Shown here: positions 1 through 41,649 of the stretch, piece by piece | How positions within the stretch are numbered: the stretch's first letter is position 1 | Layout: every line of letters starts with the position of its first letter | Source: a virus | Strand: one strand, 5' to 3' | Length of the DNA: 41,649 bases | Virus record (IMG/VR): IMGVR_UViG_3300037258_000024 | Span: 1 to 41,649 of that record | Translations under genes and position numbers: made by a program | Notes under the pieces: generated by a model | Told to the model about the DNA's origin: nothing | Seen by the model: only the letters and a program-made list of their open reading frames with translations | Databases searched by the model: none

Positions 1-54
1 ATGAGGTTTAACGGTGTTAAGTGAAGACAACAAGATGAGAAGAAAGAATAAACC

Positions 55-270
55 ATGAGAGTTTACTACGCTATAAGCGCTGAAGTTGTTCAAACTGATG
101 ACGTAGCAGTTTGCGAGCTTACTGTTTCTACGCAAAACGAGACTTATGTATTCACTGACCACAGTAAGCGTCACGTGCATGATGAGCCAGACCAGCGAGT
201 TGGAAGAGATGTAGCTCTAGGTAAAGCTCTAGCTCAGACTGCGTGGGCTTTCTTAGAGGATCATGTTTAG
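55..270 (+). CDS. hypothetical protein, 71 aa
   Basis: This is a small acidic protein of 71 aa that I do not recognise. It starts at ATG with only a weak purine-rich stretch (AGAAAG) upstream, and its 3' end overlaps the first possible codon of the SbcD-like gene, so the two are probably co-transcribed. It has no signal peptide, membrane segment or Cys cluster. The N-terminal half (MRVYYAISAEVV, then a VCELTVSTQNETYVF stretch) looks like alternating beta strands. Position beside recombination genes suggests an early-expressed accessory protein, but that is inference. Confidence 0.6.
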   Translation: MRVYYAISAEVVQTDDVAVCELTVSTQNETYVFTDHSKRHVHDEPDQRVGRDVALGKALAQTAWAFLEDHV

Positions 271-1226
271 GAGTTCTCATCTCTGCCATCATAGTAGTAA
301 ATGACTTGCATCTGTCAGATCTGCCCCCGGCCAGCTGTACAGAGTCTTATACAGATGATTTGTTCAGTCTTTTAGAGCAGACTGTACAGCTTGCTACAGA
401 GCATGAAGCTCTTGTATGCTGGAGCGGAGACGTGTTCCACATAAAGACTCCTTCGCGCAATAGCCACAGATTGGTACAGCGCGTTATAGAACTAGCTAAA
501 AGCTATCCTCATGGTTTGGCTGTCACTCCGGGCAATCACGACACGGTTTCTGATCGTATGGACTCTTTAGCTGGACAGCCTTTGGGAGTCTTATTCAAGT
601 CAGAAGCGGCTGAGTTTCTTAAAGGTTGGCACAGTGACAAGCGTTATCCAGTCTATGGTGTTCCGTGGCTTCAGAGGTTTACTGAAACGACTGTAAATAA
701 GGCGCTAGAGGAGTTTGGAGAGTCTAAACATGTTCGCGCTCTATGTGTGACACATGCTCCTCTTTACCCACCTGGCACAGAGCTTAAATACGAGTTCTTT
801 CCAGCTGTTAAGTGGGCGCAGGCCATGTACGGTAAAGGAAGCGTGGCTTACGGCCATGTGCATGATCCTCATGGAGTGTGGAAGTGCGGTGAGGTAAAGT
901 TTTGCAACTTTGGCTCTCTTTCCAGAGGCTCATTGACAGAATCCCACTTGACTAGGCCAGTTCAAGTAGCTCTCTGGTCGTCTCTTAATGGAGAGTTCAG
1001 ACCACTAACACTTAATTACAGAGACTCTTCTGAAGTTTTCAAGGTTCAGGCTAAGACAGACAAGGCTAGACAGATAAAATTAGATGACTTTCTAGCTTCT
1101 ATTGGCCAGGCTTCTATCCAGATAACGACTACGGCGTCCGTGATGGATTACATTAGGTCGTTGAAGTTGCCTACAGAGCTAGAAGACATAGTCAGAGATC
1201 TTCTTGACTCTGTAGCGATTGCATGA
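243..1226 (+). CDS. SbcD/Mre11-like metallophosphoesterase nuclease
   Basis: This is a calcineurin-like metallophosphoesterase of the SbcD/Mre11 type, expected to be a Mn-dependent DNA nuclease acting on ends or hairpins. All metal-binding motifs are visible: D21/H23 in NDLHLSD, G62-D63, GNHD at 97-100, H in THAP near 170, and GHVH near 204. At 327 aa it covers the phosphoesterase core and a short cap, as expected for phage SbcD-like proteins. The start is uncertain. GTG at 243 is the only conventional codon before the first conserved strand, but the best Shine-Dalgarno (AGGAG, 269-273) lies downstream of it and points to an ATC codon at 279. The likely ATPase partner is the half-SMC protein at 3914. 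Confidence 0.85.
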   Translation: MGFLRGSCLGVLISAIIVVNDLHLSDLPPASCTESYTDDLFSLLEQTVQLATEHEALVCWSGDVFHIKTPSRNSHRLVQRVIELAKSYPHGLAVTPGNHDTVSDRMDSLAGQPLGVLFKSEAAEFLKGWHSDKRYPVYGVPWLQRFTETTVNKALEEFGESKHVRALCVTHAPLYPPGTELKYEFFPAVKWAQAMYGKGSVAYGHVHDPHGVWKCGEVKFCNFGSLSRGSLTESHLTRPVQVALWSSLNGEFRPLTLNYRDSSEVFKVQAKTDKARQIKLDDFLASIGQASIQITTTASVMDYIRSLKLPTELEDIVRDLLDSVAIA

Positions 1227-1255
1227 TAAGCTGATGCTCCAGATAGGAGTAAAAG

Positions 1256-1759
1256 ATGAAAAAGTACAATGAGCTCATGATATTCGATTTAGATTCCACT
1301 CTTTCTGATACGAGACATAGAAATCACCTGTCTCCGTTTGTAAATTCAGACTCAGACTGGCCTAAGTATGCCAAGGCTTGCGTAGACGATCCTCCAATGT
1401 TGTCTAATATCTACATGATGAATACCATGTGGGAGCATTGGGGTATATACCTTCTCACTGGCCGCGACATAGCGGCTCATGATGAAACAAGATGGTGGCT
1501 TTCCCGTCACGGAGCTAAGTATGATTTCTTAAAGATGCGGGACACAACAGACATAGAAGGCAACGGAGCTTACAAGGTTAAGCACATAAAGGAACTCCTT
1601 GACAGTGGCTACAAGGTGCACTGTTTGTTTGACGACTGGCCTGCTACAGTCGAAGAAGTTCGTAAGTCCGGCGTAAATGCGGTGTGCCTAAATCCTATGT
1701 ATGTTGATGAGGCTATGTTAGGGTATGAGACTTTTGCAAAGGCTGATAACCCACTATGA
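1256..1759 (+). CDS. HAD-family phosphatase, polynucleotide 3'-phosphatase-like
   Basis: This is a 167-aa HAD-superfamily hydrolase. The four HAD motifs are present: D11-L-D13-S-T15 (nucleophile and acid/base Asp), T68 in LLTGR, a Lys in YKVKHI near 108, and the acidic LFDDW near 125. The size and the LLTGR motif resemble the phosphatase half of phage polynucleotide kinase-phosphatases and small 5'/3' nucleotidases; no kinase domain is attached. A clear AGGAG at 1245-1249 lies 6 nt before the ATG. The gene ends in an ATGA overlap with the RecB/Cas4-like nuclease gene, so translation is probably coupled. A role in cleaning DNA ends or removing 3'-phosphates is inferred from the motifs and neighbours; a nucleotide phosphatase is the alternative. 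Confidence 0.8.
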   Translation: MKKYNELMIFDLDSTLSDTRHRNHLSPFVNSDSDWPKYAKACVDDPPMLSNIYMMNTMWEHWGIYLLTGRDIAAHDETRWWLSRHGAKYDFLKMRDTTDIEGNGAYKVKHIKELLDSGYKVHCLFDDWPATVEEVRKSGVNAVCLNPMYVDEAMLGYETFAKADNPL

Positions 1760-2583
1760 CAGATGATAAACTGCTAACTGTCTCATGGAGTAGACTTAAA
1801 GCTTGGCAAGAGTGCCGACAGAAGGCATTTCTACAGTCTCAGCGGGTTAAGAACCGAGCTGGCGACATTAGGATCTTCTTTAAAGGTACTGTAACTGACC
1901 GCATTTTGCGGCAATGGCTTCAGGATGTAGACAGGCACCCAAATGCGATGCCTGGCATGGTAGACGACTATGCTGAGAGGTATGAGCAGGAATGTAAAGA
2001 CACTGGGCAGGGCGTAGCGAGGTGGAAGCACATAGATGACAGAGCTCAAGCTCTAGAGTGGTGTAAGAGACTACTAGAGAAGCTTGAGCCTATAATGGAT
2101 GAGCTTGTAGTGCCGTACATGCCTTTTGTTGAGGCAGACAAACATGTAAAAGCTATAATACGAGTACCAGATGTCATGGGTGAGAGTCGAGAGATTCAAC
2201 TCATTGGTATCATGGACATTTTTATAGATACTGTACCATTTATGGCTATCTATGACTTAAAGGCCACTGAAAATCCTAACTATTGGAAAAGTACCATAAT
2301 GCAGTTGGCTTTTTATTACCTCATAGTGCAGTCTATGCCAGGTCACAGGAAACCAGATAAGACAGCTCTTATACAGCCTATGTGCTCTCAGCAAGTTCTG
2401 CCTTTTGAAGTTACTAGAGACCATACAATGGATATTGTTAGGCATGTGACTAATTATGCTCAGAGTGTCTGGAGCCTTGATTTTGCCCCAAAAGACAGTG
2501 ACACAGGCTGCTCATGGTGTCCAGTAAAGCATGCCTGTGCGAAGTTCAAGAAGGGTGAGGACGGTAGATTGAGTTGGGTGTAG
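1756..2583 (+). CDS. RecB/Cas4-like PD-(D/E)XK nuclease with Fe-S type Cys cluster
   Basis: This 275-aa protein has the layout of the RecB/AddB/Cas4 nuclease family. The N-terminal helix carries WSRLKAWQECRQK, with the first Cys. A central GIMDIF Asp is followed by AIYDLKAT (the DxK catalytic pair of PD-(D/E)XK) and then QLAFYYLI, the usual QxxxY-type motif. The C-terminal CSWCPVKHAC supplies three more Cys. One N-terminal plus three C-terminal Cys is the classic 4Fe-4S iron-staple arrangement. It probably resects DNA ends as a single-strand exonuclease, next to the SbcD-like nuclease. The start overlaps the HAD gene stop (ATGA). Confidence 0.85.
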   Translation: MTDDKLLTVSWSRLKAWQECRQKAFLQSQRVKNRAGDIRIFFKGTVTDRILRQWLQDVDRHPNAMPGMVDDYAERYEQECKDTGQGVARWKHIDDRAQALEWCKRLLEKLEPIMDELVVPYMPFVEADKHVKAIIRVPDVMGESREIQLIGIMDIFIDTVPFMAIYDLKATENPNYWKSTIMQLAFYYLIVQSMPGHRKPDKTALIQPMCSQQVLPFEVTRDHTMDIVRHVTNYAQSVWSLDFAPKDSDTGCSWCPVKHACAKFKKGEDGRLSWV

Positions 2584-2825
2584 AAGAATCGATCAGTCTG
2601 AGTCTCGCAGAGCTTAAAATTAGAGTCGAGAAGAGCAGAGAAGTCATGTTGCATCAGCAGTTTCTTCATGAAGAGGCAGTTAAAATAGCAGACGAAGCTC
2701 TAATCAAGCTCAAGAAAGACTATGGCGTGGATTCTGTTGAAGAGGCTGCAAAGCTTTTGAAAGATAAGGCTAAAGCTGTGGAGAATTTGATAGAGCGAGC
2801 TAACGGAGTGTTAGACAGTGCCTGA
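2574..2825 (+). CDS. small coiled-coil protein
   Basis: This 83-aa, highly charged, helical protein is rich in Lys, Glu, Ala and Leu with heptad spacing over most of its length (for example LAELKIRVEKS and VEEAAKLLKDKAKAVENL), so a coiled coil is likely. The TTG start overlaps the end of the upstream nuclease gene, and the gene ends 8 nt inside the sliding clamp gene, so it sits in a translationally coupled series. An AAGGGTGAGG stretch lies 13 nt upstream, a rather long spacing. I do not recognise a family. It could be an adaptor between the nuclease and clamp, or the coiled-coil piece missing from the half-SMC ATPase; both ideas are inference from position. Confidence 0.65.
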   Translation: MGVEESISLSLAELKIRVEKSREVMLHQQFLHEEAVKIADEALIKLKKDYGVDSVEEAAKLLKDKAKAVENLIERANGVLDSA

Positions 2826-3930
2826 GTTACAAGTGTCTAGAGATTTACTGCGTGACATGCTAGGCAAGGCATGGCCTGCTGTGGCTCCTAGTGGCTCTAC
2901 GCCTGCTCTACAGTGTTTCTACTTTGAAGTGCGAGAGTCAGAGCTTCTTATCGCTGCCTCTAACCATGAATGCTCAGTTATTGTCACTGAGGACGTGTTA
3001 AGTAATGACATCTTCAGTTTTTTAGTGCCTGCACAGAGATTCCTCTCTATCATTAAAGGCTGTTCTACAGGGATGGTACAGGTTTCAGTGTCCCATAACC
3101 TATTGACTGTAGCAGCTGGGGTGTCTGTCTGGGAGATAAAGCTTCCGGCTGTCACGTTTCCAGAACTTCCCAAAGTCAAAAAGCCTTCAGTGTTAATCAG
3201 CGGTCCAGTGTTAAGAGAGGCCATGAAGGCTACACGCAGATCAATGTCTACATCGCCTTACAAGCCCACATTGCGTATGCTTGACATCTCCAAAGGCAAG
3301 ATGACTTCTTGTGATGGTCTTAGGCTTACACAGGCTTCTCTAGGTGAGGATTTCCCTTATGATTTTACTACGGCTATCCCATGTGCAGCTGCGGATGTAG
3401 TTTGGAGTCTCATTAAAGATGATTCCGTAAAAGAAGTAGGATTAGGCGTATTGGATAAGCAGTATCTGTATCAGATACCAGGTGCTTCAATTTTAGCTCA
3501 GAAGATGGTTAGCCGCTTTCCCGATGTTGATCAGATCATGTTGCGGCCAGCAATGGAGAACAAGCTTGTTTTGGTTGTGAGCAGATCAGGGTTTCTAAGT
3601 GCTATTGATCGTGTTAGAATAAACGCGGACACAGAAACTGAAGCCATTGGGCTCGTTCTGTCAGCCAAAAGCATCACAGTTACTTCTAGGGATATAAATG
3701 GCAACGGCGGAACTGAAACTATCCCATCTAGCTGGATGGGTAAAGATAGAACACTCATCGTTAATCATAAGTATCTGACGACGTTGTTGAGAAGTGTAGA
3801 CAGTCCGGAATGTAAGTTTTTCTTAGGAGAAGACACTCGTTCTAGAAAGTCTGTTCTTCTGCTGGTTGATGAAGACAAAGGCATAACCGGACTCGTACCT
3901 CAGTTGGTGGGCAATGTCAGAGTATGGTGA
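2818..3930 (+). CDS. dnaN: DNA polymerase III beta subunit-like sliding clamp
   Basis: At 370 aa this matches bacterial DnaN in length (about 366-380 aa) and has its repeating beta-clamp pattern: MPELQVSRDLLRDMLGKAWPAV at the N-terminus, ALQCFYFEV and LLIAASNHECSV typical of domain 1, then the FLVPAQRFLSIIK and SRFPDVDQIM segments and a SGFLSAIDRVRI helix of domain 3. It should form a ring around DNA and hold the polymerase on the template. The start is GTG, 8 nt inside the preceding gene, and the 3' end overlaps the half-SMC gene by 17 nt. The C-terminus (QLVGNVRVW) does not show the usual MPMR-type ending. The DnaX-like gene downstream suggests the phage brings its own clamp-loading function. 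Confidence 0.85.
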   Translation: MPELQVSRDLLRDMLGKAWPAVAPSGSTPALQCFYFEVRESELLIAASNHECSVIVTEDVLSNDIFSFLVPAQRFLSIIKGCSTGMVQVSVSHNLLTVAAGVSVWEIKLPAVTFPELPKVKKPSVLISGPVLREAMKATRRSMSTSPYKPTLRMLDISKGKMTSCDGLRLTQASLGEDFPYDFTTAIPCAAADVVWSLIKDDSVKEVGLGVLDKQYLYQIPGASILAQKMVSRFPDVDQIMLRPAMENKLVLVVSRSGFLSAIDRVRINADTETEAIGLVLSAKSITVTSRDINGNGGTETIPSSWMGKDRTLIVNHKYLTTLLRSVDSPECKFFLGEDTRSRKSVLLLVDEDKGITGLVPQLVGNVRVW

Positions 3931-4564
3931 TTTGAAGAAGAGACTGGACACCAAGCGGCAACAGTATGCCCAAGACTATGGAGTGCTTAAAGCTCACATA
4001 GAGACAATGAAGGATATTGCAAGGCGTCTAGTTGAGCTAGATGTTAAAGCCGAGAATCTTAGAGTGGCCTCAGCTCTGTTAGCAGGCATAGGCGAAGAGC
4101 GTCAGAAGACCACTCAAGATCAGATAGAGATGTTGGTCACTCAAGGTCTTCAGAAGATCTTCGGTAGTAGTCTCAGTTTTCATGTCGTTCAGGCTATCAA
4201 GGGTAAATCTCCAATAGTTGAATTTGTAATACGGACTGAGCTTGCGGACGGCAAAGTTCGAGAAACTGACATTTTCAGCTCCATGGGTGGCGGGGTGTCA
4301 GCTGTTGCAGGTTTTCTATTAAGACTAGTAGTGCTGCTACTGGCAAAAGACGGCAAAGATGCTATACTTGTACTAGATGAAACTTTCGCACATGTGTCTG
4401 ACTCCTATTTACCTGCTCTGGCTGAGTTTCTAAGAGATGTAGTAGACAAAGCTCCTGTGCAGATATTACTCGTAACGCACCAGCCGGTATTTGCCGAACA
4501 GTCTGATAAGGTATACAGGTTCTCACTAGATAATGCTGGGCATACCGTGGCGCGCGAGATGTAA
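3914..4564 (+). CDS. half SMC/Rad50-like ATPase, C-terminal lobe only
   Basis: This 216-aa protein starts with a coiled coil (about 1-75) and ends with the C-terminal lobe of an SMC/Rad50/SbcC ATPase. The signature motif is SSMGGGVSA (122-130), Walker B is AILVLDETFA (150-159, D155/E156), and H189 of LLVTHQP is the H-loop. There is no Walker A (GxxGxGKS/T) anywhere in it. It therefore matches the second half of SbcC without the first half. It could pair in trans with a separate Walker-A protein outside this window, with a host SbcC, or act without ATP hydrolysis. It overlaps the clamp gene by 17 nt. The SbcD-like nuclease at 243 is its likely partner. Confidence 0.8.
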   Translation: MSEYGDLKKRLDTKRQQYAQDYGVLKAHIETMKDIARRLVELDVKAENLRVASALLAGIGEERQKTTQDQIEMLVTQGLQKIFGSSLSFHVVQAIKGKSPIVEFVIRTELADGKVRETDIFSSMGGGVSAVAGFLLRLVVLLLAKDGKDAILVLDETFAHVSDSYLPALAEFLRDVVDKAPVQILLVTHQPVFAEQSDKVYRFSLDNAGHTVAREM

Positions 4565-4615
4565 ACTGGCTAAAGCGACGATTATGACAGTCTAAGGACT
4601 TAAGAGGAGACACGG

Positions 4616-6796
4616 ATGGAAGCTCTAGCAAATAAGTACAGGCCACGGCGATTTGATGACATTCTAGGGCAGAAAGCAGTCTCTCAGCTTCTTAAGCAGA
4701 TGGTAATAAAAGGAACAGCGCCAACGGCCATGCTATTAACTGGCCCACGGGGCAGCGGAAAAGCTCAGCCTTTGGATTCTTTGGTACTAACACCTTTTGG
4801 GTTTAGACCCATGTCTTCTCTTAAAATAGGCGACTCCGTAGCTGATCCAGAGGGAGGTTATTCTGAGGTAGTTGGCATTTTCCCCCAGGGGTCACAGAGA
4901 GTGTATCGGTTAACTTTCTCTGATGGTTCTAGTTGTGAATCTACTCTTGATCATTTGTGGGAGCTCGAGATCTGGAAGGGAAAGAAGTGCAAAGGTAAAC
5001 GACATGCCAAATTAGAGAGAGAAGTTAAAACAACGGCTCAGTGGGCCGACTTTATTAAAAAGCCTTCATATAGAGCACACCGAGCTAGATTAGTATCAAC
5101 TGCTAGTCTTGATGAATTTGATATGACAGAAGAAAATTTACCTTTAGATCCATACTTGTTAGGCGCGTTACTAGGGGATGGCAGTATTAGTTCAGGCTCT
5201 CCTAGGCTAGAGACAGCTGACATAGAAATATTGGAGGCAGTGTCCAGAGTATTGCCTAGTGGCATAAAAGCTAAGTTTGTTACTACTGCCAGTAAATCAT
5301 CTACCTTCAATTTGACTGCGGGACAGATGGGAGGGGCAGCTAATCCTATAACAACTGCTTTACGAGATTTGCAGGTGTGGGGCACTAAGTCTGACACTAA
5401 ATTTGTGCCAAATGTTTATAAAGAGGCTTCTGCTAAAACACGTCTAGCTGTTCTTCAAGGTCTAATGGATACAGACGGAAATTGGGCAAGTTCAGGAGCC
5501 CAGTTTTCTTCAGCTTCTAAAAAACTGAGAGACGATGTAGTGTGGTTAGCCAGATCTTTAGGGTTGCGAGTAACTTCTCATTCTAAGAACACTAGTTATC
5601 GGTATAAAGGTGAGAGCCTCCAAGGAAAAATTGCATATACAGCCTCTATTCGTGACACGAAGAATTTGAGAGTGTTTAGGTTGTCTAGGAAGCTAAAAGA
5701 AGTTTCTTCTTCAACTTATTATAGGTATTTAGTGTCTGTAGAATACTCTAGAGACATTGATTGTCAGTGCATAAAAGTTTCAGCACCTTCACAGTTGTAT
5801 ATTACTAATGATTTTATTCCTACTCATAATACGACTACAGCTCGGGTAGTCGCAGCGGCTGTCAACTGTGAGATCAGTAGTGATCCTCCTTGTGGCTCTT
5901 GTTCTTCTTGTGAGTCTATATTCAGTGACAGCTCTTTGGACTATCGAGAAATTGACGCTTCTACCAATGGGCTAGTGGACAATATTAGAAAGTTGCAGGA
6001 AGACATCCTGTATCAGACTCCAGGCAAGATGCACATAATAACCCTTGACGAAGTGCAAGGTCTCAGTTCAGCTGCATCTAATGCTTTGTTGAAGACTCTG
6101 GAGAATGCCCCAGAGGGCGTAATGTTTATTCTGGTCAGCACAGAATCTGATAAGATCCTTTCCACTATTAAAAGCCGCTGCATGTCTTTCCAGTTCCGTA
6201 AGGTTTCCCCAGATGTGGTAGCAAAGAGATTGTATGAGATCAATAAACTTGAGCATTTAGGTGTTGACTCAGAGGCTCTTGTGGCCATAGCTGACCGTTC
6301 TGACGGCGCTCTTAGAGATGCTTTGGTTACTTTGGACCAGATCAGCCGTGCTGGAGTGACCACTTTCGAAGAATTCAAAGACCTATTCGGCAATCCTGAT
6401 TTTGCTCCTTCACTGATGCTAACAATGTTTCATGGTGACTATGCAAAAGCTTATGAGCTGCTAGACAGTCATCTTAAGTACACTGGGGACTCTTCTTCAG
6501 TTGTAGCGGGCCTGGTAAACACTCTCCGTGACATTTTAGTGCTTCAGGGCGGCGGATCTTTGGATGTTCGGGCTTCTGCTTTGAAACTAAGGACTGAGCT
6601 GGCGCAGAAGGTGGCCACGGAGCGAGTACTAGCGGCCATGAAGGCTCTTTGGGACCTAAAGGTGAAGCTCCGTATAGGTGAGGATTCCCAGAGCTCCCTT
6701 AACCTAGTAGTTAGTGTTATTACGCAGACGCTTTCAGAGCGTCCTAAAGTAGAGTACGTTCCATCAACTGTTGGGCTGGAAATGGCGGAAAAGTGA
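4616..6796 (+). CDS. dnaX: DNA polymerase III gamma/tau (clamp loader ATPase) with intein
   Basis: The exteins form a 370-aa DnaX-like AAA+ ATPase. It opens with the hallmark NKYRPRRFDDILGQ, then a Walker A (GPRGSGK|TTTAR) split by an intein, a zinc module (C in VNCE, then CGSCSSCES), Walker B/DExx in ITLDEVQ, sensor 1 VSTE and the arginine-finger region STIKSRC. A helical domain follows to the end; the tau-specific C-terminal domains are absent. It would load the phage clamp at 2818. A strong AGAGGAGA lies about 6 nt before the ATG. No delta or delta' gene is visible here, so host subunits may complete the loader. The 356-aa intein must be spliced out to restore the P-loop, so this gene is probably inactive until splicing. 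Confidence 0.9.
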   Translation: MEALANKYRPRRFDDILGQKAVSQLLKQMVIKGTAPTAMLLTGPRGSGKAQPLDSLVLTPFGFRPMSSLKIGDSVADPEGGYSEVVGIFPQGSQRVYRLTFSDGSSCESTLDHLWELEIWKGKKCKGKRHAKLEREVKTTAQWADFIKKPSYRAHRARLVSTASLDEFDMTEENLPLDPYLLGALLGDGSISSGSPRLETADIEILEAVSRVLPSGIKAKFVTTASKSSTFNLTAGQMGGAANPITTALRDLQVWGTKSDTKFVPNVYKEASAKTRLAVLQGLMDTDGNWASSGAQFSSASKKLRDDVVWLARSLGLRVTSHSKNTSYRYKGESLQGKIAYTASIRDTKNLRVFRLSRKLKEVSSSTYYRYLVSVEYSRDIDCQCIKVSAPSQLYITNDFIPTHNTTTARVVAAAVNCEISSDPPCGSCSSCESIFSDSSLDYREIDASTNGLVDNIRKLQEDILYQTPGKMHIITLDEVQGLSSAASNALLKTLENAPEGVMFILVSTESDKILSTIKSRCMSFQFRKVSPDVVAKRLYEINKLEHLGVDSEALVAIADRSDGALRDALVTLDQISRAGVTTFEEFKDLFGNPDFAPSLMLTMFHGDYAKAYELLDSHLKYTGDSSSVVAGLVNTLRDILVLQGGGSLDVRASALKLRTELAQKVATERVLAAMKALWDLKVKLRIGEDSQSSLNLVVSVITQTLSERPKVEYVPSTVGLEMAEK
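4763..5830 (+). mobile_element. DnaX intein, class 3-like, with LAGLIDADG endonuclease
   Basis: This 356-aa in-frame insertion starts at Ala (AQPLDSLVLTPFGF) between K49 and T of the DnaX P-loop and ends PTHN before TTTAR. Hint motifs are visible: block A PLDSLVLTP, block B STLDHLW, block F DCQCIKVSAP, block G FIPTHN. The first residue is not Cys or Ser, while a Trp after the block B His, a Cys in DCQC and a Thr in PTHN form the WCT set known from class 3 inteins, which use an internal Cys. Two dodecapeptide motifs, LLGALLGDGSI and LQGLMDTDGNW, mark a LAGLIDADG homing endonuclease, so it is probably mobile. The +1 extein residue is Thr. Confidence 0.88.
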
Positions 6797-6859
6797 CTAT
6801 GGGCCTTCAAAAGTGGTCAAGTATTTCAAGATTTCATAAGGATGGGGTATAGGAAAGAC

Positions 6860-7537
6860 ATGCAGTCAGTAGATACTTTAATCATTGTTCCTTCTAGAAG
6901 ACGGCCGCACAGTATACAGTGTTTAGTGCAAGACTTTTTTAAAACTTCTTCAGGTCGCTCTGATCTTCATGTCGTCGTGGACTTTGATGATGATTATAAA
7001 GATCAATACATTGCAGACTCTAAAATTGACAGTCGCTACTCACTTCAAGTAGGTCCTAGACGCAGATTAAATGGATCTTTGAATGCTGCTGCTGTTGTAA
7101 ATGCTCCCCACTATGACTATTTAGGATTCATGGGTGACGATCATAGACCCAGAACTCAGGGATGGGATACCAAACTTGTACAGTCTATAGGCGACAGTCC
7201 AGGGGTTTCTTATGGTAATGATCTTTTTCAGGGAGAGAGACTTCCTACATCAGTAATTCTTTCTTCTAAAATAGTCAAAGTTCTCGGATATATGGCCCCG
7301 CCAGAATTTATTCATATGTATTTAGACAATACGTGGAAAGAGTGGGGTTTAGGTCTGGGTAATATTAACTATCTTCCAGATGTTATAATTGAGCATCTTC
7401 ACCCAGTGGCCAATAAAGCTAAGTTAGATACCGGTTATGTTGAGGCTGAGAGTTTCATGATTGCTGATAGACTTGCTTGGGAGAAGTATGTAAGTTCTGG
7501 CAAGTTAGCTCAAGATATTAAGAAGGTTAAAGACTAG
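6860..7537 (+). CDS. GT-A fold glycosyltransferase-like protein
   Basis: This is a probable nucleotide-sugar-dependent glycosyltransferase of family-2 type fold, about 225 aa. The N-terminus has the first Rossmann-like strand (DTLIIVPSRRRP), then an acidic DFDDDYKD stretch and GFMGDDHRPR, which offers the metal-binding DxD-type acids. A late VEAESFMIADRLAW helix follows. I chose the ATG at 6860 because AGGAAAG lies just upstream; an in-frame ATG at 6842 has no spaced ribosome site. It is the first gene of a four-gene set with 1-nt gaps or ATGA overlaps (glycosyltransferase, methyltransferase, epimerase, glycosyltransferase). The acceptor (DNA base, virion protein or host glycan) cannot be told from sequence. 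Confidence 0.7.
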   Translation: MQSVDTLIIVPSRRRPHSIQCLVQDFFKTSSGRSDLHVVVDFDDDYKDQYIADSKIDSRYSLQVGPRRRLNGSLNAAAVVNAPHYDYLGFMGDDHRPRTQGWDTKLVQSIGDSPGVSYGNDLFQGERLPTSVILSSKIVKVLGYMAPPEFIHMYLDNTWKEWGLGLGNINYLPDVIIEHLHPVANKAKLDTGYVEAESFMIADRLAWEKYVSSGKLAQDIKKVKD

Positions 7538-7538
7538 T

Positions 7539-8126
7539 ATGGAAGCTAGACTTTTCCAAGAAGGTACTATTCCTGAATACACTACTATTGAATGGTACAG
7601 CGGCAGAGTGAATGCTCCTCATCTAGAAGAGCCAGGGCAGAGAGAGCGCATTTTAGAAACTGCTAGAGTGATCAATACCTTGTGTCCTACATCTGTGGTA
7701 GACTTAGGCGCCGGGGACGGAGGGTTGCTTTCTCAGTTGTCGCTTCCTGTATCACATAAGTGGGGGTATGATCTTCAGCAAACCAATGTAGATGTAGCTT
7801 TGAATAAGCGTAATGTAGTCGTTAATTTATTTGATGTTGTGTCTAACACTGAAGACGTCTTATGGGCTTCTTTAGTAGTCTGCACAGAGATGCTTGAGCA
7901 TTTAATTGACCCACATAGGTTTCTATCTAGAGTTTATAATTTACAGGGTGCTGGCGAGTACATTGTTGCTTCTAGTCCATGGAATGAGACTGATGAAGAT
8001 CATTATGAGTTTCACACGTGGGCGTGGGACGACATTGGCTACTGTGATATGTTTAAATCAATAGGCTACGAAGTAGTTGAACAGCTTAGAGTGCAAGGGG
8101 CTCAGATTATGGTTGCTGTTAAATGA
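7539..8126 (+). CDS. class I SAM-dependent methyltransferase
   Basis: This 195-aa protein carries SAM-binding motif I as VVDLGAGDGGLL (about residues 52-63), the acidic end of strand 2 in GYDLQQ, and a post-motif-II TEMLEHLIDP typical of class I methyltransferases of the UbiE/sugar-methyltransferase type. A late strand SSPWNETDEDHYEFHTW looks like the active-site lid seen in small-molecule methyltransferases. There is no DNA-methyltransferase NPPY/DPPY motif, so base methylation is less likely than methylation of a sugar or other small molecule. It lies 1 nt after the preceding glycosyltransferase and overlaps the epimerase gene by 4 nt, arguing for a shared sugar-modification pathway. Confidence 0.8.
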   Translation: MEARLFQEGTIPEYTTIEWYSGRVNAPHLEEPGQRERILETARVINTLCPTSVVDLGAGDGGLLSQLSLPVSHKWGYDLQQTNVDVALNKRNVVVNLFDVVSNTEDVLWASLVVCTEMLEHLIDPHRFLSRVYNLQGAGEYIVASSPWNETDEDHYEFHTWAWDDIGYCDMFKSIGYEVVEQLRVQGAQIMVAVK

Positions 8127-8986
8127 AAGTATTACTAACTGGGTCTGAAGGGTTTGTCGGGCGCCATTTTCAAAAGATTCTTCCAGAGGATTGGGATGTT
8201 ATATGCCTAGACTTTAAAAGAGGAGTTGATGTAAGAGATATATTTAGAAGTTCTAATACTCATTTTGATTGGATAATCCATTTAGCCGCAGTTGTTGGAG
8301 GCAGAGAAACCATTGATAGGGAGCCTCTAAAAGTTGCTGTAGATCTTTCTATTGATGCAGAATTATTTCAATACGCTTTAAGGACTAAGCCTAGTAGATT
8401 GATTTATTTTAGTTCTTCTGCCGCGTACCCTGTTAACTTGCAAACACACTGCTGTAGTAGCAAGTTAACAGAAAGTGATATTGATTTAAGTGACATGTGT
8501 TCCCCAGACATGACCTATGGGTTTGCTAAATTGGCTGGAGAGTACCAAGCTAAATTTCTTCAAGAGGCTGGGGTCAGGACACACGTGTTTAGGCCATTTT
8601 CAGGATATGGACCTGATCAAGATTTAACTTACCCTTTTCCGTCTTTTATTCAGCGTGCTAAGAATCTTGAATATCCATTTACTATTTGGGGGGATGGTTC
8701 AGCTGTTAGAGACTTTATTCACATAGATGATATAGTGAGAGCTGTCCTTGCTGCTGTAGATAATGATGTAGAAGGTCCTGTAAACCTAGGCACTGGGGTT
8801 CCTACATCCTTTTATTCTTTAGCTAAACTTGTGTGCCGTACAGCAGGCTATAGCCCCCTCATGAATAATCTTATTGATAAACCAGAAGGCGTTAAATATA
8901 GAGTAGCTGATGCTAGAAAGATGAGATCTTTCTATCTTCCTAAAATTAGCTTAGAAGAAGGAATTAAAGAGGCTTTGTACACATGA
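8123..8986 (+). CDS. NAD-dependent nucleotide-sugar epimerase/dehydratase (extended SDR)
   Basis: This 287-aa extended SDR enzyme has the NAD-binding TGSEGFVG at residues 6-13, HLAAVVGG after strand 4, the catalytic Ser region YFSSSAAYP, and the YxxxK pair in MTYGFAKLAGE (about Y132 and K136). The C-terminal RDFIHIDDIVRAV and VNLGTG segments are typical of GDP-fucose synthase, UDP-glucose epimerase and related enzymes. It should make or convert a nucleotide sugar for the flanking glycosyltransferases. Between AAYP and ESDID there is a short Cys-rich stretch (HCCSSK), encoded inside an 11-bp inverted repeat (8431-8470). Codons and bases are AT-rich compared with head genes. Confidence 0.85.
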   Translation: MKVLLTGSEGFVGRHFQKILPEDWDVICLDFKRGVDVRDIFRSSNTHFDWIIHLAAVVGGRETIDREPLKVAVDLSIDAELFQYALRTKPSRLIYFSSSAAYPVNLQTHCCSSKLTESDIDLSDMCSPDMTYGFAKLAGEYQAKFLQEAGVRTHVFRPFSGYGPDQDLTYPFPSFIQRAKNLEYPFTIWGDGSAVRDFIHIDDIVRAVLAAVDNDVEGPVNLGTGVPTSFYSLAKLVCRTAGYSPLMNNLIDKPEGVKYRVADARKMRSFYLPKISLEEGIKEALYT

Positions 8987-9549
8987 AATGGTCTATCATG
9001 GTTTTGACTCAACCTTCCAGAGAAGGTTATTTGTACCGACTCCTCTTATCACTTAAGCCTCAGGTTGAGGCTTATTCTGATCAAGTCGAGTTGATGATAA
9101 GAGAGTGTGATTATTTTCTTCCTGTAGGAGACAACCGTCAAATAATGCGCGAGACCTGCACAGGTCAGTATTCTAACTTTATTGATGATGATGACATTGT
9201 TCCAAGTAATTATGTAGAAACATTGCTGCCCTTAATGGATGGTGTAGACTACATAGGACATGATCTAGAACGTTATGATGATGGACACTACACAGATACC
9301 TACATACACTCACTAGAGAATGGTATTAGCCATATTAATCCTATTCGCACTGAGTTAGCGCTTAAAGGATCTATGTACGGCGGTTTTGGGGAAGATAGGC
9401 GGTGGTGGAATAGACTTGCAGAGCTTGACTGTGTAAAGACTGAGCATTACGTACCTAAGACTATGTACAAGTATATGTACCGTTCCAATAAGGGGGACGG
9501 TCCTCCAAAAGACAATTATTATACTGATCCTCAGTATGATAATCACTAA
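8983..9549 (+). CDS. small GT-A glycosyltransferase-like protein
   Basis: This 188-aa protein resembles a shortened family-2 type glycosyltransferase: SIMVLTQPSREGYLYRLLLSL at the N-terminus, GDNRQIMRETCTGQY preceding strand 4, and a strong acid cluster NFIDDDDIVP (about 65-74) at the place of the DxD metal motif. The C-terminal part is Tyr/Asp-rich (PKDNYYTDPQYDN). It overlaps the epimerase stop by 4 nt and is the last gene of the sugar cassette. One 60-base line inside it (9181-9240) has only 20 G or C bases, against 33 in a line of the capsid gene (24481-24540), which suggests separate origin. The acceptor is unknown. Confidence 0.7.
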   Translation: MKWSIMVLTQPSREGYLYRLLLSLKPQVEAYSDQVELMIRECDYFLPVGDNRQIMRETCTGQYSNFIDDDDIVPSNYVETLLPLMDGVDYIGHDLERYDDGHYTDTYIHSLENGISHINPIRTELALKGSMYGGFGEDRRWWNRLAELDCVKTEHYVPKTMYKYMYRSNKGDGPPKDNYYTDPQYDNH

Positions 9550-9566
9550 ACAGTAGGGTGTTATAA

Positions 9567-9692
9567 ATGACAAATCCTAAAATAGAAACACTGCAAGACA
9601 GATTTGGTAATAGCTCTATAGACACTTGGAGTGTACCCTACACTCCTATTAGTGACAGAGCTGTATCTCCAGACATGGGAAACATTTCCTAG
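9567..9692 (+). CDS. short ORF, 41 aa, possible fragment of an appendage protein
   Basis: This 41-aa ORF begins MTNPKIETLQDRFGNSSIDTW and ends before a TAG, with GTAGGG 8-13 nt upstream of its ATG. The opening resembles the start of some tail-appendage proteins with LamG or carbohydrate-binding domains (a leading L-x-D-x-F followed by S-x-D-T-x-W), so it may be a truncated remnant of one. That likeness is from memory and weak. It lies in the gap between the sugar cassette and the next gene. It could equally be non-coding. Confidence 0.35.
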   Translation: MTNPKIETLQDRFGNSSIDTWSVPYTPISDRAVSPDMGNIS

Positions 9693-9723
9693 AAAATATA
9701 ATCTCTTAGATTAGGAACAGTTA

Positions 9724-10113
9724 ATGACAGCCACAGTTGCAGTGACCACTAATACAGTAACTTCTCTAGATAATCAAACAGTCCCAGCTAATAGTTCTTT
9801 CTATTATCACTTGGAATTCAGCGGCCCTGTAAAGCAAGTACAAGTCCAGTGGAATGTAACTACTTCAAACTTGTCTAATATTCAGTTATATGAAACTCTT
9901 GACTTTACTTGGGCCAACTTCGTAGGCCAGATAGCAGGCCCTGGCACACCTGGCGGAGCAGGAACTGATGGTTCTGGCAAAGGAGAAGGACTGACTTTTC
10001 TGACTCCTCATGGAAGTGTCCTTAATTTCATTCTTCAGTACAATAATATAGACCCTTCTGATGTGATGACTGTTACTTCAGTCTCTGTGTTAGGTATAGC
10101 AGACGGAGTCTAG
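9724..10113 (+). CDS. hypothetical virion-associated beta-rich protein
   Basis: This 129-aa Thr/Ser/Val-rich protein has alternating strands (TATVAVTTNTVTSL, VKQVQVQWNVTTS) and a Gly-rich loop (GPGTPGGAGTDGSGKGEG) in its second half. It has no Cys, signal peptide or membrane segment. The pattern is typical of small phage appendage or decoration proteins, but I recognise no family. An AGGAAC stretch sits 6 nt before the ATG. A strong hairpin with a T run follows 24 nt after its stop, so it is probably the last gene of its transcript. Confidence 0.65.
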   Translation: MTATVAVTTNTVTSLDNQTVPANSSFYYHLEFSGPVKQVQVQWNVTTSNLSNIQLYETLDFTWANFVGQIAGPGTPGGAGTDGSGKGEGLTFLTPHGSVLNFILQYNNIDPSDVMTVTSVSVLGIADGV

Positions 10114-10137
10114 TCTGTAGTCTAAGCTAGACCGATT

Positions 10138-10167
10138 ATCCCCTAGAGACCTACTCTAGGGGATTTT
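10138..10167 (+). terminator. intrinsic terminator that also contains a ribosome site
   Basis: ATCCCCTAGAG and CTCTAGGGGAT form a perfect 11-bp stem around a 5-nt loop, followed by TTTT. The AGGGGA of the 3' arm (10158-10163) is also the only Shine-Dalgarno candidate for the GTG at 10171, 7 nt away, so the same hairpin may hide the ribosome site of the ParB-like gene. Confidence 0.75.
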
Positions 10168-10170
10168 CAC

Positions 10171-10941
10171 GTGCCTGAGAACTTTTTACTACTGGCAGCC
10201 AAGGGTGTTTCCCCTGCTCAGGCTGTGCAGCTTCAGGCTTTAGATGACTATCCTAAGCAGGCTACAAAGTGGATGAATGGTCTTCCTTGGGCTTGGCCAG
10301 TAGCAGTTCCTCTGGATCAGATTGATTTCTCAAATAAAGACGCTTGGACCGCTGACGAGAAGAAAAGCAAGTCCAAGATAAGCAAATTTGAGAAGAAGAT
10401 GCACAAAGGTATTCTCAAACCTGCTATTCTTGTACGTCCTAAGGGTGAAAAGAAATATGTGGTGGCTGACGGCCACCACAGAGCACTTGCTTGCTTGAAG
10501 CTAGGAAGGCCTTTAATGGCATGGACAACAGACGCTTCTGAGAAGCAGGGTGGGTGGAGTACTATGCACGATATGCAGGATGACCAGCAGATCAAGGCTA
10601 CTTCAGATCTAGAAACAGTTATTAATCTAGCCGCTGACAGCCTGCAAAAAGCGTCAACTCCTCAGCCTTTGGGCCCAAAGCCGCTATGGAAGAAAACAAA
10701 GCCCAAGCCTTGGCATCTTCCGTTCTACATAGAACACGTGGCTCACGCTCTGCGTTCAAATGGCCACTCAGAGTCAGAAGCTATAAGTATGGCAGTAGGT
10801 ATTGTTAGAGGCTGGGCTTCAGGGAAGCCAGAGGGCGGCGAGAAGAAACTTCAGAAGACTACTCAAGCCGCAGCCGCTAAGGCCATTTCCGAGTGGGAAG
10901 CTTTAAAGTCGGCAGCCCATGCAAGTAAAGGGAAGAAGTGA
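10171..10941 (+). CDS. ParB/sulfiredoxin-like domain protein near the packaging genes
   Basis: This 256-aa protein has a ParB N-terminal-type domain in its first half: VAVPLDQIDFSN, then KPAILVRPKG and the signature ADGHHRALACLKLGRP (about 108-123), where GHHR is the conserved nucleotide-binding box. The second half contains PFYIEHVAHALRSNGHSESEAISMA and a Lys/Ala-rich tail, and resembles small uncharacterised domains found near actinophage terminase and capsid genes. The helix DLETVINLAADS (about 146-157) recurs in the protein at 15904. The family includes CTP-binding DNA clamps and nucleases, so a role in DNA packaging is possible but unproven. The GTG start depends on a Shine-Dalgarno inside the preceding hairpin. 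Confidence 0.75.
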   Translation: MPENFLLLAAKGVSPAQAVQLQALDDYPKQATKWMNGLPWAWPVAVPLDQIDFSNKDAWTADEKKSKSKISKFEKKMHKGILKPAILVRPKGEKKYVVADGHHRALACLKLGRPLMAWTTDASEKQGGWSTMHDMQDDQQIKATSDLETVINLAADSLQKASTPQPLGPKPLWKKTKPKPWHLPFYIEHVAHALRSNGHSESEAISMAVGIVRGWASGKPEGGEKKLQKTTQAAAAKAISEWEALKSAAHASKGKK

Positions 10942-10946
10942 GCTAA

Positions 10947-11333
10947 ATGGCTACAGCTAGCAGTGGGACTGTTGTAACGTACCCTATAGTCATGGAACAG
11001 GGAACGCCATTTGTCCTACAGATCAATTGGGCCGACCCTTCTGGCAATCCAATTGATCTCACTGGTTATACTGGCCGTATGAAAGTCATCACAGACAACT
11101 TTAACCAGGTGCCTATTATAACTTTTGCCACTGACGACACAGCTAGCCCTAATACCACTTTGACCATGGATTCTTCAGGATTGATTACTGCTTCGGCCAC
11201 CAATGACGCTACTCAGGCTTTGACGTTTTCCAGTGCTCAGTATGCATTGTTCGTAGAGTCTCCTTCTCCTAGCTCTCAGGTAACCAAGATCTTAGAAGGC
11301 AACGTTCAGCTGAAACTGGGGCAAGACTGGTGA
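10947..11333 (+). CDS. beta-rich appendage/baseplate-associated protein
   Basis: This 128-aa protein has VMEQGTPFVLQINWADPSGNPIDLTGYTGRMKV in its N-terminal half. The pattern of polarised strands with a PIDLTGYTGRM-type turn is common in small phage proteins encoded next to tail fibres and thought to be Ig-like or BppU-N-like domains. The end (GNVQLKLGQDW) is compact. A purine-rich GGGAAGAAG lies upstream of the ATG, only 5 nt after the previous stop. The next gene overlaps by 4 nt (GTGA), so the collagen-like protein is co-translated. The function is likely structural. Confidence 0.65.
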   Translation: MATASSGTVVTYPIVMEQGTPFVLQINWADPSGNPIDLTGYTGRMKVITDNFNQVPIITFATDDTASPNTTLTMDSSGLITASATNDATQALTFSSAQYALFVESPSPSSQVTKILEGNVQLKLGQDW

Positions 11334-11689
11334 GTTCTCCATCTGGTTTTAACCGTGTCACTGTTGAGCAGCAGGTAACTCTTGTCACAGCTCAACAGAC
11401 AGTCAGTGGTGTCTCTGTACAGACAGCAGGACCTCAAGGCCCTCCTGGCCCTCAAGGCGAAGTTGGGCCTCAAGGCCCTCCCGGTCCTTCTGGCGGCTCT
11501 ACTTTCGAATACGAGCAGATGACTGCTTCTTCTGTGTGGACCGTCAATCATAATCTTGGGCGCCATCCCAGTGTCACTGTGGTGGACTACAGCGGTAATG
11601 AAGTTATTGGAGACATAAAATACAACAGCATTAATCAAGTGACATTGACCTTTACAGCTGCTTTTGGTGGATGGGCTTACATAAATTGA
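11330..11689 (+). CDS. collagen-like minor tail/fibre protein
   Basis: This 119-aa protein starts at a GTG overlapping the upstream stop. Residues about 33-55 are a short collagen-type Gly-X-Y run (GPQGPPGPQGEVGPQGPPG), which would trimerise. The C-terminal part, with SSVWTVNHNLGRHPSVTVVDYSG and ending FGGWAYIN, is a conserved knob seen at the end of many phage fibre proteins. It is likely a trimeric fibre or tip piece. No chaperone domain is visible. Confidence 0.75.
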   Translation: MSSPSGFNRVTVEQQVTLVTAQQTVSGVSVQTAGPQGPPGPQGEVGPQGPPGPSGGSTFEYEQMTASSVWTVNHNLGRHPSVTVVDYSGNEVIGDIKYNSINQVTLTFTAAFGGWAYIN

Positions 11690-11796
11690 GAGAGTGTGTG
11701 TATTCTCTCCTAACCATGCTGTGCTCCCGATAATAGAAGAGAGAATTGCTGGATTGGCGTGAGTTGCTGCTCATTCCATTTGTAAAGGGAGCGGCC

Positions 11797-13338
11797 GTGG
11801 CAACTAATGTCCTAACAAACCTTAACTTGAATCAGAACCAACTTCTGAACCCTGTTATTCACGTAGCCTCTACAGCTCCAGGCAGTCCTGTAGCGGGCCA
11901 GCTGTGGTTCAACACCAGTGCTGGTGGATTCACAGCAAACACTCTATATTACTGGAGTGGTTCAGCATGGATTGAGGCAGATGCTCAGGCTCTGTCTTTT
12001 GGCTCTGTGACTGCTCAGACCTCGTTTGGGGCTTCCTCTGCCAACGGGTCAGCTACTACGGCTTCTCACTCTGACCACACTCACGGCACGCCAGCCATTC
12101 CAGCCCTGTCAGCACTTAATGCTCCTGCTGCGAACATACCAATGGGTGGTTACACTTTCACAGGGCTGCCAGATCCAGCGACTGCTAGTTCTGCGGCCAC
12201 TAAGAACTATGTTGATGCCACTGCCCAAGGACTGTCCTGGAAAGATCCAATTCAGGCTGCTTCTACAGCTGCTTTGGGTTCCATGTACAGTACTCCGTTC
12301 GCTACTTACACTTACAACTCCCTAGGGGGCGTAGGTGACACTATCACAGCTGGCGCAAATGGTGTTGTTAACACTATGGACAGTCAAGGTCTGTGGACTG
12401 CCTTAAGTACTACAGTTACGGCCTGTACTGCGGTTTCCACAACAGTAACTTTTACAGTGGCTTCAGGCAACGCCAACATGGCTGTTGGCGAGTCTGTAAA
12501 TATTTCCGGGGTTACCGGGTTCACCACAAACAACCCCAACGGTGACTGGACAGTAGCCACTCTTGTAGCAACTACTGGTTTCACTGTAGTGGTAGGAGCA
12601 GCCCCTACCGGCACTTACAGTTCAGGTGGGACAGTAAGTGCCAATGCAGCTCGTGTTCTCATAAAGAATGAGACCAGCACTAACGCTCCTTACAATGGCA
12701 TTTACACTGTCACTACTCTAGGCACTGCTGGCGGAAAAGCAGTATTCACTCGAGCCACTGACATGGACACTAATGTTGCCCCAGACACTGGCATTTCTAA
12801 GTATGACTATGCCACGATGTTTGTGGAGCTGGGCACTATTAACGAGGCAACTCAGTGGCAGTGCACCAACACTGGCGGGGTGACTCCCGGCACAACAGCT
12901 GTTTCTTTTGCTCAGATAGGTGCAGCTACTTCTTACAGTGCTGGCACTGGCCTGACACTGACAGGCAACTCCTTCAGTGTCAATGCTTCACAGACCCAGG
13001 TAACAGCTCTAGGCACTGTGGTTACTGGCACTTGGAATGGTACAAACGTTGCTGTGGCCTATGGCGGCACTGGCGGCACTACTGGGGCGCAGACAGCTGC
13101 GGGAGCCAGATCTAACTTAAGTGCTGTTGGTACCTATAGCGCCACTATCACTACTTCAGCTGGCAGCGCTTATTCTGTAGCTCACGGGTTAAACACTTAT
13201 GCAGTGCAAGTGTCTGTCTGGTCTGCTGCTACAGGCGGCAGCTTAGTGTGGTGTGATGTTGCAAATGTGGACGCCAACCATATTACGGTCACGACAGCTG
13301 CGGCTCAGACTAACATTTTCGTAGTTGTGCACGGCTAA
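11797..13338 (+). CDS. tail fibre-like protein
   Basis: This 513-aa Thr/Ser/Ala/Gly-rich protein opens MATNVLTNLNLNQNQLLNPVIH, the trimeric N-terminal repeat-type start of many phage fibre genes, followed by GQLWFNTSAGGFTANTLYYWSGSAW. The C-terminal part has GTGLTLTGNSFSVN, then VAYGGTGGTTGAQTAAGARSNL, a common fibre repeat, and ends with a VAHGLNTYAVQVSVW knob. I put the start at GTG 11797 because AAAGGGAG at 11785-11792 lies just upstream and the fibre-type N-terminus begins there; an in-frame TTG at 11746 has no such support. It likely contacts the host surface, but the receptor is unknown. Confidence 0.75.
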   Translation: MATNVLTNLNLNQNQLLNPVIHVASTAPGSPVAGQLWFNTSAGGFTANTLYYWSGSAWIEADAQALSFGSVTAQTSFGASSANGSATTASHSDHTHGTPAIPALSALNAPAANIPMGGYTFTGLPDPATASSAATKNYVDATAQGLSWKDPIQAASTAALGSMYSTPFATYTYNSLGGVGDTITAGANGVVNTMDSQGLWTALSTTVTACTAVSTTVTFTVASGNANMAVGESVNISGVTGFTTNNPNGDWTVATLVATTGFTVVVGAAPTGTYSSGGTVSANAARVLIKNETSTNAPYNGIYTVTTLGTAGGKAVFTRATDMDTNVAPDTGISKYDYATMFVELGTINEATQWQCTNTGGVTPGTTAVSFAQIGAATSYSAGTGLTLTGNSFSVNASQTQVTALGTVVTGTWNGTNVAVAYGGTGGTTGAQTAAGARSNLSAVGTYSATITTSAGSAYSVAHGLNTYAVQVSVWSAATGGSLVWCDVANVDANHITVTTAAAQTNIFVVVHG

Positions 13339-13388
13339 TTTTAAGCAGTGATCTTTACTGTGTGTTTTCTTCTACACAAGGAGTGCTG

Positions 13389-14078
13389 GTGCTAGTACTT
13401 TCGTCTTTGCTGGAAGTTCAAGGATACTCAGAAGCTTCAGTGGCAAAGACAGGAGCCTATACTCTCACGGCGAGTGATTCCTGTGTTCTGGCAGGTGGCA
13501 CTGGGGCATACACTGTGACACTGCCCAGCGCTTCCTCTACAGCTGCTTTAGGCCAGAATTTTACTATAATAAACACATGTTCAGCTGCCGGAGACAAAAT
13601 AACTATTGCCACTACGTCATCACAGACAATCAATGGTGCAACAACTTTTGTTCTGCCAAACCCCAACACCTATCTTGAAGTACAGAGTAATGGATCTAAC
13701 TGGGTTATTATTGACGCCAATACTGGGGTATGGCCTGGCAACATTTCACCTTTGCCTGTAGCGCTGACTGACGCAACTACCATAGCTGTAGACGCCTCTT
13801 TGGGAAATCACTTTCGTGTTACTCTCGGAGCCAGCAGGACAATGGGGGTTCCATCTAATCCTACAGACGGGCAGAAGATACTGTTTGAGATAACGCAGCC
13901 AGGCTCTGGGGGTCCTTACACCATTACGTGGGCTTCTAGTACAGGGGGCTATGTCTGGGGGACAGATGTAATTGTTCCCACACTAAGCACGGCTGCCAGT
14001 AAGGCTGACTATATAGGATTCGTTTATAATACGACAGCTAATGTGTGGCGCGGCCTAGCAGTTTCACGAGGATACTGA
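13389..14078 (+). CDS. fibre/appendage protein
   Basis: This is a beta-rich protein of about 229 aa whose middle contains LGQNFTIINTCSAAGDKITIATTSSQTINGA-type strands common in fibre or host-binding modules (for example GAYTVTLPSAS and NTYLEVQSNGSNWVIID). The end, NTTANVWRGLAVSRGY, is also fibre-like. I chose GTG at 13389 because AAGGAG (13378-13383) lies 5 nt before it; an earlier in-frame GTG at 13383 overlaps that site. The start is still uncertain. The stop overlaps the next ATG (TGATG), so the two are coupled. Confidence 0.65.
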   Translation: MLVLSSLLEVQGYSEASVAKTGAYTLTASDSCVLAGGTGAYTVTLPSASSTAALGQNFTIINTCSAAGDKITIATTSSQTINGATTFVLPNPNTYLEVQSNGSNWVIIDANTGVWPGNISPLPVALTDATTIAVDASLGNHFRVTLGASRTMGVPSNPTDGQKILFEITQPGSGGPYTITWASSTGGYVWGTDVIVPTLSTAASKADYIGFVYNTTANVWRGLAVSRGY

Positions 14079-14758
14079 TGACCATAGCTGCTGTAGGAAC
14101 TGCGGGCACCTCATATAGTAGTACTGCATCCACTACTTCCTATACTGTGTCGCACACTAACTCTACTGCCGGAAACTACTTAATTCTCACCGTTGACATT
14201 GGTGGAGGAGTCACTTCTGATCCTGTGACAGGAGTTTCCGGTGGCGGAGTAACTACTTGGACTCGGGCTATCAGCTACGCGATTCATGGAGCTTGTGACA
14301 TCTGGTATGGCAAGATAACGACTACTGGCTCACACACTACTACAGTCTCTACCTCTTCTACGCAGTGGGGTACTTTGTGTGCAGAAGAGTTTTCAACAAC
14401 TTTAGGAACTCTTAGCTTTTCTGCTTATGCCGTTAAGAATAACAGTACTTCATCCACTACTGTAAGCTGCCCGTCTATGACGCCGTCTAGTGGAACTATG
14501 TTATATGTAGGTACGGCTGTTTCTTCTGGCACATCCGACTACATTAAAACAGGCTCAACTTCAGGTTACACCTATGTATTAGGCGGCACTTCTTCTTATG
14601 AAGGGGGGCTTTGCTATGACGTTTCAGTTTCGGCAGCCACAACACCGTCGTTTACGCAGTCAGGTTCGACAACCAGTATGGCCGCATCCGCTTTGTTTTA
14701 TGAGGTAGCCGCCGGGTATCCAACCTCATCATTCATGCCGTTCTTCAACGCGGTGTAG
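14078..14758 (+). CDS. beta-rich appendage protein
   Basis: This 226-aa Ser/Thr/Gly-rich protein overlaps the upstream stop (TGATG) and has GAGG 7 nt before the start. The sequence contains YTVSHTNSTAGNYLILTVDIGGG and VTTWTRAISYAIHGACDIWYGK, a pattern seen in jelly-roll-like phage surface proteins, and a GTMLYVGTAVSSGTSD strand. It ends with a hydrophobic VAAGYPTSSFMPFFNAV. I see no catalytic motif. It is probably the last of the fibre/appendage genes here; the exact role is unknown. Confidence 0.65.
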   Translation: MTIAAVGTAGTSYSSTASTTSYTVSHTNSTAGNYLILTVDIGGGVTSDPVTGVSGGGVTTWTRAISYAIHGACDIWYGKITTTGSHTTTVSTSSTQWGTLCAEEFSTTLGTLSFSAYAVKNNSTSSTTVSCPSMTPSSGTMLYVGTAVSSGTSDYIKTGSTSGYTYVLGGTSSYEGGLCYDVSVSAATTPSFTQSGSTTSMAASALFYEVAAGYPTSSFMPFFNAV

Positions 14759-14784
14759 AAGTTCTGTTTATTTAGGGAGCAGCT

Positions 14785-15453
14785 ATGCCAGCTGAGCATG
14801 ATCAAAAAATCACTCACAGTTATGCAGTTCATTATCCAGAGCATGCACCAAGAGAAGAAGATAGTCAGTGTTCTATAGATGATTGCGCAGAGTCTTCCAA
14901 GTCTAGAGGAATGTGTAAAAAGCATTATGGTAGTTGGTACTACTATCAGAATAAACAGCGTTATTTCGATAGAGCTGAGCAGTGGAAGCAAGATAATCCT
15001 GAGAAAGTAGCTAAGTCTAAGAAGAAGTGGCTTGATAATAATAAAGATTATGCTAAAGACTATTATGAGGCAAACAGAGAGAAATTAGTAGATAGGGCTA
15101 ATTCTTGGAATAAAGACAATCCTGAAAAGGCTAGAAGTAACGCCCGTAAGTATAGAAACTCTCATCCTGAAGCAGGCCGTGCAAACGTTAGACGACGAAG
15201 AGCCATTAAGGCTAGTATACCTACATCTCGATATAGCGAGGCAGAAGTGTATGCTAGAGATGGCTGGGCTTGTCAACTATGTCATGCTCCTGTAGATTCT
15301 AAATTAAGGTGGCCTGATGTAAATTCTAAAAGCATTGATCACATCATACCAGTAACTGTCGAAGGTTCTACAGACACATTTGACAATGTCCAGCTAGCTC
15401 ATTTGGGTTGTAATTCTTCTAAAGGAAATAGATATCATGCCGGAAGCTCATGA
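14785..15453 (+). CDS. homing-type HNH endonuclease with captured N-terminus
   Basis: This 222-aa protein has four parts. Residues 1-26 (MPAEHDQKITHSYAVHYPEH...) match the first 26 residues of the next gene at 17 positions. Then comes a Cys/His cluster (CSIDDC...GMCKKHYGSW), a basic repeat region (QDNPEKVAKSKKKW, YEANREKLVDRANSW, KDNPEKARSNARKYR) likely to bind DNA, and a C-terminal HNH nuclease (CQLCHAPV, SIDHIIPV, NVQLAHLGCNSSKG). It resembles free-standing homing endonucleases. TTAGGGAGC is a ribosome site. It ends 17 nt inside the next gene. The shared N-terminus suggests it inserted at the start of the packaging-HNH gene and kept the start signal. Confidence 0.8.
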   Translation: MPAEHDQKITHSYAVHYPEHAPREEDSQCSIDDCAESSKSRGMCKKHYGSWYYYQNKQRYFDRAEQWKQDNPEKVAKSKKKWLDNNKDYAKDYYEANREKLVDRANSWNKDNPEKARSNARKYRNSHPEAGRANVRRRRAIKASIPTSRYSEAEVYARDGWACQLCHAPVDSKLRWPDVNSKSIDHIIPVTVEGSTDTFDNVQLAHLGCNSSKGNRYHAGSS

Positions 15454-15865
15454 ACAAAAGGTTACACACTCTTACACTGTTCATTACCCTCAGCACGATC
15501 TTAGAGAGCATGATAAAACCTATAAAGACTTCAATGCCTTCCACAGGAAGACTAAAAGTGATCCTGAGATCTATAAATGCGCCATAGGCAAGCATAGAGA
15601 TGACTACTCAGAATGTGATCTAGCTCACCCTCTAGAATTACATCACTCTCATGTAGAATTTAGTCTCCAAAACGGGGTGAATCTAAAATGGTTAGAGAAG
15701 GATTACCCAGGAATTTCAAATCCTGACGAAGTTGGAGCTTGGGTAGAGTCGGCTGCTAATCTTGAATGGCTGTGTCTTTTCCATCATAGAGGACAAGGCG
15801 GAGTACATGTAGCTGCGGCTAGTGATTTTGAGGCTGAGCGCTACATTAGAGGCCTAATCCGATGA
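15437..15865 (+). CDS. HNH endonuclease, packaging-associated type
   Basis: This 142-aa protein has a small HNH/ββα-metal nuclease core: DLAHPLELHHSHVEFSL, where adjacent His residues serve as catalytic and metal ligands, and NLEWLCLFHHRGQGGVHV at the end. Small HNH proteins next to the terminase assist DNA cleavage in packaging in several siphophages, and the terminase is two genes downstream. The N-terminus (MPEAHEQKVTHSYTVHY) is duplicated in the upstream homing HNH. AAAGGAAA at 15419-15426 is the ribosome site, inside the end of that gene. Confidence 0.7.
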   Translation: MPEAHEQKVTHSYTVHYPQHDLREHDKTYKDFNAFHRKTKSDPEIYKCAIGKHRDDYSECDLAHPLELHHSHVEFSLQNGVNLKWLEKDYPGISNPDEVGAWVESAANLEWLCLFHHRGQGGVHVAAASDFEAERYIRGLIR

Positions 15866-15903
15866 TTCTTATAGATTAATCTCTGCGTCTATAGGAGAGC
15901 ATA

Positions 15904-16620
15904 ATGGCTGCATCTGATCTAGAGTACATTCTGGAACTCGCTAATAAGCGCAAGCCTTCTAAAGGCGCGTCCCTGGATGGGAAAGCTCAGGCTTATCCTT
16001 CACCCGAGAAGCCACCAGAGGGTACCAATCTGTCGCCAGATGACAATGTCAATGCTGACACTGATCTTCCTCCCGGCGCAGATCAGGGTGAGTGGCAGGA
16101 CAATGAAGACATGCACAATATGGGCATAACTGTAGGCCCAGCTGGCACTGTTTCTCATGGAGCCATGAAGATCGGCCACGTTGTGACTGTTCCTGGCAAG
16201 AACACCAAGAACCGTTATGTTGGAATTCACCATCCTTCTGGCGCTCAGACTGATGCCCATCCTAACCGGGCTCGTGCTGCCATGTCATTGATGGGTTATC
16301 ACACTTACATGCCTCGCAAGGCTGGTGACGGCACCAAGGTGGCAATGACCAATGTTGAGGCTGTTCTGGCTCTTGCTGCAAAGCCGGGAAAGACTCCCGT
16401 AAAGCCTTACGGAAATGTGCCGTATGCTGACCCTGGGTATCAGGCAGACAAGAAGAAGCGCTATCCACTTGACTCCAGTGAGCATGTACATGCCGCGCTT
16501 GGCTACATCAATCAGAAAGATAATGCAGCTAAGTATTCTCCAGAGAATCTTGCAAAAGTGCGAGCAAAGATCTACGCAGCTGCAAAGAAACTCGGCATTG
16601 AGACTAGTGACAGCAAGTGA
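15904..16620 (+). CDS. hypothetical protein upstream of terminase, DUF6582-like C-terminus
   Basis: This 238-aa hydrophilic protein is unfamiliar apart from its C-terminal part (RYPLDSSEHVHAALGYINQKDNAAKYSPENLAKVRAKIYAAAKKLGI), which resembles a small domain (DUF6582 type) frequent in actinophage structural and packaging genes. The short helix motif DLEYILELANK begins the protein and NVEAVLALAAKPG recurs at about residue 150; a related DLETVINLAADS is in the ParB-like protein at 10171. TAGGAGAG lies before the ATG. It may be a virion-internal or terminase-associated protein. This is an inference from neighbourhood. Confidence 0.65.
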   Translation: MAASDLEYILELANKRKPSKGASLDGKAQAYPSPEKPPEGTNLSPDDNVNADTDLPPGADQGEWQDNEDMHNMGITVGPAGTVSHGAMKIGHVVTVPGKNTKNRYVGIHHPSGAQTDAHPNRARAAMSLMGYHTYMPRKAGDGTKVAMTNVEAVLALAAKPGKTPVKPYGNVPYADPGYQADKKKRYPLDSSEHVHAALGYINQKDNAAKYSPENLAKVRAKIYAAAKKLGIETSDSK

Positions 16621-16698
16621 GTTCCTGCAAAGGAAAGCGATACGTACTACGTAAAAGATTCCGTAAGTTCTTTATAAAAGGCAGAAGAAAGTAGAATA

Positions 16699-19600
16699 AT
16701 GGCAGCGAAAACATTCGCTGATGTATTCACACAAGAGCTTGCCAAGAAGCCAAAAGAAGCACTGGTTTCTATGGCAGGTTCTTCTGGTCTAGTCAGCCTA
16801 GAGTCCTTGTTTGATGAGATTCCTGTAGGCCTGGATGTTTTTGTGCGAGACAAGAAGTTCCTAGGTCAGAACATCACACTTTCTCCTGTTCAGGCTGAGG
16901 CTATTCAATACATGGAACGTGTATACTACAAAGATATGTATTCTAAATTGGGAGAGTATGAGCCTTACTGGAATGCTGATATCCCGATAAAGAATTTCTT
17001 GTATTTCCAGTGGGGAAAAGGATCGAAAAGTCCCGATTCTCTAATATACACTGTTGATCAGGGCAAATGGGTAACTTTACGGGACTTCAGGGCTTCTCTG
17101 GTAGCTTCGGCGCCTAAAGACACTGGGGTTGTGGCCTCTCACATGGCTACAGATTCTTTTCTAGAGGGTTATGGTTCCATGTACAAGGTTACTCTAGCTT
17201 CTGGGTTAGAGACCATTGTTTGGGAAGGCCATAAGTTTCTAAGTTGGAACAGAGACGTATCTGATGCTGGCCGAATCTTAGGCGTGAAAGCCAGTAAAGG
17301 GTTTGACTGGAAACGACTTTGGGACATGGAAGTAGGGGATCATGTAGCTGTTTCTAGTTACGTGCCAGAGCCTACAAACACTGTGCAAGTTGATTCACGA
17401 GAAGTAGAACTTGTAGGTCTCTGGATAGGCGATGGCTGTATGCCCTTAAATAGGGGTGACAGAGGACCTACTATGGCTATTGGCTACAAGTCTCCAGTGT
17501 TACTGCATAAATATAAGTCTTTAGGAGAATCCTATGGGCTAAAGCATACAGTACAAGATGATCCTAAGCAGCATAAAGTTACTGTTACCCTGACAAATGG
17601 ACGTAGTTCTAACACTAATCCTGTGCGTGAGGTGTGTTTCAAGTGGGGCTTAAATGGTAAAAGGGCAGCCACTAAACGTATCCCAGAAGAGTTCTTTAGT
17701 CTTCCTAATGATCAAATTGTCCTGTTACTCTCAAGGCTTATAGATACCGATGGGTGGTTAACCTCAGTATCTAATACTTGTGAAATTGGCTATGGTTCTA
17801 TATCTAAAGGACTAGTCGAAGATATTCAGAAACTTCTTCTTCGGTTAGGGGTTCTGGCAGAAGTCAAGCAGAAGAACACTACTTACAAAGATAAGCCATA
17901 TACATCTTATCAGCTAAGAGTGCGTAAGTCTGAGATGGTAGAGCGTCTAGCGTCCCAATTAACTCTTCTTGACAAGGAAGAGAAAAGATTAGAAGTTTTA
18001 GATCGAGTGAAGAATGTAACTAGACGAAATGCCATGCATGGAGATCTGGTTTGGGATCGGGTCAAGTCTATTGAATACCTTTATGAAGGTGAGTACTGGA
18101 CTACTACGGTAGAAGGGCCTGCTTGCTACATTTCTGACGGAGGGTTTCTTGATCACAACTCAGGCAAGGACTCCGTTTGTCGTTTAGGCTCTCTGCGCAT
18201 TGCTTACCTTCTTATGTGCCTTAAAAGCCCGCAGGCTTATTTCGGAATGCCTGAAGATGACAACATTCATATGCTTAATGTGGCTATGTCTGCCACTCAG
18301 GCTCAGAATGCTTTCTTCAGTCCATTGAAAAAGAATGTATCTAGAGGATGGTTCAAAGACAGAACTGAGCCCACTAAGTCTGAGATTCACTATGATAAGG
18401 GCATTATTGGTATTTCTGGGCACTCTGAGACTGAGTCTCAGGAAGGTAATAACCTGATTCTAGGTGTACTCGACGAGATTGACGGTTTCAAGACTAAGGC
18501 AGAGCTAGCAAGGTTTCAGGGTGCCTCTGTTCGAGACAGTTCCAAGAGCGCTGAAGCCATTATGGAAATGGTCGGGACTAGCGGGTCGACTCGGTTTCCA
18601 GAAACACACAAGATGGTGTGCATCAGTTTCCCTCGTTATCTTGGTTCTACTATTCAGAAATTGTGTGCTGAGGGCCGTAAGGACATAGAAGATGATCCCG
18701 AAGGTTCTCCTTACTACGTCTCTGGTCCTCTGGCCACTTGGGAAGTTAATCCCACAAAGAAGAAGTGGATGTTCCTTAAGGACTACAAGAAAGATCCGAT
18801 AGCGGCAGCTGCTAAGTATGAGTGTAACCCTACATATGCCTCAAATCCTTATTATAGTAATGCTTTGGCTGTAGAAAATTGTTTCTCCGACAGAGATCCA
18901 ATAAAGATTGATTACGTCTACAATGGCTCTGTGTGGGAACCTTCATATGAGTTCAGCGAGAATTTCTATCCAGTGCAAGGGGCCATATATGCCATGCATG
19001 CAGACATGGCGGTTACTGGAGACCGAGCTGGGATAGCCCTCGCCCATGTCGTGCGAAGAGATTCTGTAGAAAAAGAGATTTTCGGCGAGAATGGGGAACT
19101 GATACGGGTTACTGACATGTTACCTTATGTGAAGGTGGATTTTGTCATAGGGTTTGAGGCAGATTTAACTTCAGCTCCAGCCAGAGAGATTCAGATCCGC
19201 TGGGCTAGAGATTTATGGGCTGAGTTGAAGCTTCGAGGATTCAACATTCGGCAGTTCAGTTTCGATGGCTTCCAAAGTTTAGAGTCTCGACAAGAACTGG
19301 AGAGACTAGGAGTAAATTCTCCTAGGCTGTCAACAGATCTCACTGAAGAGCACTGGAAAGGTCTTAGAGACTTAATGTATGGCAGCAGGGTATCCCTTCC
19401 TTATAGTGATATTCTTGCCTCAGAGTTACTAAGCCTTACGAGAAGGTCTACTGGGAAAGTAGACCATGTGGCTTCAGGTTCTAAAGACTTCGCTGATGCT
19501 CTGGCTTGTGCTTGCACTGGGGCGATAATGATGGGCGGTCAGGAGTCTGTTACTGGGGACAGGGCATACTACGCAGCTCCAGAGTTTGTTATTGGAGACA

Positions 19601-19728
19601 ATGTAGCGCCTGAGTTGCGAATGCTTGAACATGATCCTATGAACATAGTTTTTGATGAGATGGACTTCGATACGCCCTTGAGCACAGAGGGCTGGGGAGA
19701 CTTGTCCAGCTCTGGCGGTCTGTGGTAG
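16699..19728 (+). CDS. terL: terminase large subunit with P-loop intein
   Basis: The 1009-aa product minus a 379-aa intein leaves a 630-aa terminase. The ATPase domain has Walker A WGKG|SGKD, restored only after splicing, and Walker B in LILGVLDEIDGF. The C-terminal RNase H-like nuclease shows acidic residues in HADMAVTGDRAG, QFSFDGFQS and SKDFADALACA. It drives ATP-dependent packaging of DNA into the prohead and cuts the concatemer. The ATG follows a GAAGAAAGT stretch and a 78-nt gap. The portal gene starts 40 nt later. No small terminase is recognisable nearby. Confidence 0.93.
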   Translation: MAAKTFADVFTQELAKKPKEALVSMAGSSGLVSLESLFDEIPVGLDVFVRDKKFLGQNITLSPVQAEAIQYMERVYYKDMYSKLGEYEPYWNADIPIKNFLYFQWGKGSKSPDSLIYTVDQGKWVTLRDFRASLVASAPKDTGVVASHMATDSFLEGYGSMYKVTLASGLETIVWEGHKFLSWNRDVSDAGRILGVKASKGFDWKRLWDMEVGDHVAVSSYVPEPTNTVQVDSREVELVGLWIGDGCMPLNRGDRGPTMAIGYKSPVLLHKYKSLGESYGLKHTVQDDPKQHKVTVTLTNGRSSNTNPVREVCFKWGLNGKRAATKRIPEEFFSLPNDQIVLLLSRLIDTDGWLTSVSNTCEIGYGSISKGLVEDIQKLLLRLGVLAEVKQKNTTYKDKPYTSYQLRVRKSEMVERLASQLTLLDKEEKRLEVLDRVKNVTRRNAMHGDLVWDRVKSIEYLYEGEYWTTTVEGPACYISDGGFLDHNSGKDSVCRLGSLRIAYLLMCLKSPQAYFGMPEDDNIHMLNVAMSATQAQNAFFSPLKKNVSRGWFKDRTEPTKSEIHYDKGIIGISGHSETESQEGNNLILGVLDEIDGFKTKAELARFQGASVRDSSKSAEAIMEMVGTSGSTRFPETHKMVCISFPRYLGSTIQKLCAEGRKDIEDDPEGSPYYVSGPLATWEVNPTKKKWMFLKDYKKDPIAAAAKYECNPTYASNPYYSNALAVENCFSDRDPIKIDYVYNGSVWEPSYEFSENFYPVQGAIYAMHADMAVTGDRAGIALAHVVRRDSVEKEIFGENGELIRVTDMLPYVKVDFVIGFEADLTSAPAREIQIRWARDLWAELKLRGFNIRQFSFDGFQSLESRQELERLGVNSPRLSTDLTEEHWKGLRDLMYGSRVSLPYSDILASELLSLTRRSTGKVDHVASGSKDFADALACACTGAIMMGGQESVTGDRAYYAAPEFVIGDNVAPELRMLEHDPMNIVFDEMDFDTPLSTEGWGDLSSSGGLW
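17023..18159 (+). mobile_element. terminase intein in the Walker A motif, Ser1 type
   Basis: This 379-aa in-frame insertion begins SKSPDSLIYTV (Ser1, with D5-S6-L7-I8 matching block A) and ends FLDHN before a +1 Ser (SGKDS). Excising it restores GKGSGKD, a good terminase P-loop. LAGLIDADG motifs are visible: VGLWIGDGCM and LSRLIDTDGWL. Block B has WEGHKFL, so the usual TxxH Thr is replaced. Block F is WTTTVEGPACYISDGGFLDHN. Ser1 and Ser+1 fit a class 1-like mechanism, but the atypical block B makes the splicing chemistry uncertain. Confidence 0.88.
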
Positions 19729-19767
19729 GTCCGATGTTTAACTGTGTCGTCTACCTAAAGGAGTGCC

Positions 19768-21582
19768 GTGAGTACCAGTAGCGATAGTATTGTGCCGTCT
19801 GAAGGCAATGACTATGTAGAACTTGCCACCCAGCAGCAGAATCCCAACTTCGCTAACAGCGGAGCCACGGGCAAGTCAAACATGGGCGTGATAGGCGACT
19901 CGGGTCTTATTGTTCCTTCCCCCAAGAAAAAAGAACTGAACTTTGAGCTAGGAGTAACATACTCTTATCCCTTTGCTACTCAGTACCACAACCTGTGGGA
20001 GATCTGGAAGACTGACAAGGTCACCATTCTTCAGCTTGAGGTTATGCGCAGAACTGATGGTCACGCTCGTTCTTTGTACCGAGCCCTCACTTTGCCTATT
20101 GTGTCCGCTTTGAAGACTTCCTATGTCATGCCTGTTGATGGCATGGAAGGTGGCCAGGATGAAGCTAATTTTATCGAATTGATGTTGAATCTTCCACCAG
20201 CTTCTGGCGGCATGGTTGTTACACTTAACAAGTTCATCAGGCAGATGCTGCTAGGAGTATTCCATGGCTTTTCTGCTTTTGAGATGGTTTACTGGGTTCC
20301 TTCGCGCGGGCCTCTAGCCGGGAAGATTACTTTAAAGAAAGCCTCATGGAGACCAGCTGACACTGTTCACTTCTTGACTAACCCTCAGAATGAGTTCGCT
20401 GGTTGGCGTCAACGGACATTTGTCAATGGTCGCTATATTGATGTTCTTTTGCCTCATGAGACTGCTCTTGTCTACACGTGCAATAGTGAAGAATCTCCGT
20501 TTTATGGCGTATCAATGTTCGAGTCTGCTTTCTGGCATTATGACAAGAAGGTCAAGCTCTATTACTTGGCTCACCTGGCTGCTCAGAAGGGGGCAATTGG
20601 CACACGAATTGGCCATATGCCACCCAACCCAAACAAAGCTGACAAGGAGCATTTCCTTCAGCAGCTGAACCAGCTTGGTGTCAAGCAGTTCATGGCTATG
20701 CCTCTTGACTGGGATGTAAATGTAATTCAAGAGACAGGTAAATTTGACTACATAAGTCTGATTGAGCATCATAACCACATGATGTCCGAGTCAGTGCTTG
20801 CGGGGTTCATGGATGGGAATGCAACTGGCGGCAACTCGCCTCAGGTGGACTTCAGTACTCAGGATGACACTCTGTTCATTCAAATGCTTGAGACTGTCAT
20901 GGACGACTTGGCAGATGTCATCAATAACCAGCTTATCCCCAGATTCATAGACTGGAACTTTGGCACTGGAAAGTACCCAACTTTCCATTGGGGTCCGTTC
21001 ACTGATGAGCAGAAGGATGCAATCCGCCTGACTGTCAATCAGATGGCGCTTGCTCCTACCATCAACATGGCACCTGAGCTGTGGCAGGCATTGCAGGTCA
21101 AGTGGGCCAAGGATCTTGGCATCAATGTGGACTTTGACTCTATCCAGGGTCAGTGGGATCAGCAGAATGAGCAGAATGACCAGCTCTCTCAGCTTACATT
21201 CCAGACCAACTTGGTGGAGCAGCACAATTCTCTACTTGAAGCTGCTAATCCTCCACCACCTGTAGCTCCTCCGGTTCCAGGTGCTCCTGCTGCTCCAGCA
21301 GTAGCGGCCAAGCCTGCAGGACCTAATGCTGCTAGTACTACACAGGCACGTCCTGCGGCTAAGAAAGTGCCAGCTACCAAGAAAATAGCTGCTGCTCAGA
21401 AGACCGCTGCTACTGGCGCGCCTGCTGCTAGAAAAGCTCAAACTGCTGCAAAGCAGAATACAGGAGCAGCTAAGCAGAATTCAGGAAATCCTAATCCTAC
21501 TCAAGGTGCCAAGCAGTTGAGCCCTAAGTCCCAAGCTCAGAAGAATGAGGATAAGGCTAAGGAAAGGCAGCGCGGCCATTAA
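19768..21582 (+). CDS. portal protein, DUF935/Mu gp29-like
   Basis: This 604-aa protein has the DUF935 (Mu gp29) portal layout: YPFATQYHNLWEIWKTDKVT, HARSLYRALTLPI, the GFSAFEMVYWV strand, ETALVYTCNSEESPFYGVS and the aligned LAHLAAQKGAIGTR helix. The dodecameric portal forms the DNA channel at the capsid vertex. The last 110 or so residues are a low-complexity, Ala/Pro/Lys-rich tail with no aromatic residues near the end, predicted to be disordered and basic, so it may contact DNA or scaffold. The start is GTG, 5 nt after AAAGGAG. It lies directly after the terminase. Confidence 0.85.
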   Translation: MSTSSDSIVPSEGNDYVELATQQQNPNFANSGATGKSNMGVIGDSGLIVPSPKKKELNFELGVTYSYPFATQYHNLWEIWKTDKVTILQLEVMRRTDGHARSLYRALTLPIVSALKTSYVMPVDGMEGGQDEANFIELMLNLPPASGGMVVTLNKFIRQMLLGVFHGFSAFEMVYWVPSRGPLAGKITLKKASWRPADTVHFLTNPQNEFAGWRQRTFVNGRYIDVLLPHETALVYTCNSEESPFYGVSMFESAFWHYDKKVKLYYLAHLAAQKGAIGTRIGHMPPNPNKADKEHFLQQLNQLGVKQFMAMPLDWDVNVIQETGKFDYISLIEHHNHMMSESVLAGFMDGNATGGNSPQVDFSTQDDTLFIQMLETVMDDLADVINNQLIPRFIDWNFGTGKYPTFHWGPFTDEQKDAIRLTVNQMALAPTINMAPELWQALQVKWAKDLGINVDFDSIQGQWDQQNEQNDQLSQLTFQTNLVEQHNSLLEAANPPPPVAPPVPGAPAAPAVAAKPAGPNAASTTQARPAAKKVPATKKIAAAQKTAATGAPAARKAQTAAKQNTGAAKQNSGNPNPTQGAKQLSPKSQAQKNEDKAKERQRGH

Positions 21583-21629
21583 ATACCGATTAAGTTATAG
21601 AGTATTACATCTTGTGGTTGGGAGTTTCC

Positions 21630-22772
21630 ATGCCTCGGAAGAATAGAAAAGCTAAGGAAGAGTTGTCCATTCTTCCTTCGTCTGAGAATGATTTCGTAGA
21701 GATTGATGCGCCTATTGAGTGTAGTCGTACGCCAACTGGTAAGACATATGAAAAGCATATCCTTAATAAGGGTGTCCTTCTTCATCCTATGACTGGCGCC
21801 AAGATCAACATTGACGACGAATTCGTGCGAAAGCTGAAGAGAAACTTCGACAACGGCACCTGTGACATTGTCCAAGTGCCATTGGCAGACGGCCAGAACG
21901 CGCACTCTGAAGACCCTGATCGCAACATTGGTGAGGTCATTGACATTCGTGAGCGCGACAACAAGATTTATGCAGTCATTGATGCCCGTCGTGCTGATGC
22001 CGTTGACAAGTTGGGAAAGACTTGGTTGGGCGCTTCAGCTATGCTGTCCACTAACTACAAGGACACCAAGACTGGCAACCGTGTAGGCCCTACTTTGCTA
22101 CATGTGGCCGTAACCAATAGGCCTTATGTCACTGGGCTTGAAGATTATAAAGAGATTGTGCAGGCTTCCAATACAGGTAAAGGCTCAAATGCCGCAGTGT
22201 ATCTGGAATCTGCCGATAATAGAAATGATGAGACGCTTGCAGCGTCTACGCCTCCCGAGGAGATTACAATGAACCTAGATGAGCTATTTGCCGCTCTTCT
22301 TGAGCATGGTGTGGATGTGCCAGCTCTTCAGGCGGCAGCTGCTGAGGCTGACGCAAAAGCGGCTCTGTCCAATGAGCTAGCAGACAAGCTGGCTGAGACT
22401 CTAGAGCTTTCCAACAGTTCAGTAGATGTTGAGACTGTTGTAGGCGCTATTGCTGAGCTGCACACTGAGAAGGTCGAGCTTTCAAACCGAGTCCACAACC
22501 TAGAGCGTGCTCAGGCCACTCATGTTGTGAAGGCCCTGGTCAAGGAAGGCTATGTGCTGCCTGCTCAGGAAGAGACCTATGTCGAGCTTCGCCTGTCGAA
22601 CACCGAGCTTTTTGAGAAGCTGGTTCCAGCTGAGCCAATCATCAAGCACAATGCCATGGTCGGCGAAGAGGGCGCTACTGATGAGCGTCACTCTGAACTT
22701 GATCTTGACAAGGAAATTGCCCGTCTTACCGGTCGTAGCGTCGAAATTGACGCTGTCGTAGCTGGCAAGTAA
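21630..22772 (+). CDS. prohead protease with fused scaffold (Mu gpI-like)
   Basis: This 380-aa protein has a Mu I-like serine protease N-terminal domain: GVLLHPMTGAKINID, the catalytic His in QNAHSEDP, and the catalytic Ser in TWLGASAML. Residues about 215-380 form a helical, acidic scaffold with coiled-coil content (ALQAAAAEADAKAAL). After capsid assembly it would cleave itself and other proteins. I chose the ATG at 21630 because GGGAG lies 5 nt before it; an in-frame TTG at 21612 has weaker support. A second, internal start at 22269 has its own strong ribosome site (see separate entry). Confidence 0.85.
   Translation: MPRKNRKAKEELSILPSSENDFVEIDAPIECSRTPTGKTYEKHILNKGVLLHPMTGAKINIDDEFVRKLKRNFDNGTCDIVQVPLADGQNAHSEDPDRNIGEVIDIRERDNKIYAVIDARRADAVDKLGKTWLGASAMLSTNYKDTKTGNRVGPTLLHVAVTNRPYVTGLEDYKEIVQASNTGKGSNAAVYLESADNRNDETLAASTPPEEITMNLDELFAALLEHGVDVPALQAAAAEADAKAALSNELADKLAETLELSNSSVDVETVVGAIAELHTEKVELSNRVHNLERAQATHVVKALVKEGYVLPAQEETYVELRLSNTELFEKLVPAEPIIKHNAMVGEEGATDERHSELDLDKEIARLTGRSVEIDAVVAGK
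22269..22772 (+). CDS. nested scaffold protein (internal start)
   Basis: This is an in-frame internal start within the protease gene. The ATG at 22269 has GAGGAG at 22257-22262, 6 nt upstream, stronger than the parent gene's own site. The product of 167 aa begins MNLDELFAALLEHGVDVPAL and is acidic and mostly helical with a coiled-coil core, as expected of a scaffold. Lambda (C/Nu3) and Mu (I/Z) encode scaffolds this way. The protease domain is absent from it, so it would be an abundant scaffold while the full-length protein supplies protease. Confidence 0.75.
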   Translation: MNLDELFAALLEHGVDVPALQAAAAEADAKAALSNELADKLAETLELSNSSVDVETVVGAIAELHTEKVELSNRVHNLERAQATHVVKALVKEGYVLPAQEETYVELRLSNTELFEKLVPAEPIIKHNAMVGEEGATDERHSELDLDKEIARLTGRSVEIDAVVAGK

Positions 22773-22805
22773 GTCAAGAATCACCCATAAGGGAGAGAAT
22801 AAACA

Positions 22806-23264
22806 ATGACATCTTACACTCCGGGCGATTCTTACCCAAAGATTGAGCTGCCAAGCTACGCGGAGCCCACCCACACTTATGGGTCGACTTTCGGCGACAA
22901 CTTCCACGCCCCCGCAGTTCTGGAGCTACTGGCTTCAACTGACGGCGGCTTTACCCAGCGTGGGGTAATCCTGGCCGGTGGCCAGGGTGTTCTTCCAACC
23001 GGGACCGTTCTGGCTCAGTACACTTCTGGTCCTAACCAGTATGCTTATGGTGTGTATTCTGACAGTGGTTCTAATGGGCTTAACACTCCTCTAGGTTTCC
23101 TACGCAATGGCGTCGATACCGGCACTGTTACAGGGGTTAACACTGGGGGCTTACTAGTAGACCGTGGGATCGTCAATGTAGCAGTGACTTCTGGTCTTAC
23201 TTCCACAGCGATTGTAAAGCTGGTAGGTCGTCAGGATGCCGCTGTTAACCGCTTCTACTTCTAA
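22806..23264 (+). CDS. head decoration protein, lambda gpD-like
   Basis: This 152-aa protein follows the scaffold and precedes the capsid gene, the usual place for a decoration protein. The body is rich in Gly/Thr/Val turns: GVILAGGQGVLPTGTVLAQYT, then GTVTGVNTGGLLVDRGIVNVAV, which resembles the beta tulip fold of gpD-type trimers. The N-terminus (about 1-40) is Pro/Tyr-rich and extended. GGGAGA lies 8 nt before the ATG. It should stabilise the expanded capsid. A strong bidirectional terminator follows the stop. Confidence 0.75.
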   Translation: MTSYTPGDSYPKIELPSYAEPTHTYGSTFGDNFHAPAVLELLASTDGGFTQRGVILAGGQGVLPTGTVLAQYTSGPNQYAYGVYSDSGSNGLNTPLGFLRNGVDTGTVTGVNTGGLLVDRGIVNVAVTSGLTSTAIVKLVGRQDAAVNRFYF

Positions 23265-23291
23265 ACCTTACAGGAAGTAGTCTAAGCTTAA

Positions 23292-23319
23292 AAAATACCC
23301 CTCCTTGGAGGGGTATTTT
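23292..23319 (+). terminator. bidirectional intrinsic terminator between convergent genes
   Basis: A perfect 13-bp inverted repeat (arms AAAATACCCCTCC and GGAGGGGTATTTT) with a 2-nt centre has A tracts on one side and T tracts on the other. It lies between the decoration gene (+) and the end of the reverse-strand endonuclease gene at 23325, so it can stop transcription from both sides. Confidence 0.85.
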
Positions 23320-23324
23320 CATTT

Positions 23325-23954
23325 CTAAATAAGTATTTGAGCTAAGGTAAGTAGTCTTTCGGGACTGTCTTTAAATAGGCCTTCTACGATATTGCACTCT
23401 CTGTGTAGTAAGCCTCTAATACATTTTCCGCATGATTTGCCGTCAGGGCAGCAAGAGTGGTCATGGTCTACGTGCAGTCTTTCATTTTCACGAGGCGGCG
23501 TAAGGCAGCCTGCGCATACCCCTTGCTGTTCTTCTAGCAGTTCTAGGTATCTGTGCGAGGAGATTGAGTACTTTCTGTAGACTTCTTCTTTGTTGCAGCA
23601 AGTGTCTGAACAGTAGACTTGTCTATTTGGAGAGTATGTGCGTGTTACAATGAAATCTTTATTACAGAAAGCATACTTACACGTTTTAACCAATGCTGGC
23701 TTTCCAGGGCATTCAGCACCGCATGTTGTTTGATTAGAGGCTCTAGGAATGAACTCTTCTTGGCAGTTTTTACATACAAGAGGTAGCCGTAGTCTGCTTA
23801 CCTCGCTTTGAAGTTTTTTAGCTTTATTAGTAAATCTGCATTTTTTAGGAGAAGGGCAGAATTTTTGCACGTACCGTACTGGGGTGTACAACTCATTACA
23901 TACTAGACAGTGTCTGTCTGATTTATCCCACAGCCTGTCGGATCTTCGCGCCAT
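23325..23954 (-). CDS. endonuclease VII-like (recombination endonuclease) mobile-type protein
   Basis: This 209-aa reverse-strand protein ends with a recombination endonuclease VII-type domain: YLELLEEQQGVCAGC, LHVDHDHSCC, CIRGLLHRECNIVEGLFKDSPERLLTLA, whose HVDHDH and GLLHRECN motifs carry the catalytic His/Asp and Asn. The N-terminal 140 residues contain three Cys-rich zinc-finger-like units (CLVCNELY, CKNCQEEF, CKYAFCNKDF). The ribosome site AGGAGGAG is a perfect match. It is the only reverse gene among head genes and is separated from them by a divergent promoter and the terminator, like a homing endonuclease insertion. It may resolve branched DNA or cut homing sites. Confidence 0.83.
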   Translation of the reverse strand: MARRSDRLWDKSDRHCLVCNELYTPVRYVQKFCPSPKKCRFTNKAKKLQSEVSRLRLPLVCKNCQEEFIPRASNQTTCGAECPGKPALVKTCKYAFCNKDFIVTRTYSPNRQVYCSDTCCNKEEVYRKYSISSHRYLELLEEQQGVCAGCLTPPRENERLHVDHDHSCCPDGKSCGKCIRGLLHRECNIVEGLFKDSPERLLTLAQILI

Positions 23955-23986
23955 GCTCTTCTCCTCCTTTGTTGGTTGATGGTTCT

Positions 23987-24015
23987 AGTCTAGCTCAGTC
24001 TTAGACACTTGACAA
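23987..24015 (-). promoter_or_regulatory. promoter for the endonuclease VII-like gene
   Basis: On the reverse strand TTGTCA (24015-24010) is followed after 17 nt by TAGACT (23992-23987), 5/6 and 4/6 matches to sigma70 boxes. It points to the endonuclease gene, whose ATG is at 23954 with AGGAGGAG between. Its -35 box overlaps the forward -35 box. Confidence 0.5.
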
Positions 24016-24037
24016 ACCTTTTGTCCGATACTTATAG
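24009..24037 (+). promoter_or_regulatory. promoter for the major capsid gene
   Basis: TTGACA (24009-24014) is a perfect -35 box. With a 17-nt spacer comes TTATAG (24032-24037), or with 18 nt TATAGC, a partial -10 box. It points toward the capsid gene 155 nt downstream. This is plausible because the inserted reverse gene and the terminator would cut the capsid gene off from upstream transcription. Confidence 0.5.
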
Positions 24038-24191
24038 CTAGGCACACATTCTGTGAGTGTTTAGGTCAGCCGAGTGTAGTTCCTTCTAGGGACTGGTGCA
24101 GACCGGACTTGGTTACCTATCAAGTCGCTGCCTTAGAATCCAAGCTTACGTAAGACGTTCGCCTTCGGAAGGCAGCTGAAAGGGTACTAAA
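24038..24191 (+). promoter_or_regulatory. structured 5' leader of the capsid gene
   Basis: This non-coding stretch of about 154 nt precedes the capsid gene. It holds a CTTACGTAAG palindrome (24145-24154) and a hairpin GCCTTCGGAAGGC (24161-24173) just before the ribosome site AGGG (24181-24184). The stable UUCG-type loop next to the site may protect the mRNA or affect initiation. I see no tRNA or known riboswitch motif. Confidence 0.45.
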
Positions 24192-25265
24192 ATGCCAGAA
24201 ATTAGTCTTTTGGACCCACTGGTCCTTAACGGCGTGGTCCAGAAATTTACAGCTCCTCAGAACTTGACCTTGCTCAACCAGGTCTCTTCAACCCCTTCTG
24301 ACGCGCCTCAGTACGTCACCTGGGACATCTTGAAGGGTGGGCGCCAGCTGGCTGGCTTCAACCTTCCAGGTGCTGAAGCTCAGACTATGAACCAGCTTGG
24401 TCGCACACAGGCAACTGCAAAGCTTGCTTATATTCGTATCAAGAAGGTCTTCCAGCCCCAGCTGATTCACTGGCTACGCGACCCGGGCCAGATTGCTTCC
24501 ACCAACGCTGAGAACTACGTTCTTCGTGAGCTACAGGACATGAGCCAGGCAATCGACCTGACTCAGGAGCAGCTGCTGTGGAACGCACTTCGTGGCACCA
24601 GCACCATCACTTATCTTGATGGCTCCAGCTCTGTTGTGAACTATCAGTTCCCGGCAACGAGCACTCCAACAATCACAGGTTGGGCTACTGCCACTCCTCA
24701 GAAGATTGTGGACGACCTGTTCACCATCAAGCGTAACATCCAGACTTACGGCCGAGTCATGGCTAAGGATGCATATTGCTCGTCAACTCTCATTCAGCTC
24801 ATTTTCGATGCTTTTGCAGCTAAGGGCGCAGCGGTTGTGAATGCTGGGGCCCCCGCTGGGGGATATACAGCAAATCCTGGCGGTGTGGCAGCTATGGGTG
24901 GTCTTCTATCAGACCGCATGAAGGACGCCTACTACACTCAGTCGGTTCTTCCGGGCTTTGCTGGCCTCAACTGGCACCCAGTTGAGGAAGTTTATACTAA
25001 TGCTTCTGGCAACCTGACCCGCTTCGTTGGTGATGGTTCTGCGAGCAACCAGGAACTGTTCGTAGGTAACTATGACGAGAACCGTCCATGGGAAGTCAAG
25101 CTTGGCAAGTCCGCTGACGATGACGCTCCTGAGGGTATGTACGGTAAGTTCACCAAGACTTGGAAGGCTCATGACCCAAGTTCTAGGCAAGTCTTGATGG
25201 AGCTCCACCATCTCCCAGTTGTATACCGTCCAGAGCAGTTCGCTTACGTCGCAAATGTAACCTGA
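24192..25265 (+). CDS. major capsid protein, lambda gpE-like
   Basis: This 357-aa protein fits the lambda gpE/HK97-fold capsid family: N-terminal arm to about residue 60, then QLGRTQATAKLAYIRIKKVFQPQLIHWLRDPG, the NAENYVLRELQDMSQAIDLTQEQLLWNALRG spine-helix region, and C-terminal strands with GSASNQELFVGNYDENRPWEVKLGKSADDD. It should form hexamers and pentamers of the head. It has no scaffold domain of its own, consistent with the separate scaffold. On reading the gene I found no TTA codon, unlike the accessory genes. It has its own likely promoter and is followed by a terminator. Confidence 0.85.
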   Translation: MPEISLLDPLVLNGVVQKFTAPQNLTLLNQVSSTPSDAPQYVTWDILKGGRQLAGFNLPGAEAQTMNQLGRTQATAKLAYIRIKKVFQPQLIHWLRDPGQIASTNAENYVLRELQDMSQAIDLTQEQLLWNALRGTSTITYLDGSSSVVNYQFPATSTPTITGWATATPQKIVDDLFTIKRNIQTYGRVMAKDAYCSSTLIQLIFDAFAAKGAAVVNAGAPAGGYTANPGGVAAMGGLLSDRMKDAYYTQSVLPGFAGLNWHPVEEVYTNASGNLTRFVGDGSASNQELFVGNYDENRPWEVKLGKSADDDAPEGMYGKFTKTWKAHDPSSRQVLMELHHLPVVYRPEQFAYVANVT

Positions 25266-25285
25266 GTTTAACTAACAGTTCTACA

Positions 25286-25325
25286 AGAAACCCTGGGGGT
25301 GTGAATCTCCAGGGTTTCTGTTTTC
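25286..25325 (+). terminator. terminator after the major capsid gene
   Basis: AGAAACCCTGG (25286-25296) pairs perfectly with CCAGGGTTTCT (25309-25319) over 11 bp with a 12-nt loop, followed by GTTTTC. It lies 20 nt after the capsid stop and would limit read-through into the membrane-protein genes, allowing capsid mRNA to exceed them. Confidence 0.8.
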
Positions 25326-25373
25326 TCCATATTCAGGCTCAAGTCGATAGTTGTAGTGTGCATTGGAGGAATA

Positions 25374-25853
25374 ATGAAGAAGTCACCAGATCGTAGCTCT
25401 TTTAACTGGCGTAGAAAAATCATAGATGTGGTTCCTATAGGAATAGCTGCGGGGCCTTTCGAAGCTGCTGTAGCTGTTGGGTACTTTGCCACTGTTGTCC
25501 AGGTTCTAACTAATTCAAAAGAGAGAAGTCTTCTCTCTTTTGAATTGTTTCCTGGCGGCGGGTTGACTCTGTGGTTAGTCACGGCTCTGGTAGCTGCTGT
25601 AATAACAGTGCTGGGCCAGTTGTTAATATCTACCAGAACTCGGCTTGGGCTAAACCTTGAGCGCTTGGGGTTGCTGGGGATAGCTGCTATTATTGCTTCG
25701 TATATATGGCTCCTGTGGGCTCACTTGGGCAGAGGCAGTGTCGCAGTAGAAACAAATGGCGCGACCCTTGTAGCCTGTCTGTATAAAATCCTGACAATAG
25801 GTGCCGCTTTAGATGGACTGTCTGAGTCTTCTTCAAGGAAGGAGAAAGACTGA
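25374..25853 (+). CDS. integral membrane protein with about four TM segments
   Basis: This 159-aa protein has several hydrophobic spans: VVPIGIAAGPFEAAVAVGYFATVVQVL, LTLWLVTALVAAVITVLGQLLI, LGLLGIAAIIASYIWLLWAHLG and a weaker ATLVACLYKILTIGAAL. I do not recognise a family. Position between the capsid gene and connector genes is unusual for a structural protein; a holin-like or infection-exclusion role is possible but unproven. ATG at 25374 has GGAGG 4 nt before it; an earlier in-frame GTG at 25356 lacks such support. The first loop is encoded by a 35-bp palindrome. It overlaps the next gene (TGATG). Confidence 0.7.
   Translation: MKKSPDRSSFNWRRKIIDVVPIGIAAGPFEAAVAVGYFATVVQVLTNSKERSLLSFELFPGGGLTLWLVTALVAAVITVLGQLLISTRTRLGLNLERLGLLGIAAIIASYIWLLWAHLGRGSVAVETNGATLVACLYKILTIGAALDGLSESSSRKEKD
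25512..25546. repeat. 35-bp near-perfect palindrome inside a coding region
   Basis: Arms AATTCAAAAGAGAGAAG (25512-25528) and CTTCTCTCTTTTGAATT (25530-25546) are exact reverse complements around one T. The repeat lies wholly inside the membrane protein gene and encodes a loop between two TM segments (NSKERSLLSFELF). It could form a cruciform or a long RNA hairpin. Its meaning is unknown. Confidence 0.9.
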
Positions 25854-26227
25854 TGAGTCTTAATAGTGGTACTGTAGTTAGTCTTTCTGTTCTTCTAGGC
25901 GTTACGGTCTATGTTGTTGACTTAGCTGTAAGGCTGTGGAAAGCCAGAGGAGCGGTGTCTAAAGAACAGCGCGATTCTCTGCGAGAGCCAATTGAGATCA
26001 GGGGAACTATCCTAGACAACACCAGGGATGCTGTAGCGCTTCAGTCCGCTTTGATGTTGGATTTACGGGAAGAAATAAAGCGTCTTCGCTCTGAGTTGGA
26101 CATGAAGGACGCAGAGTTAGCAGAAACACGAAAGCAAGTGCAGGCTCAGCGCATGGAAATTGCCAGACTTTATACAGTCATAGGTAAATACTCCACTGGC
26201 ATGCCAGACAACACAGACTCTCAGTAG
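25853..26227 (+). CDS. single-TM protein with C-terminal coiled coil
   Basis: This 124-aa protein has one N-terminal membrane span (VVSLSVLLGVTVYVVDLAVRLW, about 8-29) followed by a polar helix and a coiled coil (SALMLDLREEIKRLRSELDMKDAELAETRKQVQAQRMEIARL, about 63-105). Its start overlaps the upstream membrane gene stop, so the two probably work together, like a small membrane complex. The topology resembles some phage spanin or membrane-tether proteins, but there is no lipobox or partner to prove that. Confidence 0.65.
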   Translation: MSLNSGTVVSLSVLLGVTVYVVDLAVRLWKARGAVSKEQRDSLREPIEIRGTILDNTRDAVALQSALMLDLREEIKRLRSELDMKDAELAETRKQVQAQRMEIARLYTVIGKYSTGMPDNTDSQ

Positions 26228-26238
26228 AAAGGCCCATT

Positions 26239-26724
26239 ATGACTGCACAGACAGCGGGTAGAGGACGACCAGGCAGACCTCCGGGTAAGAAGGTCACTGC
26301 TCCAAATAAAACAGCCCCAGGTCCCACTAATAATCTTCAGTCTAGTCCTGTTGAGGAAGAGACGGTTCTTATCCATTTTGTAGAGACAGGGTTTGCTGCA
26401 TTCACTTACACATGGTTTGCGGGCCAGGAGTTGGAAGTAGAGCGAGGGTCAGCTGATTTCCTTCGGACTTGTGATGCCAACGGAGATTCGTGGCTGGATC
26501 AAAGTGAAGAAGAGCAGCTAACTAGATACAATAAGGTCTTCTTTAAGAAGGGTCCTTCTGATATACCTAATCCGATTATCAACTATGAAGTGAACTCTGA
26601 AGAGCGCCTTAACGAGTTCGGCAATGGGGTTACAACCTTTGCTGGTTTGTGGAACTCAAAAGCTCATCTAGAGATTGCTGCACAGAAGGAACTGGCGAGA
26701 GGCCGCACTGTTCCTAGAGATTAA
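26239..26724 (+). CDS. connector-region protein with EF-hand-like loop and AT-hook-like N-terminus
   Basis: This 161-aa protein of the head-completion region has three notable parts. Residues 7-18 (GRGRPGRPPGKK) resemble an AT-hook. The middle (ETVLIHFVETGFAAFTYTWFAGQELEV) is beta-rich. Residues 79-90 (DANGDSWLDQSE) match the EF-hand calcium loop with D1, N3, D5, D9 and E12. Its position directly before connector genes suggests a virion or head-assembly role. The exact function is unknown. The upstream gene ends 11 nt before. Confidence 0.6.
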   Translation: MTAQTAGRGRPGRPPGKKVTAPNKTAPGPTNNLQSSPVEEETVLIHFVETGFAAFTYTWFAGQELEVERGSADFLRTCDANGDSWLDQSEEEQLTRYNKVFFKKGPSDIPNPIINYEVNSEERLNEFGNGVTTFAGLWNSKAHLEIAAQKELARGRTVPRD

Positions 26725-26738
26725 ACCTAGGAGTAGGA

Positions 26739-27329
26739 ATGCCAATAGTTGCTCCCTCGGTCGCTCAGCTTTCTGATTTTTCAGGACGGCCACTCAATTC
26801 CTACGGTCCTTATGCAGACCAGGCGCTACTTCAAGCTGCTGTGATGTTCATGCTTGTTACTGAGCTTCAAGACATGCCTACAGATCCTTTCGAGGCTCAG
26901 ATAGCTCAGTTTGGCATTCTGCATTATGCGGACACCCTGGTTTTAGAGCAGCCTTATCAGCAGGTGCTGCACAACCCGTTCCAGAGCGAGACAATGGGTT
27001 CGACTTCTTACTCTAAGCCAGTAGCTTATGCTCGAGGCAACGCAGCTACCAATGCGCTTAAGGGTGAGCAGACCGGCATTACTTGGTTTGACTTTGCGAT
27101 TCAGAAATTGGCTAAGCGCACTGAGTTCGGTGGAGTCTTTGGCGAGTCGACAGACATTAAGTGGAGCGAAGAGGTTTTTGTAAAGAAGGACCACATGACT
27201 GGAGAGCTTTCCATTGTTGGTCCTGCTGAGAAGGACAAAGACTTTGGTGCTTTCGGCCCAGGCAGTTTCAATGTCAACAGCGAAAGCTGGCCGGCACAGG
27301 CTAATCCGCCGGGAATAATGAGAGGCTGA
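26739..27329 (+). CDS. head-to-tail connector (adaptor-like) protein
   Basis: This 196-aa protein occupies the position of the head-tail adaptor in siphophage gene order. The helical N-terminal half (YADQALLQAAVMFMLVTELQDMPTDPFEAQIAQFGILHYADTLVLEQPYQ) resembles gp6/gp15-type connectors, and the C-terminal half is Gly/Ser-rich and likely extended. It would sit below the portal. Family assignment rests on position and helical pattern rather than motifs. AGGAGTAGGA lies upstream of the ATG. It is 5 nt from the next gene. Confidence 0.6.
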   Translation: MPIVAPSVAQLSDFSGRPLNSYGPYADQALLQAAVMFMLVTELQDMPTDPFEAQIAQFGILHYADTLVLEQPYQQVLHNPFQSETMGSTSYSKPVAYARGNAATNALKGEQTGITWFDFAIQKLAKRTEFGGVFGESTDIKWSEEVFVKKDHMTGELSIVGPAEKDKDFGAFGPGSFNVNSESWPAQANPPGIMRG

Positions 27330-27333
27330 TCTT

Positions 27334-27834
27334 GTGTCTTTTGGGACGTATGGCAATCCTCAAATTCCTTCATATAAAAGAGCTTGGTATACCAGCGTAG
27401 TGTCTGTTGTCCGCATGGGGACAGATCCTGGTTCAGCCACTACCGTTGTAGACGGTGCTCCTGTATTTTCTTGGGAAGAGTCAAGTGATCTAATTGATCC
27501 TTACTGGAGTGTGCCAGGTCAGATGATGTGCAGGCTAGACCTGTTGTTTGTAAGCGGAAACATAAATGCTCCCATGCCTGCTGAGGTTGGGACTATCATA
27601 CCTCGTCAAGGCACCGTGTTCTATGACGTTCCTACCAATCCTAGATTTGTGCGAGCGGGGGATCACTTGGTGGCTATCAATGGCCCTTATACAGGATCTA
27701 CGTTTGAGATCAAGGTCATACCGGCACCGGCTCAAGGATTCTTAGGGTCGTCTCACATGGAAGCATTCATTGTGGAGACTGCTATCAGGCCTGGACAGTT
27801 CCCAGGTGTTACCCCAGGAAGTGGGTATTCCTGA
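27334..27834 (+). CDS. head-tail stopper-like protein
   Basis: This 166-aa beta-rich protein follows the adaptor and has features of stopper proteins: VFYDVPTNPRFVRAGDHLVAINGPYTGSTFEIKVIP forms a small beta barrel core. It starts at GTG with GAGAGG 8 nt before. It would close the portal channel after packaging and dock the tail. Identification rests mostly on order (adaptor, stopper, tail completion, terminator) and barrel-like pattern. Confidence 0.6.
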   Translation: MSFGTYGNPQIPSYKRAWYTSVVSVVRMGTDPGSATTVVDGAPVFSWEESSDLIDPYWSVPGQMMCRLDLLFVSGNINAPMPAEVGTIIPRQGTVFYDVPTNPRFVRAGDHLVAINGPYTGSTFEIKVIPAPAQGFLGSSHMEAFIVETAIRPGQFPGVTPGSGYS

Positions 27835-27846
27835 TGCTGAAGTGGG

Positions 27847-28530
27847 GTGAGTGACATTCCTCAAATCCGAATTGACGTAGACATGCATGAGGTCACAGAC
27901 GAGTTAGACAGGCTGTTACGTGGCCCTGGCATAGAAACTTTTCTAGCTTATAGTGCAGCCTTTGCTGAAGCATATGCTGAAGTGGTATCTATCATGCATG
28001 TTGAGACTGGTTCTTTGAAATCTACCGCTAAGTTCGACTCTCCTGCATATCCTGAAGGATGGCAGGGGACACTGCGAGTTGGCGGGGCTGCTCCAGGTAT
28101 GATCAGAGATCCCGCTTATTATGGTGTGTATGAATTAGCACGTGGCGGGACTCACTTCTTCTTTGCGCCAGCTTATGACACTATTCCTGACAACATGATT
28201 AACGCCACATTGAAGTTCCTTTCTGGGGGTGTAAGTGAGTTAGGGGCAGATGTCCCAAAGCCTCCCTCAGTCGCGAAGGTTGGTAAGCAGGCAGCCGAAG
28301 ACGTAGGCAAAAACAAGACTACAGAAGAGGCTCACACTGCTGCAAAGAAGGCTAGCACGTCTGTGGGAAAACTGTCAGGCACGACCATGAGCAAGTCTGA
28401 TACTGAGTCTTACAAAGAGCGTGTTAAGAAGGCTTTAGAAGAAGCTTCTAAGACTGTCAGCGGCGCGAAGAAGACAGCAGCTAAGAAGCCTTCTAGCAAA
28501 GCTAATCAGTTTTACTTAGGCGGCTCATGA
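27847..28530 (+). CDS. HK97 gp10-like tail completion protein
   Basis: This 227-aa protein has the N-terminal half of HK97 gp10-like proteins: IRIDVDMHEVTDELDRLL, then MHVETGSLKSTAKF, the typical V-x-TGxLxxS turn, followed by AYYGVYELARGGTHFF. The last 90 residues are Lys/Ser/Ala-rich and low complexity, ending FYLGGS. It would connect head and tail tube. The start is GTG with a GTGGGGTGA context. It overlaps the next gene by 4 nt. The long basic tail is unusual for the family, like that of the portal. Confidence 0.75.
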   Translation: MSDIPQIRIDVDMHEVTDELDRLLRGPGIETFLAYSAAFAEAYAEVVSIMHVETGSLKSTAKFDSPAYPEGWQGTLRVGGAAPGMIRDPAYYGVYELARGGTHFFFAPAYDTIPDNMINATLKFLSGGVSELGADVPKPPSVAKVGKQAAEDVGKNKTTEEAHTAAKKASTSVGKLSGTTMSKSDTESYKERVKKALEEASKTVSGAKKTAAKKPSSKANQFYLGGS

Positions 28531-29051
28531 TGCCTATTATCCGGGATCCTTATCAGTACCAGCAAGACGACCTTGTGCGGGGAGCTGTCAAATACCTTAA
28601 ATCTCTTCCAGATGTGGTGTCGCTCGTAGGCAGTACTAATGGCGTTCCTTGGATATATGACAGTAGCAATCTTGTTTCAGTTCAGAACTCCCAAGCCATG
28701 TCTATAGTAGTCCATAATGGTGGTCCTTGGGCCAGCCCAACGCCAGGGCAAACAGGCGAGTTTCCCAAGCTTGGCATAGACATCTGGTCAGACCCTCCTA
28801 GGGATGATAGTGGTCAGGTGGCAAAGCCTCGCGAGGCTCGAGTGTCGGCTGACTGGCTATACCATGTGCTGGATTTCCATTTGAACAGAACAGATGTAGG
28901 CGTGGTGATGTTCGGCGATGTTTGGACATTTGGCTGCACTCGTCTCAGTGCGATTTCCTATCTTCCTGTATTGCCATCAGATGATGGGGTTATTACAGGC
29001 ACAGCCTGGTATGGAGTACAGTGTGCCACATTCTATACTCCTCCTGCCTGA
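28527..29051 (+). CDS. tail terminator protein
   Basis: This 174-aa protein starts at an ATG overlapping the previous stop. The pattern fits lambda gpU-like tail terminators: an N-terminal helix (DDLVRGAVKYLKSLPDVVSLVG), a central set of strands (QAMSIVVHNGGPW, KLGIDIWSDPP), a helix with ADWLYHVLDFHLNR, and an end with ISYLPVLPSDDG-TAWYGVQCATFYTP, as commonly seen in these proteins. It caps the tail tube and fixes tail length together with the tape measure. Position just before the tail tube region supports it. Confidence 0.75.
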   Translation: MMPIIRDPYQYQQDDLVRGAVKYLKSLPDVVSLVGSTNGVPWIYDSSNLVSVQNSQAMSIVVHNGGPWASPTPGQTGEFPKLGIDIWSDPPRDDSGQVAKPREARVSADWLYHVLDFHLNRTDVGVVMFGDVWTFGCTRLSAISYLPVLPSDDGVITGTAWYGVQCATFYTPPA

Positions 29052-29103
29052 CGATATTTTATATACCTGAGCTTAATCTCAAAGAGCCTTGGAGGCCCGA
29101 GAA

Positions 29104-30276
29104 ATGCTAAAGAACGGCGACGCTCCCTTGAAAGTGCTGGTCAAAGCTCCATATTCAAGGTATTCTGGGTATGGCTCTGATGGCATAGACATGACCTTAG
29201 CTTTGGCTCGAAAAGGTCTTAATGTTTTCATGCAGCCCACATTCGTTCAGCCACCTCTTCCTCAAGCGTGTGCCAACTTGCTCACTAAGCATCTAGAAGC
29301 TCCTTTCGATCTTGTGATTATTCATGTCGATCCAGATGCATTAGAGGCCTCAGAGGAGCAGAAGACTGCTTGTGATGTGATCATAGGTTGGAGCATGTGG
29401 GAATTTTCTGCCCTTTCGAATGCAGAGGGTAAGGATACGTTTACTGAGCGTCTTGAGCACTTTGATGCTCTACTTGGATACAGTGATACCTCTGTAGATT
29501 CTTTTACTCCTTATTTGCCAAAGCACGTACGCATAGGCGAGCTGCAAGGCGGCTTTGAGCCAAAGCTGTGGCCCTTTATGCAGAGAGACTGGGATTCTCC
29601 AAGATTCTCTTTCATAATGAACGGGCAGCTCAGCGAACGGAAGTGTCCTTGGACGGCTATACAGGCTTTTCAGGAGCTTAAAGACGAGTATCCCGAAGAG
29701 TTTGAGCCTGCTGAATTCCATATTCACTCCACTACTGCTTATGTTCCTCCTATTATTGGCGAATGCATTCCCAAGCTGCGAGTACATTACGAGACCTTTG
29801 ACCAAGAAGAAATGCTTGAGTTCTACAGAAGTGGCCATGTCCTCTTAGCTCCCTCCCGAGGGGAAGGCAAGAATCTGCCTGCACTGGAGATGCTGTCTAC
29901 TGGAGGGTCTGTTATCTATTCAGACATTTCAGGCCATAAATCATGGGGATCTCCAGTATATGCCTATCCGCTGGAATGTAAGAAGGTGCCAATAGATGCA
30001 GTGAGAATAGGACCAGACTGTCTGTGGGGAGCGCCTAATAAGGATCATCTGAAAGAATTAATGCTGCATTGTTTCAGAAACCGAGATGAAGTAAAGGAGA
30101 AGGGAGAGTTAGGGGCCAAGCTGATTCCTGGTCTGCGCTCATGGGATTCTGTCATTGACAGCTTCTTCAACCAGCTTCCTGAGCTCGTTCCTGGCAAAGG
30201 CGCTGAAATCAAAGCTAAGTATGATGTGGAGACCAGGGAAGCCCTACTTAGACGTGACAGGAGAGGCCGTGCCTGA
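29104..30276 (+). CDS. family 4-type glycosyltransferase in the structural block
   Basis: This 390-aa GT-B protein has N-terminal VLVKAPYSRYSGYGSDGIDMTLALARKG, a second Rossmann start SFIMNGQLSERKCPWTAIQAFQEL, and the donor-binding EGKNLPALE with the E-x7-E spacing in LLAPSRGEGKNLPALEMLSTGGSVI. It should transfer a sugar to an unknown acceptor. It lies between the tail terminator and the major tail protein genes, so a virion protein is a plausible acceptor. The ATG at 29104 has GGAGG (29091-29095) 8 nt before it; an in-frame TTG at 29089 would include that site. The end overlaps the zinc-ribbon gene by 8 nt. Confidence 0.8.
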   Translation: MLKNGDAPLKVLVKAPYSRYSGYGSDGIDMTLALARKGLNVFMQPTFVQPPLPQACANLLTKHLEAPFDLVIIHVDPDALEASEEQKTACDVIIGWSMWEFSALSNAEGKDTFTERLEHFDALLGYSDTSVDSFTPYLPKHVRIGELQGGFEPKLWPFMQRDWDSPRFSFIMNGQLSERKCPWTAIQAFQELKDEYPEEFEPAEFHIHSTTAYVPPIIGECIPKLRVHYETFDQEEMLEFYRSGHVLLAPSRGEGKNLPALEMLSTGGSVIYSDISGHKSWGSPVYAYPLECKKVPIDAVRIGPDCLWGAPNKDHLKELMLHCFRNRDEVKEKGELGAKLIPGLRSWDSVIDSFFNQLPELVPGKGAEIKAKYDVETREALLRRDRRGRA

Positions 30277-30532
30277 GACAACAGAGATACGCTGTCCTTT
30301 ATCGACTAAGCGGCTATTCATGAAGGTCATTTCAGATGAAGACAGACCGAGAGTGGTACCAGATCTTAATCTTCTAGAAGTGGCTTGTTCTGACTGCGCC
30401 AAGCAGTTACGCAAATCGAACAGTGCTGTATACAGAATTCTTCATCGCTTTGATTTAACCGGGGAGTTAGTTGAGTCTGTTACGGTCTATGAAGATGGCT
30501 CAGAAGAAATACACAGCCAATGGACTGATTGA
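30269..30532 (+). CDS. small zinc-ribbon protein, Com-like
   Basis: This protein of about 87 aa begins at GTG with CAGGAGAGG 1-9 nt upstream. RCPLSTKRLFMKV near the start and LLEVACSDCAKQLRK in the middle supply Cys for a zinc ribbon, and YRILHRFDLTGELVESVTV follows. That LFxK ... LLEVxCxxC ... HRFDLTGELVES layout resembles small zinc-ribbon proteins found in many phages (Mu Com-like). It may bind RNA or DNA. It overlaps the glycosyltransferase by 8 nt. Its role is unknown. Confidence 0.65.
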   Translation: MPETTEIRCPLSTKRLFMKVISDEDRPRVVPDLNLLEVACSDCAKQLRKSNSAVYRILHRFDLTGELVESVTVYEDGSEEIHSQWTD

Positions 30533-30549
30533 TCGTCATGTGCTATGAT
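30521..30549 (+). promoter_or_regulatory. promoter for the HNH gene, possibly leaderless
   Basis: TGGACT (30521-30526), 17 nt, TATGAT (30544-30549). These match sigma70 boxes 4/6 and 5/6. The ATG of the HNH gene at 30556 lies 7 nt after the -10 box, at the expected transcription start, so its mRNA may lack a leader. Confidence 0.5.
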
Positions 30550-30555
30550 TGAGGC

Positions 30556-31128
30556 ATGAAACTGTGCAGAGGTTGTGACATTGAGAAAGCTTGCAGTGAG
30601 TTCAATAAGTACAAGAGCGCTCCAGATGGTCTACAGCCTCGTTGTCGTGCTTGCCAAAAAGTCTATAATGAGGCCCGACGTCACGATCCAGCTATAATAG
30701 AGCGTAGAAAACAATACGATAGAGATCGTTACTATGCAAATGTAGAAGTATCTCGTAAGAGAGTACGAGATTACAACAGAGAGCATGCTGAGGAACGGCA
30801 AGCTTACACTCGAGCATGGCGGCTGGCTAATCTTGAAAAGATTAAAGAAACTGACACTTTAGATAAGCAACGCCTTCGCTGGCAGAAGAGACGTGCTATT
30901 AAACGAGATGCTTTTGTAGAAACGGTACGTTCAGAAGAGATATATAAAAGAGATAATTATATCTGTCAGTTATGTTTCGCCCCCGTAGATATAAACTTGA
31001 AGTGGCCAGATCCTATGTCTCACAGTTTAGATCATATTGTACCTTTGTCTAAAGGCGGGGAACACTCACGAGCTAATACACAGCTTGCACACATAGGTTG
31101 CAACTGGAAGAAGAACAACAAAGTATAG
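30556..31128 (+). CDS. free-standing homing-type HNH endonuclease
   Basis: This 190-aa protein resembles the HNH at 14785 in its C-terminus. Near the start is a zinc cluster (CRGCDIEKACSEF, LQPRCRACQKVYNEARR). A long basic helical middle (RRKQYDRDRYYANVEVSRKRVRDYN, HAEERQAYTRAWRLANLEK) probably binds DNA. The HNH domain follows (YICQLCFAPVDINLKWP, SLDHIVPLSKGGEH, TQLAHIGCNWKKNN). It lies between accessory genes and the major tail protein, consistent with an inserted homing gene. A promoter just upstream may drive it, with GAGG close to the ATG as the only ribosome site. Confidence 0.83.
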   Translation: MKLCRGCDIEKACSEFNKYKSAPDGLQPRCRACQKVYNEARRHDPAIIERRKQYDRDRYYANVEVSRKRVRDYNREHAEERQAYTRAWRLANLEKIKETDTLDKQRLRWQKRRAIKRDAFVETVRSEEIYKRDNYICQLCFAPVDINLKWPDPMSHSLDHIVPLSKGGEHSRANTQLAHIGCNWKKNNKV

Positions 31129-31213
31129 CTACTCTGCCCCATTTGATTTTAGCCGATTATAGAAAGGAGAAGAGGCTGTGAGCCTCAAAGCCTAATTGTA
31201 GGAGATTGATCTC

Positions 31214-31825
31214 ATGGCCGCGTTTAGTTTAAACAGTGAGGCTTTTTCTTTGACAGGCGCTTCCATTCTAAATGGAACGACTGGCGCAGAGCTCCAGCCT
31301 ATTTATGGTATCCGTACTGGTACCCTTTCAGCTAACACTTCGCAGTTTGACAACACTGGTAACGACGCTGTTCTGTCGCACTGGGTGTGGGAAGACTATG
31401 CGAAGGTGACCATTGAGTCTGGATTCCTTCCATGGAATATGTACTCCCTGATCACTGGGTCGCCTATCACTTCTTCAGGCACAGCTCCCAATGACTATTA
31501 CGCTCTGCCACTATGGGACCGTCAGGCTCTAAACCAGCCTACACTTCCAGTGCGTTTGCGCACACTATCGAAGGACTCAAATGGCGCTGTTCGTACATTC
31601 GACATTGTTCTGTACAAGTGCCAGTTCGACCCCATCAACTTCACCGGTCCTTCTTACAAGACTGGTACAGTTTTCAATGCAGCTGCCACAGCGTTGTTCT
31701 CCAACACTGACGAGGTCGGCAATGTCCTCACCAACCAGTGCATCGGCCGTATCGTTTCTTCGCCTGGTAACACTACAGCACTGAGCAACGTTGCTGCTTC
31801 TTATGGCCAGGGCCTAGCCACCTGA
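31214..31825 (+). CDS. major tail (tube) protein
   Basis: This 203-aa protein directly precedes the tail chaperone gene, the usual place for the tube protein. It has the expected beta-rich pattern: FSLTGASILNGTTGAELQPIYGIRTGTLS, then ILRTFDIVLYKCQFDPINF-like strands. Multiple copies form the hexameric rings of the tail tube. TAGGAG before the ATG is clear, and a tiny upstream open frame (GTG at 31178) precedes it. Codon use is GC-richer than in the accessory genes just upstream. Confidence 0.8.
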   Translation: MAAFSLNSEAFSLTGASILNGTTGAELQPIYGIRTGTLSANTSQFDNTGNDAVLSHWVWEDYAKVTIESGFLPWNMYSLITGSPITSSGTAPNDYYALPLWDRQALNQPTLPVRLRTLSKDSNGAVRTFDIVLYKCQFDPINFTGPSYKTGTVFNAAATALFSNTDEVGNVLTNQCIGRIVSSPGNTTALSNVAASYGQGLAT

Positions 31826-31893
31826 TCTGCTTGATCGCTTAACTTAACACTGTAATAAGTTTTATAAACTCAGCCTGGAAGGCGAAACTTACT

Positions 31894-32514
31894 ATGACTA
31901 ATGAATTGGACGCTCTATCCCCAGTGTCTCCGGTAGTTACTCTATCAACAGGCACTGAGGTAGAGCTTCTTGATTTGAAGGCGCGACAGTTCTTCAAACT
32001 GCTCAAGATTGTGACCCACGGCCCAGCCAGCGCTTTGATCGGAGCCGGTTCTGAACTGTTGTCGGGCTCTCAGGAACAGATCATAGGCAAACTCATGGGT
32101 TATCTAGTGGTCAGTATTCCTGACACCTATGAAGAGGTTGTGGACTTTGTGGGCTCCATGATCAAGCCTGCTGGCTTGCGTGAGGCTAACAAGGTCAACG
32201 ATAAGGTGGCTAAGGCTCATAATGATGCTCTATGGCAGACCCTGTCTCAGGACATGGGCAACCCTGAAGTAGAAGACCTTATTGATCTCATTGAGGCCAT
32301 TGTCAAGAACGAAGCAGCTGATCTGGCTGCATTGGGAAAAAAAGTAATGTCCCTGGTAAAAGTGGCTCAGAAGACAGGCCAGCTCAAGCCGTCTACTCCC
32401 CAGACATCCCCGGATCAGAATACTTCGGAGGCTTCTCCGAACTCTTCGACCTCATCAGTTCCGAATACGGATGGACAGATGCATACATTGGAGACCTCTC
32501 TATCCGTCGCCTGA
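31894..32514 (+). CDS. tail assembly chaperone, short form (gpG-like)
   Basis: This 206-aa zero-frame product has EVELLDLKARQFFKLLKIVTHGPASALIG near the start and a helical body. It is the first half of a two-part tail chaperone that binds the tape measure protein during tail assembly, as lambda gpG does. Near residue 149, codons TTG GGA AAA AAA give a slippery site where a fraction of ribosomes shift to make the longer form. Position between tube and tape measure genes is classic. Confidence 0.85.
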   Translation: MTNELDALSPVSPVVTLSTGTEVELLDLKARQFFKLLKIVTHGPASALIGAGSELLSGSQEQIIGKLMGYLVVSIPDTYEEVVDFVGSMIKPAGLREANKVNDKVAKAHNDALWQTLSQDMGNPEVEDLIDLIEAIVKNEAADLAALGKKVMSLVKVAQKTGQLKPSTPQTSPDQNTSEASPNSSTSSVPNTDGQMHTLETSLSVA

Positions 32515-32906
32515 GGCAGGCTTACGCCGCTATTGCTAGGCGACGTTACATAGAAGACAGAAACCGTAGAGAAGCCGTGAGCTGGCAAACTCAGCAGATT
32601 ATTAAAACGCTGGTTGCTACGTGCATGGCTGACGAGAAACCTAAAGAGAAGATGATGGAACAAGTGTCAGATCTGCGTTTGGAAACACAGGAAGAGAAGG
32701 ATTTCCGTGAGAAGCACGGTAATCCTGAAGACAAGGTAGCCTCTGGGTCGTATGAGAGACTGATGAGCTTTATCGGTGCTCCTGCTGACGTCACGGCCAC
32801 TGCTGCTGACGGTCCTGCTCCTCTGCCTCCGGGCCCAGCAGACCCGGGAGCTTCTAATATTGACTACACCTACCATGATGACTATGAGCCTCAGCCTCTT
32901 GACTAG
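31894..32906 (+). CDS. tail assembly chaperone, frameshifted long form (gpGT-like)
   Basis: After -1 shifting at 32334-32344, the product continues in the other frame with SDIPGSEYFGGFSELFDLISSEYGWTDAYIGD-type sequence and the GDLSIRRLRQAYAAIARRRY helix, a pattern common in siphophage GT C-terminal parts (DYGWT..IxxL..), to a Pro/Asp-rich end at 32906. Total about 337 aa. The T part recruits the tube protein in lambda. A GTG at 32577 could start an isolated T part but lies far downstream of the conserved sequence, which argues for the fusion. Confidence 0.85.
32334..32344 (+). promoter_or_regulatory. -1 ribosomal frameshift site of the tail chaperone gene
   Basis: GGGAAAAAAAG includes the heptamer G GGA AAA (32334-32340) and A AAA AAA in the zero frame. 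Slipping back by one at either gives the same product, GKKSNVPGKS, and the -1 frame is open from here to 32906. The layout is the same as lambda G/GT. Confidence 0.88.
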
Positions 32907-32934
32907 GGGCCGATAGTGGTATAGAGCGATAGAG

Positions 32935-32971
32935 AAGAAGCCGATGGAGAAATTCTCTCTGTCGGCTTCTT
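32935..32971 (+). terminator. hairpin after the tail chaperone genes
   Basis: AAGAAGCCGA (32935-32944) pairs with TCGGCTTCTT (32962-32971) over 10 bp, extended inward by six more pairs (two G-T). The T tract after it is short, so it may be a weak terminator that leaves some read-through into the tape measure gene or an RNA-protecting hairpin. Confidence 0.6.
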
Positions 32972-33004
32972 TCAAATAGCGCAGGACGCAGAGAGGCAAG
33001 TGTT

Positions 33005-33103
33005 ATGATTACAAGCACGATGACCTCTCGCAGTGTGTCTCCCATAGAAATATCTAACAAGGTGTGTGTGGAGTGGCTGCACCTTATTAGTATTGCGGGG
33101 TGA
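33005..33103 (+). CDS. small ORF, 32 aa, uncertain
   Basis: This 32-aa ORF (MITSTMTSRSVSPIEISNK...) has AGAGG about 9 nt before its ATG. It fills most of the gap between the chaperone terminator and the tape measure start. It has no recognisable motif and is as likely to be chance as real. Confidence 0.25.
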   Translation: MITSTMTSRSVSPIEISNKVCVEWLHLISIAG

Positions 33104-33110
33104 TGCTACG

Positions 33111-33176
33111 ATGAGTACCGATCTACCAGGCGACCATGCCTATGACGTTATTTATCGATTACCCTTAGTAGGGTAA
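33111..33176 (+). CDS. tape measure N-terminal ORF, 21 aa
   Basis: This ORF encodes MSTDLPGDHAYDVIYRLPLVG and stops at TAA 33174. GGGGTGAT lies about 9 nt before the ATG. DHAYDVIYR reads like the first strand of a tape measure protein, and the frame that continues the protein begins only 12 nt after the stop. If ribosomes move from CGA 33156 to CGC 33188, the result, DVIYR-ATADFTNLAEQ, is a smooth join. If they do not, this is a short leader peptide. Confidence 0.5.
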   Translation: MSTDLPGDHAYDVIYRLPLVG

Positions 33177-33178
33177 TC
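33157..33178 (+). promoter_or_regulatory. hairpin at the break in the tape measure gene
   Basis: GATTACCC (33157-33164) and GGGTAATC (33171-33178) form a perfect 8-bp stem with a 6-nt loop. It starts within the presumed take-off codon CGA (33156-33158) and contains most of the TAA stop. Stop codons occur in all three frames nearby (TAA 33174, TAG 33169, TAG 33185). Confidence 0.75.
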
Positions 33179-33244
33179 ATCACTTAGCGCGCAACCGCAG
33201 ACTTCACAAATTTAGCTGAGCAGGTAGCAGCCGCCAGGGCAGAA

Positions 33245-36200
33245 ATGGACGCCCTGAAACAGAGTTCTGATGACTTCAACAAGTCTCAGGTCTCTCAGCA
33301 GGGTGCCCTGACTAAGGCTGAGAACGATCGTACAACGGCCATGAAGGCCTCGTCTGATGCTACGTCCAAGCTTATTCAGCAGCAGACACTTCTTAACAAG
33401 GCTGAGAATGACGGATTCGATAGTCCTCAGCAGGCTTTGGCGTATAAGCAGCAGGAAACTTCCGCACTTACAAACTACAACAAGGCTCTAAACAATGGGC
33501 GCACTACTGTTGACCAGGTCCTTCAGGACAAGCGCAATCTTACTCAGACTCAGACTGATCAGAACGCGGCAATTAAGGGCTTCACTGACGGCATAACACA
33601 AGCAGCACAAGCTACTTCTGATTTCAATGCCTCTTCTGCTGCTCTTGCAGGCACGCAGAATGACGTAAAGTCTTCCACTGACGGCCTTGCGGCGTCTTAT
33701 GATGATGCTAAGAACTCTTTAGACACCACTAAGAAGTCAGCAGAAGATCTAAGAAGTGGGGTAGAGGATCTAAACTCTGGCTTTGAAGATGCTGTTAAAT
33801 CTTCCTCTGACTTGAAGAGAGGAGTAGATGGCACTGGCACGAGCATTGATGATTTGGCTTCAAAGATCAAAGCGGCTACAAGCTACAGTGACTCTTTCTC
33901 AAATTCTTTAGCTAGAAGCCTTATCAATCAGCTGAACGATCTTAAAACTGCCATGGGCAGCGGGAGTCTAGAAGCTGACGAGCTGGCTCAGAAGGTTAGA
34001 AGTACAACTGGGTCTTTGTCGTTGCTAGAGAAAGCAGCTGGGGATAACTCAGATCTGTCCAGTTTCTTTGAGAAAGCTCATACTGATCTTGACAGCTATA
34101 AGGCTTCATTAGGAGACGCTGAAGCCGGTACCGTATCTCTTGGTGATGATGCTCTTGATCTGTCTAAGCACTTGGATGATACTTCTAATAGTAGTAAGGG
34201 TGCTTCTTCTACTGTAGACCGTATGGCCTTGAGTTTCGTAGCGTCTACGGCATCTGGTGTGAATCTGTCCAATCAGCTGGCTAAGGTAAACACGGACTTA
34301 GAGGCTTTGGACAGGACGTCCAGTACAGGCTTCTCTGACCAGATGATTACGCAGCTCGGCAAGATCAGTGACGCTTATACAAAGGTGTCCAACCAGCTGA
34401 AGTCCAATCCTGCGGCTGCCCCAATGCTGGTCGATACAGGCCAGTCTCTTGACGCTCTAGCTCTTAAATTCCAGGATCTTTCCAGAAATCTGGATAATGC
34501 AGACACTGAACTAGATAAGACAGGCAAGTCTGCTTCTGGGATGAATGCAGCAAGCGTTGTGCTGTCAAGCAATCTCTCCAAAGCTACTTCAACTCTAGAA
34601 GACTTAAGAGGTCAGCTCTCAAATGGGGGTCTTGACTTCGACTCTTTCGTGTCTTCTATTGCCAAGGGCAATACCAGCCTAGTAGCTCTTAAGAAGTCAG
34701 CCGTAGCTGTTGGAGACTCAGACTCCATAACGGCTGTGCAGAATCTGCAAGAAGGTTATGACAAGCTAGCATCTTCTGCGCTGGCTTCCAAGAATGACAC
34801 TGCCGTATTCAAATCTGCTATTGATGGCACTTCTTTATCTCTGGACGATAACAAGAAGAGCGCTGATGGCGCCGCGTCTAGCCTGAGTGGCCTTTTGAGT
34901 GTAGGCAACAGTCTAGATAACACCTTCAAGAAAGTTGCTACTGATCTTAGTTCTTTCTCTGCCATTTTAGACCATGTCGGAGGCTCAGGAGGCTCAGGCG
35001 GAATCTTGGGTTCCGTCTTAGGAGGGCTAGGAGGCGCAGCCAGTTCTGGCGTCGGCGCGCTGAGTTCTTTGGCTTCTATGCTAGGTACAATAACGTCTTT
35101 GGCTGTTCCTGTAGTGTCCTTTGGGCTGGCCATTCCCACAATCGTTTCTAGTGTTGTTGCTTTAGGCGGGGCTCTTGTAGGATTACTTGGGGCTTTGGCT
35201 CCAGTTGTTGGCGTATTTGCCACCGCTCTTCCGCTTATTGCTGGGCTCGTCAGCGCTTTCGGAGCTGTCTCCTTAGCCATTGGGCCCTTGTCGGAGACTC
35301 TTAAAGATCTGCATACTAACACGGCTCAGTCTATGGCGGCCTTTGCCACATTTGATAAGCCTATTCAAGAGGCAGCAAACTCTATTTTCGGGTTGCAGAA
35401 GGCTTTCGGTGGCTTGGCCAAGATGGCTCCGGCTCTGGCTGATGATCTCCTTACACCTATGGAGTACGGCCTTAAAGGACTGGCATCTATAGCTCAACCT
35501 ATTATACAGACATTTGGCAATATGGCCACTGCTATAGGTAAGTCTATAGAGCCTATTCTAACAGCTATAGAATATGTATTCCAGAGCGGTCTGTTCACAA
35601 CGATGGCTGCCGCCGCTATGAAGGCTTTTGAAAACATTGGTGCCAGCATCGGGATGCTGATAGTTGTTCTTGCCAAGTTGGGGGCTGCTGCTGCTCCTTA
35701 TCTAGTCGAGCTTACAGCAGGTTTTCATGCATTCACTGAGAACTTAGACAATATGCTATCCATTGGCATAAAAGACGGAGGATTAGACAAGTTCTTCAAC
35801 CAGATGGTAACTGGCCTTTCTGAATTGGGGAAGGTCATCACAGGGCTGATTCAGGTGTTGGGCCAGTGGGGAGGGGCCCTAGCTCCTATTGGCAATAACA
35901 TACTGGTGGGCCTGGCTAATGGCTTAGACAAGCTAGCGGCTGCGGCCAACAAGGTGAACTTCAGTCAGTGGACCTCAGCCATTGAAAACTTCCTTCAGGG
36001 GATTGGTGGCCTGCTCAGTGCTGTTGTTAATGTCCTTGGTGCGTTTGCCGACTCTAGGTTTGTTAACTTTGCAGCGGACTTGCTTAAAGACCTTTCCCCA
36101 CTGATAAATGACTTGCAGCCTATTGCAGAATTCCTGAAGGATATTGCAGCTGGCTCTCTGCCTGTTATTGAAACCATCTTCCACAGCATTTCTGGCTGGG

Positions 36201-39200
36201 TTGGAGACATTCTAAAGGGTGTAGGGGACTTCTTAGGAGTTATTGAGAAAATCCAGCCTATCATGGATGTTCTTTCTGCCATCTTTGCGGGTCTTGCCAC
36301 GCTGGTAATCAGTGCTAGCGTTATCTCGTTCTTCCAAATGCTGTCAGGCGTGTTGGGCAAAGGTCTTTCAGGTATTATTGACCTGCTCAATAAGATACCG
36401 GGCATAAATATTCCAGGCGGCGGCTCATCAGGAACTGGGACTGCCGCCGCAGATACAGGAGCTGCTGGGCTAAATGATGCTGCGACTAGCCTAAATGAAG
36501 CAGCAGCTGCTTTGCAAAGTGCCGCGGATGCTCAAAGTGCCGCCGCTGGGGATACCACAGCCTCTGCGACAAGTCTGGACACTTCTTCGACAAGCTTAGA
36601 TGCTTCCTCTACCGGCTTGGACACTTCTGCAACAAGCTTAGATGCTTCAGCTGCGGAGCTGAAGATCTCAAGAGGCATATCAAATGAACCAGGTGGCGGC
36701 CCAATAGTCCCGACTACTTCTCCCGCGGCAGAAGAAGATGTAGCAGGCGGTGGCGGTTTAGCAGCAATTCTAAAAAGTGGTTTTGGCAAAGTCTTAAGTG
36801 GCGTGACACTAGGTTCCGCAGTTGTTCTAGGAGGCAATGTTGTTGCCGACCAGACTACTAAGGCTAATTCCAAGCTCAATAGTGCCATCAAGGAAGGCTC
36901 AGACATCGCTGGTGGTGCTGTAACCGGAGGCAAGATTGCAGGACTCCCAGGGGCTGTAATCGGCGCTGGCGTAGGTGAAGTGGTTGGGGCTGAGACTAAC
37001 CCCAACATCAGGCCTACGGTCAACAAGGACATGAGCGAAGGCAACAAGATTGGTGGCCCTATTCTAGGCGCTCCAGTCGGTTTTGGTGTCGGGTTGGCCC
37101 AGAGTCTGCTTCCAGACAGTGTTAAGAAGGCCATTCAAGACTTCTTCACCAAGACTCTTCCTGGTTACGCTTCAACAGCTTATCAGGCCGTCTCTAAGGC
37201 TTTCCTGAGTCCATTCACCAACTTCTGGACTCAGACCCTCCCCAGGAATATCACAAACTGGGCAAAGTCTGTAGGAAGTGCTTTTGCAACAGCTTACAGC
37301 ATGGTCAATAAAGATTTCTTCAGTCCAATAGGCTCGTTCTTCTCTAAGACCTTCCCTGGGTTCTTCAAGACGGCAGCTTCAAATGTAGCCAGTTGGGCTA
37401 CTACTAGCTGGAATGATTTCACCAAGTTCTTCGCACTCCCTGTGTCTAGTTTCTTCACCAAGACTCTCCCAGGCTTCTTCAAGTCAGCAGCCAGCTACGT
37501 GGCTAGCTGGGCCTCTACAAGTTGGAATGATTTCACCAAGTTCTTCGCACTCCCTGTGTCTAGTTTCTTCACCAAAACCTTAGGTGGCTTCTTCGTTCAG
37601 GCTTTGTCTTATGTAGCCAACTGGGCCAACAGTGGTTGGAATGATGTCAACAAGTACTTCATCAGTCCTATGGGTTCTTTCTTCTCCAAAACCTTGGGCG
37701 GTTTCTTCGTCCAGGCTTTGTCTGACGTAGCAAACTGGGCAACTGATGGTTGGAATGATGTCAACAAGTACTTTGTGAGTCCGCTTGGGTCCTTCTTCTC
37801 CAAAACTCTTCCTGATTTCTTCGTTCAGGCAGCATCAGATGTGTCTAACTGGGCAACCAGTGGTTGGAATGACTTCAACAAGTTCTTCATCAGTCCTATA
37901 GCTGATTTCTTCTCGAAGACTATACCTGATTTCTTTAATCAGGCACTAACTGATGCCTCCAATTGGGCAACCAATGGCTGGAACGACTTCAACAAGTTCT
38001 TTGTTTCACCTCTGTCTGATTTCTTCTCTAAGACCATCCCGAACTTCTTCAGTGCAGCAACCACAGATGTGCTTAACTGGGTTACGGCTGGCTGGAACGA
38101 CTTCAACAAGGCCTTCGTAAGTCCTATATCAAACTTCTTCAGCTCAACTCTTACAGGTTTCTTGAACACGGCCACTAATGAAGTGCTTAACTGGGTTACG
38201 ACCGGTTGGAACGACTTCAACAAGGACTTCGTATCCCCAATCTCGAACTTCTTCAGCTCAACTCTCACAGGTTTCCTTAATACAGCTGCTAATGAAGTAT
38301 CTAGCTGGGCCAGTACGGGTTGGAACGACTTCAATAAGTTCTTCGTAAGCCCTGTATCTAGTTTCTTCACAAGCACTATTCCAGGGCTGGCCACTGGCGC
38401 AGGCAATGCTATTCAGAACGCTTTCAAGAATGCTATGAACTGGGTAATCTCTAATGTCATTGGTGAGGGCAGTTCCCCATCCAGTGGTGTTATTGGACTG
38501 CTGAACAAAGTTCTAGGAGTTGTAAGCATTCACATTGCCGGTCTTCCTGGCTTATCCACTGGCGGTCTCGTTCCAGGGAGCCTCGCTGAGAGTGATACTT
38601 CAGACTCTCAACTTGCCCGTCTTACCCCAGGCGAGTTTGTTGTGCGAAAGAAGGCAGCAAAGGCTCTAGGCTTAGATTTCCTTAATAACATCAACAACGC
38701 TGACAAGTATGCAGACGGCGGCGCTGTTCGTGGGTATGCAGGCGGCGGAGGCATCATTGGAGGCATTGGCAGTGCCATATCAAAGGCCGCAGGAACTGTA
38801 GCTAATGCAGCAAGCAGTACGGTGCAGGCAGCAGCAGGCGGGGTCACTGGGATTGTCAATGGTATTGAAGGGTTGGCTTCCGGAGCTATCAGTGGCTTAG
38901 TCGGTCTAGTTGCTGGCTCTCTACAGCCCGCATTTGATGCCATCTGGAGTGCGACAATTCAGCCCATGATTGCTAAGCTCGGGGGCAGTGACGAGTCTTT
39001 GGGAACTGGTGGAGCTGCTTATGCTATAGGTTCTATGAAGAGTGGGATCGACAGCATCTTAGGAGCTAAGGACAAGGCTGCTCAGCAGGCCGCGGCTTCT
39101 GTAAACCTGCCAGGTGATGCAGCAGCGTGGATCACACAGGGTATGGCAGCTGCGGGAGTGTCTGGGCCAGCATGGCAGCAAGGTCTTTCTATCATTGCCA

Positions 39201-41649
39201 AATACGAGTCCGGAGGAAATCAAGGGGCTGTAAATAATACCGACAGCAATGCCCAAGCTGGGCACCCTTGTGTTACGCTAGACACTATGATTCTCACTAA
39301 GCGCGGATGGCTCGCTTATGACCAGGTACAGGTCAATGATGAAACCATAGGCTACAACCCTGTGACAGGTACTTCTGAGTGGACAAGGGTAACCAAGGTT
39401 CACCTTTATGACGACGCTCCAATCTGGGAGATCAGCAACTCTCGCTGGTCAGCTCGTGTGACTCCCAACCACCGTTGGTGGTCAGACACAGCCATAGAGC
39501 AGCCCAAGACAGCCTATGAATTGTGCCCTGAGTGTGGTTGGGTCCCTGGAACAGGCCGCAATCCAAAGCTTGCGCCTCTGAAGGACAAGGCAAGAAGCGT
39601 GGCCACTCACCGTGCCAAGGAGCATGGTGTGAAGAAGATTGCCCGAAAGATGGCAGAAGAGTATAGAGGAGAGTTTGTAGAAACACAAGACCTCAAGTAC
39701 AACCACCGCATCCGTGTAGCCGCTCTTGCTGAGACCGGCCCCGGCCTTCCCATCTCAGATGACGAGGCAGCCATTCTCGGCTGGCTGATCGGTGACGGCC
39801 ACTTTAACAGTGAGTCAGAAGGTACATGGCGAGGCACTATTTATCAGTCCAAGCAGCACGTAGTTTCCATCCGTGCCCTGTTGTCTCGTAATACACAGTT
39901 CTCTGAAGGTGTCAGACAGCGTGAGAACTCCATGATGCCTCAAGGCAAGATGTCTGTCTCTAAGCTGCCTTCGCATGCATTTGGGCTAACTACAGCCTTT
40001 GTGACAGACCTGTTCAAGCGTGCTCAGTTTGATGGAACTGATTGTGAAAGCCTTGTGCTAGCTCTTAATTCTTCTCAGCGCAAGGCATGGATCACCGCAA
40101 TGATTGATGCTGAAGGCCACACTGAGGATGGCTATACACGCATTGCTCAGGCTGAAGGATCAGTTCATGATGCTATTATTCTTGCGGTCTATTTAGAAGG
40201 CTATAACCCACGAATTGTCCACAATAGAACTTTGCCGGGTTACAAGAAAGTAAATAACATTGGTATGGCACGTCCTCATATTAGTCCGGTAAACCTCACG
40301 ACTGAAGTACAGGGGAATGAGCCGGTGTGGTGTGTGAGCACTGAACTGGGCACGTGGACAATGGAGCAAGATGGTAACCCTATGCTTACGGGCAACAGCG
40401 CAGGGTTATTACAATTCATTCAACCAACTTTTGATGCTTATGCAAAACCCGGATTTACAACATGGATGAATCCAGTCGACCAAGTAGTTGCTGACTGTGT
40501 TACGCTAGACACTATGATTCTTACAAAGCGCGGCTATCTTAAGCATGATGAAGTTGTTATTGGGGATGAAACTCTGGGATACAACATTGCCACAGGTCTT
40601 AACGAGTGGACTCCTATTAAGCGAGTAGTCCACTATTCCGATGCCCCTACAGTACGTATTGGCTCAAAGCACGTGTCTTACCAGGTAACTCCAAACCACA
40701 AGTGGGTGGCAGAGAAGTATCGCCATGTTCCTAAGGCTCCTCAGCCAGATAGCTGCCCAGATTGTGACTTTATCCCTTCGGGCAGTGTTAAAGGCCAGGG
40801 ACTGGCTGTTCATCGTAAGAAGGCTCACGGCTGGGCAGCCGCTAAGCAAGAATGGGCCTATCAGGCTCCTAAGCTTGTAGAGTCTGAAGATATAACTTCT
40901 CGTCACCGCTTGCGAGTGAGTGCTCCTGCGACTACTGGTACAGGGTTGCCTATTTCACTGATTGAAGCAGAGCTGCTGGGCTGGGTTCTAGGTGATGGTA
41001 GCTATATCTATCCTCATCGTTACGCACGCAGTGGAGATGTTCCCAGGTTTAATATCTATCAGACAAAGGAAGGCTACATTCCTTCAATCCAGGCTCTGGT
41101 AGATGAGGTTGATTCTTCTGCTCATGTTTACAAAACAGTTGTTGAAAGTGGGCGTCTGGCACACACCTGGAAACTCACAGGGGCTTATAGCAGAGATCTC
41201 GCAGAGCGTTCTGGGTATGCTGAGGATAAGTTGGAGGCTATGGTATTCGCCATGTCTCATGAGCAGCGCGAGGCTTTCTTACGCGGGATAATAGGAGCTG
41301 AAGGGACAGCTGCTGATAGGATTGATGGCAGTAGGGGAGGAAACCTTACACGGATTCCTCAGGTTTACGGGCCTAAGTTCGAGGCCATTCTACTTACCAC
41401 TTATCTGTTGGGTTACAGGCCTTCAGTTAGCGATAAGAAGCAGTCTAACTCTAACTGGTCAGCTGCGGGTATTGTCAGTACCTGCAAGCCGGTCATCTCA
41501 GCTACTGTGTATGAAGACGCTGGGAACGCAGATGTCTGGTGTGTTACCACTGGTCTTGGCACATGGACAGCTCGTGACGGTCATAACGTGTTCTTGACTG
41601 GTAACTCGTGGAGCGGCGGGTATATCCCTAAGAGATATGGATCGATTGG
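33245..41649 (+). CDS. tape measure protein with lytic transglycosylase domain, two inteins, 3'-partial
   Basis: This very long frame runs without a stop to the window edge, over 2800 codons including two inteins. Order: coiled coil with Asp/Ser/Lys/Ala-rich repeats (33.2-34.9 kb), hydrophobic segments (35.0-35.3 kb), helical and Gly-rich parts, a TSLD(T/A)S repeat stretch near 36.5 kb, eleven 38-aa repeats (37178-38431), the tape measure hallmark LTPGEFVVRKKAAKALG (about 38.6 kb), and a lytic transglycosylase domain (IIAKYESGGNQGAVNN..., catalytic Glu in YESGG). ATG 33245 has AGGG 5 nt upstream, but good tape-measure sequence (ATADFTNLAEQVAAARAE) precedes it in frame from 33188 with no start codon, so the true N-terminus probably lies at 33111 and needs recoding. 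It sets tail length and opens the cell wall. Confidence 0.88.
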   Translation, partial: MDALKQSSDDFNKSQVSQQGALTKAENDRTTAMKASSDATSKLIQQQTLLNKAENDGFDSPQQALAYKQQETSALTNYNKALNNGRTTVDQVLQDKRNLTQTQTDQNAAIKGFTDGITQAAQATSDFNASSAALAGTQNDVKSSTDGLAASYDDAKNSLDTTKKSAEDLRSGVEDLNSGFEDAVKSSSDLKRGVDGTGTSIDDLASKIKAATSYSDSFSNSLARSLINQLNDLKTAMGSGSLEADELAQKVRSTTGSLSLLEKAAGDNSDLSSFFEKAHTDLDSYKASLGDAEAGTVSLGDDALDLSKHLDDTSNSSKGASSTVDRMALSFVASTASGVNLSNQLAKVNTDLEALDRTSSTGFSDQMITQLGKISDAYTKVSNQLKSNPAAAPMLVDTGQSLDALALKFQDLSRNLDNADTELDKTGKSASGMNAASVVLSSNLSKATSTLEDLRGQLSNGGLDFDSFVSSIAKGNTSLVALKKSAVAVGDSDSITAVQNLQEGYDKLASSALASKNDTAVFKSAIDGTSLSLDDNKKSADGAASSLSGLLSVGNSLDNTFKKVATDLSSFSAILDHVGGSGGSGGILGSVLGGLGGAASSGVGALSSLASMLGTITSLAVPVVSFGLAIPTIVSSVVALGGALVGLLGALAPVVGVFATALPLIAGLVSAFGAVSLAIGPLSETLKDLHTNTAQSMAAFATFDKPIQEAANSIFGLQKAFGGLAKMAPALADDLLTPMEYGLKGLASIAQPIIQTFGNMATAIGKSIEPILTAIEYVFQSGLFTTMAAAAMKAFENIGASIGMLIVVLAKLGAAAAPYLVELTAGFHAFTENLDNMLSIGIKDGGLDKFFNQMVTGLSELGKVITGLIQVLGQWGGALAPIGNNILVGLANGLDKLAAAANKVNFSQWTSAIENFLQGIGGLLSAVVNVLGAFADSRFVNFAADLLKDLSPLINDLQPIAEFLKDIAAGSLPVIETIFHSISGWVGDILKGVGDFLGVIEKIQPIMDVLSAIFAGLATLVISASVISFFQMLSGVLGKGLSGIIDLLNKIPGINIPGGGSSGTGTAAADTGAAGLNDAATSLNEAAAALQSAADAQSAAAGDTTASATSLDTSSTSLDASSTGLDTSATSLDASAAELKISRGISNEPGGGPIVPTTSPAAEEDVAGGGGLAAILKSGFGKVLSGVTLGSAVVLGGNVVADQTTKANSKLNSAIKEGSDIAGGAVTGGKIAGLPGAVIGAGVGEVVGAETNPNIRPTVNKDMSEGNKIGGPILGAPVGFGVGLAQSLLPDSVKKAIQDFFTKTLPGYASTAYQAVSKAFLSPFTNFWTQTLPRNITNWAKSVGSAFATAYSMVNKDFFSPIGSFFSKTFPGFFKTAASNVASWATTSWNDFTKFFALPVSSFFTKTLPGFFKSAASYVASWASTSWNDFTKFFALPVSSFFTKTLGGFFVQALSYVANWANSGWNDVNKYFISPMGSFFSKTLGGFFVQALSDVANWATDGWNDVNKYFVSPLGSFFSKTLPDFFVQAASDVSNWATSGWNDFNKFFISPIADFFSKTIPDFFNQALTDASNWATNGWNDFNKFFVSPLSDFFSKTIPNFFSAATTDVLNWVTAGWNDFNKAFVSPISNFFSSTLTGFLNTATNEVLNWVTTGWNDFNKDFVSPISNFFSSTLTGFLNTAANEVSSWASTGWNDFNKFFVSPVSSFFTSTIPGLATGAGNAIQNAFKNAMNWVISNVIGEGSSPSSGVIGLLNKVLGVVSIHIAGLPGLSTGGLVPGSLAESDTSDSQLARLTPGEFVVRKKAAKALGLDFLNNINNADKYADGGAVRGYAGGGGIIGGIGSAISKAAGTVANAASSTVQAAAGGVTGIVNGIEGLASGAISGLVGLVAGSLQPAFDAIWSATIQPMIAKLGGSDESLGTGGAAYAIGSMKSGIDSILGAKDKAAQQAAASVNLPGDAAAWITQGMAAAGVSGPAWQQGLSIIAKYESGGNQGAVNNTDSNAQAGHPCVTLDTMILTKRGWLAYDQVQVNDETIGYNPVTGTSEWTRVTKVHLYDDAPIWEISNSRWSARVTPNHRWWSDTAIEQPKTAYELCPECGWVPGTGRNPKLAPLKDKARSVATHRAKEHGVKKIARKMAEEYRGEFVETQDLKYNHRIRVAALAETGPGLPISDDEAAILGWLIGDGHFNSESEGTWRGTIYQSKQHVVSIRALLSRNTQFSEGVRQRENSMMPQGKMSVSKLPSHAFGLTTAFVTDLFKRAQFDGTDCESLVLALNSSQRKAWITAMIDAEGHTEDGYTRIAQAEGSVHDAIILAVYLEGYNPRIVHNRTLPGYKKVNNIGMARPHISPVNLTTEVQGNEPVWCVSTELGTWTMEQDGNPMLTGNSAGLLQFIQPTFDAYAKPGFTTWMNPVDQVVADCVTLDTMILTKRGYLKHDEVVIGDETLGYNIATGLNEWTPIKRVVHYSDAPTVRIGSKHVSYQVTPNHKWVAEKYRHVPKAPQPDSCPDCDFIPSGSVKGQGLAVHRKKAHGWAAAKQEWAYQAPKLVESEDITSRHRLRVSAPATTGTGLPISLIEAELLGWVLGDGSYIYPHRYARSGDVPRFNIYQTKEGYIPSIQALVDEVDSSAHVYKTVVESGRLAHTWKLTGAYSRDLAERSGYAEDKLEAMVFAMSHEQREAFLRGIIGAEGTAADRIDGSRGGNLTRIPQVYGPKFEAILLTTYLLGYRPSVSDKKQSNSNWSAAGIVSTCKPVISATVYEDAGNADVWCVTTGLGTWTARDGHNVFLTGNSWSGGYIPKRYGSI
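37178..38431 (+). repeat. eleven tandem 114-bp (38-aa) repeats in the tape measure gene
   Basis: Units start at 37178, 37292, 37406, 37520, 37634, 37748, 37862, 37976, 38090, 38204 and 38318, exactly 114 nt apart. The consensus is (G/S)WNDFNKFF(V/I)SP-(x)3-FFSKT(L/I)PxFF-(x)7-(N/S)WAT, rich in Phe and Trp. The first two units are worn (AYQAVSKAFLSP, AYSMVNKDFFSP) but keep the phase. Even spacing of aromatic residues is a general feature of tape measures, where it is thought to match tail rings. Confidence 0.92.
39269..40396 (+). mobile_element. tape measure intein 1
   Basis: This 376-aa in-frame insertion starts at Cys (CVTLDTMILTKRGWL) after AGHP and ends LTGN before SAGLLQF. Block B is RVTPNHRWW (TxxH), and block F is VWCVSTELGTWT. 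The end is Gly-Asn where His-Asn is usual. A C2H2-like finger (CPECGW ... THRAKEH) lies between the splicing block and LAGLIDADG motifs ILGWLIGDGHF and WITAMIDAEG. Removing it joins ...NAQAGHP-SAGLLQFIQPTFDAY..., a good transglycosylase sequence. Confidence 0.9.
40496..41605 (+). mobile_element. tape measure intein 2
   Basis: This 370-aa in-frame insertion starts with Cys (CVTLDTMILTKRGYL) after VDQVVAD and ends FLTGN before SWSGGYIPKRYGS. Block B is QVTPNHKWV and block F is VWCVTTGLGTWT. The finger is CPDCDF ... AVHRKKAH. LAGLIDADG motifs are LLGWVLGDGSY and LRGIIGAEG, the latter with Gly for the usual first Asp. It is a relative of intein 1. Removing it joins VDQVVAD-SWSGGYIPKRYGSI, close to the DxxxxIxxAxxYIxxRYG end of lytic transglycosylases. 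Confidence 0.9.

Follow-up and report, generated by a model that had tools for sequence, protein, structure and literature searches.

The firmly established examples of long-gap ribosome bypassing are a single phage gene, T4 gene 60, and the mitochondria of some yeasts. In the T4 gene, the insert is believed to guard against a homing endonuclease. Counterparts of long-gap bypassing have long been expected and few have been found (review, PMC5009743). The same review describes the 5' stem loop of T4 gene 60 and the need in T4 for a nascent-peptide signal about 30 residues back; it also covers the byps of Magnusiomyces capitatus mitochondria, short inserted nucleotide blocks neutralised by translational bypassing, a 29-nt translational hop reported in an adhesin gene of Prevotella loescheii, whose mechanism was never followed up, and phiHau3, whose gap is much shorter than that of T4 (PMC5009743).

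The locus compared with these systems here lies at the start of the tape measure protein (TMP) gene of an IMG/VR contig of 41,649 bases, which was analysed at its full length (the window) and holds the head and tail genes of a phage. The tape measure gene sets tail length. An earlier note had suggested that ribosomes bypass a 29-nt gap in this gene, joining a short upstream ORF to the main frame. A search of GenBank phage DNA gave no matches, and the search for relatives therefore moved along conserved neighbour genes. The tail chaperone query led to a contig (L002) whose TMP begins MPDAEKLIVYRAVADFADL; tail and capsid protein queries identified Microbacterium phage Magritte and Arthrobacter phages, whose TMP starts include MVDQRTRVIYQALADFSAL and MNVGKAIFKAIADFSQV. 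An alignment of the capsid protein yielded 80 contigs, the nearest of which (IMG/VR 3300033545_000001, here L008) has a capsid 71% identical to that of the window. No relative was found among the bacterial genomes searched. When near-identical contigs were sought with TMP, MCP and chaperone queries, L008 alone was close among the matches listed, from which very near records may have been omitted. The two frames of the tail chaperone, 31894-32514 and 32322-32906, overlap in the manner usual for a G/GT frameshift, a layout shared by L002 and L008. The features around the TMP start are as follows.

32935-32971, plus strand: terminator-like inverted repeat in the interval between the tail chaperone genes and TMP (16-nt arms, 88% complementary, 5-nt loop)
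33003-33110, plus strand: extra upstream segment of ~105 nt, borders approximate, from pairwise alignment; L008 is without it
33097-33104, plus strand: Shine-Dalgarno site GGGGTGAT for ATG 33111 (-12.4 kcal/mol)
33111-33158, plus strand: first TMP coding piece, MSTDLPGDHAYDVIYR, a homologue of L008 VPSVPGDHTYDVVYR and of 11 further TMP N-termini
33156-33158, plus strand: putative take-off codon CGA (Arg), in the sole codon pair restoring the homologous protein
33157-33178, plus strand: perfect 9-bp stem with UAGU tetraloop (or 8 bp with a 6-nt loop), -13.4 kcal/mol, beginning in the take-off codon
33158-33189, plus strand: 32-nt insertion by alignment to L008, placed equally well at 33156-33187 or 33157-33188
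33188-33190, plus strand: putative landing codon CGC (Arg), after which decoding would resume at GCA 33191
33191-41647, plus strand: TMP gene body (phrog_6090, phrog_305, phrog_167 tail length tape measure protein), running off the window
33245-33247, plus strand: ATG 33245, first in-frame ATG of the TMP frame and a rival start (Shine-Dalgarno -3.1 kcal/mol)

The reading frames are arranged as the earlier note had described them, and all of its coordinates were correct, including those of CGC 33188 and the first in-frame ATG at 33245. Between TAG 33185 and that ATG the TMP frame has no ATG, GTG, TTG or CTG, and it then stays open for ~2,800 codons (an 8.4-kb ORF). The upstream mini-ORF runs from ATG 33111 to the TAA at 33174-33176, both on the sequence and in the ORF lists. 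Stops close all three frames: TAA 33174 in the frame of ATG 33111, TAG 33185-33187 in the TMP frame and TAG TAG at 33166-33171 in frame 1.

Comparison with the relatives shows that one conserved N-terminus has been divided into MSTDLPGDHAYDVIYR and ATADFTNL..., since L008 and the other distinct relatives run unbroken across the junction. The TMP of L008 starts VPSVPGDHTYDVVYRATADFTDL where the window has MSTDLPGDHAYDVIYR followed, after the interruption, by ATADFTNL. Relatives lacking a DHAYDVIYR-like sequence had been named as evidence against a joined protein; L008 has DHTYDVVYR-ATADF. The gap is absent in L008 and 11 others, and in these 12 distinct relatives, which include Magritte and two Arthrobacter phages, the pieces abut exactly and the motif [Y/F]-[R/K/Q]-A-x-ADF stands intact among the first ~20 residues. 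At the DNA level L008 is likewise unbroken (TTTATCG|CGCAAC), while the window has exactly 32 extra nucleotides, 33158-33189 (L008 TTTATCGCGCAACTGC vs TTTATCG-ATTACCCTTAGTAGGGTAATCATCACTTAGCG-CGCAACCGC in the window). The borders can be placed three ways because CG flanks both ends. A gap is thus borne out, although its size has to be corrected from 29 to 32 nt, as the take-off and landing codons together encode one Arg. The TMP interruption has exact limits and occurs, within the set of sequences found, in this contig alone.

Initiation at ATG 33111 is well supported by its Shine-Dalgarno pairing, the strongest of the starts tested (-12.4 kcal/mol vs -1.8 to -9.1 for 32 window gene starts); none of 97 internal ATGs has pairing as strong, and the first piece therefore appears set up for translation. 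ATG 33245, at -3.1, compares with -3.0 for the homologous internal Met of L008 and a median of -2.9 for internal ATGs; judged from these values, nothing marks it as a start or sets it apart from other internal Met codons. This comparison of starts would look the same for a very recent insert. The site for ATG 33111 is supplied by the extra segment at 33003-33110, which also holds a 32-codon mini-ORF (33005-33103). Upstream of this mini-ORF is an apparently ancestral Shine-Dalgarno site, and the mini-ORF was considered as an HNH remnant and set aside, having no Pfam match. The equivalent of the inverted repeat at 32935-32971 is present at the same place in L008.

The leading explanation, which we hold with less than even confidence, is ribosome bypassing of the 32-nt insert. 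Translation of TMP would start at ATG 33111 and be interrupted after codon 16 by the non-coding insert. The ribosome would read to CGA 33156, where the peptidyl-tRNA-Arg would release; the hairpin that begins in this codon would help the ribosome to pass, and the tRNA would re-pair at CGC 33188, with decoding resuming at GCA 33191 to give ...DVIYR-ATADF.... Bypassing would in this way neutralise the insert, as it does in T4 gene 60. The two codons specify the same amino acid, are normally read by the same inosine tRNA and differ in the third base. CGA forms a weak pair with an inosine anticodon and CGC a better one, an arrangement that would favour release and then re-pairing in that order. 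The earlier note had called this the cleanest join, and of all matched frame-restoring codon pairs it alone gives the relatives' protein; the CG match of the two codons may stem from the insertion itself (chance ~1 in 16). The perfect 8-bp hairpin noted earlier was found again and refined to a 9-bp stem, starting at the second base of CGA. It is more stable than expected (z = -4.8; equally stable shuffles 0 of 200), ~1% of sampled window 35-mers fold as stably, and seven other perfect stems of at least 9 bp occur in the window. The case beyond chance rests on homology rather than on the hairpin, because the pieces abut exactly in the 12 relatives. Of the proposal that bypassing joins the mini-ORF to TMP, the halves of one gene, the CGA to CGC join and the hairpin register all stood; actual bypassing by ribosomes was not supported. 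The split of the TMP start is shown by comparison, and the hop itself we infer. A second TTACCC-N6-GGGTAA palindrome, at 22949-22970 (22951), shares 14 of 16 arm positions with the insert. It was rejected as a second insert and judged a coincidence: it lies in frame in the capsid decoration-protein gene, whose L008 homologue is without it at the DNA level.

Somewhat less probable, and still a serious contender, is that the insert arose as an artefact of assembly or of the library, or that the assembler picked a minority variant that is real but dead; the gene of the living phage would then be unbroken like those of its relatives. The insert is known from one IMG/VR record, all relatives found are unbroken, and no further copy of the insert or its hairpin turned up in the window, the fetched loci, or the IMG/VR and GTDB genomes searched. 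Against an error stands the form of the insert itself, since a 32-nt stretch whose perfect 9-bp stem begins flush with a matched codon would be an odd product of assembly; nor is it a local copy, as none of its 10-mers recurs in the rest of the window. Nor does the contig look sloppy or like a decayed prophage, given the long open TMP frame and the lack of any frame break in the ~28 genes shared with L008, if inteins and a single inserted HNH gene are set aside. An unlikely third account keeps the insert real and leaves it unbypassed: restart or fresh initiation at ATG 33245 would yield a TMP minus its first ~35 residues, the upstream piece would be a dead mini-ORF, and virion TMP would carry no peptide from ATADFTNLAEQVAAAR. 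This ATG is in frame with AGGG upstream, and loss of a short N-terminus might be tolerated; yet the lost stretch is conserved among relatives, the ATG lies 68 nt past the stop with pairing no better than that of internal Met codons, and the strongest Shine-Dalgarno examined would serve a useless 21-codon ORF.

More familiar recoding is very improbable. The frame offset between the pieces equals one -1 shift, so one could imagine ribosomes that slip by -1 ahead of TAA 33174 and then read through TAG 33185, or that make two +1 shifts; however, there is no slippery heptamer in 33146-33173, a -1 shift still meets TAG 33185, and a +1 shift meets TAG TAG or the wrong frame. TAG is not reassigned, as it ends 7 of the 37 listed genes, and stop reassignment was rejected on the same count. 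A self-splicing intron was also dismissed, with no Rfam match in the window and 32 nt far too small. Bypassing of the insert ranks first, followed by the artefact or dead variant and then by restart at ATG 33245.

What stands is an interrupted gene in a single uncultured contig; comparison fixes the limits of the interruption precisely, and both the codon match and the hairpin register are good. A wider reading, which we offer tentatively, is that this could be a second phage gene, here one for a virion structural protein, that is translated by long-distance bypassing; it would have a take-off hairpin like that of T4 and lack the A-site stop, landing Shine-Dalgarno and long nascent-peptide signal. 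The insert might also be a scar that protects against the free-standing HNH endonuclease encoded 2 kb upstream. If true, a second phage case lacking these three T4 signals would mean that a hairpin and a weakly paired take-off codon can suffice, and it would provide a compact system for dissecting the bypassing mechanism. Even if the insert is an artefact, further cases could be sought in the same way, by looking for conserved N-termini that a short frame-closing insert divides.

HNH endonuclease genes and intein-like insertions were also observed in the window. The HNH endonuclease gene just mentioned (30556-31128) lies between two tail genes and is absent there in L008. Another HNH endonuclease (14785-15453) has first 24 residues resembling the start of the next conserved gene (15437-15865), as if it had been inserted at the start of that gene with a duplicated N-terminus. 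Two intein-like insertions, both starting CVTLDTMILTKRG, occur in the later part of the TMP gene (33188-41647), and another is found in a clamp-loader-like gene (4616-6796). The gene at 16699-19728, beside the portal gene, is a probable terminase that also holds an intein-like insertion and has intein-splicing and LAGLIDADG domains. The portal gene of L008 has a large in-frame insertion that the window portal is without.

Among the described systems, phiHau3 resembles this locus as an actinophage morphogenesis gene with a short gap associated with the codon UUA. The phiHau3 proposal draws on the unusual way in which Streptomyces decodes UUA, whereas UUA is common in this phage (162 uses); no stall is therefore evident after take-off, and UUA as a stalling rare codon was rejected. 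The Prevotella loescheii adhesin hop falls in the same gap length class and is likened by gap length alone, being in a bacterial gene. The Magnusiomyces capitatus byps differ in number, with 81 inserts in one genome against one here that has no copies in the window, at other loci or in the collections searched, and in their setting of relaxed mitochondrial decoding in yeast; a single insert with no other frame-broken shared gene does not fit the dispersed byp type.

The closest likeness is to T4 gene 60. In both, a phage gene is split by a short out-of-frame insert with stops in the gap and absent from relatives (here L008 and 11 other distinct ones), and a codon for the same amino acid (Arg here) stands at both gap ends. 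The resemblance of the hairpins proposed in the earlier note proved close. With the T4 gene 60 record as yardstick, the T4 take-off hairpin (GGAUAGCC-UUCG-GGCUAUCU) has 8 bp, a 4-nt loop and -14.1 kcal/mol against 9 bp, a 4-nt loop and -13.4 here, and it begins at the first base of its take-off codon, so that register, loop size and stability are nearly equal. The sequence just upstream of take-off (33110-33156) can fold at -13.0 kcal/mol (z -2.4, a value for a single sequence), recalling the T4 5' stem loop. In contrast, the gap is 32 nt rather than 50 nt, the codons are CGA/CGC rather than identical GGA/GGA, and UUA 33159, not a stop, lies directly 3' of take-off. ATCACTTAG precedes CGC 33188, with no Shine-Dalgarno-like motif ~6 nt before the landing codon, and there are 16 codons before take-off vs 46 in T4, which leaves no room for the known T4 nascent-peptide signal. 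No mobA-like endonuclease is adjacent, and bypassing is demonstrated in T4 and a candidate here. Because the A-site stop, landing Shine-Dalgarno and long nascent peptide are missing, the candidate is not filed as a gene 60-type member, although it may work like gene 60.
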